Of a DNA stretch of 64,000 nt, positions 1-64,000 are shown one piece after another. Source of the DNA: Anaerococcus murdochii (GTDB taxonomy: Bacteria; Bacillota; Clostridia; Tissierellales; Peptoniphilaceae). The notes beneath the pieces were generated by a model, which was not told where the DNA came from, did no database searches, and worked only from the letters and a program-made list of their open reading frames with translations. Made by a program: the position numbers and the translations under genes. Numbering within the stretch: the stretch's first letter is position 1; each line of letters starts with the position of its first letter. The DNA is taken from assembly GCF_019957155.1 (NCBI RefSeq), contig NZ_JAIPME010000002.1, forward strand, positions 496,001-560,000. The letters are read 5' to 3'.

Positions 1-584
1 GAGTTTTCTCTTAAGACGTCATAATATCTTTTTTGTCCCTTAACCTGATGTTTTTTAGATAGGGGTATAAATATAAAGCTTAATATCGTTGGAATAATTA
101 CAGCTAAACCCATCTTGACATTGCTCACTAGCATCATGATGGATATAAGTGGGAAGAAGAGTGCCATGCCACCCACTTTTGGTATTGCGTGGCTCATTGC
201 ATGTTCTATGCCTTCAATATCAGACATGATTGTTTGCGCTAGGTCTGAAATGTCATGTTTAGAAAAGTATGATAGAGGTAGTTTTGATAAATTCTCTGCT
301 GTCCTTATTCTTAAATCCGCACTTTCTTGATATGTTGTGCTATATAATTTATCGTATTCGATAGAAAGCAGAATATACATTGCTATCAAAGTCAAAACTG
401 AGAATGCTGTATAAAATCCATTGCTTTTATTGATATTATCTAAAACTTCCTGGGCAAAAATCATTAGTAACATGGCAGGAAGCATGTTTATACAGTAGAC
501 GAAAAATGAGGCCATTGTCGCTTTAGATAAATTTCTCGCTCCCTTATCTGTAAGAGCAAATCTTTTTTTATAAAACTCCTTCAT
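1..584 (-). CDS. ABC transporter, membrane domain (3' end outside window)
   Basis: This is the N-terminal part of an ABC exporter half-transporter; about 194 codons are visible and the rest, including the ATPase domain, lies left of the window. The start ATG is at 584, with the ribosome binding site inside the end of the upstream gene, so the two genes overlap by 17 bp and are translationally coupled. Visible residues form two hydrophobic spans and the cytoplasmic loop around STTYQESADLRIRTAENLSK and PLSYF, as in type IV exporters. Together with its neighbour it would form a heterodimer. Pairs of this type beside an AraC regulator resemble YbtPQ/IrtAB siderophore systems; the substrate is inferred from the Fur-like promoter box only. 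Confidence 0.85.
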   Translation of the reverse strand, partial: MKEFYKKRFALTDKGARNLSKATMASFFVYCINMLPAMLLMIFAQEVLDNINKSNGFYTAFSVLTLIAMYILLSIEYDKLYSTTYQESADLRIRTAENLSKLPLSYFSKHDISDLAQTIMSDIEGIEHAMSHAIPKVGGMALFFPLISIMMLVSNVKMGLAVIIPTILSFIFIPLSKKHQVKGQKRYYDVLREN

Positions 585-2322
585 TTGAAACCCTCCATTC
601 ATTCGCACTGTTAAAGAGTTCTTGCAGTCTCTTATACTTTGTATCACTTGACATTAATTCTTTGTCAGAACCTCTTTCTATAATTTTGCCACCATCCATA
701 ACAAGTATTTCATCAAGCTCTTTAATTGTAGATAGTCTGTGTGCAATCATGATAACTGTTTTACCCTTCATAAGATTCTTGAAAGCTTTTTGCAATTCAA
801 ACTCGTTATCTGGGTCAATAGATGCTGATGCTTCATCCATAATAATAATTTTAGAATCCTTTAAAATTGCTCTGGCAATTGCGATTCTTTGTTTTTCTCC
901 ACCAGATAAATAAACTCCTTTTGAGCCTATGATAGTGTTTTCTCTTTCTGGGAATTTGTCTAGTATCAAATCGCATCCTGCTAATTTTAAGGCTTTCATA
1001 ACGTCATCTTTGCTCGCATCTTTATTAGCTAAAGCTACATTGTCATAAATACTTTTCTTGAATAATTTTGAATCTTGAAAAACAAAGGAAATGGCTTTAA
1101 TTAAGGCTTCATCAGAGTATTCACTTATTGCTACGCCGCCTATCTTTATGCTTCCTTCATTAACATTGTAAAAACCCGATATAAGTTTTGCTACAGTCGA
1201 TTTGCCTGATCCCGATGAACCGACTAGTGCATAGGACTTTCCTTCTTCTAATTTAAAGGATAAATTTTCAATAACAGCTTTATCGTTATAAGCAAAGCTT
1301 ACATTGTCAAATTCTATATTGTAGTTTTTAAAATTATTGACATTGCCATGCATCAATTTGTCTTTTTGCATATCTTCGTAAATAGCCTCTAAAGTATCTA
1401 CTGCATAATTACCTTGAGAAATGTACATAGAGTACCACATCATTCTCATAAATGAAACAAAAAGAACTCCTGATAAAAATAAAATCATGATAAGGTCAAG
1501 TAAAATCACCTTGCTGCTACCCAAGCTAGCAATAAAATAAACTATTGGAATGATTAAAATTGCAATCAGTCCAAAAAATAACCACTGATACAAAACATAA
1601 GGTTTTTTACAAGATAGTGAATAATCATAAGCATACTTCGAGTAATCTTTTATCGCCTTATAAAAGCTTTTAAATGATTCGACATTTGCTCTAAATATTT
1701 TTACAACCTGCATTCCTCTAACGTATTCAACAGTTTCAGCACTTAATTTAGATAGCGCTTCTTGGTATATCTTCATAAATTTTTGCTCGCCCATCATTGC
1801 TCCTAAAATTAAGCCGCCGATTATAGTAAGAGCAAGCAAGGTTATGCCAACTCTTATACTTACTATAAAACCAAGTGCAAGTACAAGTATAGGTGTAACT
1901 ATTGCCTGAGAGCTATCTGGAATCATGTGAGCTACAACCTGATGAGTTTGTGCGGCATTGTCATCTATGATTTTTCTAATTTGACCAGAAGGATTCAAGT
2001 CAAAGAATCTAAAACTAGCTTTCTCTAACCCATCAATCCCCCTTTTCCTTAAATTTGTTTCAAGCCTAAATCCCAAGATGTGTGAAAACATTCCTGAAAC
2101 ACAATAAAATATCGCTCCACTTGTTAGTGTAATAACAGATTTTAATGCTAAGCTCTCTGCACCAGATAAATCTGAATTAATTATTAAATTATCCAGAAAT
2201 TTGTAGATTAAATAAAATCCATATACTGTAAGTACAGCAGATATAGCAGAAAAAACTATAGCTAAAAATCCAAGATATTTTTTATCCTGTACATATGCAA
2301 ATAGTTTTTTGTAAATCTTCAT
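568..2322 (-). CDS. ABC transporter, fused membrane and ATPase domains
   Basis: 584-residue half-exporter. Residues 1 to about 310 hold six membrane spans. The ATPase follows, with Walker A GSSGSGKST, signature LSGGEKQR and Walker B IIIMDEAS, all intact. I chose the start at 2322 (MKIYKKLF), because AAAGGAG lies 8 bases upstream; a longer reading frame to 2406 would run through the promoter -10 and the Fur-like box. It is first in an operon with the partial gene to its left. The AraC-type regulator is divergent and the shared intergenic region holds an iron-type operator. YbtPQ/IrtAB-like siderophore or metal-chelate transport is the likeliest role; export of another compound cannot be excluded. 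Confidence 0.88.
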   Translation of the reverse strand: MKIYKKLFAYVQDKKYLGFLAIVFSAISAVLTVYGFYLIYKFLDNLIINSDLSGAESLALKSVITLTSGAIFYCVSGMFSHILGFRLETNLRKRGIDGLEKASFRFFDLNPSGQIRKIIDDNAAQTHQVVAHMIPDSSQAIVTPILVLALGFIVSIRVGITLLALTIIGGLILGAMMGEQKFMKIYQEALSKLSAETVEYVRGMQVVKIFRANVESFKSFYKAIKDYSKYAYDYSLSCKKPYVLYQWLFFGLIAILIIPIVYFIASLGSSKVILLDLIMILFLSGVLFVSFMRMMWYSMYISQGNYAVDTLEAIYEDMQKDKLMHGNVNNFKNYNIEFDNVSFAYNDKAVIENLSFKLEEGKSYALVGSSGSGKSTVAKLISGFYNVNEGSIKIGGVAISEYSDEALIKAISFVFQDSKLFKKSIYDNVALANKDASKDDVMKALKLAGCDLILDKFPERENTIIGSKGVYLSGGEKQRIAIARAILKDSKIIIMDEASASIDPDNEFELQKAFKNLMKGKTVIMIAHRLSTIKELDEILVMDGGKIIERGSDKELMSSDTKYKRLQELFNSANEWRVSNEGVL

Positions 2323-2372
2323 AATCATATCTCCTTTCTTTGATATCCCTTTTAGATATAAATCCTCATTAT

Positions 2373-2387
2373 CAATAATAATTATCA
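2373..2387. promoter_or_regulatory. Fur/PerR-like 7-1-7 operator between divergent promoters
   Basis: The 15 bp CAATAATAATTATCA matches the Fur 7-1-7 consensus TGATAATnATTATCA at 12 of 14 defined positions, with a perfect right half. It lies just downstream of the ABC operon -10 and directly upstream of the araC -35, so one bound repressor could control both. The family (Fur or PerR) cannot be told from the site alone. Confidence 0.6.
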
Positions 2388-2416
2388 TTGTGTTTTTATT
2401 ATACATTGGTTATAAT
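2388..2416 (+). promoter_or_regulatory. Promoter of the AraC-type regulator gene
   Basis: -35 TTGTGT at 2388-2393 and -10 TATAAT at 2411-2416 with a 17-bp spacer. The -35 abuts the Fur-like box. Confidence 0.55.
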
Positions 2417-2427
2417 TACTAATACAA
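2398..2427 (-). promoter_or_regulatory. Promoter of the ABC exporter operon
   Basis: On the minus strand TATAAT lies at 2403-2398, preceded by TTGTAT with an 18-bp spacer. The Fur-like box at 2373-2387 covers the expected transcription start, a classic position for repression. Confidence 0.55.
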
Positions 2428-2482
2428 TGGTTTTTAATTAATAAGGCTAATTGGAATATTATCTAAAAGGGATAGGTGTATT

Positions 2483-3475
2483 ATGACATATTACGATTTT
2501 GTAAAAGATTATATGAAAGTAGATGAATGTAAAAACAATAAGAAGTATTCAAGTGCAGGCCACACTTTTTGTTGGAGTAAAGAAGATTTAACTTATGCAG
2601 ATGGCTTGTATTGGTTTTATGAAGGAGATGGATTTATTATTGATGTCCATGATTTTTATATCAGTGAAGAAGTAGTTCAAAATAATACCTATAGTATGGC
2701 AGATTATGCTTCAATATACACAAGCTACATAGTCAGCGCAAACGGCGAGAAATTCAGTCCTTATCAAACGCTTACCGCAAACTCATTATGCACACTTGAT
2801 TTCGACAACATAAAAGATGACTTCCTATTTTTATTACACGAGAACTGTTATTATCTTGCCGTTTCGATTGGCTTTAAAAAGGAGCTAATAGAAAAACATT
2901 TAGCATCTATTAACATTAATCCGGAATCATTTTATTCATCTTTACTTCAACCGAATCAAATTATACTTACAAAGTCATTGGAAAAAGTGGCAATGGAAAT
3001 CTTGAATTGCAAGATGGATGCCCCCGCCGCTGATTTTTTCTTCAAAGCAAAGGCAAATGAATGGGTAAGTATAGTTATTGACACATACTTAAATAGAAAA
3101 AAATATAAAATTGAGTCTGACGATAATAAAGCACTTGAAGATGTATCCAGATTTTTAGACGATCATTTCGCCATGAATGTAAATCAGGAAACCCTTGAAA
3201 AAATATCTAAAATGAGCGGAACTAAATTAAAAAATCTGTTCAAAGAAAAATATGGTCAAAGCATTACAGAATATACCCAAAGAAAAAGAATGAATGTAGC
3301 TGAAACTCTTCTCTTAAATACCCAACTGCCTATAAAAGAAATTGCAGAATCTGTTGGATATTCATCTGCTAGCAAATTTTCCATTTATTACAAAAGATAC
3401 AAGGGAAAACTTCCCAGCGAAGTCCGTGGTTTGGCTTGCGACCATTACAATTTAAATTGTGATTGCTGTGATTAA
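2483..3475 (+). CDS. AraC-family transcriptional regulator with cysteine-rich tail
   Basis: 330 residues. The N-terminal ~210 residues are a ligand-sensing region I cannot assign. Residues ~215-315 are the double helix-turn-helix DNA-binding domain: MSGTKLKNLFKEKYGQSI, then the second HTH around IKEIAESVGYSSASKFSIYY and the usual KGKLPSEVR end. The last ten residues are unusual, with four cysteines and one histidine (C-D-H ... C-D-C-C-D), a possible metal site. It is divergent from the ABC exporter pair and shares a Fur-like operator with it, like YbtA next to YbtPQ. It most likely activates the exporter operon in response to its substrate or a metal. Confidence 0.88.
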   Translation: MTYYDFVKDYMKVDECKNNKKYSSAGHTFCWSKEDLTYADGLYWFYEGDGFIIDVHDFYISEEVVQNNTYSMADYASIYTSYIVSANGEKFSPYQTLTANSLCTLDFDNIKDDFLFLLHENCYYLAVSIGFKKELIEKHLASININPESFYSSLLQPNQIILTKSLEKVAMEILNCKMDAPAADFFFKAKANEWVSIVIDTYLNRKKYKIESDDNKALEDVSRFLDDHFAMNVNQETLEKISKMSGTKLKNLFKEKYGQSITEYTQRKRMNVAETLLLNTQLPIKEIAESVGYSSASKFSIYYKRYKGKLPSEVRGLACDHYNLNCDCCD

Positions 3476-3512
3476 ACTATTTTTTTAAATTTATACGTAT
3501 TTATTTTTAGAC

Positions 3513-3540
3513 ATTTGTATATGTGTATATAAATTTGATA
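3513..3540. repeat. 28-bp direct repeat, copy 1
   Basis: This stretch matches 4567-4594 at 26 of 28 positions, in the same orientation, 1.05 kb apart. In both places it directly follows a minus-strand terminator-like hairpin. The pair brackets dps and two decayed reading frames. Confidence 0.6.
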
Positions 3541-3551
3541 TTTAAAAAGTG

Positions 3552-3582
3552 AACAAAAAATAAAGGCAGTCCGAAGACTGCC
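3552..3582 (-). terminator. Intrinsic terminator, minus strand
   Basis: A GGCAGTC-TTCG-GACTGCC hairpin is followed on the minus strand by TTTATTTTTTG. It would end the transcript carrying the 3725-3850 remnant. Confidence 0.75.
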
Positions 3583-3724
3583 GATATTTATCTCTCTGCA
3601 CCTTTGCTATGGTCTTTCTTATTTGACTTAGCTTTATGTCTCTCTGAGCTAAGTCCTTTAAATTTATTAACCCTGCGAAAAATACAAATTCAAAACTATG
3701 AATCTTTCAACAATTAAGCTTTAG

Positions 3725-3850
3725 CTATGAGATTAATATCCACCCGTCAGCCTTTTTAGACCAATCTTCGTTGACATCAATAAGGATTGGATAAGACCCT
3801 CTAAGATATATATTAGGATGAAATAATAAATATTGTTTTAGTAAATTTTA
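3725..3850 (-). pseudogene. C-terminal remnant of an unidentified gene
   Basis: The minus strand reads about 40 sense codons (… FHPNIYLRGSYPI … KKADGWILIS) down to a TAG at 3725-3727. There is no start codon or ribosome binding site in frame; a stop lies just upstream. Composition looks protein-like, so I read it as the tail of a gene whose front is lost. Downstream, up to the terminator at 3582, is AT-rich DNA with one hairpin (ACTTAGCT/AGCTAAGT). An alternative is a non-coding RNA ending at that terminator. Confidence 0.35.
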
Positions 3851-3865
3851 CACAATAATATAAAC

Positions 3866-3913
3866 TTGACTTATTTTTATTCTTATGTATAACATTAATA
3901 ATAATTAGAATCA
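3866..3913 (+). promoter_or_regulatory. dps promoter with Fur/PerR-like box
   Basis: -35 TTGACT (3866-3871), 16-bp spacer, -10 TATAAC (3888-3893). TAATAATTAGAATCA at 3899-3913 is a 7-1-7 box with 11 of 14 defined positions matching the Fur consensus. It sits just after the -10, as at the ABC operon, and the right half AGAATCA is identical to the one before the coiled-coil gene at 55.3 kb. Confidence 0.55.
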
Positions 3914-3933
3914 TTTTAAATTAGGAGGAAGAA

Positions 3934-4362
3934 ATGACAAATTTAAACAAATATCTTGCAAATCTTGCAGTAATGAATATAAAATTCCATAACCTACATT
4001 GGAATGTAGTAGGCAGTCAATTTGTGGCTGTACATGAGTACCTTGAAGCTGAATATGATAAGGCTAGTGATAGACTTGATGAAGTTGCTGAGCTTATCAG
4101 AATGGCTGGGGAATTCCCAGTTGCTAATATAAAAGAATATTTAGAAATTTCTACAATCAAAGAGATTGAAGATTCTAAAGAAATATCTATTAAAGAGGCA
4201 TTAGAAATAGTCCTATCTGACATAAAACTTCAAAAAGAACTCGCCCTAGAGATTAGAAAAGAAGCAGATGAAGCTGATAATTTCCCTGTAGCTAATGCCA
4301 TGGAAGATCATATTGAAGACTACAACAAACAAATTTGGTTTGTAGAATCAAGTCTTAAATAG
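3934..4362 (+). CDS. dps: Dps-family ferritin-like DNA-protection protein
   Basis: 142 residues, the short end of the usual Dps length. The protein would assemble into a 12-subunit cage that oxidises Fe(II), mainly with hydrogen peroxide, and stores it. The ferroxidase signature is clear: NIKFHNLHWNVVG supplies the histidines, and FVAVHEYLEAEYDKASDRLDEVAE the acidic partners. No lysine-rich tail is present, so DNA binding is doubtful and iron/peroxide detoxification is the likelier role. Start is fixed by AGGAGGAAGAA six bases upstream. The gene stands alone, with its own promoter and a Fur/PerR-like box; this fits PerR- or Fur-controlled dps genes in other Firmicutes. Confidence 0.93.
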   Translation: MTNLNKYLANLAVMNIKFHNLHWNVVGSQFVAVHEYLEAEYDKASDRLDEVAELIRMAGEFPVANIKEYLEISTIKEIEDSKEISIKEALEIVLSDIKLQKELALEIRKEADEADNFPVANAMEDHIEDYNKQIWFVESSLK

Positions 4363-4392
4363 GCAAAATTAACTTTTGCAAAACTATGGATT

Positions 4393-4557
4393 GAATAATC
4401 CTTAATAATAAAATATACTGTAGGCCTTATTAAGGACTCTCCCCACAGAGTGAAAGAGTAAGGCTAAAAGGCCAAGCCCAGCGTGAGAAGGGTCTGTAAA
4501 TAATTTTATGTATCAACTTAAATCCTAATAAAAGGGGAAGGATTGATACATTTTTTA
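4393..4557 (+). other. Structured region downstream of dps ending in a terminator
   Basis: After the dps stop there is a perfect 10-bp hairpin (TCCTTAATAA/TTATTAAGGA), a G-rich run of small hairpins between 4440 and 4500 (CTCT/AGAG, GGCT-AAAA-GGCC), and a final hairpin TGTATCAA/TTGATACA at 4509-4550 followed by TTTTTT. It may be a 3' UTR or a separate small RNA; I recognise no known family. Confidence 0.4.
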
Positions 4558-4566
4558 TGTATAGAT

Positions 4567-4594
4567 ATTTGTATTAGTGTATATAAATTTGATA
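4567..4594. repeat. 28-bp direct repeat, copy 2
   Basis: This is the partner of 3513-3540, with two mismatches. It lies next to a minus-strand hairpin (4598-4643), as copy 1 does. Confidence 0.6.
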
Positions 4595-4643
4595 AAAAAC
4601 TAAATCGACTAGGCCTAGATAAACATCCCTAGTCAATTTAGTT
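4592..4643 (-). terminator. Long hairpin with T-run, minus strand
   Basis: A 16-bp stem with one mismatch (AACTAAAT-GACTAGG arms) is followed on the minus strand by TTTTTTATC. Just upstream on that strand, 4655-4730, lies a short frame ending … FVQFKIGHDTG and a stop, with no start. That is probably another gene remnant, and this is its old terminator. Confidence 0.5.
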
Positions 4644-4743
4644 TATCCAGTATCGTGTCCGATTTTAAATTGTACAAATAGGTGTTGATAATCCACTAGA
4701 CCCTGTAGGGAAATTCACCCTAGCATTAAAATATGCCCATCAT

Positions 4744-4775
4744 AGAAAAAACCACCCTCTTTAATACCAGGGTGG
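4744..4775 (-). terminator. Terminator of the pepD-hemZ transcript
   Basis: CCACCCT/AGGGTGG hairpin followed on the minus strand by TTTTTTC, 15 bp after the pepD stop. Confidence 0.85.
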
Positions 4776-4789
4776 TTTTAACTTTTCTC

Positions 4790-6190
4790 TTAGATTCTTT
4801 CTAATAGTTCTATTAAGAATTTAAAGTTATTTGCTATTGATTTTATATTTACTCTTTCTTCTGGGCTGTGGGCGCCTTGGATTTCTGGGCCGAAGGATAT
4901 CATTTCGGTGTCTTTTAGGGTTTTCTTGAAAAGTCCGCATTCTAGGCCGCCGTGGGTGGTGGCGATTTGCATTTCATCTCCGTGGACATCTTTCCAAACT
5001 TCTTTGGCAAGATCAATTATTGGGCTATCTTCTCTTTGCCAGCCTGAATATTCGCTGGTGATTTCTGCCCTTGCTCCGAATTTTTCTACGATTTTCTTTG
5101 AAATGGCTGCCTTGTAGAATTTTTGAGAGTCGATTTCTGATCTAAACATTGATGAAATCCAGATTACATTTTCTCTATCTTCGATTAGGCCTAAGTTTGA
5201 GCTTGTTACTATTGAATCTCCAACTTTTTTGTATAGGCCATCTGGGATTACAAATAAGAGGTCGATTATGTTTTTAGATAGGTCTTTTGTGAGAACTTCT
5301 CCATCAAATGATGCATCTTTTACCCAAATTTCCCCATTTGGATCAACGTCTTTATATTCGTTTTTAACTTCTCTTATTCTTTCTTCTATAAGTTTCATTG
5401 CTTCTTCTTTGTTAGGAACAGAAACAACAGCCTTTGCAGAAGATGCGATTGCATTTCTCTTTACACCACCATTTATTGTAGCGATTTGTAGGCCTTCTAT
5501 GCCTTCTAAGAGTCTTCCTAAGGTTTTATTAGCATTTATCCTAAATTCATCAATTTCCATACCTGAGTGGCCGCCTGCAAAGCCCTTTAGGCCAACTTCT
5601 ATAAAGTCACCTTCTGCTTTTTCGAATTTCTTATCAAATTCGATTTCAAGGTCAAGTCCGCCTGCACAGCCTACTGTAAGGATTCCCTCTTCTTCAGAGT
5701 CGATATTTACAAGATATTTGGCTGTAATTTGAGAAAGGTCAAGCTTGCCAGCTCCTCCCATTGATGTTTCTTCTTCAGTTGTGATTATTGCTTCGATTGG
5801 GCCGTGTTTTAGGCTATCGTCATCTAAGACTGCCAAAATAAAGGCAACGCCAATTCCGTCGTCAGCACCAAGAGTTGTCCCATCTGCCGTAATCCAGCCA
5901 TCTTCTTCTAATAATTTGATTGGGTCTTTTTCAAAGTCGTGGTCGGATCCTTCAACCTTAACACAAACCATATCCATGTGGCCTTGGAGGGCAACAATTG
6001 CGTGATCTTCGTAGCCTTCGCTTGCTGGTTTTCTAATAATTACGTTTAGGGCCTCATCTTGAACGACTTCTAAATTTCTTTCCTTGGCAAAGTTTACCAA
6101 AAAGTCAGAAACTTCTTGTTCATTGCCAGATTCTCTAGGAATTTTTGCAAGTTCCTTAAAATATTTTAAAACTTGGTCAGAGTAATTCAT
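4790..6190 (-). CDS. pepD: Aminoacyl-histidine dipeptidase (peptidase D, M20C)
   Basis: 466 residues, usual length for M20C. It is a cytoplasmic di-zinc dipeptidase that cleaves Xaa-His and other dipeptides. Metal ligands and catalytic residues are visible: QGHMDMVCVK (His71, with Asp73 the partner acid), GADDGIG (Asp110) and TTEEETSMGG (the catalytic/metal glutamates 139-141). FAGGHSG and a C-terminal TTHGGLECG carry the remaining histidine ligand region. The start has AAGGAG seven bases upstream and falls 2 bp after the hemZ stop, so the two genes are one transcript. No signal peptide. Confidence 0.93.
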   Translation of the reverse strand: MNYSDQVLKYFKELAKIPRESGNEQEVSDFLVNFAKERNLEVVQDEALNVIIRKPASEGYEDHAIVALQGHMDMVCVKVEGSDHDFEKDPIKLLEEDGWITADGTTLGADDGIGVAFILAVLDDDSLKHGPIEAIITTEEETSMGGAGKLDLSQITAKYLVNIDSEEEGILTVGCAGGLDLEIEFDKKFEKAEGDFIEVGLKGFAGGHSGMEIDEFRINANKTLGRLLEGIEGLQIATINGGVKRNAIASSAKAVVSVPNKEEAMKLIEERIREVKNEYKDVDPNGEIWVKDASFDGEVLTKDLSKNIIDLLFVIPDGLYKKVGDSIVTSSNLGLIEDRENVIWISSMFRSEIDSQKFYKAAISKKIVEKFGARAEITSEYSGWQREDSPIIDLAKEVWKDVHGDEMQIATTHGGLECGLFKKTLKDTEMISFGPEIQGAHSPEERVNIKSIANNFKFLIELLERI

Positions 6191-6192
6191 TT

Positions 6193-7494
6193 TTATCTCC
6201 TTATCTCTTTTATAAGCTCATTTTTGGCGGACAGATTATTTTCAAAATCCTGGTAATAATCTCTGAGATTTCTTGGATTTCTGAATTTTTTCCCAGAAAT
6301 CATTTTGGAATTGGCATTCATGCCCAGGCCTAAAATTGAGCCGATTTCTTCATTAATAATTACATTATACCTCTGGGCTGTATTATTTCTTTGATAACCC
6401 ACGTTTTCTAGGTTGGAAATTATATTTTTTTGCCTATACAAATAGTAAGGCTGGTAGGAATTTTCCTTGGTGAAATTTTCAATATCTTTCGCTATTTTTA
6501 GGGAATCCGACCTCTGACCGGTCTTACCCGCTTCATTATACTTAGAACCTGATTTTATGGCGAGGGCATGAAAAGTAATATTGTCTGGAAGAAGATTTTT
6601 TAAAATGTCAAAATTTTTGGCAAAATCATCTGCACTTTCTCCCTCAAGACCCACTATAAAGTCCATATTTACAATAAAATCCAAGTCCTTGGCGGTCTTA
6701 TAAATATCTAGAAAATGGTCCATATCAATATCCCTGTTTAGATTTTTCAAAATTTCTCTATTAAAGGTTTGAGGATTTAGGGATATCCTAGAGACCCCGC
6801 CAGCCTTTAGAATTTTAAGCTTTTCGTAATCAAGTGTATCTTCCCTGCCCGCTTCGAAGGTAAATTCCTTGTAGGAAAATTTCTTATTTACGGCTGCTAG
6901 AATTTTTTCAATTTGGGATCCTGTCAGATAAGATGGAGTCCCGCCTCCTATGTAGATGGCATCAAGCTTTTCTGGTAAATTTATCCCCTCAATTTCCTTG
7001 ATTAGATAATCCACATAGGTCCCCTTGTCGTGGTGGGCACCAATCAAAGTCGGATAGGAACAATAATCGCACCTAGTCGGGCAAAAGGGAATGTTGATAT
7101 ATAGGCTAAAATCGTCTAGACAAATGTCTAGCCTAGCCTGGTTTTCGGAAACTTTTTCCAAAAGTTCTAGTTTCTCATCTGACAATTTATAAATAGATTT
7201 AATTTCCCTAAGGCTTTTATTTTTCAAAAGTTTTGACGGTTTTGACCCCGTTAGAGTCCCCCAAGGCGACTCGTAACCAGTTTTTTGAGCCAAAAAGTCG
7301 TAGAGAAGAACTTTTAATTCTTGGTTGGTTTTATAAGAAAAATCTTTTCCGGAAATATTTACCAAATTATCTTTAATTTTAATATGAGCCTCATTTTCTT
7401 CTTCCACAAAATTAATCTCCTCGTGGTCTAGGAAAATATTCAAAATATCATAGGCTATTTTTCTCTTATTTTCATCTTCAAGGTATATTTTCAT
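6193..7494 (-). CDS. hemZ: HemZ/HemN-like radical SAM protein
   Basis: 433 residues. The radical SAM cluster motif is Cys138-x3-Cys142-x2-Cys145 (PFCPTRCDYCSYPT), followed by the SAM-binding GGGTPS and the typical HemN core (FTFEAGRED, SLNPQTFN, DFIVGLEGE). An N-terminal extension of ~130 residues precedes the cluster, as in Bacillus HemZ. HemZ is annotated as an oxygen-independent coproporphyrinogen dehydrogenase. No other haem gene lies in the window, so haem synthesis itself is not supported; other HemN relatives insert haem or act as methyltransferases. It is cotranscribed with pepD. Confidence 0.85.
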   Translation of the reverse strand: MKIYLEDENKRKIAYDILNIFLDHEEINFVEEENEAHIKIKDNLVNISGKDFSYKTNQELKVLLYDFLAQKTGYESPWGTLTGSKPSKLLKNKSLREIKSIYKLSDEKLELLEKVSENQARLDICLDDFSLYINIPFCPTRCDYCSYPTLIGAHHDKGTYVDYLIKEIEGINLPEKLDAIYIGGGTPSYLTGSQIEKILAAVNKKFSYKEFTFEAGREDTLDYEKLKILKAGGVSRISLNPQTFNREILKNLNRDIDMDHFLDIYKTAKDLDFIVNMDFIVGLEGESADDFAKNFDILKNLLPDNITFHALAIKSGSKYNEAGKTGQRSDSLKIAKDIENFTKENSYQPYYLYRQKNIISNLENVGYQRNNTAQRYNVIINEEIGSILGLGMNANSKMISGKKFRNPRNLRDYYQDFENNLSAKNELIKEIRR

Positions 7495-7517
7495 CTTGTC
7501 CCCACAAATTTTTCAAG

Positions 7518-7543
7518 CAAAAAAGGGCCTAAGCCCCTTTTTA
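7518..7543 (-). terminator. Terminator after the CpXC gene
   Basis: GGGGC-TTA-GGCCC hairpin followed on the minus strand by TTTTTT; it overlaps the stop codon of the gene at 7541. Confidence 0.75.
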
Positions 7544-8179
7544 TTCTGCCTTTAGGAAGTTTTCCGCCCAGGCCCTGTCTACTAATAAGTTCATGTCTTT
7601 TTTGATCAAATCTCCATAATTATTTACGATTGTATCATAAAGAATGTCGGAAAACTCAAGTCTAAGTCCCACATTTAGGACGGTTTCCAAATAAAATTCC
7701 TTATCTTCTGTAAATATAAAGTCCTTAATTTGTTCTGGCTTATAGGCGAAATCTTCACTGTTAATTAGGAAATATTTCATAAGCTCGATTACCTTATCAT
7801 CAAGGCCCATCTCTAGAATATTGATTTTTTCTCTAAGAGCCTTGTAATCGTAAGTTAATCTTAGGGTATGTTTAATAAGTTCGTCTTTACGGCTAGCCCC
7901 TATAAGGCCTAGACCTGTTGAAAAAGCAAGCCTTGCCTTTTTGTCCACAAAGGCCGGGTCGTTTACAACCATAAAAAGATTGACCTCATCTGTGTAGGCG
8001 AAGCGATAGTTTAGGATAAAATCATTTTCGCAATCAGGACAAGTTATAATCGCAAAATTACCCTTTATAATCTTCTCCCTGTCTTCTCCCAGCGCAAAAA
8101 TCGCTGTTGGCAGAGTCTTTTCAAAGTTGTGACCGCACTTAGGGCAGGTTATTTTATATACTTTTTCTCTTCTTTCCAT
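7541..8179 (-). CDS. CpXC-domain protein of unknown function
   Basis: 212 residues. Two zinc-ribbon-like CxxC pairs are present (Cys12/15 in CPKCGHNFEK and Cys47/50 in CPDCEND). Next comes LNYRFAYTDEVNLFMVV, characteristic of the CpXC domain, whose function is not known. The remaining ~130 residues are predicted helical and acidic. No signal peptide or membrane span. It follows the ECF S-component gene by 53 bp with no terminator between them, so it may be cotranscribed with it. Confidence 0.75.
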   Translation of the reverse strand: MERREKVYKITCPKCGHNFEKTLPTAIFALGEDREKIIKGNFAIITCPDCENDFILNYRFAYTDEVNLFMVVNDPAFVDKKARLAFSTGLGLIGASRKDELIKHTLRLTYDYKALREKINILEMGLDDKVIELMKYFLINSEDFAYKPEQIKDFIFTEDKEFYLETVLNVGLRLEFSDILYDTIVNNYGDLIKKDMNLLVDRAWAENFLKAE

Positions 8180-8232
8180 ATCAAACCTTTCTCTTTTCTT
8201 AAGCTTAATTTATATTTACCCAAAAACTAGGC

Positions 8233-8778
8233 TTAGTCTTCAAATTTTACAGCCTTAAGAAGAGGAATGGCTAAAATAGTTGCTACAATTACAGAAATAA
8301 CTGCATTTACCATTGAAACTGATCCTTTCTGGATGACTTCTGCCATGGTTGCTTCCATAGTAAGTCCTAGGACCATTCTGTTTTTGATAAAGGTCTTTGC
8401 TAGGTATAAGATTACGTAGGTAATTTGTCCTAGGGCACTTGCAATGACAAGCTTTGGTGTATTTACAACCTTATCTCTTTTTCTGTAGATCATTCCTGCA
8501 ACAAAGGCCATGGCGAACTTTGTGATGAAGGTGATTGGTGCGCTTGTAAAATATACCGGATCAAATAAATCAAATAGCGCAGAACCCACACCTGCTGAGA
8601 TACCGCCATAGACTGGTCCTAATAAAAGACCGCCAAGTAGGCAAAATACATTTCCTAGATGGAACCTAGTTTGACCAAGAGGGGTCACTATAGGGATTTG
8701 GAAAAATCTTGAAAATATGTATACCAAAGCCGCAAAAAGCGCCATATATACAAGTTTCTGTGTGCTTAGTTTTTTCAT
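8233..8778 (-). CDS. ECF transporter substrate-binding S component
   Basis: 181 residues with about six membrane spans. The N-terminal KLVYMALFAALVYI, then TRFHLGNVFCLLGGLLLGPVYGGISAGVGSALFDL, are typical of S components (the alanine/small-residue helix 1 contacts EcfT). The vitamin or nucleobase bound cannot be told from sequence. No EcfA or EcfT is adjacent, so it would share the ECF module, perhaps the one at 39-42 kb. It has its own promoter at 8817-8844. No riboswitch is evident in the short leader. Confidence 0.85.
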   Translation of the reverse strand: MKKLSTQKLVYMALFAALVYIFSRFFQIPIVTPLGQTRFHLGNVFCLLGGLLLGPVYGGISAGVGSALFDLFDPVYFTSAPITFITKFAMAFVAGMIYRKRDKVVNTPKLVIASALGQITYVILYLAKTFIKNRMVLGLTMEATMAEVIQKGSVSMVNAVISVIVATILAIPLLKAVKFED

Positions 8779-8816
8779 TCTAACTCCTTTTTCTTTTCTA
8801 ACATTACGTCCAACTC

Positions 8817-8844
8817 ATTATACCATAAATTGGTGAATTGTGAA
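8817..8844 (-). promoter_or_regulatory. Promoter of the ECF S-component gene
   Basis: -10 TATAAT (minus strand, 8822-8817) and -35 TTCACA (8844-8839) with a 16-bp spacer; the start codon is about 40 bp downstream. Confidence 0.5.
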
Positions 8845-8929
8845 AATTTTATCTAAATAATTCTCACTTGAAAATCAAAATCGGGACCAAGGATAATAAA
8901 TTTAATGAATTATCAAAGCCCAAACATTG

Positions 8930-9424
8930 TCAGATTTCAGAAATTTCCTTGATTTTGAAATCTATATAATTCACAAAAAATGCCACAAGAACGCCAATTA
9001 AGGTGTCAATTATCCTATTTAGGGCAAAATTAAAGGGCACAAGGTCGCCTGCGTGGTTTATGGTAACTGACAAAAAGACAATGCCAGCAATAGATACGGC
9101 GTCTTTTTTGTTGACCGATGCCATAATCCAGATAATTATTGTGACAAGACCTGCGATTATAATTAGTCTTGCGATTTCTGGAATAGCTCCTGCTGGAAAG
9201 GCCAAAAGGTAAATAAGGCCCATAGTTCCGCCAAAAATTGTCCCGATAATCCTGCCTAGGCCCTTGTGAAAGGTTTGATGAACATTTTGCTGCATGCAGA
9301 TGATCGCAGCTATGGCCGAATAAAAGGCGAGTCCTTCTCCCGGCCTATAATAGGAAATTATCATGGAGATGAGGACAGCAAGACCTGTTTTTCTTATCCT
9401 TGGTCCTGGAAAATTTACTCGCAT
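8930..9424 (-). CDS. FUSC/aromatic acid exporter family half-protein
   Basis: 164 residues with four to five membrane spans. N-terminal GPRIRKTGLAVLISMIISYY, then MQQNVHQTFHKGLGRIIGT and GGTMGLIYL, match the membrane half of FUSC/ArAE proteins (DUF939-like). The C-terminal cytoplasmic domain found in full-length members is missing; the protein ends with VNYIDFKIKEISEI. Many Firmicutes carry such short forms, so it may be complete. Substrate unknown. It overlaps the upstream nucleoside-hydrolase-like gene by 10 bp and is translationally coupled to it. Confidence 0.75.
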   Translation of the reverse strand: MRVNFPGPRIRKTGLAVLISMIISYYRPGEGLAFYSAIAAIICMQQNVHQTFHKGLGRIIGTIFGGTMGLIYLLAFPAGAIPEIARLIIIAGLVTIIIWIMASVNKKDAVSIAGIVFLSVTINHAGDLVPFNFALNRIIDTLIGVLVAFFVNYIDFKIKEISEI

Positions 9425-10209
9425 AGGATGGCTCTTAAATAATCGTAAAAGCTTTCTTCGTTGACCTTATTTACCAAATAGGCCTTTGGTCTTGAGTTTA
9501 CTTTTTCAAGAATTTTCTCATCAAAATTCACCTTAAGACCCGCTTCTTCAAAGATGAAGGCTTCTGGCCTTTGGGATAGGTAGAGTAAGAGGGCCCCTAT
9601 CAGCGGCTCTTCATCATAAGATTTTAAAAGTTTTTCCATTTGCGGATGATTTTTTATTATATTTTTTAAATCTTTATCTTCTAGGATAAAATTTTTGGCA
9701 AAGTTATGGTCGATAGCAAATACTTCTATACCCGAAGATAAAATTAGGTCGAGGTCGGCTAAATCTTCCTTTGATAGGTCTTTTAAATCTGGGATTAGTA
9801 GGAAAATGTGGTCAATATAGTCGGTGAAGTCTTCAAATTCGCGACAAGCCTTAGCGATGTTAGATAAGTCGCCAGATACGATTATATCAAGCCTTCCACA
9901 ATCGGAAGCCAGATCATAAAGATTTTCAAAAGCGTCCATGTCCTCGAGATAGTCGCCAACTGCAGTGAAAATTTCATTATCATACTTTGATTCTAAGTCA
10001 TCATAATTTTTAGCCACTGACAAGTAAAGTCCTTCATTATTAACAAGACCCAGGATATTTTCTCCAGCAGCCCTGCTTGACATAAAAGACCTATTTGCTG
10101 ATAGGCCCACAAGTTCAAAATCAAAGGAATCAAGAGCCATTTTTATAAAAAGTCCGTCAGCAGGGCTAAAATTTGTATCTATATAAATAAAGGGTTTTTG
10201 ATATTCCAT
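9415..10209 (-). CDS. Degenerate nucleoside hydrolase-like protein
   Basis: 264 residues. The N-terminus (KPFIYIDTNFSPADG … ELVGLSA) and GDLSNIAKACREF line up with the inosine-uridine nucleoside hydrolase fold (DTDPGIDDA, GPLTNIA). The calcium-binding catalytic loop is damaged: Asp to Asn at 13 and Asp to Ala at 17; only Asp11 and Asp18 remain. The family's substrate-binding histidine region is represented only by FAIDHNFAKN. I therefore expect no hydrolase activity; it may bind a ligand or a partner. The gene overlaps the downstream FUSC gene, linking them functionally. Homology is by eye and moderate. Confidence 0.55.
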   Translation of the reverse strand: MEYQKPFIYIDTNFSPADGLFIKMALDSFDFELVGLSANRSFMSSRAAGENILGLVNNEGLYLSVAKNYDDLESKYDNEIFTAVGDYLEDMDAFENLYDLASDCGRLDIIVSGDLSNIAKACREFEDFTDYIDHIFLLIPDLKDLSKEDLADLDLILSSGIEVFAIDHNFAKNFILEDKDLKNIIKNHPQMEKLLKSYDEEPLIGALLLYLSQRPEAFIFEEAGLKVNFDEKILEKVNSRPKAYLVNKVNEESFYDYLRAILCE

Positions 10210-10239
10210 AATTCTTCCTTTCTGATAAATTACTATACT

Positions 10240-10272
10240 AAAAAATCCCAGCTTTTTAAAGCTGAGATTTTT
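10240..10272 (-). terminator. Terminator of the ABC-2 exporter operon
   Basis: AAATCTCAGCTTT/AAGCTGGGATTT hairpin, followed on the minus strand by T-rich sequence. Confidence 0.7.
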
Positions 10273-10275
10273 ATT

Positions 10276-11925
10276 TTATACATCCATAAAGCCCTTTGTA
10301 TATTTTTTAAGAGTGGCCCTATAAATTAGAAATGTAATAATAAGAACAGCTAAGAAAGCCACACCTGCCCCTATGATTATATTGTCTGTTAATTCTGTGA
10401 TTGCAAAGACCATAAGGCCCAAAATTCCCATTATAACAAGAGATCCTAGGTAGAGTAAAACTGCCTTCAATCCTCCGCCTTGCTGGATTTCCTGAGGTTT
10501 TTTCCATTGGGTGTAGACCATAAAAGTCCCAAAATAAAGGCTAATCATAGTTGCGAATGCTCCTGTTAGGCAAAGACCTAAAAATATTACAAGACATCCT
10601 AGAATCGTTAGTTTTAGGATAAGGGTAAAGGCTATGGCTAGGATTAGGTTTATCCCACAGGCAACGACATAGGCTGCGGCAAATCTCGCCCTCATGTGGC
10701 TTTTTGGATCAATTGGCAGGGTCTGGATGAGGTAAAAGCTCTTTCCTTCCCTTGATAAGGAGGTATTGGCAAGACCCCCATTTATCCAGATGAAAAGTCC
10801 AACCGCAAGGGAAATTAAAAAGGCAAATAGGAGAAATTCTGGACTAGCTGGGTCAACTCCTGATTCTTCCATAGCACGGCTCGCTTGGACAAAGCCCATA
10901 ACTAAGATAACCATGACCATGCCAAGAGGTCCTGACAAAAAGACAATGTTTGAAAAGAGTGTTTTCAAATCCTTTTTGAAAATCGCCTTAAATTGGCTGC
11001 CTGATTCGATTTTGATATCCTTTGGCCTAGCCACTTCTTTCTTTGAAGTATCAAGGTGTTCATCAAATACAGCTTCATAATAAAATTCGTCTGCTATTTT
11101 ATAGGAAATAAAGGCCAAGATAAAACACAATCCCAAAAGAATGCCTGTAAAAATAAGCCTTTGGCTCATAGTTCCTGCGACTGCAAAGCCGTATATTTTT
11201 GCGTTGAAAAATACATTTGAAACCATGCCGAGCATATTTTTTATTTGATTTGGGTCAATATTCATTTTTCCCATTGAACTTGAATTTGAAGCAGAAAAAG
11301 AGAAGTAGTAAATCACTCCCATAAAAGCAAACATTATTAAATATCCAATTGTCTTAAAAAGTTTTGCATGCCTGTTTACATTGGTAAACTTTTTTATTAC
11401 AAGTAAGAAAAGTGACAAAATCCCATAAGGTAGGTAAACCATTGGCAAATACAATATTAGCCCCATTACTAAAACCCAAGGATCAAAGCCTGCTTCCCCA
11501 AAATAAATTACAAGGCCGATTATTAAATATAGGAAAAAGTCCACAAAGCTTAAAACTCCACCAAAAACCTTGCCCACAAAGAGTTCGCCCTCCCTAATAG
11601 GCATAGTCTGATAATTGGCTATGGCCGACTTGGTGTAGAGGTTTGAGAAAATTTGTGGCAGGTAAAATAAAAATACCATTAGGGTCATGGACATGCCAAA
11701 GCTTGTAAAATACATAAAGGCCATGTCGTTTGCCACGTAAAGGTAGGCAGATGCCTTGAAAACTCCTGTGAAAATCGCTCCAAAAAATACATAAGTCCAT
11801 ATTAAAAGCAAAATCCTACCTAAATATGATTTTGGCATATTTGGGACAGTTTTCCTCGGCATATATGGAAAAAATGACTCTTTAAGACTATATTTGGCGA
11901 GTGTTAGGATATTAGACTTATTCAT
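10276..11925 (-). CDS. ABC-2 type exporter, membrane protein
   Basis: 549 residues with roughly 12 membrane spans arranged as two halves separated by a cytoplasmic stretch near residue 300 (EVARPKDIKIESGSQFKAIFKKDLK). This is the pattern of large single-chain ABC-2 permeases in Firmicutes. I prefer the start at 11925 (MNKSNIL): GGAG lies seven bases upstream and the gene then overlaps the ATPase stop by 8 bp. The frame also opens 12 codons earlier, inside the ATPase gene. Substrate unknown; such pairs export antimicrobial peptides, lipids or drugs. Confidence 0.85.
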   Translation of the reverse strand: MNKSNILTLAKYSLKESFFPYMPRKTVPNMPKSYLGRILLLIWTYVFFGAIFTGVFKASAYLYVANDMAFMYFTSFGMSMTLMVFLFYLPQIFSNLYTKSAIANYQTMPIREGELFVGKVFGGVLSFVDFFLYLIIGLVIYFGEAGFDPWVLVMGLILYLPMVYLPYGILSLFLLVIKKFTNVNRHAKLFKTIGYLIMFAFMGVIYYFSFSASNSSSMGKMNIDPNQIKNMLGMVSNVFFNAKIYGFAVAGTMSQRLIFTGILLGLCFILAFISYKIADEFYYEAVFDEHLDTSKKEVARPKDIKIESGSQFKAIFKKDLKTLFSNIVFLSGPLGMVMVILVMGFVQASRAMEESGVDPASPEFLLFAFLISLAVGLFIWINGGLANTSLSREGKSFYLIQTLPIDPKSHMRARFAAAYVVACGINLILAIAFTLILKLTILGCLVIFLGLCLTGAFATMISLYFGTFMVYTQWKKPQEIQQGGGLKAVLLYLGSLVIMGILGLMVFAITELTDNIIIGAGVAFLAVLIITFLIYRATLKKYTKGFMDV

Positions 11926-12640
11926 CTGTAAGCTCCAAGAAAATTGATTCAAGAGTGCCATCGTTGTTGGCTATGTGCTTAATTTCTTCAAGAGTTCCCA
12001 TAGCGATAATCTTGCCCTTGGCGATAATTGCAATCCTGTCGCAAAGTTCTTGGGCAACTTCCATGACGTGGGTTGAAAACATGACACACTTGCCCTCATT
12101 TGCTCTTTGTCTTAAAATCTGTTTGAGATTAAAAGCAGACTTGGCATCAAGGCCAACCATCGGCTCATCAAGGATTAAAACCTGTGGATCGTGGATAAGG
12201 GCACCGATAATGGCAAGCCTTTGGGCCATACCGTGAGAATAGGTTGAAATTTGGTCTTTCATGGCATCTCTAATGTCAAAAAAGTTTAGGTAATAATCAA
12301 GCCTCTCCTTCCTGGTCTCAGTGTCAATACCATAAATATCTGCGATGAAATTTATATATTCATTTCCTGAATAATTTTCGAATAATTCCGGATTATCTGG
12401 CACATAAGAAAACTGGCTCTTGTAAGCCATTGGGTCATCTTCAAGACGGATACCATTTATAAAAATTTCTCCCTTGGTCTTTGAATTTATCCCTACAATG
12501 GACTTGATTGTAGTAGATTTGCCCGCCCCATTAGGACCTAAAAACCCAAAGATTTCCCCATCTTTAGCTTCAAAAGAAATATCATCAACTGCCTTTTTTT
12601 CGATTGTGTATTCCTTAGTAAAGTTTTTTACTTCAATCAT
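11918..12640 (-). CDS. ABC transporter ATPase (partner of the ABC-2 permease)
   Basis: 240 residues. Walker A GPNGAGKST, Q-loop in the FSYVPDNPELFE stretch, signature YSHGMAQRLAI (SHG in place of SGG, common in this group), Walker B VLILDEPM and the switch histidine in FSTHVMEVA are all present. It is the motor for the permease downstream, with which it overlaps by 8 bp. AGGAAGTGAAAT precedes the ATG. A small exporter of the CcmA/DrrA-like class. Confidence 0.9.
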   Translation of the reverse strand: MIEVKNFTKEYTIEKKAVDDISFEAKDGEIFGFLGPNGAGKSTTIKSIVGINSKTKGEIFINGIRLEDDPMAYKSQFSYVPDNPELFENYSGNEYINFIADIYGIDTETRKERLDYYLNFFDIRDAMKDQISTYSHGMAQRLAIIGALIHDPQVLILDEPMVGLDAKSAFNLKQILRQRANEGKCVMFSTHVMEVAQELCDRIAIIAKGKIIAMGTLEEIKHIANNDGTLESIFLELTDE

Positions 12641-12761
12641 ATTTCACTTCCTTTTTTATATTATTTTACAACTATAACTAATAAAATTCATTCCATAAAT
12701 ATTCATAAAAATATAATATCAATAGTCTTAAACATTTTACCAGTCGGAGAATTTTTTGCAT

Positions 12762-12786
12762 AAAAAAAGCGTCCGCAAAAGACGCT
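12762..12786 (-). terminator. Terminator of the sigma factor gene
   Basis: AGCGTC-TTTTGCG-GACGCT hairpin with TTTTTT on the minus strand, just after the stop. Confidence 0.85.
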
Positions 12787-12794
12787 TATAAATT

Positions 12795-13817
12795 TTATCC
12801 GATAGAATCTGAATAATCTTTTAATTTTCCTAGGGCCTGGTTTTCAATTTGTCTTATTCTCTCACGAGAAAGGTCGTATATTGAACCTATTTGCTCTAGG
12901 GTCTTTGGTTTTTCGTTATCTAGGCCGTATCTGTAGATTATGATTTGCTTTTCCCTTTCTGTTAGCTGGTCTAGGGCCTGCATCAAAAAGTTTTCCATGT
13001 CTTTTTCTAGGATTACCATATCTACTGGGGTTGACTCGTCGCCTACCATATCCATTAGCTCATCACCCGTGGAGTCTTCACTATCTAGGTTGATGTTTAG
13101 GGATGTGGAGTTTACTTGGTTTCTGTTTATGAGGAACAAATCATCTGCTTGTTTTTTGTTTATTCCTTCATTTTCTAAAATCCTGTAAATCTCTTCATCG
13201 CTTGCTTCTGGGTTGGCCTTTAGAATTTGTTTTAATTTATTTAATTTTAAGTACTTACCTGCTGGTATTCTGATTGTATGTCCTTCTTTGTTGATGGCCT
13301 TTCTGATTGCCTTGTCTATCCACTTGTAGGCATAGGTTGTAAATTTGTAACCTAAAGTAAGGTCAAATTTCTCTGCAGCCCTTATCATGCCTAGCATGCC
13401 GGATTGGACTAAATCTTCTAGGTCTAGGTCGTTGCCATGGGACCTAAAGAAATATGAAGCACGACTCCTTACAAGTCCTTGGTTTTTTTCAACAAGGGCT
13501 GAAAGGGCGTTTTGGTTGCCAAGTTGGAATTGCTCCACTATCTCTTCGTTGTTTAGGTCAGATAATTTCATCATGTCCTTGCGTCTGATAGGGGCAAGGG
13601 AGGTGTTTACTCCCTTTTTGGCAGAACCAATTAGGTCATCATCATCGTCGAAGTCTTCGTCGTCTTCTTCAGAAATAATGTCTAGAATTTCTTCTTTTTG
13701 CTCATCGGTCATCGCATCCACAAGTTGGGTGAGCTCTTCTTCACTCAAATCACTTGTATCAAGATAATCTCTAAGCTTTTCTAAAGTTTCCTTATCTTTT
13801 AAATTTATTTTATCCAT
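12795..13817 (-). CDS. Sigma-70 family RNA polymerase sigma factor
   Basis: 340 residues. Region 2 is near residues 88-160 (LEDLVQSGMLGMIRAAEKFD, then YKFTTYAYKWIDKAIRKAI). Region 3 follows (EGHTIRIPAGKYLKLNKLKQ), and region 4 ends the protein (LTEREKQIIIYRYGL, LEQIGSIYDLSRERIRQIE). The first 80 residues are very acidic, with an E-D-D-E-D-F-D-D-D-D-D run, in place of region 1.1. It has all the parts of a group 1/2 sigma factor but is shorter than typical RpoD. I cannot say whether it is the housekeeping factor; no dnaG is adjacent. It is followed by a terminator and is last in the gltX-cysS-rlmB-yacP cluster. Confidence 0.88.
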   Translation of the reverse strand: MDKINLKDKETLEKLRDYLDTSDLSEEELTQLVDAMTDEQKEEILDIISEEDDEDFDDDDDLIGSAKKGVNTSLAPIRRKDMMKLSDLNNEEIVEQFQLGNQNALSALVEKNQGLVRSRASYFFRSHGNDLDLEDLVQSGMLGMIRAAEKFDLTLGYKFTTYAYKWIDKAIRKAINKEGHTIRIPAGKYLKLNKLKQILKANPEASDEEIYRILENEGINKKQADDLFLINRNQVNSTSLNINLDSEDSTGDELMDMVGDESTPVDMVILEKDMENFLMQALDQLTEREKQIIIYRYGLDNEKPKTLEQIGSIYDLSRERIRQIENQALGKLKDYSDSIG

Positions 13818-13847
13818 CTTATCACCCGTTTGAATTTATTTACCCAC

Positions 13848-14372
13848 CTAGTCGTCTAGGTCTATTTTAAGCTCATCAAGCTTGGCTTTTAAGGCTTTGG
13901 AAATGGGATAGGCGTCGTAATTTTCATTGAAATTTGCCCTTTTAGTTTTTCTAATCTTGGACCTTAATATATCAAGATCAGCCTTAAGCTCAAGGGCTGT
14001 CATCCTCACTGCACCCTTGACTAGGGCCATGTTTTGGACTTGGCCGTCATCTGTGACTACCTTTACATTGTGCCTTCTTGCAATCCTTGCAAGTTCTGCC
14101 TCAATGTAGGTATCTGCAGTTTGAAACCTCTTGGTAAAAACTATTTTCATCCCGTATTTTTCTATGGTCGTTTCCTTGAGCCTATCAAGGTTGTAGGCGT
14201 CAAAAACTATGACCATTTTTTCCCCAGATAAAAAACTATATTCAGCCAAGTCTTCTATTAAATCTTCCCTGGCTGTTTCTAGACTTTCTCTGGCCGCCTC
14301 TCTAAGCTTTGGCCACTTGTTTATAACATTGTAGCCGTCGACGTAGGATATATTTTCCTTAATTAAAGCCAT
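13848..14372 (-). CDS. yacP: NYN-domain endoribonuclease YacP/Rae1-like
   Basis: 174 residues. The PIN-like NYN fold shows YVDGYNVINKWPKL at the N-terminus, MVIVFDAYN in the middle and KVVTDDGQVQNMA later, which supply the conserved acidic residues. Bacillus Rae1 (YacP) is a ribosome-associated mRNA endonuclease. The gene overlaps the rlmB stop by 14 bp, the same neighbour as in Bacillus (cysS-mrnC-rlmB-yacP). Cytoplasmic. Confidence 0.85.
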   Translation of the reverse strand: MALIKENISYVDGYNVINKWPKLREAARESLETAREDLIEDLAEYSFLSGEKMVIVFDAYNLDRLKETTIEKYGMKIVFTKRFQTADTYIEAELARIARRHNVKVVTDDGQVQNMALVKGAVRMTALELKADLDILRSKIRKTKRANFNENYDAYPISKALKAKLDELKIDLDD

Positions 14373-15063
14373 TTTGTCTTAAAACCTCATACATGGCAAT
14401 GGCTGAGGCTACTGATGCATTTAAGCTATTTACAAAACCCTTCATCGGTATATTAATAAGTATATCACAATTTTCCCTAACAAGTCTAGATAGTCCCTTA
14501 CCTTCGTTACCAACTATCAAACAAACCTTGCCTTTAAGGTCTACTTGGTCAATTGGTGAAGAGGCCTCGCCAGCTAATCCATAAACCCAAAAACCGGCTT
14601 CTTTGATCTCTTCTATGGCCCTGTTGGTATTTTTAACCATGATAATATTAATATTATTGATAGCACCAGCACTTGTTTTGTAGACAATTGGGCTTACTGA
14701 TGCACTCCTTCTTTCAGGAATGATTACCCCGTCAAAACCAAAGCTTTCTGCACTTCTGATTATGGCTCCGAGGTTGTGAGGGTCTTCGATTTGGTCAAGG
14801 ATAATTAGCCTTTGATACTTATCAATGTCTTTTAGGTCCTTATACTGAAAAGATTCCGCCTCTACCATCACTCCCTGGTGGTTCATATCTATTTTATCAA
14901 AAAATCTCTTATCTACAAAATTTATCTCAACATTTGCTCTTTGAAGCTTAGAAATAATCTCATCGACAATCTTAGAATTTTGCTTGATTACAAAAGCCTT
15001 ATAGATTTTTACACCCGAATCAATGGCGTCGATTACAGGTTTTCTGCCGTAAATCTTATCCAT
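14359..15063 (-). CDS. rlmB: 23S rRNA 2'-O-ribose methyltransferase (SpoU/TrmH family)
   Basis: 234 residues from the ATG at 15063. GGGAG lies eight bases upstream and the ATG shares its A with the cysS TGA; a GTG five codons earlier is less likely. The N-terminal substrate-binding domain (YGRKPVIDAIDSG) is followed by the SPOUT knot: LDQIEDPHNLGAIIRSAESFG, LIVGNEGKGLSRL and IPMKGFVNSLNASVASAIAMYE, the three classic motifs, with the SAM-binding residues intact. RlmB methylates G2251 in E. coli numbering; this position is inferred from family. Confidence 0.92.
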   Translation of the reverse strand: MDKIYGRKPVIDAIDSGVKIYKAFVIKQNSKIVDEIISKLQRANVEINFVDKRFFDKIDMNHQGVMVEAESFQYKDLKDIDKYQRLIILDQIEDPHNLGAIIRSAESFGFDGVIIPERRSASVSPIVYKTSAGAINNINIIMVKNTNRAIEEIKEAGFWVYGLAGEASSPIDQVDLKGKVCLIVGNEGKGLSRLVRENCDILINIPMKGFVNSLNASVASAIAMYEVLRQNGFN

Positions 15064-16481
15064 CAGCCTATCTCCCACTTGGTACCTTCTCTGGTATCCT
15101 TAAGGATGATGCCCATTTCCTTTAGGTCATCACGAATCTTATCCGCTGTCGCAAAATCTCTATTTTTCTTAGCTGCATTTCTCTCTGCGATTTTTTCTTC
15201 TATAAATGCCTCGTCTACTTGGCTTTCCTTTTTCTTTGCAAGAAGTCCAAGGACATCATAGAGCCTCTTATAAAGGTCGAAAGTTTTTTCTACAAATGCC
15301 TTAGAAGAGTCCCCGTCTAAGTTTGTATTTATAAATTTAGCAAGATCAAATAAAACTGTAATGGCATCTGCTGTATTTAGGTCATCTTCCATTACACTTA
15401 CAAATTCATTTTCTTTGGCATCTAGGATTTGAAGCAAATCTTTTTCCTCATTTAAGATTTCTTTTTCACTTGCATTTGCGACTAGGTCTTCCGCTTTGAA
15501 ATAAGCATTGTTTAGCCTATCTAGGGAAGCTTGGGCCTGGTCGATTATTTCCTTGGTGAAGTTAATTGGCTGCCTATAAGATGTTGTGAGTAGCCAAAAC
15601 CTAATGGTCATCAGGTCGTATTCCTTCTTGATGTCATCAAGAGTAAAGAAATTACCAACCGACTTGCTCATCTTTGAACCATTTACCTGGATCATCCCGT
15701 TGTGCATCCAATAATTTGCAAACTGGACGTCATTTAGGGCTTCAGATTGGGCGATTTCATTTTCGTGGTGTGGAAATTCCAAATCTTCCCCGCCAGCGTG
15801 GATGTCGATTGTATCTCCAAGGATTTTCTTATTCATGGTTGAACATTCTATATGCCAACCTGGTCTACCCTTGCCCCATGGGGAATCCCAAGCAACTTCG
15901 CCCTCAAGTTTAGTCGCCTTCCAAAGTGTAAAGTCCGCAGGATTTTTCTTCTTGCCTGCGTCCTTGTCGTCTAATCTTTGGCTTGCTCCATGGACTAGGT
16001 CTTCAAGATTTTTCCTTGATAATTTGCCGTAGTCGGCTTTTTTGCTTACATCAAAGTAAACATCGCCATCTGAAACGTATGCCATACCCTTATCGATCAA
16101 ACCCTTTACAAAGTCTATAATATCATCCATAACCTCGGTTGCCCTTGGGTGGATGGTGTCTTCTTCGTCTAGGTTTAGGGCCTTAGCGTCTGTCATGTAT
16201 TGGGCAATGTAGCGGTCTGTGACTTCCTTAGTTGTGATACCTTCTTCGATTGATTTTTTTATAATCTTATCGTCAACATCGGTGAAGTTTACAACATAGG
16301 TCACATCATAACCCCTATATTGGGCAAAACGCCTAAAGGTGTCAAAAATAACCAAAGGCCTTGCGTTTCCTATGTGCATGTAATCATAAACTGTAGGTCC
16401 GCAGACGTACATTTTTATTTTGTTTTCTTCAATTGGTTTAAATACTTCCTTAGTTCTGCTAAGAGTATTGTAAATCTTCAT
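15063..16481 (-). CDS. cysS: Cysteinyl-tRNA synthetase
   Basis: 472 residues, normal length. It joins cysteine to tRNA-Cys. HIGH motif is in VYDYMHIGNARP, KMSKS in SKMSKSVGN. Zinc ligands are visible in MYVCGPTVYD, WHIECS and FPHHENE. The start codon overlaps the gltX stop by one base. Mini-ribonuclease III (mrnC), which usually sits between cysS and rlmB, is absent here. Confidence 0.97.
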   Translation of the reverse strand: MKIYNTLSRTKEVFKPIEENKIKMYVCGPTVYDYMHIGNARPLVIFDTFRRFAQYRGYDVTYVVNFTDVDDKIIKKSIEEGITTKEVTDRYIAQYMTDAKALNLDEEDTIHPRATEVMDDIIDFVKGLIDKGMAYVSDGDVYFDVSKKADYGKLSRKNLEDLVHGASQRLDDKDAGKKKNPADFTLWKATKLEGEVAWDSPWGKGRPGWHIECSTMNKKILGDTIDIHAGGEDLEFPHHENEIAQSEALNDVQFANYWMHNGMIQVNGSKMSKSVGNFFTLDDIKKEYDLMTIRFWLLTTSYRQPINFTKEIIDQAQASLDRLNNAYFKAEDLVANASEKEILNEEKDLLQILDAKENEFVSVMEDDLNTADAITVLFDLAKFINTNLDGDSSKAFVEKTFDLYKRLYDVLGLLAKKKESQVDEAFIEEKIAERNAAKKNRDFATADKIRDDLKEMGIILKDTREGTKWEIG

Positions 16482-17962
16482 TAAAAATTATCCCTTACGT
16501 ATTCTAGTCTATCCTTAACTAGGTCCTTGCCCATGATTAAAAAGGCATTTGATAGGTCTGGACCATGGACTGATCCTGTAACTGCTGCCCTTACTGGGAA
16601 CCAAAGGTTCTTGCCCTTGATGCCTGTTTCCTTTTGGATAGTTTTCATAACTGATTTTGCAAAGTCTGCATCAATTTCGTCAACTTGGTCAAGTTGGTTT
16701 AAGAAGGCATTAAATAAAGTTCTTGCCTCATCTGTTGAAATTGCTTCTTTTGCGTCATCATCATATTCAATATCTTCGCTCTTTATATAGTAGTTTTTAG
16801 CAAGTTCTGGTGCATCTGAGAATTTATCAATGGCTGATTGCCATGTTTCTGCAAGAAGAACTAGTTTGTCATGGTCATAAGATTCGTCAATTAAACCAGC
16901 CTTAATCATGTATGGCTTGATGTCTTCTGCAAGTTTTTCTGGTGATAATTCTCTTACATAATGGCCATTTACCCAGTCAAGTTTTTTCTTGTCAAAAACA
17001 GCACCAGTTTTATTTACCCTATCAAAGTCAAATTGTTTAGCAAGCTCTTCAATTGTGAAGATTTCTTCTTCGCTATCTGGTGACCAACCTAATAGTGATA
17101 GGAAATTAATTAGGCCTTCTGGCATGTAACCTTCTTCGATGAAGTCCTCTACCATACCGTCGCCGTTTCTCTTTGAATATTTTTTGTGGTCCTTATTTAA
17201 AACTGTAGGTAGGTGGATATATTCTGGAGCATCCCAGCCAAAGGCTTCGTAAAGATAAACGTGCTTTGGTGTTGATGAAATCCACTCATCTCCACGAACA
17301 ACGTGGGTAATTCCCATCAAGTGGTCGTCTACAACTACAGCAAAGTGGTAGGTTGGGTAACCATCTCTTTTGATAAGGACTTGGTCATCTTGGTCGTCAG
17401 TATTAAAGGTAATTTTGCCCTTGATCCTGTCGTTAAATGAAATATCATAGTCTTTTGGTAATTTTAGTCTAACTGTGTATTCTTCACCATTCGCAACTCT
17501 CTGTTTGGCTTCTTCTAGAGGAATAGACCTGCAAAGACCGTCGTATTTTGGTGTAAGGCCGTCAGCTTTCATTTGGTCTCTGACCTTGTCGACTCTTTCT
17601 TGAGAGCAGAAGCAGTAGTAAGCCTTGCCTTCTTCAATCAATTGGTCGATGTATTTATTATAAATGCCTTTTTCTACCCTTTCAGATTGGATATATGGAC
17701 CAAAATCTCCTTTTTCTGTAACATGACCATTTTCATCGAGCATAACACCTTCGTCGATTTCAACGCCTGACCATTTTAGGGCCTTCAAAAGATTTTCCAA
17801 AGCACCTTCTACAAACCTGGTCCTGTCTGTATCTTCTATTCTCAAAATCATCTTGCCGCCAGTATGTCTTGCGTATAGGTAGTTAAATAGGGCTGTCCTA
17901 AGGCCGCCTATATGCAAATATCCTGTTGGAGATGGTGCAAATCTTACTCTAACTTCACTCAT
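16481..17962 (-). CDS. gltX: Glutamyl-tRNA synthetase
   Basis: 493 residues. HIGH-type motif PSPTGYLHIGGLRTALFN at the N-terminus and KMSKS-type KYSKRNGDGM near residue 260 are intact; the anticodon-binding C-terminal helices are complete. A CFCSQE stretch follows in the region where zinc-binding types have their cysteines. Whether the enzyme is discriminating or also charges tRNA-Gln is not visible. It is first in the gltX-cysS-rlmB-yacP operon. Its leader is about 95 nt and has two hairpins (GGGAAGT/ACTTCCC and CTTATCAA/TTGATAAG) but no T-box motif. Confidence 0.97.
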   Translation of the reverse strand: MSEVRVRFAPSPTGYLHIGGLRTALFNYLYARHTGGKMILRIEDTDRTRFVEGALENLLKALKWSGVEIDEGVMLDENGHVTEKGDFGPYIQSERVEKGIYNKYIDQLIEEGKAYYCFCSQERVDKVRDQMKADGLTPKYDGLCRSIPLEEAKQRVANGEEYTVRLKLPKDYDISFNDRIKGKITFNTDDQDDQVLIKRDGYPTYHFAVVVDDHLMGITHVVRGDEWISSTPKHVYLYEAFGWDAPEYIHLPTVLNKDHKKYSKRNGDGMVEDFIEEGYMPEGLINFLSLLGWSPDSEEEIFTIEELAKQFDFDRVNKTGAVFDKKKLDWVNGHYVRELSPEKLAEDIKPYMIKAGLIDESYDHDKLVLLAETWQSAIDKFSDAPELAKNYYIKSEDIEYDDDAKEAISTDEARTLFNAFLNQLDQVDEIDADFAKSVMKTIQKETGIKGKNLWFPVRAAVTGSVHGPDLSNAFLIMGKDLVKDRLEYVRDNF

Positions 17963-18061
17963 TAATAACTCCTTTTAGTTTTCTTATCAATTATTCTTTT
18001 AGGTTGATAAGTAAATAAGGGAAGTAAAACTTCCCCCACAAACTTAACCTTAACTCATCTA

Positions 18062-18090
18062 ATTATAACATCTATTACTACAAAAATCAA
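18062..18090 (-). promoter_or_regulatory. gltX operon promoter
   Basis: -35 TTGATT (18090-18085), 17-bp spacer, -10 TATAAT (18067-18062). The -35 lies inside the terminator hairpin of the upstream gene. Confidence 0.75.
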
Positions 18091-18118
18091 CCTTGTCAAG
18101 GTTGATTTTTGTTTTTTT
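18082..18118. terminator. Bidirectional-type terminator hairpin
   Basis: AAAAATCAACCTTG/CAAGGTTGATTTTT stem with T-runs on both sides. On the minus strand it follows the PTS IIB-like gene. Confidence 0.75.
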
Positions 18119-18138
18119 GATAAATTTTTGTACTTTTA

Positions 18139-18597
18139 TTAAATTATTTTTTCTTCTTTATCATTTATCGAGGTTTTTATAAAAATTTTTATCCCTGTGT
18201 TTTTGATTTTTTCAAAAATTCTCATATCCTCGTCGTCCACAGCCACGAGTTCTGTCAAAGATTTTTTGCCGATTGAAAGGTGAATTACTCCGACATTTAC
18301 TTCTGTAATTTGGGCACCTGAATCAATTATTTTTTCAAGATCTCCCGTATTTTTAATAAGGAGAAAATACTCTCCCTCATTTTTATCAAGAAAATCTTTT
18401 ACATTTGCTACTTTTAAATAAGTCGATTCAATAAAATCTGGCACTGTAAGGTCCATGACCTCAATTCTAATATGATCGGTCGCTGTCCTGTCATTGGCGA
18501 TGATTACTTTTTTCAAATTGTATGAGTCACACCAATCTTTGACGACACTTCCATTTGCAAGTCTTGAATCAATTCTCGCGAGAGTAATTTTTCCCAT
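18139..18597 (-). CDS. PTS mannose/sorbose IIB-like protein without phospho-histidine
   Basis: 152 residues. The whole chain fits the PTS IIB domain of the mannose family: the N-terminal ARIDSRLANGSVVKDW matches RIDDRLIHGQVVxxW, followed by KVIIANDRTA. The histidine that carries the phosphate is replaced by Asn15, so phosphotransfer should be impossible. No IIA, IIC or IID gene is nearby. The start at 18597 overlaps the HAD gene stop by one base (TGATG), with AGGAGGG five bases upstream. A sensory or binding role coupled to the HAD phosphatase is a guess. Confidence 0.75.
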   Translation of the reverse strand: MGKITLARIDSRLANGSVVKDWCDSYNLKKVIIANDRTATDHIRIEVMDLTVPDFIESTYLKVANVKDFLDKNEGEYFLLIKNTGDLEKIIDSGAQITEVNVGVIHLSIGKKSLTELVAVDDEDMRIFEKIKNTGIKIFIKTSINDKEEKII

Positions 18598-19244
18598 CAA
18601 GCCCTCCTAATTACCATTTCGCTTGGGTCATCAATTATTAGGTCAGGATTTGCATCTTCAAGGACCTTTCTATCCCTAAAACCCCAAGAGACCCCAACGG
18701 TAAAGATTCCTGCGTTTTTACCGCACTTCATATCAACTTCGCTGTCGCCGAAATAAATAATATCAGAAAAATCTGCCCCAAACTTTTCTTTTAGGATCAT
18801 AATCCCCTCTGGTGATGGCTTTCTCTGGTAATCTTCTCTGTAGCCTAAAATCTCATCAAAATATCCCTCCCCAAAAACAACAGGGATGACTTTCTTGCAA
18901 GTTTCGTCTGGTTTATTTGAAAAACAAACAAGGGGTTTTCCCGTTTTCTTTAGCGCATCAAGGGCTTCTTTCACCCCATCATAGGCCTTTGTAAGATAGG
19001 CAGAATTATCGTCGTAGGCCTTGTTGTAAGAATCCAAGAAATCTTTCCTAAATTTTGCATCTTTAGGGGCCCCAACATAGTCAAGGGTCTTTTCGCAAAG
19101 GACAACTGGGCCATTTCCAACAAAGGGTTCAACCTTATCTTTTGGGCAAGCTTCCAATTCAAATTTCTTTAAAGTTTGGTTTATAAAATAAGTTATGGTA
19201 TCTATTGTGTATAACAAGGTACCGTCTATATCAAATATATACAT
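18597..19244 (-). CDS. HAD-superfamily phosphatase (phosphoglycolate phosphatase-like)
   Basis: 215 residues. The nucleophile motif is FDIDGTL (motif I), CFSNKPDE gives motif II Ser, KPSPEG the motif III lysine and IIYFGDSEVD the motif IV acids. The helical cap lies between residues 15 and 80, as in Gph/PgmB types. Substrate is unknown; phosphoglycolate or sugar phosphates are common. It is cotranscribed and overlapping with the PTS IIB-like gene. Confidence 0.88.
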   Translation of the reverse strand: MYIFDIDGTLLYTIDTITYFINQTLKKFELEACPKDKVEPFVGNGPVVLCEKTLDYVGAPKDAKFRKDFLDSYNKAYDDNSAYLTKAYDGVKEALDALKKTGKPLVCFSNKPDETCKKVIPVVFGEGYFDEILGYREDYQRKPSPEGIMILKEKFGADFSDIIYFGDSEVDMKCGKNAGIFTVGVSWGFRDRKVLEDANPDLIIDDPSEMVIRRA

Positions 19245-19374
19245 ATCTTCCTCGCTTTTTTCTATTATTGTACTTTTCTTTGGAAATTTGCCTATAGGTA
19301 AATATTTAAAGAAAGTTTTGACTTTTAGGGTATAAATATTGGTAAGAAAATGAACTTAAAATAAGAAGGAGCTT

Positions 19375-20817
19375 ATGAAAGAGATTAGAAACCTAACCAT
19401 GCTTAGCGATTTTTATGAATTTACTATGGCTAATGGTTATTATGAAAACGGAATGAAAGATACAATCGCAGTCTTTGACGCCTTTTACAGGAAAAACCCA
19501 GACGGCGGTGGCTATGCGATTTTTGCAGGTCTTAATGATATAATTTCCTATATCAAAAACCTTCATTTCACTGACGAAGACATTGAATATTTCAAGGCCC
19601 AGGGTGGTTTTTCTGATGGATTTTTGGAATATTTAAGAAATTTCAAATTCACAGGTGATGTTTATGCATTTCCTGAAGGATCAGTTATGTTTCCAGGCGA
19701 GCCAATCGTCACAGTCAAAGCCCCAATCATAGAGTGTTCTATAATTGAAACCTACTTGCTTTTGTCAATGAATTTTAATTCACTAATTGCAACTAAGACC
19801 AATAGGATTGTTAACTCTGCAGGTGACAGGCTTGTAATGGAATTTGGTGCTAGACGTGCCCAGGGAGCCGATGCTTCAATCACTGGAGCAAGGGCAGCCT
19901 ACATCGCGGGTGCCCCAATTACATCCAACACTTATTCAGCCAAAAAATATGGCTTTAAGGCATCTGGAACCATGGCCCACTCTTGGATTCAAGCCTTTGA
20001 TTCTGAATACCAAGCCTTTAAAACCTATGCAAAAATGTATCCAAATAACTGCATACTTTTAATCGATACCTACGACACACTTGAATCTGGCCTTGTAAAT
20101 GCCATGAAGGTTTTCAAGGAAGAACTTGTCCCAAAGGGCCTTACAGGTGGAGTGAGGATTGACTCAGGCGATTTGGCCTACCTCTCTAAGGAAGTCAGAA
20201 AAAGGCTTGACGAGAATGGTTTCGAGGACTTTAAGATTGTCGCATCAAATTCCCTAGATGAATTTAAAATCGAATCCCTTCTTGCCCAGGGAGCAAAAAT
20301 CGACTCTTTTGGTATAGGTGAAAGGCTAATTACTGCCAAGTCTGACCCAGTTTTTGGCGGGGTTTATAAGCTTGTAGCCATAGAAAAAGACGGAGACCTT
20401 GAGGCAAAAATCAAAGTCTCAGAAAATGTAGAAAAAATTACAACACCAGGTTTTAAGAAGGTCTACAGGCTCTACGATGCTGAAACTTGCAAGGCTGAGG
20501 CTGACTATATTGCCCTAAGAGATGAGGAAGTTGACGATTCCGAACCACTTGTAATCTTCGACCCACTTTTCACCTGGAAGATGAAAAAAATGAAAAATTA
20601 CAAGGCTAGAGAGATGCAAGTTAAAATCTTTGAAAAAGGCGAACTTGTCTATGACGAGCCAAGCCTAGACGATATAGCAGAATACAGAAAAGAAGAAGTC
20701 GAATCTCTTTGGGATGAGGTAAAAAGATATGACGCCCCACACAATTATTACGTTGACCTTTCCCAAAAACTTTGGAACTTGAAACAAAAATTAATTTTAG
20801 AAGCAAAATCTAAATAA
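19375..20817 (+). CDS. pncB: Nicotinate phosphoribosyltransferase
   Basis: 480 residues, typical of the Firmicute form. It makes nicotinate mononucleotide from nicotinate, PRPP and ATP in NAD salvage. Visible family motifs are LTMLSDFYEFTMANGYYENG, EFGARRAQGADAS, TMAHSWI (with the conserved histidine that is phosphorylated), GVRIDSGDLAYLSKEVRK and the FGIGERL phosphate-binding loop. AAGAAGGAG precedes the ATG. Single gene with its own terminator. Confidence 0.96.
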   Translation: MKEIRNLTMLSDFYEFTMANGYYENGMKDTIAVFDAFYRKNPDGGGYAIFAGLNDIISYIKNLHFTDEDIEYFKAQGGFSDGFLEYLRNFKFTGDVYAFPEGSVMFPGEPIVTVKAPIIECSIIETYLLLSMNFNSLIATKTNRIVNSAGDRLVMEFGARRAQGADASITGARAAYIAGAPITSNTYSAKKYGFKASGTMAHSWIQAFDSEYQAFKTYAKMYPNNCILLIDTYDTLESGLVNAMKVFKEELVPKGLTGGVRIDSGDLAYLSKEVRKRLDENGFEDFKIVASNSLDEFKIESLLAQGAKIDSFGIGERLITAKSDPVFGGVYKLVAIEKDGDLEAKIKVSENVEKITTPGFKKVYRLYDAETCKAEADYIALRDEEVDDSEPLVIFDPLFTWKMKKMKNYKAREMQVKIFEKGELVYDEPSLDDIAEYRKEEVESLWDEVKRYDAPHNYYVDLSQKLWNLKQKLILEAKSK

Positions 20818-20844
20818 AAAGAGGCAGCCTGGGCTGCCTTTTTG
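20815..20844. terminator. Terminator shared by convergent pncB and GH84 genes
   Basis: AGGCAGCC-TGG-GCTGCCT hairpin with TTTTT on the plus strand and CTTTTTATTT on the minus. Confidence 0.85.
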
Positions 20845-20849
20845 CTTGC

Positions 20850-22112
20850 TTAAATTTCTTGATAAAGTTCTTCCAAAGTCCCACTGGTTTTGACCTTTAT
20901 CTCTTCTAGGCCATTTTCACCTAGGACTTGGATTTTTATATTTTTTGCATTTTTATAATAATTTTCAGCTTGGCTTTTATTTCCTTCAAGCTTTGATAAG
21001 ACTGCACTTGCTAGGTTTTTTAAGCTTACTACAAAGGGCTTTATTTCCTTGTATAAGGATTCATTTGAATGATTTTTTTGGTAAGCTTCTACGGCCTTTA
21101 TTTTTTCTTCCAGTAATTTTTTAAGGATCCCTGTGTTTTTTTCTTCAAAGGCTTTTTTAAGGTCCATATCTTCGGTAAATTTCTTGGCTTCTGTCCTTTG
21201 ATAGACCAAGGAACCGTAAAAGCTTGGGGCGATTTTTATCAAATCTTCAAAGGCGCCTGGTTCTAGGTTTTTGGCTGCTTTTTTAAAAGCCCCTTCAGGA
21301 TTGTATTTTTCTGGATTTTTCAAATATTCATTTGCCTGGTAGATTGCTATTTTTGAAGCTTCTGCCTGGTTCATCGGGTTTAGGTAAAAGCCATCAAAAT
21401 TTATATCTCTTGAATCGTAAAACTCAAAAATTTCCAAAAAAATTTCATCTGGCTTATAATCATTTACCGGCCAATTAAACCAAATATAGGGTTTTTTGCT
21501 AGTTCTTTTTAAAAAATCTTCGTTTGACTTGTGATTGATTGGATCTACAACCTGGCTGCCGGTCCACATGAGGTTGAGGTTTTTCATCTCCTCCAAAAGG
21601 CCCTCGTATTCAAAACCCTTTTCATCTATCCAAGCGTCGTTATACCAAGGATGGACAAAATAAAGGTAAGAGCCCGTTTCCTTTTCCACAAAATCCGCCA
21701 AGTCTCTTATTAATTTCATATGGTCGGATCTTTTTTCAAAGGCGAACTTTTTGTCAATATCATCAAGACATAGGCCAAAAGACTTGACTCCCACGCCCAT
21801 TAATTGCCTATATTTAGCGAAAATCTTCCCAATTTCTTCATCGTAAGAATCAAAGTCGAAGGGATTTTGGCCTGGGTGGATGGCCCAAGTAAATTCAATA
21901 CCCTTTTCATCGCTTAGGTCTGCGAGGGTTTTTATTTTCGAAATTTCATCAACTGGATAAGGCTCGCGCCACTTTTTGTTGTGGTAGGGGTCGTCTTTTG
22001 GAGCATAAATGTACTGGTCCATGCCAATTTCAGCTAGGAAATTTATCATAGACTTTCTCTCGTCAAAAGTCCAAGGGATACCGTAAAAGCCTTCAATTAT
22101 GCCTTTTTTCAT
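20850..22112 (-). CDS. GH84 beta-N-acetylglucosaminidase (O-GlcNAcase-like), cytoplasmic
   Basis: 420 residues. The catalytic domain opens at residue 2 with KGIIEGFYGIPWTFDER and continues with YIYAPKDDPYH and SFGLCLDDIDKKF. The adjacent Asp pair in CLDD is the catalytic pair of the family, which uses substrate-assisted catalysis on terminal GlcNAc. After the barrel (about residue 270) is a helical region. There is no signal peptide and none of the usual flanking binding modules, unlike secreted clostridial NagJ/NagH. It follows manA by one base, so it is probably part of intracellular amino-sugar use. Confidence 0.88.
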   Translation of the reverse strand: MKKGIIEGFYGIPWTFDERKSMINFLAEIGMDQYIYAPKDDPYHNKKWREPYPVDEISKIKTLADLSDEKGIEFTWAIHPGQNPFDFDSYDEEIGKIFAKYRQLMGVGVKSFGLCLDDIDKKFAFEKRSDHMKLIRDLADFVEKETGSYLYFVHPWYNDAWIDEKGFEYEGLLEEMKNLNLMWTGSQVVDPINHKSNEDFLKRTSKKPYIWFNWPVNDYKPDEIFLEIFEFYDSRDINFDGFYLNPMNQAEASKIAIYQANEYLKNPEKYNPEGAFKKAAKNLEPGAFEDLIKIAPSFYGSLVYQRTEAKKFTEDMDLKKAFEEKNTGILKKLLEEKIKAVEAYQKNHSNESLYKEIKPFVVSLKNLASAVLSKLEGNKSQAENYYKNAKNIKIQVLGENGLEEIKVKTSGTLEELYQEI

Positions 22113-22113
22113 C

Positions 22114-23058
22114 TTATTTCTCCACTGGATTTGCTTCTATTATTGTAAGCTTGCCTGTAATTTTATAGTCCTTAGCATAATTTGTTATTAGGAAAAAATC
22201 TCCCTTTTTGATTGGGTAGACTTTTCCGTCAATTTCAATCTCGCCGGCCCCTTCAATTACAGATTCCAATAAATATGGATTTTGTCTTTCAAACTTAGCT
22301 TGGCTATTTATTTTAAATTCCCTTACTTCAAAATATTCATTGGAAGTTAAATTTCTTCCCTCGTAGCCTGTGCCGGATAAGGTTTGGATTTGGTCTTCTT
22401 GGTCAATAATTTTGATGGCTTGCTTAGATTTTTCTAGGTGAAGATCTCTGAGATTTCCCTTATCGTCCCTCCTATCGTAGTCATAAAGCCTGTAGGTAAT
22501 GTCTGAAGCTTGTTGGATTTCAAGGATTAGGGAGTCTTTTTTGATAGCGTGGACTGTGCCTGCCCTTACAAAGAAAAAGTCACCCTTTTTTGTAGGAACT
22601 TCCTTCAAAAGCTCATCCCACTTTCTGTCGTCAATTAATCTTATGGCCTCATCTTTAGAATCAACCTTGAGCCCAAAAATAATTGAGGCAGAATTTTCAT
22701 TTAAAATGTACCAACACTCGGTCTTTCCCTTTGAATTTTCAAGCCTAGCCCCCATCTCATCATCAGGGTGAACTTGGATTGATAGGTCGTCTGCCGCATC
22801 AATTATTTTTACCAAAAGTGGAAATTCTTTTTCATTAGGATTGCCAAAAAGCTCTGGCTTATCTTTATAAACTTCCCTTAAGGACTTGCCTTTAAATTCG
22901 CCATTTAAAATTGCAGACGATTCCCCTTCCATGCCTGAAATAGCCCAATATTCCCCAGTTTTATCTGATGGGATTTGGTAAGAATAAAGGTCTTTTAATT
23001 TGGATCCGCCCCAGATTTTTTCTGAAAATTTGCCTTCTAAAAATAAAATTTTATCCAT
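22114..23058 (-). CDS. manA: Mannose-6-phosphate isomerase, class I
   Basis: 314 residues. Zinc ligands are visible: SIQVHPDDEMG (histidine), GKTECWYIL (glutamate) and VRAGTVHAI (histidine). EIQQASDITYRLYDYDR is the family's C-terminal active-site segment. It interconverts mannose-6-P and fructose-6-P. A short Firmicute type. It lies in a tight cluster: carboxypeptidase gene, 1 bp, manA, 1 bp, GH84. Confidence 0.93.
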   Translation of the reverse strand: MDKILFLEGKFSEKIWGGSKLKDLYSYQIPSDKTGEYWAISGMEGESSAILNGEFKGKSLREVYKDKPELFGNPNEKEFPLLVKIIDAADDLSIQVHPDDEMGARLENSKGKTECWYILNENSASIIFGLKVDSKDEAIRLIDDRKWDELLKEVPTKKGDFFFVRAGTVHAIKKDSLILEIQQASDITYRLYDYDRRDDKGNLRDLHLEKSKQAIKIIDQEDQIQTLSGTGYEGRNLTSNEYFEVREFKINSQAKFERQNPYLLESVIEGAGEIEIDGKVYPIKKGDFFLITNYAKDYKITGKLTIIEANPVEK

Positions 23059-23059
23059 T

Positions 23060-23929
23060 TTAATCTCCTATACTTTCGTAAATCCTCAATGTTTCTTCTA
23101 TATGCCCGTCGTTTAGGTTGTCTATGTCATCATAAGGGACTCCCATGACAACTAAGATATATTCCTTGCCATTTTTTTCTGCAAGAGTTGCCCAACAAAG
23201 GCCAGCCTTATCAGTTGTTCCGGACTTGCCGCCTATTATTTCAAAACCATTTTGATTGTATTTTTTTAAATGGCTAAAAACTGTCGATTCAAGATAGACT
23301 CCGTCGGGATGATCAAGGGTTGGCCTTGTCACAAAGTCTCTTTTTGTAAAAATCGCCCTAAAATCGCCGTCTTCTAGGCTATCTTTTATGAGCATGGCAC
23401 AGTCTTTGGCCGATTGGTAATTTCCTGGATCATCCATGCCGTCAGCGTTGGCATAGGAAGTGTTTTTAAGGCCCAAATCTTTAGCTTCCTGGTTCATCAT
23501 AGCCACATAATTATCCATAGAACCTGAAATATTTATGGCAAGGCTATCGGCAGCTTCACCAGCAGACCTTAACATGGTTGCATAAAGCAAATCCCTATAA
23601 GATGTAGCTTCTCCTCCCCTAAATCCTGCCATTGATGCATTCATGTCAATAGCCCTATGATAAGCATCAGTATCGACTGGGGCAGTCGCTGCCAAATCAG
23701 TGATGTGTTTTAAGGCCACCCTTACAGTCATGATTTTTGTTAGAGATGCCATTGGAAGCCTCTCGTTTTCGTTTTTAGAAAGGACTTCCTTATCGTCAGT
23801 CAAATTGTAAAGGTAGACCGCCTTTGATATAAACTTTTCATCCTCAGCCTCTTTTTTGAACCTAGAGCTGACAAAAACTGCTATAAGAAAAACTAAGGCA
23901 ATTATAAATAAATTTCTAATCTTTTTCAT
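23060..23929 (-). CDS. D-alanyl-D-alanine carboxypeptidase (S11 family)
   Basis: 289 residues from the ATG at 23929 (the frame also has a TTG six codons earlier). An N-terminal membrane anchor (IRNLFIIALVFLIAVFVSS) is followed by the serine nucleophile in MASLTKIMT (SxxK) and GGKSGTT (KSG/KTG). The second motif reads RSAGEAAD, with Gly where most members have Asn; SGAD-type variants exist in the family. It trims peptidoglycan stem peptides outside the membrane. No PBP5-like C-terminal amphipathic helix is seen, so the N-terminal anchor holds it. Confidence 0.9.
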   Translation of the reverse strand: MKKIRNLFIIALVFLIAVFVSSRFKKEAEDEKFISKAVYLYNLTDDKEVLSKNENERLPMASLTKIMTVRVALKHITDLAATAPVDTDAYHRAIDMNASMAGFRGGEATSYRDLLYATMLRSAGEAADSLAINISGSMDNYVAMMNQEAKDLGLKNTSYANADGMDDPGNYQSAKDCAMLIKDSLEDGDFRAIFTKRDFVTRPTLDHPDGVYLESTVFSHLKKYNQNGFEIIGGKSGTTDKAGLCWATLAEKNGKEYILVVMGVPYDDIDNLNDGHIEETLRIYESIGD

Positions 23930-24102
23930 ACTTCTATTGTACACCAAATTTGAATTTAGATAATTAAATCTTTTGTAAGCCTTTTTATAAAAGCTTAAAA
24001 TTTTGCCAAATTTAAAGCTTATTAGATATGATTTTTAGCGGCTAGCTTGTCCCCGAAAATCATAGAAAAAAATATAAAAAAACTTTTCCCACTACTTGCA
24101 AT

Positions 24103-24117
24103 TGATAATTTATATCA
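24103..24117. promoter_or_regulatory. Fur/PerR-like 7-1-7 box before the TrxR-like gene
   Basis: TGATAATTTATATCA has a perfect left half (TGATAAT) and 5 of 7 in the right half. It lies between TTGCAA (24097) and TAGTAA (24120), a possible weak promoter with 17-bp spacing. Confidence 0.45.
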
Positions 24118-24141
24118 GATAGTAAATATGAGGTGAAAAAA

Positions 24142-25011
24142 ATGAAAGATATAATTATAATTGGAGCAGGCCCTGCCGGCCTTAGCGCAGCCTTATATGC
24201 AAAGGCCCGTGGCAAGGACCTACTTTTACTAGAAAAAGATAGGGTAGGTGGCCTAATTAGCCATGTTTCCAAAGTTAGTCATTATGCTAGCCTTGCCGAT
24301 AATGAATCCGGCGAGGATTTTTCACAAAAACTAAAAGACCAACTCGCCTTTTCAAAGATTGATGTGACCTACGAAGAATGTCTATCTATTGAGAAAAAAA
24401 ACGACTTTTTCCTTGTAAAAACAAATAAAAATACCTATGAAGGTAAAAAACTAATCTATGCAGCAGGTTCTCACTTAAAAGAGCTTGATATTGATTATAA
24501 GGGCTTTGAGATAAAACATTGGCCATATGGCAATGAAGAAAGTCTTAAGGGAAAAACTGTAATTGTAAACGGTGGATCAGACGGAGCAAGCAAGGAAGCT
24601 CTCTATATAGCTAAATTCGCCAAAGAAGTCCACATTGTCCAAAACCAGGATGCCCTTCTTTGCATAGACGAATTTAAAAAGCAAATCGAGGCTTCAGAAA
24701 AAATAAAAGTCCACACATCATCAAGCCTTACAGATATTGAAGTTAAGGATAATAAGTGTGTGAAGGCTATCTTAGATGATTGTGTCATTGAAGATGAAGA
24801 AGGCATAGAAATCTATGTCCAAATCGGCCAAAACGGCAATACAGAACTAATTAAGGACCTAGGTCAAATTAAAAACACCTTCCTTGATGAAGATATAAGC
24901 TCAAAAGTTGACGGCTTATTTTTTGCAGGAGATGTTAGGATTAAAGATGTAAAACAAATAGCCACAGCAGTTGCTGATGGGACTCTTGCTGGTATAAGAG
25001 CAAGCAAGTAA
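24142..25011 (+). CDS. TrxR-like NAD(P)H/FAD oxidoreductase lacking the CxxC
   Basis: 289 residues. The FAD-binding IIIIGAGPAGLSAALYAKA and the second nucleotide-binding segment TVIVNGGSDGASKEALYIA are present, as is the C-terminal GLFFAGDVR. The redox-active CxxC of thioredoxin reductase is absent, so electrons go to another acceptor: ferredoxin, flavodoxin or, as in staphylococcal IruO, ferric siderophore/haem systems. It is shorter than YumC-type ferredoxin reductases (~330). I chose the ATG at 24142: GAGGTG sits six bases upstream. The Fur-like box upstream favours an iron link. Confidence 0.8.
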   Translation: MKDIIIIGAGPAGLSAALYAKARGKDLLLLEKDRVGGLISHVSKVSHYASLADNESGEDFSQKLKDQLAFSKIDVTYEECLSIEKKNDFFLVKTNKNTYEGKKLIYAAGSHLKELDIDYKGFEIKHWPYGNEESLKGKTVIVNGGSDGASKEALYIAKFAKEVHIVQNQDALLCIDEFKKQIEASEKIKVHTSSSLTDIEVKDNKCVKAILDDCVIEDEEGIEIYVQIGQNGNTELIKDLGQIKNTFLDEDISSKVDGLFFAGDVRIKDVKQIATAVADGTLAGIRASK

Positions 25012-25022
25012 AATTTTCAATT

Positions 25023-25073
25023 AAATAGGACTCCCTATTCCTCTTTGGATAAGGGAGTCCTATTTTAGTTTTT
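25023..25073. terminator. Strong terminator between convergent genes
   Basis: 14-bp perfect stem AAATAGGACTCCCT/AGGGAGTCCTATTT with a T-rich tail on the plus strand. Confidence 0.9.
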
Positions 25074-25081
25074 ATTAATAG

Positions 25082-26914
25082 TTATTTTTGAAGATATTCT
25101 TCTGCGTGTTTTGCAGCATTTCTACCAAATACTATTATATCTGTTACAGCGTTTCCCCCTAGTCTATTAGCTCCGTGGATGCCGCCTGTAACTTCGCCTG
25201 CAGCGTATAGGCCTGGAATAGGGTTTCCGTCTTTGTCTAGGACTTCAGAATTTGTATTTACTTCTACCCCGCCCATTGTATGGTGGATACCAGGTGAGAT
25301 TTGAACTGCATAATAAGGAGCAACTGATAGGTCAGATCTTGTTTCTTCCATTCCTTTTCTGCCAAATTCCTTATCTTCATTGTTTTTAACTGTTTCAATC
25401 CAGTTTTCTATTGTTTCTTTGATAGTTTCTTCGTCTGTGCCAATTAATTCTGCTAGAGCCTTATAATCATCACATTTTGTTAGAAGTCCCTTGTCGAAAT
25501 ACTTAGCAATTGTTGCAGATTGGTCAAACATTGATTGGTCAACTATTAGCCAAGCTGCTGGGTCTTTTTGACTTAGAATTTCTTTTGATACAAAATCTCT
25601 TGTTTCTAGTTCATTTACAAATCTCTTTCCGTCTTGGTTTACAAGGATTGCTCCTTCTCCCCTAAGACCTTCAGAAATTAGTGATCCGTCTTTTTGTACT
25701 ACAGTTGGGTGGATTTGAATTTGATCCATATCTATGAAGTTTGCGCCTACTTCTTCTAAGAAGTCTACAGCATCACCTTCGATTGACTTAGCGTTTGTTG
25801 ACACATATCCCTTTAGGTCTGGGTTATATTTTTCAACCATTTCTTGGTTAGAACCAAAACCACCTGTCGCAACTATAACAGCACCAGCGTTGACTTTTAG
25901 CTTTTCGCCATCTTTATAAGCTGCTTCAACACCAACAGCTTTTCCATCTTCCATAAGAACTTTTTCTACTCTTGCGTCATAGACAATTTCTACACCAAGT
26001 TCTTTTGCTTTTTCAGTAAGTTTTTGAACTAAATAGTTACCTACAGGTATTGATTTTCCTTCGTCATTAATTGGTGCGTGAGTTCTCATTTCTGTTTGAC
26101 CACCTGAGAATTTTAGCTGCTTAAGTGGTGCACCTAATTCTTCTAGCCAATCAACAGCTTCAGAAGATTCTGCTGCCATTTTTTCAACTAATTCCTTATT
26201 ATTTTTATCATGACCACCCTTCATAGTGTCTGCTACGAATGTTTCTACTGTGTCAGGTATTCCTTCTTCTTTTTGAAGTTTTGTTTCAGCAGCATTCATT
26301 CCGCCAGAAGCTAATGATGAGTTACCGCCAGTGATGCCTGCTTTTTCAACAACTGTGACGTTTTTACCATCTTGGGCCATTTGGATAGCTGCAGAAAGAC
26401 CTGCTCCACCTGCACCTACTACTACTGTATCAGTTGTTATTTCTGTTTGTCTATCTTCTTTAGATTCTTTTGCTACTAGGTCTTCTGGATTTGCTCCAGC
26501 TTCTTTTATAGCATTCTTTACTGCAGATAAAAATGCAGCTGATGATATAGTTGCACCTGAAATGTTATCAAGATCTGTTGTATTTTTGGCAATAACCTCT
26601 TCTTTAATTCTAAGAATGCCTGCCCCGCCTACAGCACCTGTTTCCTTTTGATCTACATCAATACCAGTAATTACGCCATTTTCCATAGTTACTTTAACAT
26701 TGACATCTCCGCCGTAGCCTTTAGCTGTACCTTCAAAATCACCAGAAAGTGTAGCTATATCTGTAGTGCTTTCTGTTTCTTTTTCATCTTTAGCAGTTTC
26801 TTCCTGTTTAACTTCTTCTTTAGTTTCTTCTTTTGGCTTTGTTGCAGTATTTCCACAAGCTGAAAATGCCATTGCCATGGCAAGGGCCATTGCTGATGAC
26901 TTATATTTATTCAT
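25082..26914 (-). CDS. Flavinylated lipoprotein, fumarate/urocanate reductase family
   Basis: 610 residues. The lipobox is in AMAFSACGN, so it is anchored outside the membrane. Residues ~55-140 form an FMN-binding domain with DNISGATISS, the ApbE flavinylation motif, where FMN is linked to Thr/Ser. Residues ~160-610 are the FAD_binding_2 domain: TVVVGAGGAGLSAAIQMA, DQIQIHPTV, HHTMGGVEVN and ANRLGGNAVTDIIVFGR, containing the catalytic histidines and arginines of soluble fumarate reductases. There are no haem-binding CxxCH motifs, so electrons arrive by flavin. The acceptor (fumarate, urocanate, acrylates) is not known. Confidence 0.92.
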   Translation of the reverse strand: MNKYKSSAMALAMAMAFSACGNTATKPKEETKEEVKQEETAKDEKETESTTDIATLSGDFEGTAKGYGGDVNVKVTMENGVITGIDVDQKETGAVGGAGILRIKEEVIAKNTTDLDNISGATISSAAFLSAVKNAIKEAGANPEDLVAKESKEDRQTEITTDTVVVGAGGAGLSAAIQMAQDGKNVTVVEKAGITGGNSSLASGGMNAAETKLQKEEGIPDTVETFVADTMKGGHDKNNKELVEKMAAESSEAVDWLEELGAPLKQLKFSGGQTEMRTHAPINDEGKSIPVGNYLVQKLTEKAKELGVEIVYDARVEKVLMEDGKAVGVEAAYKDGEKLKVNAGAVIVATGGFGSNQEMVEKYNPDLKGYVSTNAKSIEGDAVDFLEEVGANFIDMDQIQIHPTVVQKDGSLISEGLRGEGAILVNQDGKRFVNELETRDFVSKEILSQKDPAAWLIVDQSMFDQSATIAKYFDKGLLTKCDDYKALAELIGTDEETIKETIENWIETVKNNEDKEFGRKGMEETRSDLSVAPYYAVQISPGIHHTMGGVEVNTNSEVLDKDGNPIPGLYAAGEVTGGIHGANRLGGNAVTDIIVFGRNAAKHAEEYLQK

Positions 26915-26964
26915 ATGTACTCCTTAATAATTGTATTTTATAGATAAATTAAAAGAAAATATAT

Positions 26965-26982
26965 GGCTATCCGAAGATAGCC
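26965..26982 (-). terminator. Hairpin between the two flavoprotein genes
   Basis: GGCTATC-TTCG-GATAGCC followed on the minus strand by ATATATTTTCTTTT. The T-run is weak, so partial readthrough into the large flavoprotein gene is likely. Confidence 0.55.
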
Positions 26983-26995
26983 TTAAATATTTTTC

Positions 26996-27370
26996 TTATT
27001 TTGCAGCGTCCATAGCGTCCTTTAGGGCAGCTTTGAATGCTTCACTTGTAACTGTTGCGCCAGATACGTTGTCGAATTCTGTTCCGTTTGCATTTTTAGC
27101 AGCTTCTACTAGTTCTGGAAGTGCATCTGCACCGATTCCTTCGCTTTCGCTGTGTTCATCAACTACGATGTCTTTGATTTTATCGCCTTCCATAGTAACT
27201 GTTAGCTTGATGTCTCCACCGTAACCTGCAGCTGTAGCTGTACCTGTTTTTTCGGCTGTTTCTTCTGCTGCTGGTGCTTGTGCGTTTTCTTCTGCTGGTT
27301 TTTCAGCTGAGTTTCCACAAGCTGCTAGTACTAGAGCAAGAGCTCCAACTAAAAATATATTCTTTTTCAT
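26996..27370 (-). CDS. Small FMN-binding-domain lipoprotein
   Basis: 124 residues. Lipobox in ALVLAACGN, then an acidic/alanine linker, then a single FMN-binding domain with DNVSGATVTSEAF, the covalent flavinylation motif. It is nearly the same domain as the N-terminus of the large flavoprotein 80 bp downstream. It is most likely an extracytoplasmic electron carrier delivering electrons to that reductase, as in flavin-based extracellular electron-transfer systems. No ApbE or Rnf/Eet genes lie in the window. Confidence 0.9.
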   Translation of the reverse strand: MKKNIFLVGALALVLAACGNSAEKPAEENAQAPAAEETAEKTGTATAAGYGGDIKLTVTMEGDKIKDIVVDEHSESEGIGADALPELVEAAKNANGTEFDNVSGATVTSEAFKAALKDAMDAAK

Positions 27371-27417
27371 ATTACTCTCCTTGTAAAAATTCTGTTTGAA
27401 TTATGTTTACTAAAAAA

Positions 27418-27446
27418 ATATACCATAAATTCTGGTAAATTTCAAG
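27418..27446 (-). promoter_or_regulatory. Promoter of the FMN-binding lipoprotein gene
   Basis: -35 TTGAAA (27446-27441), 17-bp spacer, -10 TATATT (27423-27418). Confidence 0.65.
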
Positions 27447-27458
27447 GTTTTTCCTGAC

Positions 27459-28829
27459 CTAGGCCCCAAAGACGTCTTTAATGACCTCTTTGATATTGAA
27501 CATTTGCCTGATTTTCATATCTTTAAAATCCTTTTGATCTAGGGAATTTTTAGCCAAATAAACCTTGTCATAGCCAAGTCTTTCAAGTTCCTTGACCCTT
27601 TGTTTGGCCTGGGGCACTTTTTTTAGTTCGCCAGTAAGGCCAACTTCGGCTATAAAAACGACCTTGTCTGAGATTGGTTTTTTCAAGTAAGATGAAGCGA
27701 TAGACATGATTATAGCAAGGTTTACAGATGGTTCTGAAAGTTTTAGCCCACCTGTAGTCTTGATTATAACATTCATATCAAATAAATTAAGACCCGCCCT
27801 TTCTTGGAGAATTGAAATAAGGGTATTTAGGTCATCTCTCCTTAGGGAATCGCCTATTCTTTGCGGATAAGGCATAAAGGATTTTGAAACTAAGGATTCT
27901 ATCTCAACTTCAAGGAGCCTTGAACCTTCCTTGGTCACAGAAATCGCTGAGCCTTCGATTTCGCTATCTCTTTGGGTTATAAAATATTCGCTAGGATTTG
28001 TGATTTCTATTAAGCCTTCCTCATCCATTGAAAAAAGCCCAATCTCACCTGTCCTTCCAAACCTGTTTTTGCTTGATGTTAAAACTCTTAGGTCTTCATC
28101 GGGACTGCCGTCTAGGATTAAGACTGTGTCAACCAAGTGCTCAAGTGTACGTAGCCCTGCCATTTCTCCTGTCTTTGTCATGTGGCCTACCATGATGAAG
28201 GCACGCTTCTTTTCTGGATTTTTGGCCATTTCAACAGCCTTACCTGCCACCTCAATTGTCTGGGTAGGTGAGCCCTGCTTGTTGTCAAATTCCTGGAGGG
28301 AAAAAGTCTGAATGGAGTCTAAAATTACAATATCAACCCCAGTTGCCTTTATTTCCTTAATTGCAAGGTCCATAGAATTGGTCGAAAGGATCCAAAGATT
28401 CTTGGGTTCGTCTTTCATAATTCTTTGTGACCTTGATTTTATCTGGCTTTCGCTTTCTTCTCCCGAAACGTAAAGGACTTTGAGTCCCTCGTCGGCATAG
28501 GATTTTGACAATTGTAATAATAGTGTAGATTTTCCTGCACCTGGGCGAGCTGTAAGTATTGAAACTGAGTCACGGACAAGTCCTCCGCCCACTGCCCTGT
28601 CAAATTCCTCATAGGCAGAGTGGATTCTCTCCGACTCGTTAATTTCAATTTCCTTTAGCTTTTTAGCCTTATTATCTTCATCGAGGATAACTTTTTTGTC
28701 AGCCTTTTCTTCTTTGATTGTTGTTTCTACAAGGCTTCCCCACTTTTTGCAAGATGGGCACTGGCCAGCCCAAACATTTTGGATGTGGCCGCAATTAGTA
28801 CATTCGTAAGCTTTTTTGACCTTAGCCAT
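27459..28829 (-). CDS. radA: DNA repair protein RadA
   Basis: 456 residues. N-terminal zinc finger with Cys10, 13, 24 and 27 (ECTNCGHIQNVWAGQCPSC); RecA-like core with Walker A TARPGAGKST, the RadA-specific KNRFG near residue 250, and a Lon-type C-terminal domain without protease residues (IIKTTGGLKLSEPSVNLAI). It drives branch migration in recombination. Its first eight bases overlap the end of the ligase gene upstream. Confidence 0.96.
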   Translation of the reverse strand: MAKVKKAYECTNCGHIQNVWAGQCPSCKKWGSLVETTIKEEKADKKVILDEDNKAKKLKEIEINESERIHSAYEEFDRAVGGGLVRDSVSILTARPGAGKSTLLLQLSKSYADEGLKVLYVSGEESESQIKSRSQRIMKDEPKNLWILSTNSMDLAIKEIKATGVDIVILDSIQTFSLQEFDNKQGSPTQTIEVAGKAVEMAKNPEKKRAFIMVGHMTKTGEMAGLRTLEHLVDTVLILDGSPDEDLRVLTSSKNRFGRTGEIGLFSMDEEGLIEITNPSEYFITQRDSEIEGSAISVTKEGSRLLEVEIESLVSKSFMPYPQRIGDSLRRDDLNTLISILQERAGLNLFDMNVIIKTTGGLKLSEPSVNLAIIMSIASSYLKKPISDKVVFIAEVGLTGELKKVPQAKQRVKELERLGYDKVYLAKNSLDQKDFKDMKIRQMFNIKEVIKDVFGA

Positions 28830-30123
28830 TATATGCCTCTACAAACCTATTTACAGAAAATTCGTAAACGGCCCTTTTTGGATTATCCTTGTAAATTTTT
28901 GCAAAAATATCCCTTGGAACAATGCCAAAATCAAGCATAGCTTCAAGTTCATCAAGATATTTATTTTCACTTTCGTCTAGAACTGGCCTAATAATATCGA
29001 TTATATCTAGGACGTGCTGGTAGATTTCCACATTTTGATAAAGGGCGAAAATCCCCATCCTAGTGGCGTTATTTTTAAGCTTTTGAGCCTCGTCATAGGT
29101 CATATCTTGGAACAATTCGTAAACTTTTTCAAAAGTTTCGTCAACAAAAAATATTCCCTTTATCAAAGCCGCAGCTGCCATATTGTAAGGATATGGAATA
29201 TTATCAGGCATCCTGATTTCCATATAAGTTTTAACTCTCACATCAGGGAAAACTATGGAAATTCCGTGGTTAACCATGACGTCGGCATTTTCCTCGGTCA
29301 TTAGTTCATCGAGGGTCTTTCTTCCGACATAGGCTTCCCCATCATCACTTGGCATAAAAATCATTGGAGTATCAAGAATTTTCTCAGCATATTTTGCGTA
29401 TGACAAATCAGAATCAAAGGCAAAGTCGTAAAGACCAGTCCTGTCCCTGTCTGTGTATTCCCAAATTGTTTGCCTTAGGTTTCTGTCAATGTAGGTTTCT
29501 CCCTCAAAAATTAGGGCATTATCAAAGACTGAATACAAAAATGGGCTGAGGGCGTTGGCTAAAAAGTATTTCTTTTTGAAATCTTCTTCATTTTTATAAT
29601 CCACAGCCAACTGCATAGAGCAAGTCCCCTTCATCATGTTATGGGCATACTCTCCGCCGTATTTTTCAAAATATTTGTACATAAAATCATAGCGAGCCTT
29701 TGGAATTATCTTAATATCGTCAATCTTAGTTTTTGGATGATAGCCAAGGGTCACCAAAAGCAGGCCTCTTCTTTCAAAAAGAGGGATAAGTCTTTCCGTG
29801 TGGGTCCTATAAACTTCAAAAAGGTCATCTACCATAGTCTTAGCCCTTAGGGCAAGTTCGAATTGGCCAGCAGGTTCTATTGAGATATCAACATTACCAT
29901 CAGAAAAGGCCATGCCAGATTCGTCTGTTTTTTCATAACCAAGGCTAACTAGGTCTTTTAGGATTTCCCCAATCCCGTCTTCGCCGTAAAAAGATTGGCT
30001 CTCCAAAGTTTCCTTATTTACTACAAAGTGCTCTATTTCAAAGCCCAGCCTAAAGTCCTTTTCGTCCTTTTCGCCTGACTTAATAAAATCTACAATTTTT
30101 TGAATTTTTTCTAATCTTTCCAT
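28822..30123 (-). CDS. gshA: Glutamate-cysteine ligase
   Basis: 433 residues from the ATG at 30123, with AAGGGG upstream; an open frame continues 34 codons further but runs through the promoter region. LGFEIEHFVVN supplies the first metal-binding glutamates, and MMKGTCSMQLAVDY, RIPDN-like MEIRMPDNIPYPYN and the ATP-grasp-like GCS core follow. It makes gamma-glutamylcysteine. No glutathione synthetase gene is nearby, so gamma-glutamylcysteine itself may be the product used. It overlaps radA by 8 bp. Confidence 0.85.
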   Translation of the reverse strand: MERLEKIQKIVDFIKSGEKDEKDFRLGFEIEHFVVNKETLESQSFYGEDGIGEILKDLVSLGYEKTDESGMAFSDGNVDISIEPAGQFELALRAKTMVDDLFEVYRTHTERLIPLFERRGLLLVTLGYHPKTKIDDIKIIPKARYDFMYKYFEKYGGEYAHNMMKGTCSMQLAVDYKNEEDFKKKYFLANALSPFLYSVFDNALIFEGETYIDRNLRQTIWEYTDRDRTGLYDFAFDSDLSYAKYAEKILDTPMIFMPSDDGEAYVGRKTLDELMTEENADVMVNHGISIVFPDVRVKTYMEIRMPDNIPYPYNMAAAALIKGIFFVDETFEKVYELFQDMTYDEAQKLKNNATRMGIFALYQNVEIYQHVLDIIDIIRPVLDESENKYLDELEAMLDFGIVPRDIFAKIYKDNPKRAVYEFSVNRFVEAYNG

Positions 30124-30187
30124 AATAACCCCTTTACTCTTATCATTATACGAATATTTGCCAAATAAACCATGGTATAATGGACTT

Positions 30188-30637
30188 ATGAAATATGGAT
30201 TTTTTGAAAGTCCCCTAGGAATCATAAAAATTTCCTATTAGGCAAAGATAAGGAAAATTGAATTAGTGGATGAAATTGATGAAAATAGCGAAGAAAATGA
30301 GCTTTTTAACATTTTTAAAGACCAGCTTTTAGAATATTTTGAAGGAAAAAGAAAAACTTTCGATAAGCTTGACCTCCTAGATCCAAAAGGCACCGCCTTT
30401 CAAAAAACAGTCTGGCGATCCCTTTTAAAAATCCCCTACGGAGAAACTTCATCTTATAAAGAAATTGCAAAAACCATAGGTAATCCAAGGGCCACCCAAG
30501 CGGTAGGGACAGCCATCGGCAAAAATCCCTTTTTAATCATAATCCCCTGTCACAGGGTAATAAAAGCAGACGGATCCCTAGGAGGCTTTGCCTATGGCAG
30601 GGAAATAAAAAGAAAACTATTAAAAATCGAAGGATAA
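30188..30637 (+). pseudogene. ogt: Methylated-DNA--protein-cysteine methyltransferase with in-frame TAG
   Basis: The full family frame runs from ATG 30188 (MKYGFFESPLGIIKISY) to 30637, but codon 18 is TAG (30239-30241). After it the frame continues without shift: the N-terminal domain, then the whole DNA-binding and active-site part: PKGTAFQKTVWRSLLKIPYGE, GNPRATQAVGTAI, and the acceptor cysteine in LIIIPCHRVI. A GTG at 30266 preceded by AAGGA could start a 123-residue protein lacking only the first strands. TATAAT at 30176-30181 is only 6 bases from the ATG, implying a leaderless transcript. Either a nonsense mutation, a sequencing error or reinitiation. Confidence 0.8.
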
Positions 30638-30676
30638 ATTTTCCCTTATAGGAGAAATTTTTGATATTTCCTAACA

Positions 30677-30710
30677 CAAAAAAGAGTCGGACATCCGACT
30701 CTCTTTTTTA
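30677..30710. terminator. Terminator between convergent ogt and ABC importer operon
   Basis: AAAAAAGAGTCGG-ACAT-CCGACTCTCTTTTTT; symmetrical, works in both directions. Confidence 0.9.
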
Positions 30711-31793
30711 GTTAATTCTGTTTGTTGTTTCTCCGTCAAAGAAGTGGAGGGCTTCTGGGTCTAGGCTAAAGGTGTGGCTTTCGCCTATTCTGTATTCGAA
30801 GTGGCCTGGTTGGCTTACTACAAGTTCAGTTCCGTCGTCCATCTTTGCGTAGATGATTTGTTCCTTACCAAGCATTTCTATAACTTCTATAGTTCCTGTT
30901 ACAGAGTTATATTCGTGTTCGCCTGGGATAAATCTTTCTGATCTGATTCCTAGAGAAACTTCCTTGCCTTCATAGTTTTTAAGGATGGCTGCATCTTTGT
31001 CATTCGCTCTTATTTTCATAAGGCCAGATTTATTGACAAACATACCATTTTCTATCTTTCCTTCTATGATGTTCATAGTTGGTGAACCGATAAAGCCAGC
31101 TACGAAGAGGTTTTCTGGTCTTTGGTAGAATTCTGTTGGCGCACCTACTTGTTGGATTTTACCTTGATCAAGAAGGATGATTTTTGTTGCCATGGTCATA
31201 GCTTCTGTTTGGTCGTGGGTTACATAGCAGCTGGTTGTTTCAAGCTGGTTGTGAATCCTTACGATTTCAACTCTCATGTGTTCACGAAGCTTGGCATCAA
31301 GGTTTGAAAGTGGTTCGTCCATGAGGAATACTGATGGTTTTCTAACGATTGCACGTCCTAGCGCCACCCTTTGTCTTTGACCACCTGAGATGTCTGATGG
31401 TCTAGAATATAGGTAGTCTCTTAATTGTAAGATGTCTGCCGCTTCTTGAACTCTTTGGTCGATGACTTCTTTTCTCTCGTTTTTCATCTTTAGGGAGAAA
31501 GCCATATTATCATATACTGTCATGTGTGGGTAGAGGGCGTAGGATTGGAATACCATTGCGATGTCCCTGTCCTTTGGCTCTACTGTATTCATTATTTTAT
31601 CGCCGAAATATAGGGTACCTTCTGTTATTGAGTTAAGGCCCGCTATCATTCTTACTAGGGTTGATTTACCACAACCAGATGGTCCTAGGATGGCACAAAA
31701 GTCCTTGTCTTTGATGTCTAGATCTATGTGTCTGATGGTAAATTTATCCCTACCTTCATATTTTTTTCCTAAATTATCTAATTTAACTCTCAT
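30708..31793 (-). CDS. Sugar ABC importer ATPase (MalK/MsmK/UgpC family)
   Basis: 361 residues. Walker A GPSGCGKST, Q-loop FQSYALYPHM, signature ISGGQRQRVALG, Walker B VFLMDEPLSNLD, switch histidine VTHDQTEAM. After residue ~240 the C-terminal OB/TOBE domain (GIRSERFIPG) follows, typical of MalK/UgpC. It energises the two permeases immediately upstream (4-bp gap) and may serve other sugar importers, as MsmK does. Confidence 0.93.
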   Translation of the reverse strand: MRVKLDNLGKKYEGRDKFTIRHIDLDIKDKDFCAILGPSGCGKSTLVRMIAGLNSITEGTLYFGDKIMNTVEPKDRDIAMVFQSYALYPHMTVYDNMAFSLKMKNERKEVIDQRVQEAADILQLRDYLYSRPSDISGGQRQRVALGRAIVRKPSVFLMDEPLSNLDAKLREHMRVEIVRIHNQLETTSCYVTHDQTEAMTMATKIILLDQGKIQQVGAPTEFYQRPENLFVAGFIGSPTMNIIEGKIENGMFVNKSGLMKIRANDKDAAILKNYEGKEVSLGIRSERFIPGEHEYNSVTGTIEVIEMLGKEQIIYAKMDDGTELVVSQPGHFEYRIGESHTFSLDPEALHFFDGETTNRIN

Positions 31794-31797
31794 TATT

Positions 31798-32691
31798 TTA
31801 TCCTTTCACTGCACCTGATGACAATCCTCCAACTAGCTCATCTTGTAGGAACAAGAATAGAAGCATAACAGGGATGGCTGATAAGAAGCCGCCTGCTGCA
31901 AAGGCCGGTTGGTTCATATTTCTAACGTCTGATATTAGTGTAAATAGGCCTGTTGCCAAGGTGTAATCTGCTGGATTTGTCAAGAGTATTTTTGGCATCA
32001 TGTAATCAAGAAATGGTCCTATAAAGCATTGTAGAGCTATGATTGCTAGCATTGGTCTTGCAAGTGGCATGATTATTAGCCTATAAACTTGGAAGTTTGA
32101 ACATCCGTCTATCCTTGCAGCCTCGTCAAGCTCTTGGGAAATAGAATCAAGGTAACCTTTTAAGATGAAGGTGTTACCTGCTATTGCCCCACCTGAGTAG
32201 ATTAAAATTAGCATCATTGGACGAGAAAATACTGGAACTACACCCGAAACAATTGTGTGGATAGCGTAGTAGGCAGTGATTCCCGCAAAGGCTGGGATAA
32301 TCTGAACTAGCATTATGGTTATAAGACTTGCTTTCTTGCCCTTAAATCTAAATCTTGAATAGGCATAACCTGTAAAAGAGACAAAAATCAGGGTAAGGAT
32401 TGTTGTTGCTGTTGCTATTTTTAGTGTATTTACTACCCATCTTAAGAACTGTGTTTTTTCAAACAAGTACTTAAAGTTATTTACTGAGAAGACAAAGTCT
32501 CCTGTCATTGATATATATTGGCCTTGGTTGCCGTTAAATGATGATACAACCATGATTACTAGGGGTACTAGGATAATTGCAGCCCATATAAATAAGATTA
32601 GGTAGGATATTGTCAAAGCTACCTTGCCTGCAGCTGTAAGTGGCTGGAGGTCTGATAGGTAGAGGTCTTTATTTTTCTTTTTCTTAAACAT
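31798..32691 (-). CDS. malG: Maltodextrin-type ABC permease, MalG-like
   Basis: 297 residues, six membrane spans. The EAA loop reads ELDEAARIDGCSNFQVYRLIIMPLARP, the docking site for the ATPase. An N-terminal segment precedes TM1 as in MalG. It pairs with MalF, one base upstream. Confidence 0.9.
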   Translation of the reverse strand: MFKKKKNKDLYLSDLQPLTAAGKVALTISYLILFIWAAIILVPLVIMVVSSFNGNQGQYISMTGDFVFSVNNFKYLFEKTQFLRWVVNTLKIATATTILTLIFVSFTGYAYSRFRFKGKKASLITIMLVQIIPAFAGITAYYAIHTIVSGVVPVFSRPMMLILIYSGGAIAGNTFILKGYLDSISQELDEAARIDGCSNFQVYRLIIMPLARPMLAIIALQCFIGPFLDYMMPKILLTNPADYTLATGLFTLISDVRNMNQPAFAAGGFLSAIPVMLLFLFLQDELVGGLSSGAVKG

Positions 32692-32692
32692 A

Positions 32693-34723
32693 CTAATACT
32701 CCTTGAAGGCTGATGATTTCATGTAGCCGAAGAAGGAAATGATTATGAGTATTATTGAGATAAATACTGTAATCGCAGCTCCTATAGCTTGGTATTGACT
32801 GTTCATAGTCAAGTTGTAGATGTATGAAATCAAAATATCACTTGATCCCGCTAAGTTACCGTAGACTTGTGGGTTGAATGGGCCACCGCCGTTAAATAGG
32901 TAAATTATTGAGAAGTTGTTAAAGTTGAATGTGTATTGGTTGATTAGCATTGGAGATATTTGGAAAAGTACCAAAGGTATTGTTATTCTTAATGTCCTTT
33001 GGAAACCTGTTGCTCCGTCTATGCTTGCTGCTTCATATAAATCCTTTGGTATAGCTTGAAGTACACCAGTTGTAAGTAGGAATATATAAGAATGTCCCAA
33101 CCAACCTTGAAGTAGCACTAGGGCAGCTCTGGTTTGAACTGTGTTATTTTTAATATCTAAAGATGTGTTAAACAAGGTGTTTACAGCTTCTGTTATTACA
33201 CCGCCACGGCTGGTCATTATTGAGAAGAACATGATTGTGATGAAGGCTGGTATTGCCCATGGCAATAGGTAGACAGTTCTAAAGAACTTTTTGCCTTTGA
33301 TCCTCTCGTTGTTTACCATTAGGGCAAAGATGAAGCCCAATACAATTGCAAGTGTAGAAGCTAGTATTGTCCACATAATTGTCCAACCGAATATATGCCA
33401 GAAGGCCTTACCTGCTATACCTTGTCCTCTTGCTATGGATACATAGTTAGCAAGTCCTACCCACTCGAATTTGTTTTGGTGTTGTGGGTCCATATTTGTA
33501 AAGGAAATAAGGATGGCTGTTACTATTGGTACAATTACTATAAAGATGATTACCAAAAGAGCTGGTGAGGTTATTAAATATGGGAATCCATCAGTTCTTA
33601 GGTATTTTTTTGTTTCGAAGTATGAGTTTGGTCTAATTCCTTGGATTTCTCCCTTTTCTGTCCTATAGGCATCCAAAAATGATCCTATAAAGATTGCAAG
33701 GGCTATAAGTACAAAGGCTAGGGCTAATATACCCTCTATCATAAAGATGATTGACCTATCAAGTCTCTTGCCTCCTTGGGCTAGAGAAATAAGACCTGCT
33801 ATACCTTGCCCTTGGTAGTTTCCAAAGCCAAGTGCATATGGAATTGCTATTAAGAATATAAACAAGGCTCCTACTAAAAACATTAGGCCCTTTTGCCATT
33901 GGCCGTTTAATAGTTGGCCAACTCCTGGGATTGGGGCTGAGATTATGGATTTAAAAGGTCTTTCCTTATCGACTTCGACAGGTGTCCTTCTTCTAGCATC
34001 TGATCTTTCTTCTTCTAATATTTTTAAAGAATGTTTGAGGTCTTCTTTTAATTTATATTTATAAGACTCAATCTCTTCTTTTATAGATCTTTCAGGGTTC
34101 CTGTAGTCTATCTTTAAGTTTTGGTCTTTAAATTTTTGTTTTAGTTGTTCTTTTGTAGCCTTGTAGGCCTTTTTTGAAATTCTTTCTTCTTTGAAGGCTT
34201 CTTCTATTTCAGCTACGTCGTGTTCGTATTTTTCCTTTAAGACCTTCCTGTCGGCCTCAATGAACTTACTTTTTTCAGCAATGACTCCTGGAGTCAAGTT
34301 TTTTTGGCGTTCTTCAGCGTCTTTTAGGGAATCTTTTAAGAATTGGTCGTGATCTAAGATTTTTGGTATCTCTGTGACATCTAGGTCATTTAGCCTATAA
34401 TCAAGGAGGCTTTCATAGGATAGGTCCTTGTTTTCCTCATAGAAGGCCTGCATTTTTTCTGCCACGAGTTTTTCTATATATAGGTCTTTTAGTTTACCAT
34501 CTGCTGGAAGGTCTTTATCAGAATTCGCCTCGTTTTTTGCTTTTTCTAGAAGGGCTTTTTTCTGATCCTCGTATTCTTTTAACTTAATATTGTAGGGATG
34601 GTTTGCTTTAGTATATTTAGGGCTAGTACCGTTTTCCTTAGCTTCGATAAGATCAATTATATATTGATTTTTCCTAGGATAGGTCACTCCCCTCCTATCT
34701 ATAAGGCTTTTTTCATAAGTCAT
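32693..34723 (-). CDS. malF: Maltodextrin-type ABC permease, MalF-like, with long coiled-coil N-terminus
   Basis: 676 residues, far longer than the ~430-450 usual in Firmicutes. The C-terminal ~400 residues form the permease, with the EAA loop in LYEAASIDGATGFQRTLRITIP. Before it are extra membrane spans (PGVGQLLNGQWQKGLMFLVG) and an N-terminal region of ~260 residues that is strongly charged and helical (many K/E/D, e.g. KALLEKAKNEAN), with no membrane span. That part looks like a cytoplasmic coiled coil and matches nothing I know. Otherwise the operon order is malE, small membrane protein, malF, malG, ATPase. Confidence 0.88.
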   Translation of the reverse strand: MTYEKSLIDRRGVTYPRKNQYIIDLIEAKENGTSPKYTKANHPYNIKLKEYEDQKKALLEKAKNEANSDKDLPADGKLKDLYIEKLVAEKMQAFYEENKDLSYESLLDYRLNDLDVTEIPKILDHDQFLKDSLKDAEERQKNLTPGVIAEKSKFIEADRKVLKEKYEHDVAEIEEAFKEERISKKAYKATKEQLKQKFKDQNLKIDYRNPERSIKEEIESYKYKLKEDLKHSLKILEEERSDARRRTPVEVDKERPFKSIISAPIPGVGQLLNGQWQKGLMFLVGALFIFLIAIPYALGFGNYQGQGIAGLISLAQGGKRLDRSIIFMIEGILALAFVLIALAIFIGSFLDAYRTEKGEIQGIRPNSYFETKKYLRTDGFPYLITSPALLVIIFIVIVPIVTAILISFTNMDPQHQNKFEWVGLANYVSIARGQGIAGKAFWHIFGWTIMWTILASTLAIVLGFIFALMVNNERIKGKKFFRTVYLLPWAIPAFITIMFFSIMTSRGGVITEAVNTLFNTSLDIKNNTVQTRAALVLLQGWLGHSYIFLLTTGVLQAIPKDLYEAASIDGATGFQRTLRITIPLVLFQISPMLINQYTFNFNNFSIIYLFNGGGPFNPQVYGNLAGSSDILISYIYNLTMNSQYQAIGAAITVFISIILIIISFFGYMKSSAFKEY

Positions 34724-34728
34724 TATAA

Positions 34729-35133
34729 TTACCTTTCTTGTCTTGTTATTACTATTAGTAAGAAAATATTTAAAATAAGTCCTAGATAATAAAATACAGA
34801 TCCTAGGCTAAAGGAAAAAAATAGGTTGACTATAGAAATAAGAGTCATTGCCCCGAAAAATAGCTTATAGGTTTTGTTAATTCCGTATTTTTTAATAGTA
34901 AAAAAGGTGTATAGAGATATAGTTATGGGATTTATTACCTTTATAAATAAAGAAAAAATGATTGAATTTAAAAAATCATCATAACTAAGTCCTGGTTTAA
35001 TTTTAGAAATAGTTTCAAAAACACTTGGGTCCTTGGCTAACATCATTGCTTCTAGGCTGAAGTTTAAGATGATTGCTGCGGATATTAGTAGTATTTGTAG
35101 TAGAAATTTATTTCTTTGCTTTTCTTTTTCCAT
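34729..35133 (-). CDS. Small membrane protein in the maltodextrin operon
   Basis: 134 residues with four predicted membrane spans (LLQILLISAAIILNFSL; near residues 57-80; LFFGAMTLISIVNLFF; YLGLILNIFLLIVI). I do not recognise a family. It lies between malE and malF with short gaps and is surely cotranscribed. The spans and small size recall accessory membrane proteins, but no function can be given. Confidence 0.75.
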   Translation of the reverse strand: MEKEKQRNKFLLQILLISAAIILNFSLEAMMLAKDPSVFETISKIKPGLSYDDFLNSIIFSLFIKVINPITISLYTFFTIKKYGINKTYKLFFGAMTLISIVNLFFSFSLGSVFYYLGLILNIFLLIVITRQER

Positions 35134-35184
35134 ATTGTTTTAAATATAAGGGGCTAAGCTTAAAGCCTGCCCCTTAACAATTTA

Positions 35185-36522
35185 TTAATGGTTAAAGTTT
35201 GCCATCATTGAATCAAATGATGCTTTTAATTCTGCGTATGCTGCTTTTTCGTCAGCTGGTTTTACAGAGTTCCAAGAAAGTATTGCGTTTTTGTAGGTAT
35301 CCCATACATCGCCCCACTCTTTGAATAGTGGTCTTGCTGGAGCTTCTTTGTAAGATTCAATTGTAGCTGCGATGATTTTCTTATCAGTTTCTGGAAGATC
35401 CATTCCTTGATATGTTTCAGCGCTTACGTTTTCAAGTACCTTACCTGTAGCTTTGTATAGGTCTGCTGCAAATTCTGGGTTTACAATTTCTTCAATCATT
35501 GCTTCTGCTATAGCAACTTTGTCAGCATCTTCTTCGATTCTAGCGTTCATTGCAAGTCCCCATCCACCTTGCCAGTGGGTTAGAGCTTTGCCTGCTAATG
35601 TTAATTGGCTAATTGGAAAGATTTCTAGGTTATCTTCGCCAGCTTGTTCAGATATAGGAGCTGCATCCCATGGTCCACCAAGTCTAGCTACGCCGCCCTT
35701 GCCAGGTTTGAATGTATCATCGATATATCCCCAACCAGCGTCAGCGTCAAATAATTGTGTTCCTGCTTCATTGTGTTTTTTCCAGTAATCAAATAGGGCT
35801 TTAACTGTTGCTTGTTTTTCTGGTTCAAGCTCATCCCATTCTTTTGTGAAGTCAGAGTAAAGTGTACCGTCTTCTTTTTTGCCTAAAAGTTCGATTCCTG
35901 AAGAGTTTGTTGCTGCAACACCGTACCAAGCATCAAAGATTGGTAGTAGAACTGTTGATTCATCAGCTACATCATTGATTTCAATTGGTTTAGAAAGGTC
36001 GATGCCTTTTTCTTCAGCGTTAGCTTTGTTTACATAGGTGATTAGAGTTTCAATGTTGAATGGGAAAGCAAAATATTCGCCGTCGATGTTGAAGTTTCCG
36101 CCGATTCCCTTATCAAAATCATCCCAACCACCGATTTCGCCAGCAAGTTTTTTAGAATCGATTGCAGCTAGTATATCGTTTCCGTGAAGACCGTAAAGTC
36201 TGTCTGCTGGGATTGCAAATAGGTCAGCAACGTCTTCGTTTGAAGCGTCTGTAGCATCGATTATATCAAGGTGATCGAATGCTCCCATTGTCTTAAATTC
36301 GATTTCTGCGTTAGGGAATTTTTCCTTAACTCTTTCTGCTGCTTTTTCGTAGTGTGGAAGCCATGCTTCTTCTACTTGCACGCTTAATTTTGCGCTTGCG
36401 TCCTTATTTGCTGCTTCTTTACCAGTATCAGCAGCTTCTTTTCCGCCATCTTTAGCTCCACCACATGCTGCCATAACAAAAGCAAGTGATAAAGCCATTA
36501 TTGTTTTTATTCCTTTTTTCAT
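35185..36522 (-). CDS. malE: Maltose/maltodextrin-binding lipoprotein
   Basis: 445 residues. The lipobox is LAFVMAACGG, so it is membrane-anchored outside the cell. The fold matches the MalE class: an N-terminal LSVQVEEAWLPHYEKAAERVKEKFPNAEIEF, then DLFAIPADRL, FPFNIETLITYVNK and GGPWDAAP. It delivers sugar to MalF/MalG. Sugar specificity is inferred from similarity only. First gene of the operon, with a strong promoter and a cre-like site. Confidence 0.9.
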   Translation of the reverse strand: MKKGIKTIMALSLAFVMAACGGAKDGGKEAADTGKEAANKDASAKLSVQVEEAWLPHYEKAAERVKEKFPNAEIEFKTMGAFDHLDIIDATDASNEDVADLFAIPADRLYGLHGNDILAAIDSKKLAGEIGGWDDFDKGIGGNFNIDGEYFAFPFNIETLITYVNKANAEEKGIDLSKPIEINDVADESTVLLPIFDAWYGVAATNSSGIELLGKKEDGTLYSDFTKEWDELEPEKQATVKALFDYWKKHNEAGTQLFDADAGWGYIDDTFKPGKGGVARLGGPWDAAPISEQAGEDNLEIFPISQLTLAGKALTHWQGGWGLAMNARIEEDADKVAIAEAMIEEIVNPEFAADLYKATGKVLENVSAETYQGMDLPETDKKIIAATIESYKEAPARPLFKEWGDVWDTYKNAILSWNSVKPADEKAAYAELKASFDSMMANFNH

Positions 36523-36542
36523 ATTTCCTCCTAAAAATGATA

Positions 36543-36556
36543 TGAAAGCGTTTATT
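36543..36556. promoter_or_regulatory. cre-like CcpA site in malE leader
   Basis: TGAAAGCGTTTATT matches the consensus TGWNANCGNTNWCA at all but the last two positions. It lies between the -10 and the malE start, a position for catabolite repression. Confidence 0.5.
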
Positions 36557-36564
36557 ACACCATC

Positions 36565-36593
36565 ATTATATCTAATTATTATAATTCTGTCAA
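36565..36593 (-). promoter_or_regulatory. Promoter of the malE operon
   Basis: Consensus -35 TTGACA (36593-36588), 17-bp spacer and -10 TATAAT (36570-36565) on the minus strand. Confidence 0.9.
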
Positions 36594-36738
36594 ACTTTTT
36601 CGGTATCGTTCTCTATTATGGAGTTGCAACGTTTTATCAGGTTCTGAGATAAGGTTGAAGCCATGCCATTTGCGAGTATTTATCATTCGTTAATTTTTTT
36701 ACAAAAAAAATATTTTTTTCCTTGGATATTTTATTTTT

Positions 36739-36767
36739 TTGAGCAAAAGGTACATTGTTTATATAAA
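36739..36767 (+). promoter_or_regulatory. Promoter of the C69 dipeptidase gene
   Basis: -35 TTGAGC, 17-bp spacer, -10 TATAAA; ATAAGGAG lies upstream of the ATG at 36797. Confidence 0.7.
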
Positions 36768-36796
36768 AGTTTATAAAAAATATAAGGAGAATTACT

Positions 36797-38302
36797 ATGT
36801 CATGTACAACCATACTTGTAGGTAAAAAAGCAAGTTTTGATGGATCAACCCTAGTTGCCAGAAATGAAGATTCTGGAAGTGGCCAATATAATGCAAAAAA
36901 ATTCGTTTTTGTTAAAAAAGAAGACCAACCAAAGGTCTATAAATCAGTGATTTCAAAGGTGGAAATTCCTCTTCCAGAAAATCCTCTTTCCTATACAGCT
37001 ATGCCAGAGGCTGTAGCTGGCCAAGGAATCTGGGCAGCTTGCGGTGTCAATGCTAAAAACGTCGCTATGACTGCAACTGAGACAATTACCTCAAATGAAA
37101 GAGTCCTCGGCGCAGACCCTCTTGTAGTCTACCAAAAATCTGTCGGCACAAAGGGAGAGGCTAATTATAAGGAAGAAATTCCTGGCGGAATTGGCGAAGA
37201 AGACATTGTTTCAATCGTCCTTCCCTATATAAGTTCAGCAAGAGAAGGTGTCATCCGTCTGGGATCCCTTCTAGAAGAATATGGCACTTACGAGAAAAAC
37301 GGCATCGCCTTCCAAGATGAAAATGAAATTTGGTGGCTTGAAACTATTGGCGGCCACCACTGGATTGCAAGACGTGTCCCAGACGATTCCTATGTAATCA
37401 TGCCAAACCAACTAGGCCTTGATTATTTTGACCTAGAAGACGCCCTAGGAAAGGGTGAGAATTTCTTATGTTCAGCTGACCTTAAGGACTTTATAGAAAA
37501 ATACCACCTAGACCTATCCCTTGATGGTAGTTTAAATCCAAGAGATGCCTTTGGTAGCCATTCAGATGCTGACCATGTCTACAACACACCAAGGGCCTGG
37601 GTTTTACAAAGATATTTTAACCCAATGTCAAATACCTATGACGGCATAGATGCTGACCTAAGACCAGATGATGACGATATCCCATGGGCAAGTGTTCCTG
37701 AAAAGAAAATCACTGTAGAAGACATCAAATATGCCCTCTCCCACCATTTCCAAGGCACACCTTACGACCCATACAAAAAACATGGGGACACATCTCAGGC
37801 AGGTGCCTTCCGTCCAATCGGCATAAATAGGAATAATTTCCTAGGCTTAACACAAATTAGGTCCGATAAGCCAGATCCAATCAAGGCCATAGAATGGCTT
37901 GCCCTAGGCTCAAATACCTTTAACGCCATGGCTCCATTTTATGTAAACATCACCAACACTCCAGCTTATTTGAGAGATACTACAGGACGTGTCACTACAG
38001 AATCTTTCTACTGGATAAACCGCATAATTGCAGCCCTTGCCGACCCATATTTCGCAGATACTGCAAATTTAATCGAGCGTTACCAAGAAAAAGTAGGATC
38101 TTTTGCTTGGGAGATGATTTATAAGACAGATGAGAAAATTATAAGCGGAAATCTTTCAAGAGAAGATTCTCTAGAAATCCTTGAAGAAGCCAACGAGAAA
38201 ATCGCAAAAATGCTCCAAAAAGAGACTGACGACCTTCTTGACCAAGTCCTTTTAGTGGCATCAAATAAGATGACAAACAGCTTTTCAAGGTCAGACGCAT
38301 AA
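36797..38302 (+). CDS. C69-family dipeptidase (PepD type)
   Basis: 501 residues. It is an N-terminal-nucleophile hydrolase: Cys3 in MSCTTILVGKKASFDGSTLV would become the nucleophile after processing, and the ARNEDS motif follows. NEIWWLETIGGHHW is another family block. These enzymes, such as lactobacillar PepDA, cleave a broad range of dipeptides in the cytoplasm. No signal peptide. Single gene with its own promoter and terminator. Confidence 0.92.
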   Translation: MSCTTILVGKKASFDGSTLVARNEDSGSGQYNAKKFVFVKKEDQPKVYKSVISKVEIPLPENPLSYTAMPEAVAGQGIWAACGVNAKNVAMTATETITSNERVLGADPLVVYQKSVGTKGEANYKEEIPGGIGEEDIVSIVLPYISSAREGVIRLGSLLEEYGTYEKNGIAFQDENEIWWLETIGGHHWIARRVPDDSYVIMPNQLGLDYFDLEDALGKGENFLCSADLKDFIEKYHLDLSLDGSLNPRDAFGSHSDADHVYNTPRAWVLQRYFNPMSNTYDGIDADLRPDDDDIPWASVPEKKITVEDIKYALSHHFQGTPYDPYKKHGDTSQAGAFRPIGINRNNFLGLTQIRSDKPDPIKAIEWLALGSNTFNAMAPFYVNITNTPAYLRDTTGRVTTESFYWINRIIAALADPYFADTANLIERYQEKVGSFAWEMIYKTDEKIISGNLSREDSLEILEEANEKIAKMLQKETDDLLDQVLLVASNKMTNSFSRSDA

Positions 38303-38308
38303 AAAATT

Positions 38309-38330
38309 CCCGAGCCGAGCTCGGGTTTTC
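38309..38330 (+). terminator. Terminator of the C69 dipeptidase gene
   Basis: CCCGAGC-CGA-GCTCGGG followed by TTTT. Confidence 0.8.
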
Positions 38331-38384
38331 CCTTGCAAAAATTTCACCAAATCTTATAATAATATAAAAAATAAAGGAGATTTT

Positions 38385-39032
38385 ATGTCAAAAACTTTAG
38401 GACCAATCCACTATCTAATGTATGAAAAAATCAAGTTTCAAGATGAAATAACAGATTTTTTGATGGATGGGGATTTTTCTCAAATAAAATATGAACCTGT
38501 TTCAAAAAGACCCCTCGAGGAAATCTTAGACCAAGAAAATATCCACGGTTTTCTCCAAGAAAAGATAGATATAGTTGAAAGTCGCCTTGCCAAGGCACTT
38601 AGTCTTTGCAAAAACCCAAGCGAAAAACTTTTTAAACTTGGTCAAGAATGTGGCAAGGACAAAGATTTTTCAAACTTTGAGGAGATTTTTACCGACCTAA
38701 ATAAGTATTTACTCGACGGCATGCCTTGTGATCAAGGACTTTCAGCCGTACTTGACGGAGGAAGTTTGTATTTAATTACCAATAATAACCTCCATGCAAA
38801 ATACCAGGACGCTATCAACCTTGAAAATTCAAGAAATGCCTCTTGCGAGGGTGGTCACAGCCACGACCATCACGAGTCCTTTGAGCTTGGAAACGGCTCA
38901 GTAAAAGACTTAAAAAATGAAGAATCCTCCTACCATAAATACAGGCTAGATTTTCTAAGAGGATATTTTTCAGCAAGTCCCTATGAGGTTGAACTTGTAA
39001 ATGGGATTAATTATAAAATAACAAAAAAATAA
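38385..39032 (+). CDS. Unknown 215-residue protein with His-rich segment
   Basis: The product is soluble and mostly helical, with a distinctive start (MSKTLGPIHYLMYEKIKFQDE) and a short histidine-rich stretch (GGHSHDHHESFE) near residue 165 that could bind a metal. I do not recognise the family. It has its own ribosome binding site (AAAGGAG) and two terminators downstream. It sits between a dipeptidase and the ECF module on opposite strands, so context says little. Confidence 0.75.
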   Translation: MSKTLGPIHYLMYEKIKFQDEITDFLMDGDFSQIKYEPVSKRPLEEILDQENIHGFLQEKIDIVESRLAKALSLCKNPSEKLFKLGQECGKDKDFSNFEEIFTDLNKYLLDGMPCDQGLSAVLDGGSLYLITNNNLHAKYQDAINLENSRNASCEGGHSHDHHESFELGNGSVKDLKNEESSYHKYRLDFLRGYFSASPYEVELVNGINYKITKK

Positions 39033-39096
39033 GACCCCGAAGGGTCTTTAAAATCTCATAATCCCAAAAGCTCTCTCAAATAAAGAGAGCTTTTTT
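39030..39096 (+). terminator. Two consecutive terminators after the unknown gene
   Basis: AAGACCC-CGAA-GGGTCTT at 39031-39049, then AAGCTCTC/GAGAGCTT at 39068-39092 with TTTTTT. The second may also stop the ecfT transcript from the other side. Confidence 0.75.
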
Positions 39097-39108
39097 GATT
39101 GAAGTTTC

Positions 39109-39933
39109 CTATATAAATGGATTGTAAAACCTGCCCTGATTGATGAAAAATAAAGAAATTCCGATTCCGACCAAAGCTAGGGTGATAAATAAAATTACAA
39201 AGTCATTTTTACCAAAGGGTCTAGCCTTGTACCAAGTTCTAGTTTTATTTTTTCCAAAACGTCTTAATTCCATGGCTTGGGCTATGGCTTCAATCCTCTC
39301 TAGACTGTCAAAAATTAGGGGAATTACAATATTGCTACTCGCCTTAATTCTCTTTACAAGACCTGCCTTCTCGCTCATTTCTATCCCCCTAGCCTGGCTT
39401 GCCTGCCTAATATCAAAATAAGATTTTTGGATGTCTGGTATATACCTAAGGGCAAGGGCGACTGCGTAAGAGATTTTGTAGGATAGGCCAATCCTATTTA
39501 GGCTTGATGAAAATTCGGATGGATCTGTGGCAAAAATAAAAACTATAGCCAAGGGAATGGTTGAAAAATACTTAAGAGCGACGTTAAATTCGTAAAAAAC
39601 TTGCTCCAAAGTCAGGGCGTACCTTCCAGTGCCAAAAATAAGTGTCCTTGACCCATAGAGTCCCACCCCATAGGCTGGCTCAAAAATATAAATTGCAAGG
39701 ATATTGATTAGGGAAAAGACTGCGACAATTTTTATCAAAAATGCCACATCTTCCCAATGAATTTCTGCAATTTTCATTGCCAATAGCGATAGTGCCATAA
39801 CGAGGATTAGAAATCTTGTGTCATAGCTAGTCATGACTATTACAGAAAGGAGGATAAAAGCAAGCAGTTTTGTTGTGCCAGAAAGTCCATGAATAAATGT
39901 ATCGTTCTTGATATATCCGAGGGTCTTATTCAT
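39109..39933 (-). CDS. ecfT: ECF transporter transmembrane component EcfT
   Basis: 274 residues with about six membrane spans. The coupling helices show the two Ala-Arg-Gly-type motifs, as SQARGIEMSEKAG and then AQAMELRRFG. They dock into the EcfA ATPases. It overlaps the ATPase stop by 4 bp. Confidence 0.9.
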   Translation of the reverse strand: MNKTLGYIKNDTFIHGLSGTTKLLAFILLSVIVMTSYDTRFLILVMALSLLAMKIAEIHWEDVAFLIKIVAVFSLINILAIYIFEPAYGVGLYGSRTLIFGTGRYALTLEQVFYEFNVALKYFSTIPLAIVFIFATDPSEFSSSLNRIGLSYKISYAVALALRYIPDIQKSYFDIRQASQARGIEMSEKAGLVKRIKASSNIVIPLIFDSLERIEAIAQAMELRRFGKNKTRTWYKARPFGKNDFVILFITLALVGIGISLFFINQGRFYNPFI

Positions 39934-41639
39934 CTCTTGCTCCTTTCATAACCAATAAAGGTCTCTATAAAGTCAAGGGCATCCATACTTTTAAGCCTCT
40001 GACCAAGTTTAAAAAGCGATGTCTCGGCAAGATTTGCCCTGTCAATTAATTCACTTTGACTAAAAAGCTCAGCTGGAGTAGTATCAGCTAGGATTTTCTT
40101 ATCACCGATTACAAGAGCCCTATCTGTATATTCCTCAATTAGGTGCATATCATGGCTAATCATTAGGATGGTTAGGTCATATTCTTTGTTGATTTTCCTT
40201 ATAAATTCCATCATTTTTGTATAGTGGTGGAAGTCTTGACCGGCTGTCGGCTCATCCATAATAATCACTTCTGGGTCCAAAACCAAAATCGAAGCTATAG
40301 TGACCCTTCGTCTTTGCCCGTAAGAAAGAGCGGAAATCGGCCACTTCCTAAAGGAATATAGGCCACAAATTTCAAGAGCATCGTGAACTTTCTTCTTGAT
40401 TACATCTTCGGCCACTCCCCTCACCCTCAAACCAAAAGCGACTTCATCAAAAATCATAGTCTTTGAAATCATAGCGTTTGGATTTTGGAGGATGAAGCCA
40501 ACCTTATCGGCAATTTCTTTTATGGATAGGTCTTTCGAATCCTTCCCTGCAAGGATTATTTTCCCAGAATCTGGTCTTAAGAACCCACACATAAGCTTGG
40601 CGAGTGTTGATTTTCCTGCTCCATTCGGACCTAAAATCGAAATTATTTCCCCCTTGTCAATCTCTAGGGAAAGATTTTCCAAAATATTTTCCCTCTCATA
40701 GGAGAAGGTTAGATTCTCTATTTTAATCACTTCTTCATTAGTTTTTTTGATTTCTTTGCCGACCTGCCCCTTGGCCCATCCTTCTATCTTGGCTAGGTCA
40801 CTTGGAGATATATCAACTTCATCAAAGTCTCCAAGCTTTTCGTATCCAGAAATGTCTACGCCAGCGTATTTCATAGCGTCGATATAAAGAGGTCTTCTAA
40901 TACCGATTTTCTCCAAAATATCTGACTTTAAAAGGTCAGTCGGACTCATATCCGCAAGAATTTTCCCACCGTCAACAGCAATTATCCTATCGGGATCAAG
41001 TAAAAGGGCCTCTTCAAACCTATGTTCAATTACAATAACTGTGTAACCAAGCTTATCAGCGAGCCTTTTTAATAACTCCATAGTCCTTCTGCCAGACTTT
41101 GGATCAAGATTTGCCAGAGGTTCATCAAGTAATAAAATCGGCACATCTGAAACCAAGACCCCAGCTATGGAGACCGATTGCTTTTGTCCCCCCGAAAGCT
41201 CTCCAGGTTTCATTTCTAAAAGCTTAGAAAGATTTAATTCTTTCGCCCACTTCTCAACGATTTTTTTCATCTCTTCCTGGTCTACATTGTCATTTTCTAG
41301 AGAGAAGGCAATGTCTTCGGCAACTGTAAGGCCTACGAATTGACCGTCTGTATCTTGAAGAACTGTGCCTACCGATAGGGATAGGTCAAAAATAGACGAA
41401 TCAAGTAAATCTTTTCCATCAATTAGACAAGAGCCTGTTATATCCCCAGGAAAGGTGTTTGGAATCTGTCCATTTAGGCTTTTGGCAAGGGTGGACTTGC
41501 CAGAGCCAGATGGGCCCACAATTATTATTTTCTCGCCCTTTTTCACTTTTAAATCTATGTCAAAAAGCGAAGGTTCGACCTGGGACTTGTATTTAAAATT
41601 GTACTTGTCAAAAACTACCAGGTCCTGTCTATTTTCCAT
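39930..41639 (-). CDS. ecfA: ECF transporter fused double ATPase (EcfA1-EcfA2)
   Basis: 569 residues, two ATPase domains in one chain. First domain: Walker A VGPSGSGKST, signature LSGGQKQSVSIAG, Walker B LLLDEPLANLD. Second domain from ~300: LGPNGAGKST, signature LSYGQRRRVTIA, Walker B IIMDEPTAGQD. The linker is about 60 acidic residues. It works with EcfT and the S component next to it, and perhaps with the S component at 8.2 kb. Confidence 0.93.
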   Translation of the reverse strand: MENRQDLVVFDKYNFKYKSQVEPSLFDIDLKVKKGEKIIIVGPSGSGKSTLAKSLNGQIPNTFPGDITGSCLIDGKDLLDSSIFDLSLSVGTVLQDTDGQFVGLTVAEDIAFSLENDNVDQEEMKKIVEKWAKELNLSKLLEMKPGELSGGQKQSVSIAGVLVSDVPILLLDEPLANLDPKSGRRTMELLKRLADKLGYTVIVIEHRFEEALLLDPDRIIAVDGGKILADMSPTDLLKSDILEKIGIRRPLYIDAMKYAGVDISGYEKLGDFDEVDISPSDLAKIEGWAKGQVGKEIKKTNEEVIKIENLTFSYERENILENLSLEIDKGEIISILGPNGAGKSTLAKLMCGFLRPDSGKIILAGKDSKDLSIKEIADKVGFILQNPNAMISKTMIFDEVAFGLRVRGVAEDVIKKKVHDALEICGLYSFRKWPISALSYGQRRRVTIASILVLDPEVIIMDEPTAGQDFHHYTKMMEFIRKINKEYDLTILMISHDMHLIEEYTDRALVIGDKKILADTTPAELFSQSELIDRANLAETSLFKLGQRLKSMDALDFIETFIGYERSKR

Positions 41640-41644
41640 ATATC

Positions 41645-42196
41645 CTAATCTCTTTTTAGTGAATTATCTGCTGTTCTTGTCTTAGCATAAGCTGCGATTA
41701 AAATTGTACCTAAGATACCAACTGCTACTGAATTTAAGCCTGCTGATACAAAACCTTGGGCAAAAACCTTGTTAGCTGGTTCTGAATAGATTAAAATATC
41801 CAAAACTGGTGCAATGATTCCCCAGCAAAGAACATTTACAATAATTTGGCCAACATTGAATTTAACCATGTCTTTTTTTGTAAAAGCGCCCTGAGAAATG
41901 TCAAGTTTAGATCCAACTAGACCGTAACCAAAGCCTGTGATGCCTGATGTTACAACCCATGACCACCATAGACCATAAGTTAGAAGGTCCTTAATAGCAT
42001 GGCCAATAAGACCGATTAGGCCGCCTGCTACTGGTCCAAAAAGAACTGACATCAAAGCCAAGAATGGATAGGTTGTTTCAACTGATGTGTTTGGTATAAA
42101 GCCAACTGGTATAGATAAATACCTACCTAGGATAAAAAATACAGCAGCGCCAATACCGATAGCTACAATTGTAGTAATAGAATTATTCTTTTTCAT
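41645..42196 (-). CDS. ECF transporter S component, UPF0397 type
   Basis: 183 residues, six spans. [20 protein letters not shown], the [32 protein letters not shown] segment and [20 protein letters not shown] are characteristic of the UPF0397 family. Its ligand is not established. Here it lies between a SAM hydrolase and the ECF motor, under a SAM riboswitch, so a SAM-, methionine- or adenosine-related ligand is plausible. Confidence 0.85.
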
Positions 42197-43032
42197 TATT
42201 GCTCCTTTTTAATAAAAATACTCCAATCTGCCCCTGTACCGATTTGGTAGGTGGCAGAAAATGACGCTTGGTTAATTGCGATACCAAGATTGATTAACGA
42301 ATTGATATAGGCTACGGTTTCACCCAAACCTACATCTGCAAAGGAATGGCCAAAGGTCATCTGATTTTCATATTTTTTGATTCCCTTATAATAGATAATG
42401 ACCTTAATCATATCCCCTTGTTTGATACCAGCTTCGTTTAGCATATCGAGGCTAATATTTGTCCATAAAGATCCAAACCTAATATCTAAGATGTCAACAG
42501 TGCCTTCTATGACTCCATCAGTGATTTTTGCATCTTTTATGGTTTCATAGCAAAGCTCATCTAGACTAAGCGTATCTAGAAAATCATAATAAGAAGTATC
42601 ACCGGCAAGTTTTGCCCCGTTGTAGGCATAGACATCTCTACCATGGAAGGTGTGAGAATTTTCGGAAAAAGGAAGTCTATCCTTTATCTCGTCTATAATC
42701 CTTGCAGACTCAAGGCCTATATATTTTGCCACATGGGAAATGGTGCCATTATCTGGTGTGACTATATAGTGACCTGACTTGGTTTTTACCACTATAGAAT
42801 GGCGACTAGAGCCAACCCCTGGGTCAACTACTGATACAAAAACTGTGCCCTCTGGCCAATACTTGATAGTTTGTAAAAGCCTATAAGATGCTTCAAAAAT
42901 ATTGTAGGGCATAATTTCATGAGTCAAGTCGTCTATGGTTAAGTCTGGATTTACCATAAAACTTACTCCGTGCATAGCGGAAACTGCTCCGTCTCCTAAA
43001 CCGAAATCTGATTGAAAAACTAATGTGTTCAT
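42196..43032 (-). CDS. SAM hydrolase (S-adenosyl-L-methionine hydroxide adenosyltransferase)
   Basis: 278 residues from ATG 43032, where AAAGGA lies upstream (the frame opens five codons earlier). Family signatures are [45 protein letters not shown] and [14 protein letters not shown]62 enzymes use water to split SAM into adenosine and methionine; the same fold includes fluorinase and chlorinase, but those have different substrate loops. It overlaps the S component start by one base and heads the ECF operon, after a SAM-I riboswitch. Confidence 0.9.
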
Positions 43033-43104
43033 ATAAATTCCTTTCAAATTATTACTAGGATATTATATCAACATAATTCTATCAGTCAATTTCCATAAAT
43101 AAAT

Positions 43105-43236
43105 TTTAGGCACGAAAAAACACCCATCGCCCTGATGGATGTGAAAAAACTCCATCAGCCAAGCTTTAGCACCTTACAAAAAGTAGGTTGCTGAAGGATC
43201 ACAGAGCTTGTCTCTCCCCTTCTCTTTATGGTAATC
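43105..43236 (-). promoter_or_regulatory. SAM-I (S-box) riboswitch with terminator
   Basis: The minus strand carries the S-box core in order: AGAGAAGGGGAG, GCTCTGTGATCC, CAGCAACC, a P3 hairpin CCTAC/GTAAGG, GGTGCTAA, a small P4 (AGC/GCT) and GATGG pairing with CCAT before the core. After the aptamer CTGATGG can pair either with the aptamer side or with CCATCAG of the following terminator, which ends in TTTTTT (43113-43108). At high SAM it should terminate and switch the SAM hydrolase/ECF operon off. A -10 TATAAT lies at 43244-43239. Confidence 0.9.
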
Positions 43237-43376
43237 TTATTATACTGCTTTTGATGGAATTTGCTATTATTTATTAAGCTCTGATTACTTATCTTATTTT
43301 TAACAAAAATATATAAAAATCTGCTATAATTATTATGTTACTATCCCTATACTGGTAACAGAAAGGGGGCGTTTAA

Positions 43377-43478
43377 ATGAGCATATTATATCCCTTCTTG
43401 ATAGCTGTCATGGCAAATGTAATAAGCTATTACCTTTGCAAATGGCTAGACAGCTTATCAGATAAAGATAGTAACTAG
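43377..43478 (+). CDS. 33-residue membrane peptide
   Basis: ATG 43377 to TAG 43478, preceded by the strong AAAGGGGGC and followed at once by a terminator. The peptide begins MSILYPFLIAVMANVISYYL, a single membrane span, then CKWLDSLSDKDSN, a charged tail. Such peptides with YYxCKWLD ends recur in Firmicutes without known function and resemble type I toxins in size and shape. No antisense RNA is evident, though the terminator hairpin is usable on both strands. TATAAT at 43325-43330 is a likely -10. Confidence 0.7.
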   Translation: MSILYPFLIAVMANVISYYLCKWLDSLSDKDSN

Positions 43479-43490
43479 CCTAAATAAAAA

Positions 43491-43524
43491 GACAGGAGTT
43501 AGTCGAGTTCTCCTGTCTTTTTTT
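43491..43524. terminator. Bidirectional terminator after the small peptide gene
   Basis: GACAGGAG/CTCCTGTC stem with T7 on the plus strand and TTTTTATTT on the minus strand. Confidence 0.85.
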
Positions 43525-43614
43525 GCGTTCAAAATGAACATATTTCCTTCTTGTAGTTTAATTATACGTCCTATAGCATAAAATTCAAGCTTCATTCCCT
43601 TTAATGGATTCAGC

Positions 43615-44799
43615 TTATTCCCCCAAATATTTAACAACAACAGCAGCCATAGCCTTGGCGCAGATTTTCATGGCATCTTCTCTTATGTCAAATTTTGGGT
43701 GGTGGTGTGGGTATGGAGCGTCTTCCTTTTTTGCACCTACATAGAAAAAGCAGGATGGCCTTTCCTTGGCATAATAAGAGAAATCTTCTGATGGTGGCTG
43801 AGGACCACAATCAATTATGTCAGTCACTTCCTTGATATTTGCTTCCTTAACAGCATTAACAACCAGCTGGGTCATTTCAGGGTCATTGTATAAAACTGGG
43901 TAATCATCAGTATATTCAATCTCAACTCCAACCTTAAAAGTCTCCCCAATTCCCCTGGCAATGGTCTTTATTTCGTCTTCAATTGTTTTTTTGGTCTCAT
44001 CTGCCATGGCCCTGACGTCGCCTTCGACAGTTACAGAATCCTTGATTATATTAAAAGTTCCCTTGCCGTCAAAAGAACCGATAGTCACAACTCCCACCTC
44101 GTATGGAGAAAGTCTACGGCTTACGACAGTTTGAACAGCTGTCACAAAATGACTTGCGGCTACAATTGAGTCGTTTGATAAATGAGGCATTGATCCATGA
44201 CCTCCCTTACCTTGAAATTTTATCTTAAACATGGCCCTGCCAGTTTGGGTGTTGCCCTTGTGGTATTGAATAGTTCCATAATCCATGGCGGACATGACGT
44301 GAATGCCAAAAACATTATCAACCCCGTCGAGGACGCCCGCCTCAATCATCCCCTTGGCACCTCCGGGTGGGACTTCTTCGGCGTGTTGGTGGATAAGCAC
44401 GATTTTTCCAGAAAGTTTTTCTTTTTTCTCACGGAGGATATCTCCAAGGACCATTAAATAGGCTGTGTGGGCATCATGTCCGCAAGCGTGCATGACCCCT
44501 TCGTTTTTTGAAGCAAAACTAAGACCTGTTTCTTCCTTAATAGGAAGGGCATCAAAATCAGCCCTAAGGGCAATTGTCTTGCCAGATTTTCCTGTATCAA
44601 TTATAACCCTAAGACCATTACCGCCCATGTGGCTTGTAATTTCCACATCCTTATCCTTATAAAAGTCTTCAACGAATTCAGCAGTTTCCACTTCCTCAAA
44701 AGAAAGCTCAGCATTTTGGTGGATCCTTCTACGAAAATCAACCATTTGAACAAAACGATCATCGATTTCCTTATAAATTTCACCTAAAATTTTATTCAA
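43615..44799 (-). CDS. M20 amidohydrolase (amino-acid amide/N-acyl hydrolase type)
   Basis: 394 residues. Metal-binding motifs are HACGHDAHTAYL and IHQHAEEVPPGGAKGM, followed by the lid domain (GHGSMPHLSNDS) and PSEDFSYYAK near the C-terminus. The family includes IAA-amino acid, hippurate and N-acetyl-diaminopimelate hydrolases, so the substrate is open. I take TTG at 44799 as the start because AGAGGTG precedes it by seven bases; a GTG three codons earlier overlaps that site. Confidence 0.88.
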   Translation of the reverse strand: MNKILGEIYKEIDDRFVQMVDFRRRIHQNAELSFEEVETAEFVEDFYKDKDVEITSHMGGNGLRVIIDTGKSGKTIALRADFDALPIKEETGLSFASKNEGVMHACGHDAHTAYLMVLGDILREKKEKLSGKIVLIHQHAEEVPPGGAKGMIEAGVLDGVDNVFGIHVMSAMDYGTIQYHKGNTQTGRAMFKIKFQGKGGHGSMPHLSNDSIVAASHFVTAVQTVVSRRLSPYEVGVVTIGSFDGKGTFNIIKDSVTVEGDVRAMADETKKTIEDEIKTIARGIGETFKVGVEIEYTDDYPVLYNDPEMTQLVVNAVKEANIKEVTDIIDCGPQPPSEDFSYYAKERPSCFFYVGAKKEDAPYPHHHPKFDIREDAMKICAKAMAAVVVKYLGE

Positions 44800-45110
44800 A
44801 AAAATCACCTCTTAATGTAATTTTACCCAAAATTTGAGGGAAAATATAATAATTTAAAAAGGTATTCTTCTATTTTTGTTTAATAAGATTCCTTTACCAT
44901 ATTGATAATACAAAAGTGGCCAGAGACTTCTCCGCTCGCTACGCTCGGTCGAAGCGAGGGGTGTAGATTCATACCTTTTCTCAAGGTTTTTATTTTCTTA
45001 TTGATAAAACTATTTTATAGTTTATTATCCCCATTATTTAATAACACATTTTTTATCTATAGAAAAATATAGCCCTAGAAAACAAGTACTGTTAAAAAGT
45101 CTCAGCATAC
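44800..45110. other. Intergenic region with GC-rich repeat D1
   Basis: No gene. It holds an AT-rich stretch and, at 44907-44975, a GC-rich motif (GCCAGAGACTTCTCCGCTCG … GGTCGAAGCGAGG) that recurs in altered form at 47600-47672. The motif can fold as CTCGCT/AGCGAG. Nothing else recognised. Confidence 0.5.
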
Positions 45111-45156
45111 AAAAAAGGCGATTAGTAGAAATTTCTTCTACAAAATCACCTTTTTT
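45111..45156 (-). terminator. oppA-like gene terminator
   Basis: Long hairpin GGTGATT…TAGAA/TTCTA…AATCGCC with TTTTTTG on the minus strand. Confidence 0.8.
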
Positions 45157-45168
45157 ATCAATTTATTT

Positions 45169-47319
45169 TTATTTTTCAAGTGTCATTGCGTTGATTTGAT
45201 CGCAAGCTTGCCATACTGGTGTAATGACATCGAAGCCTTTAATCCTGTTTGAATATCCTGTGTGGAATACATTTGAATATAGTGGGATTTCTGGTAGATA
45301 GTCGTTGTACCATTTTTGGAATTCTTCCCATTTATCTAGGTAGCCTTCTTTGTCAGTTGGGTCTGTTTTTCTTAAGTTTGATGTTACTTCATCAGCCTTT
45401 GGATCATTAACCTTGCTTCTGTTAAATGGACCCTCTGATGAATAGTAGAACCATGGGTCAAATGGTGTTGAAAAGTCTGAAGCCATTGAAAATGCAGTAT
45501 ATTGTGCATCTTCTTTTGGGAAACTTAAATAATCCATTAGGGTTGAGAAGGAACCTGCTGTCACATTATATTCCATACCAGCTTGTTTAGCATTTGGAGG
45601 AAGTTGGTTGGATATTAGGGTTGTGATTGGAGATTGTTCTGCACCATATTGGTTAACAACAAGCTTATTGCCATTTTCGTCATACCTATAATAGTCAAAT
45701 CCTTCTTGGTTTTTGCTAAATTCATCGAGAGCTTTTGCCTTATACCATGGGGTCTTGCCGTCTTTTTCAAACTTGTAAGGAGTTTTATCTAACAATTCAT
45801 TTGCCTTATCAATATTTAAAACCCAGTTTGTAAGTTTTTCTTGTAGGTCACTTCCTCTTTCCTTATACATCCATTGGCTTTGGCCGTACATACCATTTGT
45901 CACAACTCCATAACCACCTAGGAAAGCTTGAACAAATTCATTCCTGTCCATTAGGCTTGCTATAGCTTGTCTTACTTCCTTGTATTGAGTGGCTCCTCTG
46001 TCTGTTAAAAAGATTATATTTCCATAACCATTTCTTTCATAAGAAGTTAACCCTATTTTGCCTGCTTCTTGAGCTTTTTTAAGTTGGTCAATTTTAGCTC
46101 CATCAGTTTCACCTTCCCAAATGTCGATGTCGCCATTTTCTAGGAGGTCTGGGCCTATATTTCTATTTACCAATTGAACTATGATGTGAGGGATACTTGC
46201 TTTTTGGCCCTTGAAGTTACCTTGGTAATTCTCATTAAGGTCAAGTTTTACCATGTTATTTTCAAATTTATTGAATTTATAAGGTCCGCAAGTAACAGCA
46301 GGATTGAACCTGTAATCGCTAGTTTCTTTTATCATGGCTTCTTCAATTAGAAGTCTTGTTGGATCAACATCACCGTTTTTTCTGGCCTCTAAATCTTTTT
46401 CTTTTTGATCTAATTCTTCCTTGGCTTTTTTGTAATCTTCGCTTTCCTTATCCTCACCTTCATTGTCTTTGTCAAAGTTTTCTTTTAGGAGGGCAATTTG
46501 ATTATCTATAGATTTCTTGTAATTTTCCTTGTCTTGGTCAGTCACTTGGTAGCCATCTTTTACAACAAGTTTCTTACCATCTTTTGCTACAGCAAGGTTT
46601 TGACCAATATAGTGAAGAGGTGTAGGACCTGCATTTGATAGGGCTTGGGATTCAAAATATGGTAGTTGTGAAGCATCGACTGTTATAGAGAAAGTATAAT
46701 CATCGATTTTTTCAAGACCTTCGAATGAATCTGAATCGCCCTTCTTGAAAGCATCGAATCCCTTAAGAGAATCGCCACCAACATTTAAAGAGCCTGTAAG
46801 AGTGTTAAAGTCCTTATCAGATTCTAGTAGGATGCCGAAAAGATAATCATCAGCTGTAATAGGCTCACCGTCTGACCATTTCAAATCTTTTTTGATGGTA
46901 TATTTAGTAGTCATAGACCCATCTTCATTCTTGATCACTTCAGGATCCTTTTCAAGAGCTGCTGTATTTGTTTGAAATTGGCCATATTCGTCAATTACAT
47001 AGCAATTATAGCCATTATTTCCTTCGATACCCATAAACCTTCTAACATTTACATCATTGGCATCATTGTTGTAGCCTTGGATGAAGTCACCATTAATAGT
47101 ACCAACACCCAAAACGATGGTATCATCAGCTGTTTGCTTTTCGAAATTATCAAGATTTTCTTCTTGACCATCGTTAGATCCACCAGCTTCCTTGCTTTCT
47201 TCTTGTCCGCTTGTTTTACTTCTCGCTTCGTTGTTAGAATCTGAACTAGATCCACAAGCCGTAAGACTTAGGACTAAAGCCAAAGCCATTAAGGATGAAT
47301 AAAGTTTTTTGTTCTTCAT
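45169..47319 (-). CDS. Oligopeptide-binding lipoprotein (OppA family), orphan
   Basis: 716 residues, longer than most OppA (~540-600). Lipobox in LSLTACGS. The SBP_bac_5 fold shows LKWSDGEPITADDYLFGILL and PAVTCGPYKFNKFENNMVKLDLNENY, then a C-terminal domain. An acidic, lysine-rich helical insert lies near residues 255-325 (KENFDKDNEGEDKESEDY), which explains part of the extra length. No permease or ATPase genes adjoin, so it must use a transporter encoded elsewhere. Possible promoter: TTGACC-17 bp-TAGAGT on the minus strand near 47370-47398. Confidence 0.9.
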   Translation of the reverse strand: MKNKKLYSSLMALALVLSLTACGSSSDSNNEARSKTSGQEESKEAGGSNDGQEENLDNFEKQTADDTIVLGVGTINGDFIQGYNNDANDVNVRRFMGIEGNNGYNCYVIDEYGQFQTNTAALEKDPEVIKNEDGSMTTKYTIKKDLKWSDGEPITADDYLFGILLESDKDFNTLTGSLNVGGDSLKGFDAFKKGDSDSFEGLEKIDDYTFSITVDASQLPYFESQALSNAGPTPLHYIGQNLAVAKDGKKLVVKDGYQVTDQDKENYKKSIDNQIALLKENFDKDNEGEDKESEDYKKAKEELDQKEKDLEARKNGDVDPTRLLIEEAMIKETSDYRFNPAVTCGPYKFNKFENNMVKLDLNENYQGNFKGQKASIPHIIVQLVNRNIGPDLLENGDIDIWEGETDGAKIDQLKKAQEAGKIGLTSYERNGYGNIIFLTDRGATQYKEVRQAIASLMDRNEFVQAFLGGYGVVTNGMYGQSQWMYKERGSDLQEKLTNWVLNIDKANELLDKTPYKFEKDGKTPWYKAKALDEFSKNQEGFDYYRYDENGNKLVVNQYGAEQSPITTLISNQLPPNAKQAGMEYNVTAGSFSTLMDYLSFPKEDAQYTAFSMASDFSTPFDPWFYYSSEGPFNRSKVNDPKADEVTSNLRKTDPTDKEGYLDKWEEFQKWYNDYLPEIPLYSNVFHTGYSNRIKGFDVITPVWQACDQINAMTLEK

Positions 47320-47599
47320 ACTAACCTTCCTTTTCTTATGTATATTTTTTTTAAAATATTTTCAACTCTACCCCTATTATTCATCCTGGTCAAAAATTTT
47401 TGTATATATATTAATTTCCTTTTTTAGTTTAGTAGATTTCTAGGTGTGGTAATATCAGGCTAAAGGACTTTGTACCCCCCCCAAGTTTTTCATTTCCTAA
47501 AGCGTTATTATTCATCAATTATTCGCAAATTATTCGCATTATCATAATAAGAGCATAAAAAACAAAACAAAAAAATCCAGCCACCTTTAGAATACGAAA

Positions 47600-47672
47600 A
47601 ATACAAAATAGCCAGGGTCTTCTCCGCTTAGTTTACATCAAGCAAGGTCGAGAAGAGAGGAAGCGAGAGTTC
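47600..47672. repeat. GC-rich intergenic repeat D2
   Basis: Shares AATACAAAA..GCCAG.G.CTTCTCCGCT and GGTCGA…GAAGCGAG with D1 at 44907-44975; the middle has diverged. Confidence 0.45.
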
Positions 47673-47775
47673 CATTTCTTACTATTTTTCTAAGTTTTAG
47701 ATTACTTTATTTAATAAAACAATTTTAAAACTGTTTAAAAACTATTAAAAATTAGTATCATATCTCATTTATTAT

Positions 47776-48186
47776 GTATTTTAAAATCTCAAGACTCCGT
47801 CAAAAAAATTGCACTGACGCACGTTTACAAGTAAATTTCAGTAGCTACTGTGAGAAAATCTTAATATCAATTAAAAGTCAGACTAGATTGCAATTTTTAG
47901 GAGGCTTGTGATTTTAAAACTTCAAAAGAAAATCAACAATAAACGAAGAATCAGACCATACCAAAAAAAGCTTGCCGAAAAGGCAAGTTTCTGCTTTCGC
48001 CCTCCGCTTAAGGAGCAGTCAGGGGTGAAGCGTAAGGGGGTCTTAGGGGGAACCAGTGAGGGGGCCTCTGCCGCCCCCTTGGGTTCCCCCTATGAACGAA
48101 GATTCAACTGTAAATTATATAACATTTATAAGATTAAATTTAATTTAAAATTAAAGCACAAATAATTTATCTTGGATAAAAAAACC
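47776..48186 (+). repeat. Composite ~400-bp repeat, copy A
   Basis: Same parts, order and length as 54142-54546. It holds an RNA-like segment (47790-47908), a GCTTGCC/GGCAAG hairpin, a GC-rich palindromic tract (GGGGGAACC … GGTTCCCCC), an AT-rich stretch and a terminal TTATCTTGGATAA. It fills most of the 0.9-kb gap between oppA and clpC. The 5' part of the gap (47320-47775) has poly-C (47475-47482), two ATTATTCGCA repeats and D2. Confidence 0.75.
47790..47908 (+). ncRNA. Conserved RNA-like element, copy A
   Basis: It starts CAAGACTCC and ends GGAGGCTTG, which pair with one mismatch. Inside are AAATTGCA/TGCAATTT and CTGAC/GTCAG with the bulge ACTAGAT. Loop bases differ from copy B while the stems are kept. 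No Rfam family I know fits. The 3' AGGAGG lies inside the closing stem. Confidence 0.45.
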
Positions 48187-48206
48187 AGGTTGATTTCTCA
48201 ACCCAG
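48177..48206 (-). terminator. clpC operon terminator
   Basis: CTGGGTTGA-GAAA-TCAACCTGG on the minus strand followed by TTTTTTT; its far side overlaps the end of repeat copy A. Confidence 0.8.
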
Positions 48207-48217
48207 TTTAATCTGTA

Positions 48218-50659
48218 TTATGCTTTTGCTTCTTGCCTAGCTTCTTTAGAAGCTTTCTTAGATTTAGTAATGTTTCTAAAACACAACCTATCGTTTTGAA
48301 CATAAATCCTAATAGTCATGTCCTTATCAAGCTTGTTATCAAGAATATCTTCAGCAAGCCTATCGTCTATCATCTTTGTGATGTGGCGTTCTAGTGGTCT
48401 TGCTCCATATTCGGAGTTGAAGCCTTCCTTGGCAAGGAGGTTTACAACCCTCTCGTCAAAGGCTATTTCTATGCCGATTTCATTAAGTCTAGCCCTAGTT
48501 TTTTCAAGCATTAAGCCAGTTATTTCCCTGATATTAGCTTGGCTTAGGGAATTGAACATGATTGTTCCATCTAGCCTGTTTAAAAATTCTGGCGCAAAGG
48601 AATCCTTGATGGCCTTTGTTATTATTTCCTTGTTGCGTTCGTTGTCGGCCTCTTGCTTATCTTCTGCCAGGTCAAAACCGATTGATGTGGCCTTAGCAAG
48701 GCTTGATACACCAACATTTGAGGTCATAATTATTATTGTGTTTTTAAAGTCAATGGTCCTACCCTGACCATCTGTGAGCCTTCCGTCATCTAGGATTTGA
48801 AGAAGGAGGTTAAAGACGTCTGGGTGGGCCTTTTCGATTTCGTCAAAGAGGATTACGGAATATGGATTGGTCCTAACTGCCTCGGTGAGTTGGCCACCTT
48901 CTTCGTAGCCAACATAGCCTGGAGGAGATCCCACCAAACGGCTTACGGCAAATTTTTCCATATATTCACTCATATCCATCCTAACTAGCCTGTCTTCTGA
49001 GCCAAAAAGGGCCCCTGCTAAACTTTTTGCAAGGTAAGTCTTACCCACACCTGTAGGTCCCACAAAGATGAAAGAACCAATTGGTTTTTTAGGATCTTTA
49101 AGTCCTACCCTTGCCCTTTTGATGGCACGGGCAACACTTGCTATTGCCTCATCTTGGCCGATAACTGTGCCCGCCAAATTTTTATCAAGGCTAGCATACT
49201 TGGCTTTTTCGTCTTCTGTGAGCCTTTCAACTGGAACTTTGGACCAAGAAGCGACAATATTTGCTATATCATCGTAGGAAATAGCTAGCTTGTAGGCCGC
49301 TTTTTCCTCTTCCTTTTCCTCTTCCAGGTCAAACTTCTTTTGATTTATTATATCGCGGAGCTTGGCGGCCTTTTCGAAATCTTGGTCAAGAACTGCCTGG
49401 TCCTTTTCCGCCTTCAATTTCTCCAGTATATCTTCATTGGTATCTGTGTTTTCTTCCTCATCGTCAAAGGCCAAAATCCTTAGCTTTGAGGCCGCCTCGT
49501 CTATTAGGTCTATGGCCTTATCTGGCAAGAATCTATCTGTAATATACCTATCAGATAGGTCAACAGCCGCATTTATGGCCTCGTCTGTGATTTCTACCTT
49601 GTGGTGGTCTTCGTACATAGGCTTTAGGCCCCTAATGATTTTTTTAGAATCCTCAAGGCTTGGCTCGTCGACTTGGACTTCCTGCATACGTCGAGCAAGG
49701 GCCGAGTCCTTTTCCACGTGTTTCCTGTATTCATCAATGGTTGTAGCCCCTATTACCTGAAGATCTCCCTTAGCCAAAATTGGCTTTAGGATATTGGCCG
49801 CATCCATTGATCCTTCGGCAGCACCAGCACCTAGAACCATGTGAAACTCATCTATAAATAAAATCAAATCGTCACGATTAGCGGCTTCTTCGAATAATTT
49901 TTTTAGCCTATCTTCAAAATCGCCCCTGTACTTGGTCCCTGCAATCATTGAAGCAAGGTCCAGGCTTAAAATAGTTTTGTCCTTCATAATGCCAGGGAGA
50001 TTCCCATTTACAAGTTCATATGCAAGACCTTCTGCGATGGCAGTCTTGCCCACGCCTGGTTCCCCGATTAGGATTGGGTTATTTTTGGTCCTTCTCATTA
50101 GGATTTGGATTATCCTCTTGATTTCCTCATCCCTACCTATTACCGGGTCAATCTTTCCGGCCTTGGCCATGTCATTTAGGTTTGTGCAGAAATTTGTGAT
50201 ATTTTCACTGAATTTAGAAGGTGCCTTACCTTCTGATTTTTCTGCCCTAACCATGCTTAGGAGTTGCTTTTTGATTGTTTCCTTGTCCACTCCTGAGAGT
50301 AAAAACATGATATTTGTGAAGGAATCTTCATCGTTTATAATTGCCAAAAGGACGTCTTCTTCACTTGTGGCAAGGGCACGTCTGTTATTGGCGTAAAATC
50401 TCGCAGTTTCTAAAATTTTCCTTACTTTTTTGCTATATTCAGTCGCAGGCCTTACAGCTGTGCCCCTGCCAATATTGTTAATGACAATGGACCTTAAAAG
50501 CTCGTAATTAGCACCTGCCGCCTCTAGGGCCTTAGTCGCCCCTGACCCTGTTTTCATGAGGGCAAGGAGGAGGTGTTCAGTCCCTATATAGTCGTGGTTT
50601 AGACTATAGGACTCACGCCTGGCCTGTTGGGTTAGTCTGTTTAATCTATTATTTTCCAT
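48218..50659 (-). CDS. clpC: ATP-dependent Clp protease ATPase subunit ClpC
   Basis: 813 residues. Two N-terminal Clp_N repeats (LNHDYIGTEHLLLALMK, ALATSEEDVLLAII); D1 with Walker A GEPGVGKT and Walker B LILFIDEFH; a short middle domain with a UVR motif (QDFEKAAKLRDIINQKK, ~440-455); D2 with GPTGVGKT, VILFDEIEKAH, TSN sensor 1 and RLDG Arg finger. The IGF loop (TSIGFDL) that docks ClpP is present. It unfolds proteins into ClpP and is fully intact, unlike the second Clp gene at 61.5 kb. Last gene of the ctsR operon, overlapping mcsB by 11 bp. Confidence 0.95.
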   Translation of the reverse strand: MENNRLNRLTQQARRESYSLNHDYIGTEHLLLALMKTGSGATKALEAAGANYELLRSIVINNIGRGTAVRPATEYSKKVRKILETARFYANNRRALATSEEDVLLAIINDEDSFTNIMFLLSGVDKETIKKQLLSMVRAEKSEGKAPSKFSENITNFCTNLNDMAKAGKIDPVIGRDEEIKRIIQILMRRTKNNPILIGEPGVGKTAIAEGLAYELVNGNLPGIMKDKTILSLDLASMIAGTKYRGDFEDRLKKLFEEAANRDDLILFIDEFHMVLGAGAAEGSMDAANILKPILAKGDLQVIGATTIDEYRKHVEKDSALARRMQEVQVDEPSLEDSKKIIRGLKPMYEDHHKVEITDEAINAAVDLSDRYITDRFLPDKAIDLIDEAASKLRILAFDDEEENTDTNEDILEKLKAEKDQAVLDQDFEKAAKLRDIINQKKFDLEEEKEEEKAAYKLAISYDDIANIVASWSKVPVERLTEDEKAKYASLDKNLAGTVIGQDEAIASVARAIKRARVGLKDPKKPIGSFIFVGPTGVGKTYLAKSLAGALFGSEDRLVRMDMSEYMEKFAVSRLVGSPPGYVGYEEGGQLTEAVRTNPYSVILFDEIEKAHPDVFNLLLQILDDGRLTDGQGRTIDFKNTIIIMTSNVGVSSLAKATSIGFDLAEDKQEADNERNKEIITKAIKDSFAPEFLNRLDGTIMFNSLSQANIREITGLMLEKTRARLNEIGIEIAFDERVVNLLAKEGFNSEYGARPLERHITKMIDDRLAEDILDNKLDKDMTIRIYVQNDRLCFRNITKSKKASKEARQEAKA

Positions 50660-51626
50660 GGCTTTCCCCCATTTCTTTCATCAAATATTCGTACCTTCCG
50701 GCATCGAAATTTTCCTTATACTTGTGAGAAGAAAGATTTTTGATCATCTTATTTAATTCATCTTCTGATAATTTTATATTAAAGCCCAAAAGTTGGTATT
50801 TTTTAAGCCTATAAAGGCCCTTCATCATCTTATCAATGCTCTTAACAAGTCCTGTTTCAAGGCTTTTTTCGATTAAATCAATCTCTTCTTCTACTTCTCT
50901 ATCGTCTATATTATTTAAAATCCTATAATCTCTCCTAAACCTTCTCTCGTTTTTGACCAGAGTTTCTAGGTCTTTTTCTATCTTTTTGAGGTAGGATTCA
51001 GGCTTTTCCCTGTAATTTCCATAATTTTTTAGCAAATATAGGTCATCTGCATAAGACTTTAAGCCTTGGGGAATAAATTTCTGTGGGTATAGGCCTGCGT
51101 AAACCATAGCCTGCTCAAAGCCTGCGTAGGTTTTTGGATTATCAATCAAACCAAAAAGGAATAATTTCATCCAAATTTCGAGGCCTGTTCCCGCATTTCT
51201 CGCCCCACTTGTCAGATAACCGTATTCGCTAGAAAAGGCAAAATCAAAATGGCTATCGAGAACTTTTTCAATTTCGACTGCCTTTTTGTAAGCCCCAGTT
51301 AAATCCAAATCAAAGTTTGAAATATTTATGGAAATGTGGTCCCTATCGTTGATTACAAGGGTAGTATCCCCCTCAAAAATAAGGCCAACCTGGGCAAGTT
51401 TATTAGTCACATCAGGACTTAGGACCATTTCTGAAATGAGTCTATCAATGGTTTCGTCGTCCAAATCAGTAAGTAAAACAAGCCTATCACCAAAAACGCT
51501 CCTTACCATATCCATTATTACAAGGGACTCGTCATAGGTCATGGTTGTTGGAAAATCATAGCCCTTGATGTTTCTCCTTAAAGATAGGTTGGTAGAGATT
51601 AGGATGTCTTTTGCAAAATCTCTCAA
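50649..51626 (-). CDS. mcsB: McsB-like guanido kinase, catalytic residues lost
   Basis: 325 residues, in the mcsB position. The fold is recognisable: VLSPDVTNKLAQVGLIF, NDRDHISINI and FAFSSEYGYLTSGARNAGTG. Active-site residues are gone. The SSRIRLARN ATP site reads STNLSLRRN (Arg to Asn13, Arg to Ser15). The CPTN loop reads GARN (Cys to Gly141), and the Arg after GTGL is Glu150. The RGLYGE loop reads AGLYPQ. It is therefore unlikely to phosphorylate arginine. It may still act as an adaptor with McsA and ClpC or CtsR. Overlaps mcsA by 4 bp. Confidence 0.8.
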   Translation of the reverse strand: MRDFAKDILISTNLSLRRNIKGYDFPTTMTYDESLVIMDMVRSVFGDRLVLLTDLDDETIDRLISEMVLSPDVTNKLAQVGLIFEGDTTLVINDRDHISINISNFDLDLTGAYKKAVEIEKVLDSHFDFAFSSEYGYLTSGARNAGTGLEIWMKLFLFGLIDNPKTYAGFEQAMVYAGLYPQKFIPQGLKSYADDLYLLKNYGNYREKPESYLKKIEKDLETLVKNERRFRRDYRILNNIDDREVEEEIDLIEKSLETGLVKSIDKMMKGLYRLKKYQLLGFNIKLSEDELNKMIKNLSSHKYKENFDAGRYEYLMKEMGESHGK

Positions 51627-52207
51627 TTTTTCACCTGCATATTTAATTTATCAATTTTTTCCTTAAGATCGGCTGCCAGCTCATAATCCTCTGTTTGAAC
51701 AGATTCGTTGAGCCTCTTTGATAATTCCTTGATCTCATCAGCCACTTCTTTAAACTTTCTTTCTGCTCTTGGGTAGGCACCCTTGTAGTCGCTAAAATTG
51801 TTGTAGGTCTTTAAAACCTTGTCTGTAAGGGCCTTGTCTAGGTTATAGCAATGGGCACAACCAAAGACCCCATTTCTAATATTTGACTCCAAATTCCCAC
51901 AATATGGGCAGGATTTTTCATCTACATTTAGGATATAGGACAATTCTTTGTTGGCCTGGTTGTATTTATATTCATAAAACCCATCTATAACTTCCTCAAG
52001 ACTTGGGATAAACTTTTGCAAAAGTCCTTCCAAATCCTTTGGATTGAAAGAAATATTTTCCCCGCTAATTTTTGTCGGATCAAAATTTTCTGGAGCATTT
52101 GAATATTTTTTCATACAATCTGAGCAAAGGTGGATATTGTGGCTATTGCCATTAAAAATCACCTTTAGGCTCACACTGGCATCCTTGCCGCATTTATCAC
52201 ATTTCAT
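51623..52207 (-). CDS. mcsA: McsA-like zinc-finger modulator
   Basis: 194 residues. Two zinc-binding CxxC pairs are at the N-terminus (CDKCGKDAS and LCSDCMKKY) and another two in the middle (CPYCGN, GCAHCYN). A C-terminal UVR motif (ETVQTEDYELAADLKEKIDKL-like) ends the protein. McsA activates McsB and binds metal. It begins 2 bp after ctsR, with AAGGAG in the ctsR end. Confidence 0.9.
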   Translation of the reverse strand: MKCDKCGKDASVSLKVIFNGNSHNIHLCSDCMKKYSNAPENFDPTKISGENISFNPKDLEGLLQKFIPSLEEVIDGFYEYKYNQANKELSYILNVDEKSCPYCGNLESNIRNGVFGCAHCYNLDKALTDKVLKTYNNFSDYKGAYPRAERKFKEVADEIKELSKRLNESVQTEDYELAADLKEKIDKLNMQVKN

Positions 52208-52208
52208 A

Positions 52209-52670
52209 TTAACTCCTTGCCAAAATACTCAAAAGAAGGCTTCTGACAATCGAGGCCCTGACTGTGTTTCGGCCCTTGGCCTCAATATCTGCCAGGGTCT
52301 TATCGCTTGTGGCATACCTTGCCATCAGGTACTCGTTTTTGTCAAAATATTCCCTCTCGTAAAGGTCTCTAAAAAGATTATTGGCGTTTGATTCGCTCAT
52401 TTCCTTGGCCAAATTCCTAAGTAAATAGGAAATATAGTCGTCTTCTTCGACAATGCTTATTATCTTTATAAAGCCATTGCCCCCACGCTTACTCTCGATT
52501 AGGTAGCCGTTATAAGGTGTAAACCTGGTTGAAAGCACGTAATTTATCTGACTTGGCGAACAATCAAACTGACTCGCCAGCTCATTTCTCCCAATTTCCA
52601 AAGCGCCGTCCACGCTATCTTCGAGCATGAGCTTTAGAAATCTTTCTATTTGATTAGTTAAACCTGCCAT
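52209..52670 (-). CDS. ctsR: Heat-shock repressor CtsR
   Basis: 153 residues. The winged helix-turn-helix is in IGRNELASQFDCSPSQINYVLSTRFTPYNGYLIESKRGGNGFIKI; the beta-wing tetraglycine-type loop (RGGNG) that senses temperature is kept. The C-terminal helical domain follows. It represses the ctsR-mcsA-mcsB-clpC operon and other stress genes through GGTCAAA repeats, one of which lies upstream. Confidence 0.93.
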   Translation of the reverse strand: MAGLTNQIERFLKLMLEDSVDGALEIGRNELASQFDCSPSQINYVLSTRFTPYNGYLIESKRGGNGFIKIISIVEEDDYISYLLRNLAKEMSESNANNLFRDLYEREYFDKNEYLMARYATSDKTLADIEAKGRNTVRASIVRSLLLSILARS

Positions 52671-52706
52671 AATCTCCTGTCTTTCTCTATTTATAGGTCA
52701 AAGCTT

Positions 52707-52723
52707 ACTGACTATCTCTGACC
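52707..52723 (-). promoter_or_regulatory. CtsR operator upstream of ctsR
   Basis: GGTCAGAGATAGTCAGT on the minus strand matches GGTCAAANANRGTCAAA with three mismatches. An opposite GGTCAAA lies at 52696-52702. A promoter (TTGTAA-16-TATAAT, 52790-52763) lies upstream. Confidence 0.7.
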
Positions 52724-52809
52724 ATTGCCTGTAAAATAAAGGAAGCCTCGCTTCCTAAATGAATTATACTAGATTGCTAGGAATTTACAATGTAAATTTC
52801 TTTTAAAAA

Positions 52810-52845
52810 CAAAAGCACCCCAGAAATCGGCCAGGGCACTTAATT
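52810..52845 (-). terminator. Terminator of the YugP-like gene
   Basis: GTGCCC/GGGTGC hairpin with several G-T pairs and TTTTGTTTTT on the minus strand. Confidence 0.55.
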
Positions 52846-52863
52846 TCCTTTGATAATTCCTTC

Positions 52864-53565
52864 TTAGTCCCTACGGTTCCTGTCCCCAAATAAGAGGAAA
52901 AGTCTCAATAATTGAAGGGCTGTCGCAAGGGTTGCTGCCACATAGGTGAGGGCAGCTGATCTTAGCATATCCTTTGCTCCTGGGATTTCACTTTCATCAA
53001 GGATATGGGTCCTTTCAAGGGCTACTATAGCACGCCTTGACGCATCAAACTCCACAGGTAGGGTTATGATTTGGAATAAAAGTGTAAGGGAAAATAGGGC
53101 CAAGCCTATGGTTATTAGCTTTTGTTGGGATAAAAATACTCCTGCCAAAAGAATTGGAAAAGATAATCTCGATCCAAAATTAACCGCAGGCACCATATAG
53201 GATTTGACCTTAAGAGGTATATAGCCTTCCTTAAACTGGATAACGTGGCCAATTTCGTGGAGAGCCACAGCCAAAGATGCTATTGACGAATCATGGAAGG
53301 ATGTGTCAGATAAGGCGACCTCCTTGGTCATAGGATTGAAATAATCTGACAAGGACCCAGGAATTCTCTTAATAGAAATATCCCTGTAATTATTGTAATT
53401 AAGGACCATCTGGGCCGCTTCCGCCCCAGTCATCCCGCGTTTTGACCTAATTTTACTATACTTATTAAATTTTGAAGTGATATTAGCCTGGGCCAGCATT
53501 GAAATCACAAGGCCAATCAATACTAAAAAGTAAGTTCTATCAAAATAAAATCCATATGGATACAT
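52864..53565 (-). CDS. yugP: Zinc metallopeptidase of the YugP family
   Basis: 233 residues from ATG 53565 (GAGG upstream by six; the frame also reaches a TTG eight codons earlier). Three to four membrane spans, with the zinc-binding LAVALHEIGHVIQF between TM1 and TM2 and the third ligand region in PVEFDASRRAIVAL. It is a membrane-embedded metalloprotease likely acting in protein quality control. Its promoter is covered by a near-perfect CtsR box, so it belongs to the heat-shock regulon. Confidence 0.9.
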   Translation of the reverse strand: MYPYGFYFDRTYFLVLIGLVISMLAQANITSKFNKYSKIRSKRGMTGAEAAQMVLNYNNYRDISIKRIPGSLSDYFNPMTKEVALSDTSFHDSSIASLAVALHEIGHVIQFKEGYIPLKVKSYMVPAVNFGSRLSFPILLAGVFLSQQKLITIGLALFSLTLLFQIITLPVEFDASRRAIVALERTHILDESEIPGAKDMLRSAALTYVAATLATALQLLRLFLLFGDRNRRD

Positions 53566-53607
53566 AATATTCCTCGTTTCTATTTTCAAAAAATTGGTAT
53601 TAAAGCT

Positions 53608-53646
53608 ATTATATTCAAATTTTCTTAAAAGTCAAAGAAGGTCAAA
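53608..53646 (-). promoter_or_regulatory. YugP promoter overlapped by a CtsR box
   Basis: -35 TTGACT (53635-53630), 16 bp, -10 TATAAT (53613-53608). AGTCAAAGAAGGTCAAA on the plus strand at 53630-53646 matches the CtsR consensus at all but one position and covers the -35. Confidence 0.8.
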
Positions 53647-53932
53647 GTTCTTTTCACTAGTGAGTCTATTTATCCGAGATAAAATATCTTTTTTTGTTAA
53701 TCCGAGATTAACCGTATCACAATAATAATCTAGGTCATTTACATTACCCCTCCGTAAAAAGGGGAGGCCCAAGGGACCTTCCGCAGGGTCCCTCACTCGC
53801 CTCCCCTTAAACCCCTCTCGGCTACACCCCCGAGCGGCTCCTTATGCGGAGGGCGAAATCAGAAGCTTGCCTTATCGGCAAGCTTTTTTTAGTAGAGAGA
53901 ACGTCCTTGTTTTAGTTGGTGTATTTACCCAG

Positions 53933-54022
53933 AGATTTCTAATATTCAAGCCCCTAAAAACTGATAACTCGGCTTCGCCTCAAACAATCAGTTTTCTTAA
54001 CGGGGCTTTCTATTAGAAATCT
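53933..54022. other. 90-nt nested stem-loop
   Basis: Three perfect stems one inside another: AGATTTCTAATA/TATTAGAAATCT, GCCCC/GGGGC, AAAACTGAT/ATCAGTTTT, around a GGC-TTC-GCC tip. Confidence 0.65.
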
Positions 54023-54141
54023 TTGCCCGATAAAGAAGATATTTTATCTCGAAGTTCTAGAACTTGCGAGGCTCGTTTGGCTTCCGCCAAACATTGCTAG
54101 ATGACTTTTACTTAGACGAAGAGTTTAAAATTTAAGACCAA

Positions 54142-54546
54142 GTATTTTAAGATCCCAAGCATCCGTTAAGAAAATTGCACTGACAGCTCTTTACAATAAA
54201 GAATACAATAACTACTGTGAACTGATTTTCAAATGTAATACACAAGTCAGACTAGATTGCAATTTTTAGGAGGCTTGGAATTTTAAAAGAGTTAGGATAT
54301 TAATATACTAAAACAAGGGCTCCTACATATCAACAAGTTTGCCGATAGGCAAACACAATATCCCCCGTGAGGGGTCGCCCGGAGGGGGTAACGGAAGGGG
54401 TTTTAAAGGGGACCCGATGGGGGAACGTGCGAAACGTTCCCCTGGGGTCCCCTTTTTACGGAGAGGTCATGTAAATGACCTAGATTATTTAAATGATACA
54501 GTTAATCTCGGATTAACGAAAAAAAAGATAATTTATCTCGGATAAA
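54142..54546 (+). repeat. Composite ~400-bp repeat, copy B
   Basis: Collinear with 47776-48186; forms the right half of the inverted-repeat element. The GC block here is GTTTGCC/GGCAAAC, CCCCCGTGAGGGG and GGGGAACG/CGTTCCCC. Confidence 0.75.
54156..54277 (+). ncRNA. Conserved RNA-like element, copy B
   Basis: CAAGCATCC…GGAGGCTTG closing stem (one mismatch at a different place from copy A), AAATTGCA/TGCAATTT, CTGAC/GTCAG, and the invariant bulge and tail ACTAGATTGCAATTTTTAGG. Confidence 0.45.
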
Positions 54547-54552
54547 AAAATC

Positions 54553-54984
54553 TTATTTTATTTGCAAAACCATCTTCACATGTTCAATTCCATCGAGCAA
54601 AAAGACCTCTGAGTCTTCCACGAAGCCCACCTTTTCATAAAGTTTTTTGGCGTAGGTTTGGGCTTCTATGATAATTTTTCTGGTCTGGTATTTTTCCTTT
54701 GCTGCCTTTATAGCTTCTTTTAGGATAAGGGTGGCGTGGCCCTTTCTTCTTTCTTTTGCGATGACTCTTCCTAGGTGAACTTGTCCTTCTTCTTCGTAGA
54801 CCCTGGCGTAAGCTAAGATTTGACCTTGGTTTTCCAAATAAATATGGATAGCATCATAATCTTTTCCGTCTATTTCCGGGTAGGGACAGGCTTGTTCTAC
54901 CACAAAAACATCGACCCTGAGTCTTAAGATCTCATAGAGTTCACGCTTTGTTAAGTCATCAAAAGTTTTAATTATACTCTGCAT
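54553..54984 (-). CDS. GNAT acetyltransferase, ElaA-like
   Basis: 143 residues from ATG 54984 (GGGG seven bases upstream; another ATG four codons earlier is less supported). The N-terminus LYEILRLRVDVFVVEQACPY is the ElaA signature; HLGRVIAKERRKGHATLILKEAI contains the acetyl-CoA motif A in R-x-x-G-H/A form. The acceptor is not known. The gene stands alone between the repeat element and the iron-box region. Confidence 0.85.
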   Translation of the reverse strand: MQSIIKTFDDLTKRELYEILRLRVDVFVVEQACPYPEIDGKDYDAIHIYLENQGQILAYARVYEEEGQVHLGRVIAKERRKGHATLILKEAIKAAKEKYQTRKIIIEAQTYAKKLYEKVGFVEDSEVFLLDGIEHVKMVLQIK

Positions 54985-55260
54985 TATTATCCCCATCTAA
55001 ATTCCATAAATTTGTAAATATCATTTATCCTGTTAATCTCTTATCCTAAAACAATTATAACAGATTGTGTTGAGAATAAAACCTGTTTTTACCCGATTAT
55101 CATTAAATATCTAAATTTCCAAAATTTTCATAAAGCAAATTCCTAACTTAATATAACCTATCAATATCTTTAGAGACCTTACTAATAAATTGGAAAATAA
55201 TCCATAACGTCCCGGAAATTTCAAATATTTTTAAAAATACAAACAGATTATCAATATTTA
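54985..55260. other. AT-rich intergenic region
   Basis: It carries the GNAT promoter region (TATAAT on the minus strand near 55060) and otherwise no recognisable features until the promoter at 55261. Confidence 0.5.
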
Positions 55261-55303
55261 TTGAAACTCCCGGATAAATAATGTATAATGATTCTTATTA
55301 TCA
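55261..55303 (+). promoter_or_regulatory. Promoter with Fur/PerR-like box, coiled-coil gene
   Basis: -35 TTGAAA (55261-55266), 17-bp spacer, -10 TATAAT (55284-55289). TGATTCTTATTATCA (55289-55303), 12 of 14 positions of the 7-1-7 consensus, begins at the last base of the -10. Confidence 0.65.
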
Positions 55304-55338
55304 ATGCATTTCTTTATTTATGAGTAAAAGGAGAATTT

Positions 55339-57171
55339 ATGAAAAAAACAAAAATTATAGCCCTAGCTATGTCAGTAAGTCTTGTACTCGGAGGAGCCTA
55401 CATCATAGACTCAAAAACCAACATAGCCTATGCTGAAGAAGAAAAAACCATCGCCCAACAAATAGAAGAAAAAGAAGCTAATATTCAAGAACTTGAGAAA
55501 GAGAACTCAAAAATCGATAAATAAGTTTCTGACCTAGAAAAAAGTCTGGATAATTTAAATAAATTAAATAAGGAACTTGAAGCCTTAGCTTCAGAAGCAG
55601 ACAAATTATACGAAATTTATGCACCTAAATATGAAAAATGGGAAGGGCTAGATAAACTCGTTAATGAGGGTATAGCTAAGCGAAAAGCCTTATACGACGA
55701 ATATAAAGCCTTGGCTGATGAGTTGAAAAAAAACCCAACAAATAAAGAGCTAGAATCCCAAACAAAAGCCAAAGCCTACGAATGGGACAAACAAGATAAA
55801 ATAGTAAAAGAAGATACCAAAAAAAGAACTGAGCAATATCGTGCAATAAAAGCCGATGAAAAAAAATATGCAGAAGCCAACGCCAAGTATCTTGAGAAAA
55901 AAGCTGAAGTAAGCGAAGAAGAAGAAAAGACCAAAGGTATTTCTGAGAAAATCGAAGAAAAAAAAGAAAAAATAAAAAATAATAGCAGAAAAATCAATGT
56001 TCTAGAAGAACAAAGAAAAACTCTTGAGGATTTAAAAGCCAAAGAGGATAAAGAAAATATAGATGATAATGAAGACGGCGATGAAAAACAGAAACCTGTT
56101 GAACAGCAAATTGCTGATGATAAGAATAAACTCGATAAGCTGAAAGACGAAAACAAAAAACAAAATGAAGAAATAGATAAGTTAAAAGGACAAATGGCAG
56201 ACACCCCTAGCCTAAGAAATGAGTTTGAACAATTAAAAAAAGATAGGGATGCTAAATACGATATTTATGTAAATAAAAATAAAGAGCTAGATGAACGCAG
56301 GATGGAACATTCAAAGGCAAATGAATTAAAGGACGAACTAAAAAACAAATATAAAGATGCCCAAAAAAAACTCGATAAAGATCCAGATAATGCAGCTCTA
56401 CAAAAAGAAGTAAATGAAATATTAAAAAATTGGCAAGAGAATAATGAAAAGTTAGAAAAAGCCGAGCAAGCTTGCAATAAACTAGATGATGAAATAGATT
56501 CAATAAATAAGGATTATGAAAACATTAATAAAAAATACAAAGAATTTAAAACTGACCTTGAATCCAAAGAAGATGAAAATCAAAAACTAGAATTTAAAAT
56601 AGGATTAATAAACAAAAGAATCAAAAAAAACGAATCAAAAATACAAGCCCTAAACAGCAAACTAGAAGCTAACAATACCAAGGTTCTTAATAAGTCTAAA
56701 GAAAATGCTAATAAAGAAATTGACAGACTTTCTAACCTCAGCGAAGAGGAAAAGAAAGTGGCTAAGGATAAGGTTCATAAGGCCGATACTGTAGAAAAGG
56801 TCAACCAAGCCCTTGAAAATGCAAAGAAATTAGCTGAGAAAAATTTAGCTAAGGCCAAGGAAGAGGAAAGGAAGAATAAGGAGAAAAAAGATTATAATCC
56901 AATCCTTCCAGACCCAGACTATAATTACTACCTAGGCGGAGACAAGGACAAAGATACCAAGAAAAAGACCCTCTCAGCCAAGACTGTCCTCAGACTAAAA
57001 GAGGCTGTCGAGAGAAGCAAGACCGCCATTAAAGCAGCTGAGCTCCTAATGGAAATAGCTCCAAAGAAAGTAGCTGACGTCAAACCACAGCTATTACAAC
57101 TAATCAAAAAATCCAAAGAACTTCAAAAAATAGCAGAAAAAATCCTAGCCGAAAATGGTTATGCTTATTAG
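55339..57171 (+). pseudogene. Secreted coiled-coil surface protein interrupted by one TAA
   Basis: The frame of 610 codons begins with a signal peptide (MKKTKIIALAMSVSLVLGGAYI … IAYAEEE), then heptad-rich K/E coiled coil. Codon 62 is TAA (55522-55524); the next 123 codons, up to the ATG at 55711, and all the rest to 57171 stay in frame. Near residue 450 is a three-helix module like the GA/FIVAR domains of Gram-positive surface proteins (DRLSNLSEEEKKVAKDKVHK). There is no LPXTG, and the end (LSAKTVLRLKEAVERSK … NGYAY) is helical. The Fur-like promoter suggests iron-regulated adhesin or host-protein binding. AAAAGGAG precedes the ATG. Confidence 0.7.
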
Positions 57172-57301
57172 GCAGATTTGACAAAAATAAATCACAAAAT
57201 AATATTATAAACAAGAGATAATAGAAAAATTTAATCCTATAAATAATTCCCTATCCAAAAGGGAAAAAGATTAAAAAACCACTCTTATCTAACTAAAAGA
57301 C

Positions 57302-57326
57302 CCGGGCGAAAAGCCCGAGTTTTTTT
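57302..57326 (+). terminator. Terminator after the coiled-coil gene
   Basis: CGGGC-GAAAA-GCCCG with TTTTTTT. Confidence 0.85.
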
Positions 57327-57481
57327 GCCCAAATAAACCCTTATCAGGATTTAGGTTGGTAGACAAAAATTTTTACAGTCCCTTTTCTAAAATCTAAACA
57401 TTACAAAAGAAAAAATCCCCACACATATAAATTTGTGAGAGGAGTATTTATCATATCTTATTATATCTTGTATTATTCTCT

Positions 57482-57554
57482 TGGTAATTTTTTGCAATAG
57501 GGTGCTGGTAATTTTTCGCTATAGGATATGCAAATTTTTGCCTATGGGTATTAG
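57482..57554. repeat. Three imperfect ~24-bp tandem repeats
   Basis: Units TGGTAATTTTTTGCAATAGG…, TGGTAATTTTTCGCTATAGG… and CAAATTTTTGCCTATGGG…. They resemble iterons of plasmid replication origins, but no initiator gene is near. The rest of the 57172-57647 gap holds the two terminators and AT-rich DNA. Confidence 0.5.
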
Positions 57555-57621
57555 AGTTTACTTATATACTAGGGCAATTTTATCCTAGCCTTGCTGGGGT
57601 TTTTATCTTAAAAAAATCTTC

Positions 57622-57643
57622 AAAAAAGACCCCAGATGGGGCC
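57622..57643 (-). terminator. Terminator of the small membrane protein gene
   Basis: GGCCCCATCTGGGGTC with TTTTTT on the minus strand. Confidence 0.75.
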
Positions 57644-57647
57644 AAAT

Positions 57648-58010
57648 TTATAGGTTTATAAGTCCAAAAGTCAAAAACATGAGGTATTCTTTGATGAAGT
57701 CGAGAAATGTCTTATCAAAGCCAATTCCAATTACTATATAAATTACGTGCACTGCCGCAAATATTACTATGAAGAGCAAAATGAGATTGTCGTATTTTTT
57801 TCTTAAGAAAATCCCTATTATAAACAGCCACAAGGAAAGGCTTAAGGGCAAAAGGATTGGGTTTAAAAAAGTATTTTCAAAATCATATCCAAGACCAAAG
57901 TCTTCCCCAAGAAAGATAGTCAAAACAGTATAGGCGATTACAAGTAGGCTTGCTATACAATATAGGTTTCGTTTTTTGTCGTAATTCTTATCCATATAAG
58001 ATACTTTCAT
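57648..58010 (-). CDS. Small membrane protein of unknown function
   Basis: 120 residues with four membrane spans (LYCIASLLVIAYTVLTIFL; NPILLPLSLSLWLFIIGIFL; LILLFIVIFAAVHVIYIVIG; a last one at the C-terminus). Not recognised. Start uncertain: ATG at 58010 or five codons later, with no good ribosome binding site for either. It stands alone with a terminator. Confidence 0.55.
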   Translation of the reverse strand: MKVSYMDKNYDKKRNLYCIASLLVIAYTVLTIFLGEDFGLGYDFENTFLNPILLPLSLSLWLFIIGIFLRKKYDNLILLFIVIFAAVHVIYIVIGIGFDKTFLDFIKEYLMFLTFGLINL

Positions 58011-58077
58011 TTCAAAATTTAATCAGGTTTTCTTATGTCTATTATATCACATTTATAGCTAAAGTATATTTTTACAT

Positions 58078-58103
58078 AAAAAGAAGTGGGCATTGTGCCC
58101 ACC
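58078..58103 (-). terminator. Terminator of the arcC operon
   Basis: GTGGGC-ACAAT-GCCCAC followed by TTCTTTTTATG on the minus strand. Confidence 0.8.
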
Positions 58104-58149
58104 ATCTTTTTTCAGGAGTCTATTAAGTCTCTTTTATTTTAAGCAACGC

Positions 58150-58301
58150 CTTTCCTAAGGAACGTAATCTTTTTACAATCAATGCTCCTGTTCGTCGCAT
58201 CTATTGTAAAAAATTACGGAAGGTTTCTCATCAATTTTCCTGCGGACTTTGTCCTTGTAAAATTGTGAGAATCGTTCAAATTTTGCCAACAAAATTTGAA
58301 C
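58150..58301 (-). other. Three consecutive hairpins in the arcC 3' region
   Basis: Stem I: CGTAAT.TTTTTACAAT/ATTGTAAAAA.ATTACG. Stem II: TTCTCA.CAATTTT/AAAATTGTGAGAA with GGAC/GTCC inside. Stem III: GTTCAAATTTTG/CAAAATTTGAAC, ending at the arcC stop. None has a T-run; the true terminator follows at 58103. Confidence 0.6.
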
Positions 58302-59230
58302 TACCTTTCTATATAGGTTCCTGTCTCGCCTTTTAGGCCGTCTAGAGCTTTTTCTAGAGATGTGATTAACGCTTTTCCGCCTTCTTTGTTTCTTACGAAG
58401 GATAGGGCTGCTTCTACTTTTGGTTTCATTGAGCCTTCTGCAAATTCTCCGTCTGCTAGGTATTTTTCAGCTTCTTCTATTGATAGGTGTCCTAGCCATT
58501 CTTGGTTTGGTTCTCCGAAGTGGATGGCTACCTTTTCTACTGCTGTAAGGATTACAAGTATATCTGCTTCTACTAGTTCAGCTACTTTTGCAGATGTGAA
58601 ATCTTTGTCGATTACTGCATCTACACCGATTAGTTTGCCGTCTTCTTTGATTACAGGGATGCCGCCGCCACCTGCTGCTACTACGATCATTCCATCGTTG
58701 TAGAGTTTTTCGACTGCTTTTTTCTCAATTATATCGATTGGTTTTGGACTTGGTACTACTCTTCTGTAGCCTCTGCCTGCGTCTTCTTTGAAGGTGAAGC
58801 CTTTTTCAGCTTGTTTTTCAGCTTCTTCTTTAGAATAGAATGATCCAATTGGTTTGGTTGGATTTTGGAAGGCTGGGTCTTCTTTGTCTACCAATACTTG
58901 GGTTACAAGTGATACTACGGTTTGGTCCATTTCTCTTTTTGCTAGTTCGTTTTCGATAGCGTTTTGAAGATGGTAGCCGATATAGCCTTGGCTCATGGCT
59001 CCGCATTCAGCAAATGGCATTTCAGCTGTTTTTGCTTCTGATTTGCTTGCTGTATCCATGGCTAGGTTGATCATGCCTACTTGTGGGCCGTTGCCGTGGG
59101 ATATTATTACTTGGTTGCCTTCTGCTACTAAGTCTACGATTGATTTAGCAGTTACTGCTACTGCTTTTTTTTGTTCTTCTGGGCTATTTCCTAGTGCGTT
59201 TCCGCCTAGGGCAAGTACGATTTTTTTCAT
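58301..59230 (-). CDS. arcC: Carbamate kinase
   Basis: 309 residues. The amino-acid kinase fold opens with KIVLALGGNALG; ISHGNGPQVGMI, VVPSPKPIDI, VVAAGGGGIPVI and DKDFTSAKVAELV follow. It turns carbamoyl phosphate and ADP into ATP, ammonia and CO2. It is last in an operon with two TIGR00300 genes (22-bp gap) and the large Clp gene. No arcA, ornithine carbamoyltransferase or antiporter is in the window. Confidence 0.95.
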   Translation of the reverse strand: MKKIVLALGGNALGNSPEEQKKAVAVTAKSIVDLVAEGNQVIISHGNGPQVGMINLAMDTASKSEAKTAEMPFAECGAMSQGYIGYHLQNAIENELAKREMDQTVVSLVTQVLVDKEDPAFQNPTKPIGSFYSKEEAEKQAEKGFTFKEDAGRGYRRVVPSPKPIDIIEKKAVEKLYNDGMIVVAAGGGGIPVIKEDGKLIGVDAVIDKDFTSAKVAELVEADILVILTAVEKVAIHFGEPNQEWLGHLSIEEAEKYLADGEFAEGSMKPKVEAALSFVRNKEGGKALITSLEKALDGLKGETGTYIER

Positions 59231-59251
59231 TGCTTCTCCTTAAGTTTGATT

Positions 59252-60346
59252 TTAGTTGTTTAAGGCTCTGTCAACATTTCTGATAAAGTCTTGAACATTT
59301 GTTACCATTGATACGGCTGTAACTGTTCCCCTGTCTGATAGTTTGTTTACAGCGAATTCTTGGATGTCGATTGTGTACATGTATACTGGTCTTACTACGC
59401 CGTCAAATACGTTGTAGGATGGGGTCATATTTCCTGTTGCGATTGTGTAGAGGATTGCGCCCATCATGATGATTGTAGATGTTTTTCTAGCGTGTTTTCT
59501 CATTTCGTTTTGAGCAGCATATACGTTGTTGATTGTTTCAGGGAGTCCTAGTCTGTCACGGATTGTGCCTGCTATTACTACTGGAACGTCCATTTCAACA
59601 CAAGCTTTCATGAAGCCGTCTTTTACAAGTCCGCTTTCTACAAGGGCTTTGGTTGAGCCGTATTTTCTTGCTAGGTTGATTGTTTTGTATAAGTTTTTGG
59701 TTGTGTTTTGTTCTTTTTCGAATTTTTCTTGGCCCCAAGTTGTGCCGTAGATTCCTTTTTCAAGGTCGAATGCTGCAGTTTCTGTACCACAGAAGATTGC
59801 ATTTACATAACCATTTCTTACTAATCTTTCTAGGGCTGCTCTTGAGTCTCTGTCGAGTGCTAGGGCTGCTCCTACGATTAATGTTACATAACCATTGTGT
59901 TCTTTTTCATATTTTAGTACTTCGTATAGGTTGTCATAGTCGATTGAGAAGGCTGTTTCTCTTGATCTTCCTGCTCTAAATGCGAAAGTATCTTGGTGGG
60001 CATCTCCTTCTAGGAAGCCTTGGGTCCATACATAGATACCTTCTGAAGCATCTTCTGTACGTCCGATTACTACCTTGTCACCTTTTTTAAGGTTTCTAAA
60101 TTCAACTATGTTTACACTTTCTTCACCTGGTGTGTCGTTTGCTACACAAACTGTATCCATTCTAGATTGAGCAGCTAATACCCATTTGTCATTTATTTTG
60201 AAGTATTCTGGATAAACTGAAAGAGCGTGGTAGTTTCTTGGGCTAAGTCCATCTTCTTTTACTTCTTCTAGGGTTACATTTGGTGCATTTTTAAGAAAGT
60301 CTTTTTCAAAATCTGGGTGATGGTATTTTGGCATTTCAAATTTCAT
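59252..60346 (-). CDS. TIGR00300/LOR-SDH-domain protein, ornithine cyclodeaminase type (paralog 2)
   Basis: 364 residues. The chain matches the archaeal ornithine cyclodeaminase / LOR-SDH C-terminal family (as in MMP1218 and the cyanobacterial arginine-to-proline enzyme AgrE). Blocks are RDLKKGDKVVIG, GAALALDRDSRAAL, FCGTETAAFDLEKGIYGT, LVKDGFMKACVEMDVPVVIAGTIRDRLGLPETI and VSMVTNVQDFIRNVDRAL. The likely reaction converts ornithine to proline and ammonia. Its TAATG start shares a base with the stop of paralog 1, so equal amounts are made. I recall that some annotation links this family to a nickel-pincer cofactor; nothing in the window tests that. Confidence 0.75.
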   Translation of the reverse strand: MKFEMPKYHHPDFEKDFLKNAPNVTLEEVKEDGLSPRNYHALSVYPEYFKINDKWVLAAQSRMDTVCVANDTPGEESVNIVEFRNLKKGDKVVIGRTEDASEGIYVWTQGFLEGDAHQDTFAFRAGRSRETAFSIDYDNLYEVLKYEKEHNGYVTLIVGAALALDRDSRAALERLVRNGYVNAIFCGTETAAFDLEKGIYGTTWGQEKFEKEQNTTKNLYKTINLARKYGSTKALVESGLVKDGFMKACVEMDVPVVIAGTIRDRLGLPETINNVYAAQNEMRKHARKTSTIIMMGAILYTIATGNMTPSYNVFDGVVRPVYMYTIDIQEFAVNKLSDRGTVTAVSMVTNVQDFIRNVDRALNN

Positions 60347-61521
60347 TATTGTATCTCTCCTTCGTTTTTATCTGCTTTTTTGTCAGCTTCTACGTATTCC
60401 ATTTCAGGAATTTCCATTTCTCTAGCAAAAGCCTTGTTTGCTGGGCTTATTAGAGCTTTTTCACAGTTTACTACGAAATCTTGTACGTTTGTTACCATTG
60501 GCACGTATGCAAGATTTTCTCTAGCTGCTCCTACTTTGTGTACTACGTTTTCTGTTACGTCTACACAGTATAGGTAAACTGGTGAAATTTTTCCATCTTT
60601 TCTTACCCTATAGCTAGATGCCATGTTGGCTACTGATAGGGAGTGGAGCATGGTTGCTATACAAATAATTACTGTTGCCTTATCAAGTTCTTTCTTTGTT
60701 TCTGTAAGTGCTCTATCTTCATCGCCTATTACTTCTGGAAGTGGACCGTCATCTCTGATTGATCCTGAAAGTACAAATGGAACGTCCATGTCTGATAGGG
60801 TCTTGATGATACCGTCTTTTACATTTCCGCTTGCGATAAATTCTTTTATAGAACCTGTTGTTCTTACTTCGTTTAATAGGTCAAGGTGGTTATAGTGACC
60901 CATTGGTTGGTTTTCTTGGGTGTAGATATTTTGACCAAGAGCTGTATTTAAGAATCCACCTTCAAGGTCGTGAGTTGCCATAGCGTTTCCGCCTAATAGG
61001 CAGTTGATATAGCCATTTTCTGCAAGTTGGTTAAGGGCTTTTCTAGTATCATAGTCAAATACTACTGAAGGACCTAGTACCCATACTATATAACCATCTT
61101 CTGAATCTCTTTCGTGTTGTAAGAGTTCAAATAGGTTGTCATAGTCTTCAGAGAATGATGTTTCTACGGCCTTACCTGGTTTAGAATATACATCGTCTGG
61201 GAAGGCGTTGTTATAAACAAAGATACCGTCTTCGATTTTGCCGTCTTCGCTTACTACAACTTGATCACCTTTTTTAAGGTCTCTTATTTCTTCTACTACG
61301 ATTTTGCCGTCTTTTAGGACTGCAACACAGTTTAATGATGTATGTTCAGGTAGTTGCCATTCGCCATTTACTTTATAGAATGTTGGCATATGGCGTGTTA
61401 GGTAGAAATCATCAGGTGCAACACCGTCTTTCTCTACTTCTTGTAGGCTAATGTCTGCTGCTTTCTTGAACTTTTCTTCTGAAAAGTCTGGTGTAACAAA
61501 TTCTGGTACTTTAAATTCCAT
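60346..61521 (-). CDS. TIGR00300/LOR-SDH-domain protein, ornithine cyclodeaminase type (paralog 1)
   Basis: 391 residues, clearly related over its full length to the gene after it: RDLKKGDQVVVS, GPSVVFDYDTRKAL, LLGGNAMATHDLEGGFLNT, NVKDGIIKTLSDMDVPFVLSGSIRDDGPLPEV and VPMVTNVQDFVVNCEKAL. The dinucleotide-binding GGNAMATHDLE is the family's usual form here, while the second paralog has CGTETAAFDLE. One of the two may thus be catalytic and the other structural, forming a heteromer. It starts 4 bp after the Clp gene. Confidence 0.75.
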   Translation of the reverse strand: MEFKVPEFVTPDFSEEKFKKAADISLQEVEKDGVAPDDFYLTRHMPTFYKVNGEWQLPEHTSLNCVAVLKDGKIVVEEIRDLKKGDQVVVSEDGKIEDGIFVYNNAFPDDVYSKPGKAVETSFSEDYDNLFELLQHERDSEDGYIVWVLGPSVVFDYDTRKALNQLAENGYINCLLGGNAMATHDLEGGFLNTALGQNIYTQENQPMGHYNHLDLLNEVRTTGSIKEFIASGNVKDGIIKTLSDMDVPFVLSGSIRDDGPLPEVIGDEDRALTETKKELDKATVIICIATMLHSLSVANMASSYRVRKDGKISPVYLYCVDVTENVVHKVGAARENLAYVPMVTNVQDFVVNCEKALISPANKAFAREMEIPEMEYVEADKKADKNEGEIQ

Positions 61522-61525
61522 TCTT

Positions 61526-64000
61526 CTACTCCTTATTTTTATTTTCTTTTAATTCGACAGTGAACTTATTTTCACTATCAAAATCCAAAGTTAATTCTGA
61601 GAATGCTTTAATTTCGCTTTCGAGATTTTTCTCGCAAATCAAAAAGTAAACATCCTGTTCTATAAGCTTCTTTAAGCTCCTTGCATCAAAACCCTCTTCC
61701 TTGGCATAGACGCCGAATTTATCAAAAAATCCGTCCGCATAGGAGAGTTTTATCTGTCTTTCTGCTAGGGCTTTTTCTAATTCCCTAAAGTTTAGGTAAA
61801 TAAGCTTATCTAATTTATCATCATCTAGAGGGCTTAGTTTGAAGACGTAATCGACATATTTGCCAAAGTCCACGTCAAATTTTTCTTTGACTAATTTTTC
61901 GTAATCTTCGTCACTATCTACAGTCATGGTTAGGACTACGATTGAGTTTTTAAGGTTGATGTCGCGTCCCTTGTTATCCTTGATTGTGCCGTCTTGGATG
62001 ATTTGTAGGACCAAGTTTTGCACCTCGAAGTGGGCGTTTTCGATATTTTCAAAAACCAACACACTGTAAGGTCTGGTCCTTAATGCCTGGGTCAATACTC
62101 CTCCGAATTCGTATCCAACATAGCCAGGAGGGGCACCAATCAGCTTGGTGATTGATGACTTATCAGTAAACTCGCTCATATCGAAGCTAAGTAGGGATTT
62201 TTCTCCCTCATAGAGATAGTCTGCCAAAAGTTTGGCTATATAAGACTTACCCGAAGATGATGGTCCTGAAACATTAAAACTTAGGACTGGCCTTTTTCTC
62301 TCAAAGAGACCGCCTTCTGATATGATGTAGGTATTTATAATCTTATCGATCATATCATCGCCGCCTACGAATTCTTCCTTGAGTTTTTCTCTAACAAGTT
62401 TAATAGAATCAAGTTTGTCATATTGGAGCTTAGACTTTGGCATTCCGCTCATCTTTGAAATAATATCTTTGACTTCAGAAACGCCAACTTTTGTCCTCAG
62501 CGGATAATATTCTCCTTTATCTTCTATTTTCTTTAATTTTTCGCTTACTTTTTCTTTTAGACTTACGAACTTATCAAGGTTTTCAAAGTCTCTCTTATCC
62601 TTGGCTTCTTCTATCTCAAAGCCAATGATGTCGATTTCTCTTTCAAGCTTGACTATAGTTTCTTGTCTTTCTTTTTCTTTTTCATAGAGTTCAGTTTTTT
62701 GGGCAAGCTCTTCTTCAAGCTTTTTGATCTGTTCTTCTTTTTCCTTGGACCTGTGGCTTGATAGGCTGTCTTTTTCGTTTTTTAAGGCTATATTTTCCAT
62801 TTCAAGCTGGACAATTTCCCTGTGGAGATTATCTAGCTCTTCTGGTTTTTGGTCCCTCGCCATTTTTACCTGGGCACAAGCCTCATCTATGACGTCTATT
62901 GCCACATCTGGGAGTTTCCTCTCAGTCAAAAACCTCTTTGATAATTTAACCGCTTCTGTGATAGCAGGGTCTGTTATCTTTATCATATGGTGGTTTTCGT
63001 ATTTGGATTTTATTCCCCTCATGATAGCAATTGTTGTTTCAACGCTTGGCTCCTCGATTAGGATTTTTTGGAAACGCCTATCAAGGGCCTTATCTACCTC
63101 AATGTGCTTTCTGTATTCTTCGATGGTAGTTGCACCTATTGTTAAAATCTCTCCACGAGCCAGCATTGGTTTCAGCATATTGGCTGTATCCATTGTTCCC
63201 GATGCAGATCCTGAACCTATTATGTTGTGGATTTCATCTATAAATAGAATTATCCTTCCCTTAGAGTCCTTGATAATTTCAAGAATTTTTTTAAGTCTTT
63301 CTTCAAAATCTCCCCTGTATTTTGCTCCAGCAACTAAGGCTGTCATATCTAGGGAGAATATAATCTTATCTTTTAAATCATCTGGCACGTCGCCTGCCAC
63401 AATCCTTTGGACAATACCTTCAACTATGGCAGTTTTACCAACGCCTGCATCCCCGATTAAAACCGGATTGTTTTTTATCCTTCTAGATAAAATCCTGATG
63501 GCGTTTCTGGTTTCTTCTTCCCTGCCGATAACCGGATCAAGCCTTCCTTCGATGGCTTCCTTGGTGAGGACTGTCCCGTATTTTTCAAGGTTGATTATAG
63601 TTTCTTGGTCGACGCCCTTTAGTAGGTATTCGTTAAATTTCTTGGCAACTAATTCGTTAAAAATTTGATAAGTTAGACCGTGTGTCGCCGCAAGTTTTGC
63701 TGTTGGCATATCGGCTTCTCTTAGGAGGGCCAAAACCAAGTGTTCGGTCTTGATTTTTTCTTCAAACTGGTTTCTAGAAATTTCTTCTGCTATCAAAAGA
63801 GCTCTTTGATAAGACCTTGATGTGTAGAGGGAAGAAATCCCCTTAGCTGACCTTAATTTGGTCAGGGCATTTTCTGTATCATCCAAAACATCTTGGTAGA
63901 TTACCTTAAGTTCCTTAAAATAGGTTCTTATTAATTTTTCCTCTAAGGTCAAAATCGCATAGAAAATGTGAAGGTCAGATACCTCTACGTTGTTTTTCCT
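61526..64000 (-). CDS. ClpB/ClpC-like AAA+ ATPase with degenerate second domain (5' end outside window)
   Basis: At least 824 residues; the frame stays open to the right edge (… KNNVEVSDLHIFYAIL), matching the first Clp_N repeat, so the true start lies outside. D1 is intact: Walker A GDAGVGKT, Walker B IILFIDEIH, GATTIEEYRKHIE. A ~120-residue coiled coil resembling a ClpB middle domain follows. D2 keeps Walker A GPSSSGKS, but Walker B is VFENIENAH (catalytic Glu lost), sensor 1 is TMT, and the NR Arg finger is VF. No IGF loop for ClpP is seen. It heads an arginine/ornithine-catabolism operon. Confidence 0.88.
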   Translation of the reverse strand, partial: RKNNVEVSDLHIFYAILTLEEKLIRTYFKELKVIYQDVLDDTENALTKLRSAKGISSLYTSRSYQRALLIAEEISRNQFEEKIKTEHLVLALLREADMPTAKLAATHGLTYQIFNELVAKKFNEYLLKGVDQETIINLEKYGTVLTKEAIEGRLDPVIGREEETRNAIRILSRRIKNNPVLIGDAGVGKTAIVEGIVQRIVAGDVPDDLKDKIIFSLDMTALVAGAKYRGDFEERLKKILEIIKDSKGRIILFIDEIHNIIGSGSASGTMDTANMLKPMLARGEILTIGATTIEEYRKHIEVDKALDRRFQKILIEEPSVETTIAIMRGIKSKYENHHMIKITDPAITEAVKLSKRFLTERKLPDVAIDVIDEACAQVKMARDQKPEELDNLHREIVQLEMENIALKNEKDSLSSHRSKEKEEQIKKLEEELAQKTELYEKEKERQETIVKLEREIDIIGFEIEEAKDKRDFENLDKFVSLKEKVSEKLKKIEDKGEYYPLRTKVGVSEVKDIISKMSGMPKSKLQYDKLDSIKLVREKLKEEFVGGDDMIDKIINTYIISEGGLFERKRPVLSFNVSGPSSSGKSYIAKLLADYLYEGEKSLLSFDMSEFTDKSSITKLIGAPPGYVGYEFGGVLTQALRTRPYSVLVFENIENAHFEVQNLVLQIIQDGTIKDNKGRDINLKNSIVVLTMTVDSDEDYEKLVKEKFDVDFGKYVDYVFKLSPLDDDKLDKLIYLNFRELEKALAERQIKLSYADGFFDKFGVYAKEEGFDARSLKKLIEQDVYFLICEKNLESEIKAFSELTLDFDSENKFTVELKENKNKE

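Follow-up and report, generated by a model that had tools for sequence, protein, structure and literature searches.

The 64,000-nucleotide stretch of the Anaerococcus murdochii genome analysed here (the window) contains two similar repeats, which raise the question of what kind of element they belong to and whether it acts as RNA. A preliminary description took them for two copies of a ~400-bp unit carrying a conserved self-closing RNA element. Both copies exist at the positions given for them, and each is the right-hand kernel hairpin of a composite, non-coding element that is dispersed in this genome and has the appearance of a mobile or recognition element, not of a gene switch.

Extent and parts of the element

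The unit proved to be much larger than ~400 bp. Copy 2 lies in a complete composite palindrome of 883 nt with terminal inverted repeats, the arms of which (53684-53829 against 54384-54529) are 146 nt each and 77% complementary, and copy 1 (47776-48184) is the right half alone, the left half of the element being absent there (Table 1). Each complete element has two kernel hairpins on opposite strands with their 5' ends facing, and the reported hairpin is one of them. Nor are there just two copies, as the genome has 10 hairpins of the reported type (A-type). Long copies in genomes G000, G002 and G019 are ~75-86% identical across most of the length of the element. Folded as RNA the whole 883-nt element gave -393.6 kcal/mol (z -28.7, 20 shuffles). 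On G000:C1 a small ORF carries a piece of the left part at its 3' end, and the piece was seen again in G003; it is probably captured sequence and offers no functional clue.

Two covariance models were employed, R1, which was built without A-type sequences, and R2, which includes both window copies. R1 matched the left kernel hairpin at 53940-54015 on the minus strand (66.4 bits, E 3.2e-14), which would be its functional strand; the RNA fold of this hairpin had a z of -8.1. With no sequence of the reported type inside it, R1 also detected both window copies (copy 2 E 5.6e-8, copy 1 E 1.4e-7). The R2 scores were 149.7 bits for copy 2 and 126.1 bits for copy 1, both copies being part of that model.

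Table 1. Features of the complete element and of the half element in the window
Feature	Position	Strand	Parts or basis
A-type kernel hairpin, copy 1	47776..47921	+	R1, R2, fold z -3.47
Right arm of copy 1	47922..48184	.	47959-48091 matches the element's left arm inverted; end set by eye at ATCTTGGATAAAAAAA
Complete composite palindromic element, 883 bp	53669..54551	.	left arm, left kernel hairpin, centre, right kernel hairpin, right arm
Left arm	53669..53900	.	short TTTATCCGAGATAAA-type hairpins, GGTCATTTACAT module, long GC hairpin, GCTTGCC hairpin; basis: inverted repeat and 21-copy alignment
GCTTGCC/GGCAAGC hairpin, then seven T	53865..53883	+	direct reading
Left kernel hairpin, common type (TGTTTGAG..CGAGTT apex)	53932..54024	-	R1 match, RNA fold, family covariation
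Right kernel hairpin, A-type apex (CTGAC..GTCAGAC[TG]AGAT), the reported element, copy 2	54142..54290	+	R1, R2, covariation
Right arm, inverted relative to left arm	54291..54551	.	inverted repeat, alignment, fold

Structure, covariation and strand

The self-closing character of the two copies was borne out, the plus-strand RNA folds being better than those of dinucleotide shuffles (copy 2 z -3.55, copy 1 z -3.47; 0/200 as good). The closing stem is present, but is longer than had been claimed and runs through TTTTAAAATCCCAAG/CTTGGGATTTTAAAA, then TCC/GGA, AAAATTGCA/TGCAATTTT and CTGAC/GTCAG. What had been described as a conserved tail, ACTAGATTGCAATTTTTAGG, is part of the structure as the 3' strand of the stem, but its Shine-Dalgarno-like AGGAGG varies (TAGGC and TAGGGG, both in G011). 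With DNA folding parameters copy 2 gave a z of -3.25, with 1 of 200 shuffles as good. The minus strands fold too, so that folding alone cannot pick the strand.

The kernel has the layout P1, C-GTNA-R, AAAA, P2, apex, P2', TTTT, TAG, P1', and hairpins of the common type, the partner of the A-type in the complete element, occur in Clostridia, Campylobacterota and Bacteroidota. Across these phyla the loops are constant and the stems change. Covariation in further copies had been named beforehand as the test of the element, and was found: 8 pairs had changed on both sides among 23 A-type copies against 1.8 in shuffled alignments (0/500), slid versions of the structure giving 1-5. For 59 cross-phylum sequences there were 458 double-changed cells against 167 shuffled (0/500 shuffles) and the covariation score was 0.658 against 0.178 (0/500), with 0.11-0.15 for slid structures. 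P2 has just four variable pairs plus an A/T tract, and those four were formed in 230 of the 235 cells of the 59-sequence alignment. The first six positions of P1 were paired in 85.0% of cases against 46.9% shuffled over all 136 collected hairpins, and in 85.9% against 50.2% for the 77 that lie outside the 59-row alignment.

P1 also carries a strand bias. G-U outnumbered A-C by 50 to 21 over the whole 59-row alignment (p 8e-4), by 29 to 4 when just the 38 rows whose P1 is good are counted (p 1e-5) and by 35 to 10 over all 136 hairpins (p 2.5e-4); it was weaker, 12 to 4 (p 0.077), in the 48 hairpins outside both alignment A2 and the search-derived Anaerococcus loci. Pair 26-72, with G-U 41 and A-C 0, was dropped as strand evidence because the sequence filter had fixed the U; the P1 counts stand independently of it. 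The bias shows that one strand matters, but both RNA and single-stranded DNA are compatible with the data, and the gene context (below) argues against a cis-regulatory RNA. The RNA nature assumed in the preliminary description is not an established one.

A match to a known Rfam family had been named in advance as refuting the claim of an undescribed element. Covariance-model searches of the window and of 18 loci found nothing at the gathering score, and a relaxed search of window positions 53600-54600 (E up to 5) returned sub-threshold matches only. Taken with the covariation of further copies, this supports the claim of an undescribed, conserved, self-closing element. In the library of papers searched, no description was found by the sequence strings tried or by topic.

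Copies and distribution

Where two hairpins lie close together they tend to be divergent. This was so for 17 of 17 pairs less than 600 bp apart among the 150 matches listed, for 7 of 7 such pairs in genome G011 and for 15 of 19 close pairs in 100 loci, the remainder of which were 3 tandem and 1 convergent; Peptoniphilus obesi has one tandem pair. Many hairpins are unpaired, notably those in Clostridium. Copy numbers per genome reached 47 in C. bowmanii, 45 in Geofilum rhodophaeum and 39 in Flavobacterium sufflavum. Distribution in the phylum sample was patchy (20/398 genomes, own genome counted), and within the genus the hairpin was found in 24 of 31 genomes, again counting our own; of the seven without it at E 0.001, one is just 82% complete.

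Plasmid and phage records held nothing that matched at blastn sensitivity. A loose 16-base pattern picked out 41 stretches of viral contigs, which were read as chance and left unused. Stricter patterns gave 5 and 1 stretches, and four of the five have one common sequence without stem pairing, by eye also chance.

Gene context

Intergenic spaces were compared using pattern-derived loci, 81 spaces with a hairpin against 300 without. Convergent genes flanked 38 of the former and 41 of the latter (p 1e-9), and divergent genes 4 and 77 respectively (p 1e-5). The 10 A-type copies of our own genome show no bias towards gene ends (6 codirectional, 2 convergent and 2 divergent spaces). The gene on the 3' side was in the sense direction in 19 of 84 cases, and none of the loci of the gene-context scan had a hairpin within an ORF of at least 100 aa. 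The largest protein cluster in 120 loci comprised 9 loci, which, judged without a formal test, suggests that there is no common neighbour gene. ORFs between far-apart hairpin pairs (L113, L222 and others), judged from the ORF list, included none that was partner-like.

An association with Y1/RAYT transposases was rejected for the genus, where hairpins do not follow the Y1_Tnp domain (PF01797). Of the 24 genus genomes that have hairpins 8 lack the domain, among them G002 with 20 hairpins, and 5 of the 7 hairpin-free genomes have it.

Sites compared between species

Element sites are common to three Anaerococcus species and the majority of compared sites are shared; recent movement is therefore unsupported. 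Ten shared sites were scored, and in five of them the interior was flipped. Four same-site pairs had identities of 0.62-0.90 and 50 different-site pairs averaged 0.83, so that on these four pairs same-site copies are no more alike. Presence and absence at orthologous sites was seen in G019, which has an aligned empty site at 1341 kb and, judged from flank distance, 140 bp between the flanks instead of 622 at 1113 kb; either gain or loss may explain this. No target-site duplication was recognised on the basis of the one aligned empty site and the second judged by flank distance.

Interpretation

Hairpins that keep their loops constant while their stems vary freely are dispersed in Clostridia, Campylobacterota and Bacteroidota, which implies that a recogniser senses their shape on one strand. 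The explanation preferred here, in which our confidence is evenly balanced, is a dispersed REP/REPIN-like hairpin, recognised as a single strand, within composite elements reshuffled by recombination. A trans-acting factor would recognise the hairpin as a single strand, and the hairpin would be copied, in the fashion of REP/REPIN, into gene-end and convergent intergenic spaces. In Anaerococcus two opposite-strand kernels and stacked arm hairpins form the 0.9 kb palindromic unit, and units mostly at old sites would be rewritten in place by recombination between arms and between copies, with inversion, exchange of apex type or internal deletion as outcomes. Recombination is thus the putative cause of the flips, and a single-strand-recognising factor the putative means of spread. 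A broader formulation is more tentative and we would not expect it to hold in full: a cross-phylum class of strand-specific covarying hairpins, propagated by a putative enzyme or carried by a putative trans-acting RNA system, from which, in Anaerococcus, composite palindromes of 0.9 kb that invert themselves and can exchange apex types may have developed.

The strong covariation and one-strand G-U bias are also what a multi-copy structured RNA family might display, with the kernel as the 5' part of a transcript running outwards through its arm and two divergent trans-acting RNAs per element. The 5' ends do face a shared centre, a tandem G-A motif is, by eye, compatible with the constant loops, and promoter-like sites in the region number 6 where 1.8 (sd 1.2) would be expected, three lying within the right kernel hairpin. 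However, none of the six lies in the centre between the hairpins (54025-54141), where there is no promoter pair, copies at shared sites are lost, halved or flipped, and convergent genes so often flank the hairpin spaces; such a family is considered unlikely. The convergent enrichment would suit a passive composite repeat of BOX/BIME type that terminates transcription in both directions, or insulates, at gene ends, as would the arm hairpin followed by a T-run, itself missed by the scan for terminator-like sites. Yet the excess of such sites is modest (4 against 1.3 expected, sd 1.2), termination needs neither constant loops nor a cross-phylum apex, and the few variable pairs and A/T tract of P2 fit it poorly, which makes this quite improbable.

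Clustering, with many of our own copies at 883-1113 kb of 2.18 Mb and further clusters in G028 and Peptoniphilus obesi, would be explained by a site for a chromosome-organising or replication factor, but the GC skew of the fetched stretches shows no clear terminus and the hairpin was not found in seven of the genus genomes, so that we regard this as very doubtful. A riboswitch or other cis-regulatory leader would likewise be conserved, covarying and intergenic, but is contradicted by the preponderance of convergent over divergent hairpin spaces, the scarcity of sense genes on the 3' side, and the lack of an evident common neighbour or of an Rfam match; we give it hardly any credence. Returning to the preferred REP/REPIN-like reading, finding the recogniser would tell a new route of repeat spread from a new RNA family, and the two covariance models together with the shared and empty sites make the question of the recogniser directly testable.

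Comparison with known systems

REP and REPIN sequences sit at the 3' ends of genes, and the kernel hairpins are like them in being multi-copy, intergenic and, our own 10 A-type copies apart, mostly at gene 3' ends. The Anaerococcus units are unlike them in being far larger composites, in having hairpin 3' ends that point outwards and in occurring independently of PF01797 within the genus. In PMC6006769, REP/REPIN with TnpA_REP (RAYT) are likewise multi-copy intergenic imperfect palindromes in inverted pairs, with GT[AG]G at the hairpin foot as criterion, some subclasses having diverged REPs. That foot is absent here, the kernel foot being C-GTNA-R / TAG in the 59 aligned hairpins.

BOX and BIME, which are modular, resemble the present element in being repeated intergenic stem-loops, as do ERIC and the stem-loop families of PMC2267715. 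The difference is that the present element retains its loops across phyla while the stems change. It may nevertheless be identical with Clop-1, Clot-1 or Efa-1 of that source.

A further likeness is to MITEs. These are non-coding and have terminal inverted arms and dispersed copies, as does the element, but for the latter no target duplication was recognised at the two sites compared and no cognate transposase was found, and its most conserved part is not the ends but the kernel hairpins.

The complete element

Both stretches of the preliminary description exist where and as it placed them, and both fold significantly, whichever strand is taken. Its repeat size of ~400 bp proved too small: an alignment of 21 copies shows likeness reaching far past 120 or 400 nt, in a unit of ~0.88 kb present in full in the window and, at copy 1, as the right half only. 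At the orthologous site in genome G002 there is also a right half, of a different type. Nor are there only two copies, as copy 1 used as a query (144 nt) gave 10 matches in its own genome (G000); among 61 genomes it matched in 6, every one of the same genus. With the whole unit as query, 71 matches were obtained in G000; by our own grouping these correspond to ~23 places with full or partial elements.

The arms are inverted repeats of each other, and the whole element folds at -393.6 kcal/mol (z -28.7 against 20 shuffles). Arm hairpin sequences vary between copies and inside single copies. At four loci (L046, L048, L049, L051) the right kernel hairpin has the left apex, inverted, in place of the A-type apex (CTGAC..GTCAG) of the reported element.

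Other repeats accompany the elements. A second, GGAACGTAATC..CTCCTATTCGTCGCATCGC..TTACATAAGGTTTTTCATAAATTTC, adjoins several of them on the left or right side, complete or partial (L011, L012, L013, L015, L016, L018, L023, L030), and a third, CCGTCCCGAC..GGGACC.., stands in place of, or after, half-elements (L013, L028, L052, L053, L055). At L047 and L055, inside or next to elements, there is a repeat that combines CTTCTCCACT or TTTCTCCACT with inverted CTCG/CGAG parts; the L047 repeat has the core CTCGCTTCGCTC in common with the kernel apex. Two genomes have a small ORF whose 3' end (G000:C1 19190-19238, G003:C1 579760-579808) matches the element's left part with 96% identity over 49 bp.

Features of the complete element, listed from left to right, and of other window positions (E-values from model R1)
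Feature	Window position	Strand	Remarks
Complete element	53669-54551		full copy of the unit, includes copy 2
Short ATCCGAGAT hairpins			leftmost part
GGTCATTTACAT module			second from left
Long GC-rich hairpin			third from left
GCTTGCC hairpin and T-run			fourth from left
Left kernel hairpin	53940-54015	minus	between GCTTGCC hairpin and centre; E 3.2e-14
Centre	54025-54141		between left and right kernel hairpins
Right kernel hairpin (reported element, copy 2)	54150-54283	plus	right of centre; E 5.6e-8
Inverted set of arm hairpins			rightmost part
Copy 1	47776-48184		half-element
Kernel hairpin of copy 1	47784-47914	plus	E 1.4e-7
SAM riboswitch	43121-43234	minus	score over gathering threshold

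A family of kernel hairpins

In the left kernel hairpin the loops are constant and the stems variable. A search pattern that fixed the loops and one A-tract, and left outer stem P1 and the four variable pairs of inner stem P2 free, found at least 120 stretches in named genomes; the 80 matches listed came from Anaerococcus, Peptoniphilus, Clostridium, Lachnospiraceae, Campylobacterota, Bacteroidota and others. In Clostridium the hairpin is often single and, judged by eye, lies within a longer conserved stem with an extra internal loop of similar type.

For 59 aligned hairpins the covariation score was 0.658, compared with 0.178 when shuffled (0/500) and 0.11-0.15 for slid structures, and double-sided changes occurred in 458 cells as against 167. 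The four variable P2 pairs were paired in 230/235 cells; pairing over the whole helix, 98.9%, counts A-T pairs fixed by the sequence filter. Two saturated measures gave no excess over shuffles, namely pairs with a double change (19 vs 18.3) and further pair types (80 vs 76.6). Because the 59 rows were selected by hand out of 77, the test was widened to all 136 hairpins, where the first six P1 pairs were paired in 85.0% of cases (46.9% shuffled); in the 77 hairpins outside the alignment the figures were 85.9% and 50.2%.

On the strand CGTTAAG..TTTTTAG, G-U exceeds A-C in P1: 50 vs 21 in all 59 rows, 29 vs 4 in the 38 rows with good P1, 35 vs 10 in all 136 hairpins, and 12 vs 4 (p 0.077) in the 48 hairpins outside both the alignment and the search-derived Anaerococcus loci. 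Such p-values are only rough, since related sequences are not independent. Selection on one strand of the kernel hairpin is compatible with both RNA and single-stranded DNA.

This family includes the reported element. R1, a covariance model built from the 59 hairpins with A-type excluded, matched the left kernel and both reported copies, with no further window match at E values up to 1. Covariation, on which the original proposal hung, was found in further copies, with 8 double-changed pairs among 23 A-type copies (1.8 shuffled, 0/500). A structure-fitted alignment of 44 copies gave 97 double-changed cells vs 36 shuffled (0/500), while double-changed pairs (9 vs 7.0, 12/500) and pair types (26 vs 24.2, 104/500) were barely over shuffles. 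RNAalifold predicted 12 pairs from the 44 copies, three in P1 and the others forming the P2 helix, and neither outer P1 nor CTGAC/GTCAG; from 21 close copies it predicted 32 pairs with a small covariation energy (-0.1). The modelled P2 and inner P1 are therefore firm, and support for the remaining predicted A-type stem comes mainly from close copies.

Distribution and gene context

R1 matched in 24 of 31 genus genomes, in 20 of 398 phylum-sample genomes under stricter filters, and in 21/21 genomes picked for having a pattern match (1 to 47 copies each). Full-length matches to an A-type model were confined, among the 31 genus genomes, to G000 (10), G019 (9), G002 (8) and G011 (23), other matches being short or weak.

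Hairpins less than 600 bp apart were divergent (minus then plus) in 17/17 pairs among the 150 R1 genus matches listed and in 7/7 in G011. A set of 100 loci, at E up to 0.5, gave 15/19 divergent, 3 tandem and 1 convergent, and without matches of E > 0.001 gave 12/15 divergent and 3 tandem; in Peptoniphilus obesi one pair is tandem. Hairpins were clustered, with several in 20-30 kb, at G000:C2 883-1113 kb, G028:C1 2054-2076 kb and 79-98 kb of a Peptoniphilus obesi contig.

For 84 hairpins flanked by ORFs in the pattern-derived loci, the gene on the 3' side was sense in 19 cases and that on the 5' side in 55. Convergent spaces made up 38/81 of those with a hairpin vs 41/300 of hairpin-free spaces, and divergent spaces 4/81 vs 77/300, the comparison spaces being at least 50 bp, genes being uncurated ORFs of at least 100 aa, and counts ignoring species kinship. 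Hairpin placement is thus like that of REP-like repeats or terminators, not leaders. The ten A-type copies of the own genome showed no gene-end bias in ORF layout (6 codirectional, 2 convergent, 2 divergent). No shared neighbour gene was evident around hairpin loci.

Dynamics at shared sites

Orientation was scored at ten sites of the own genome whose counterpart in G019 or G002 also carries an element. The interior was opposite to the flanks at five (920, 571, 1068, 889 and 883 kb) and the same way at five (739, 1056, 909, 550 and 653 kb). Scoring left out the half-elements at 544 kb; the rearranged stretch at 1041-1045 kb; 1113 kb, where G002 has an element; 341 kb, whose flanks lie on separate G019 contigs and have 59 kb between them in G002; and all remaining own-genome sites. 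The element is absent from G019 at 1341 kb, and at 1113 kb the flanks are 140 bp apart in G019 vs 622 in G000. At window locus 2, G019 retains outer arms only, around a hybrid hairpin (left 5' half, right 3' half), the product expected of an internal deletion. Between G000:C2 1041-1045 kb and G019:C8 68-73 kb, a segment of two genes has opposite orientations, and elements lie at both its ends. Same-site A-type identities between G000 and G019 were 0.85, 0.82, 0.90 and 0.62, and 50 different-site pairs averaged 0.83; two copies from different G000 sites were 0.99 identical.

Possible mechanism and known systems

A strand-specific recogniser that reads shape would produce constant loops, free stems, a strand bias and spread across phyla, and inverted arms in many copies could allow inversion, exchange and deletion in place through ordinary recombination. 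A Y1 transposase as the recogniser was rejected within the genus, PF01797 being absent in 8/24 positive and present in 5/7 negative genomes. The main rival to a shape-reading recogniser is a trans-acting RNA pair made from the element; the element region has 6 promoter-like sites where 1.8 are expected, but the centre between the kernel hairpins has zero, and such scans are weak evidence.

Literature searches by sequence strings and topics, in a scope without preprints and most subscription papers, found no description of the element. Stem-loop families from 40 genomes, including Clop-1, Clot-1 and Efa-1, are covered in PMC2267715. Canonical REPs, according to PMC6006769, are defined by a GT[AG]G foot, and some subclasses have diverged REP types; the kernel hairpins differ from the canonical REPs in lacking this foot.
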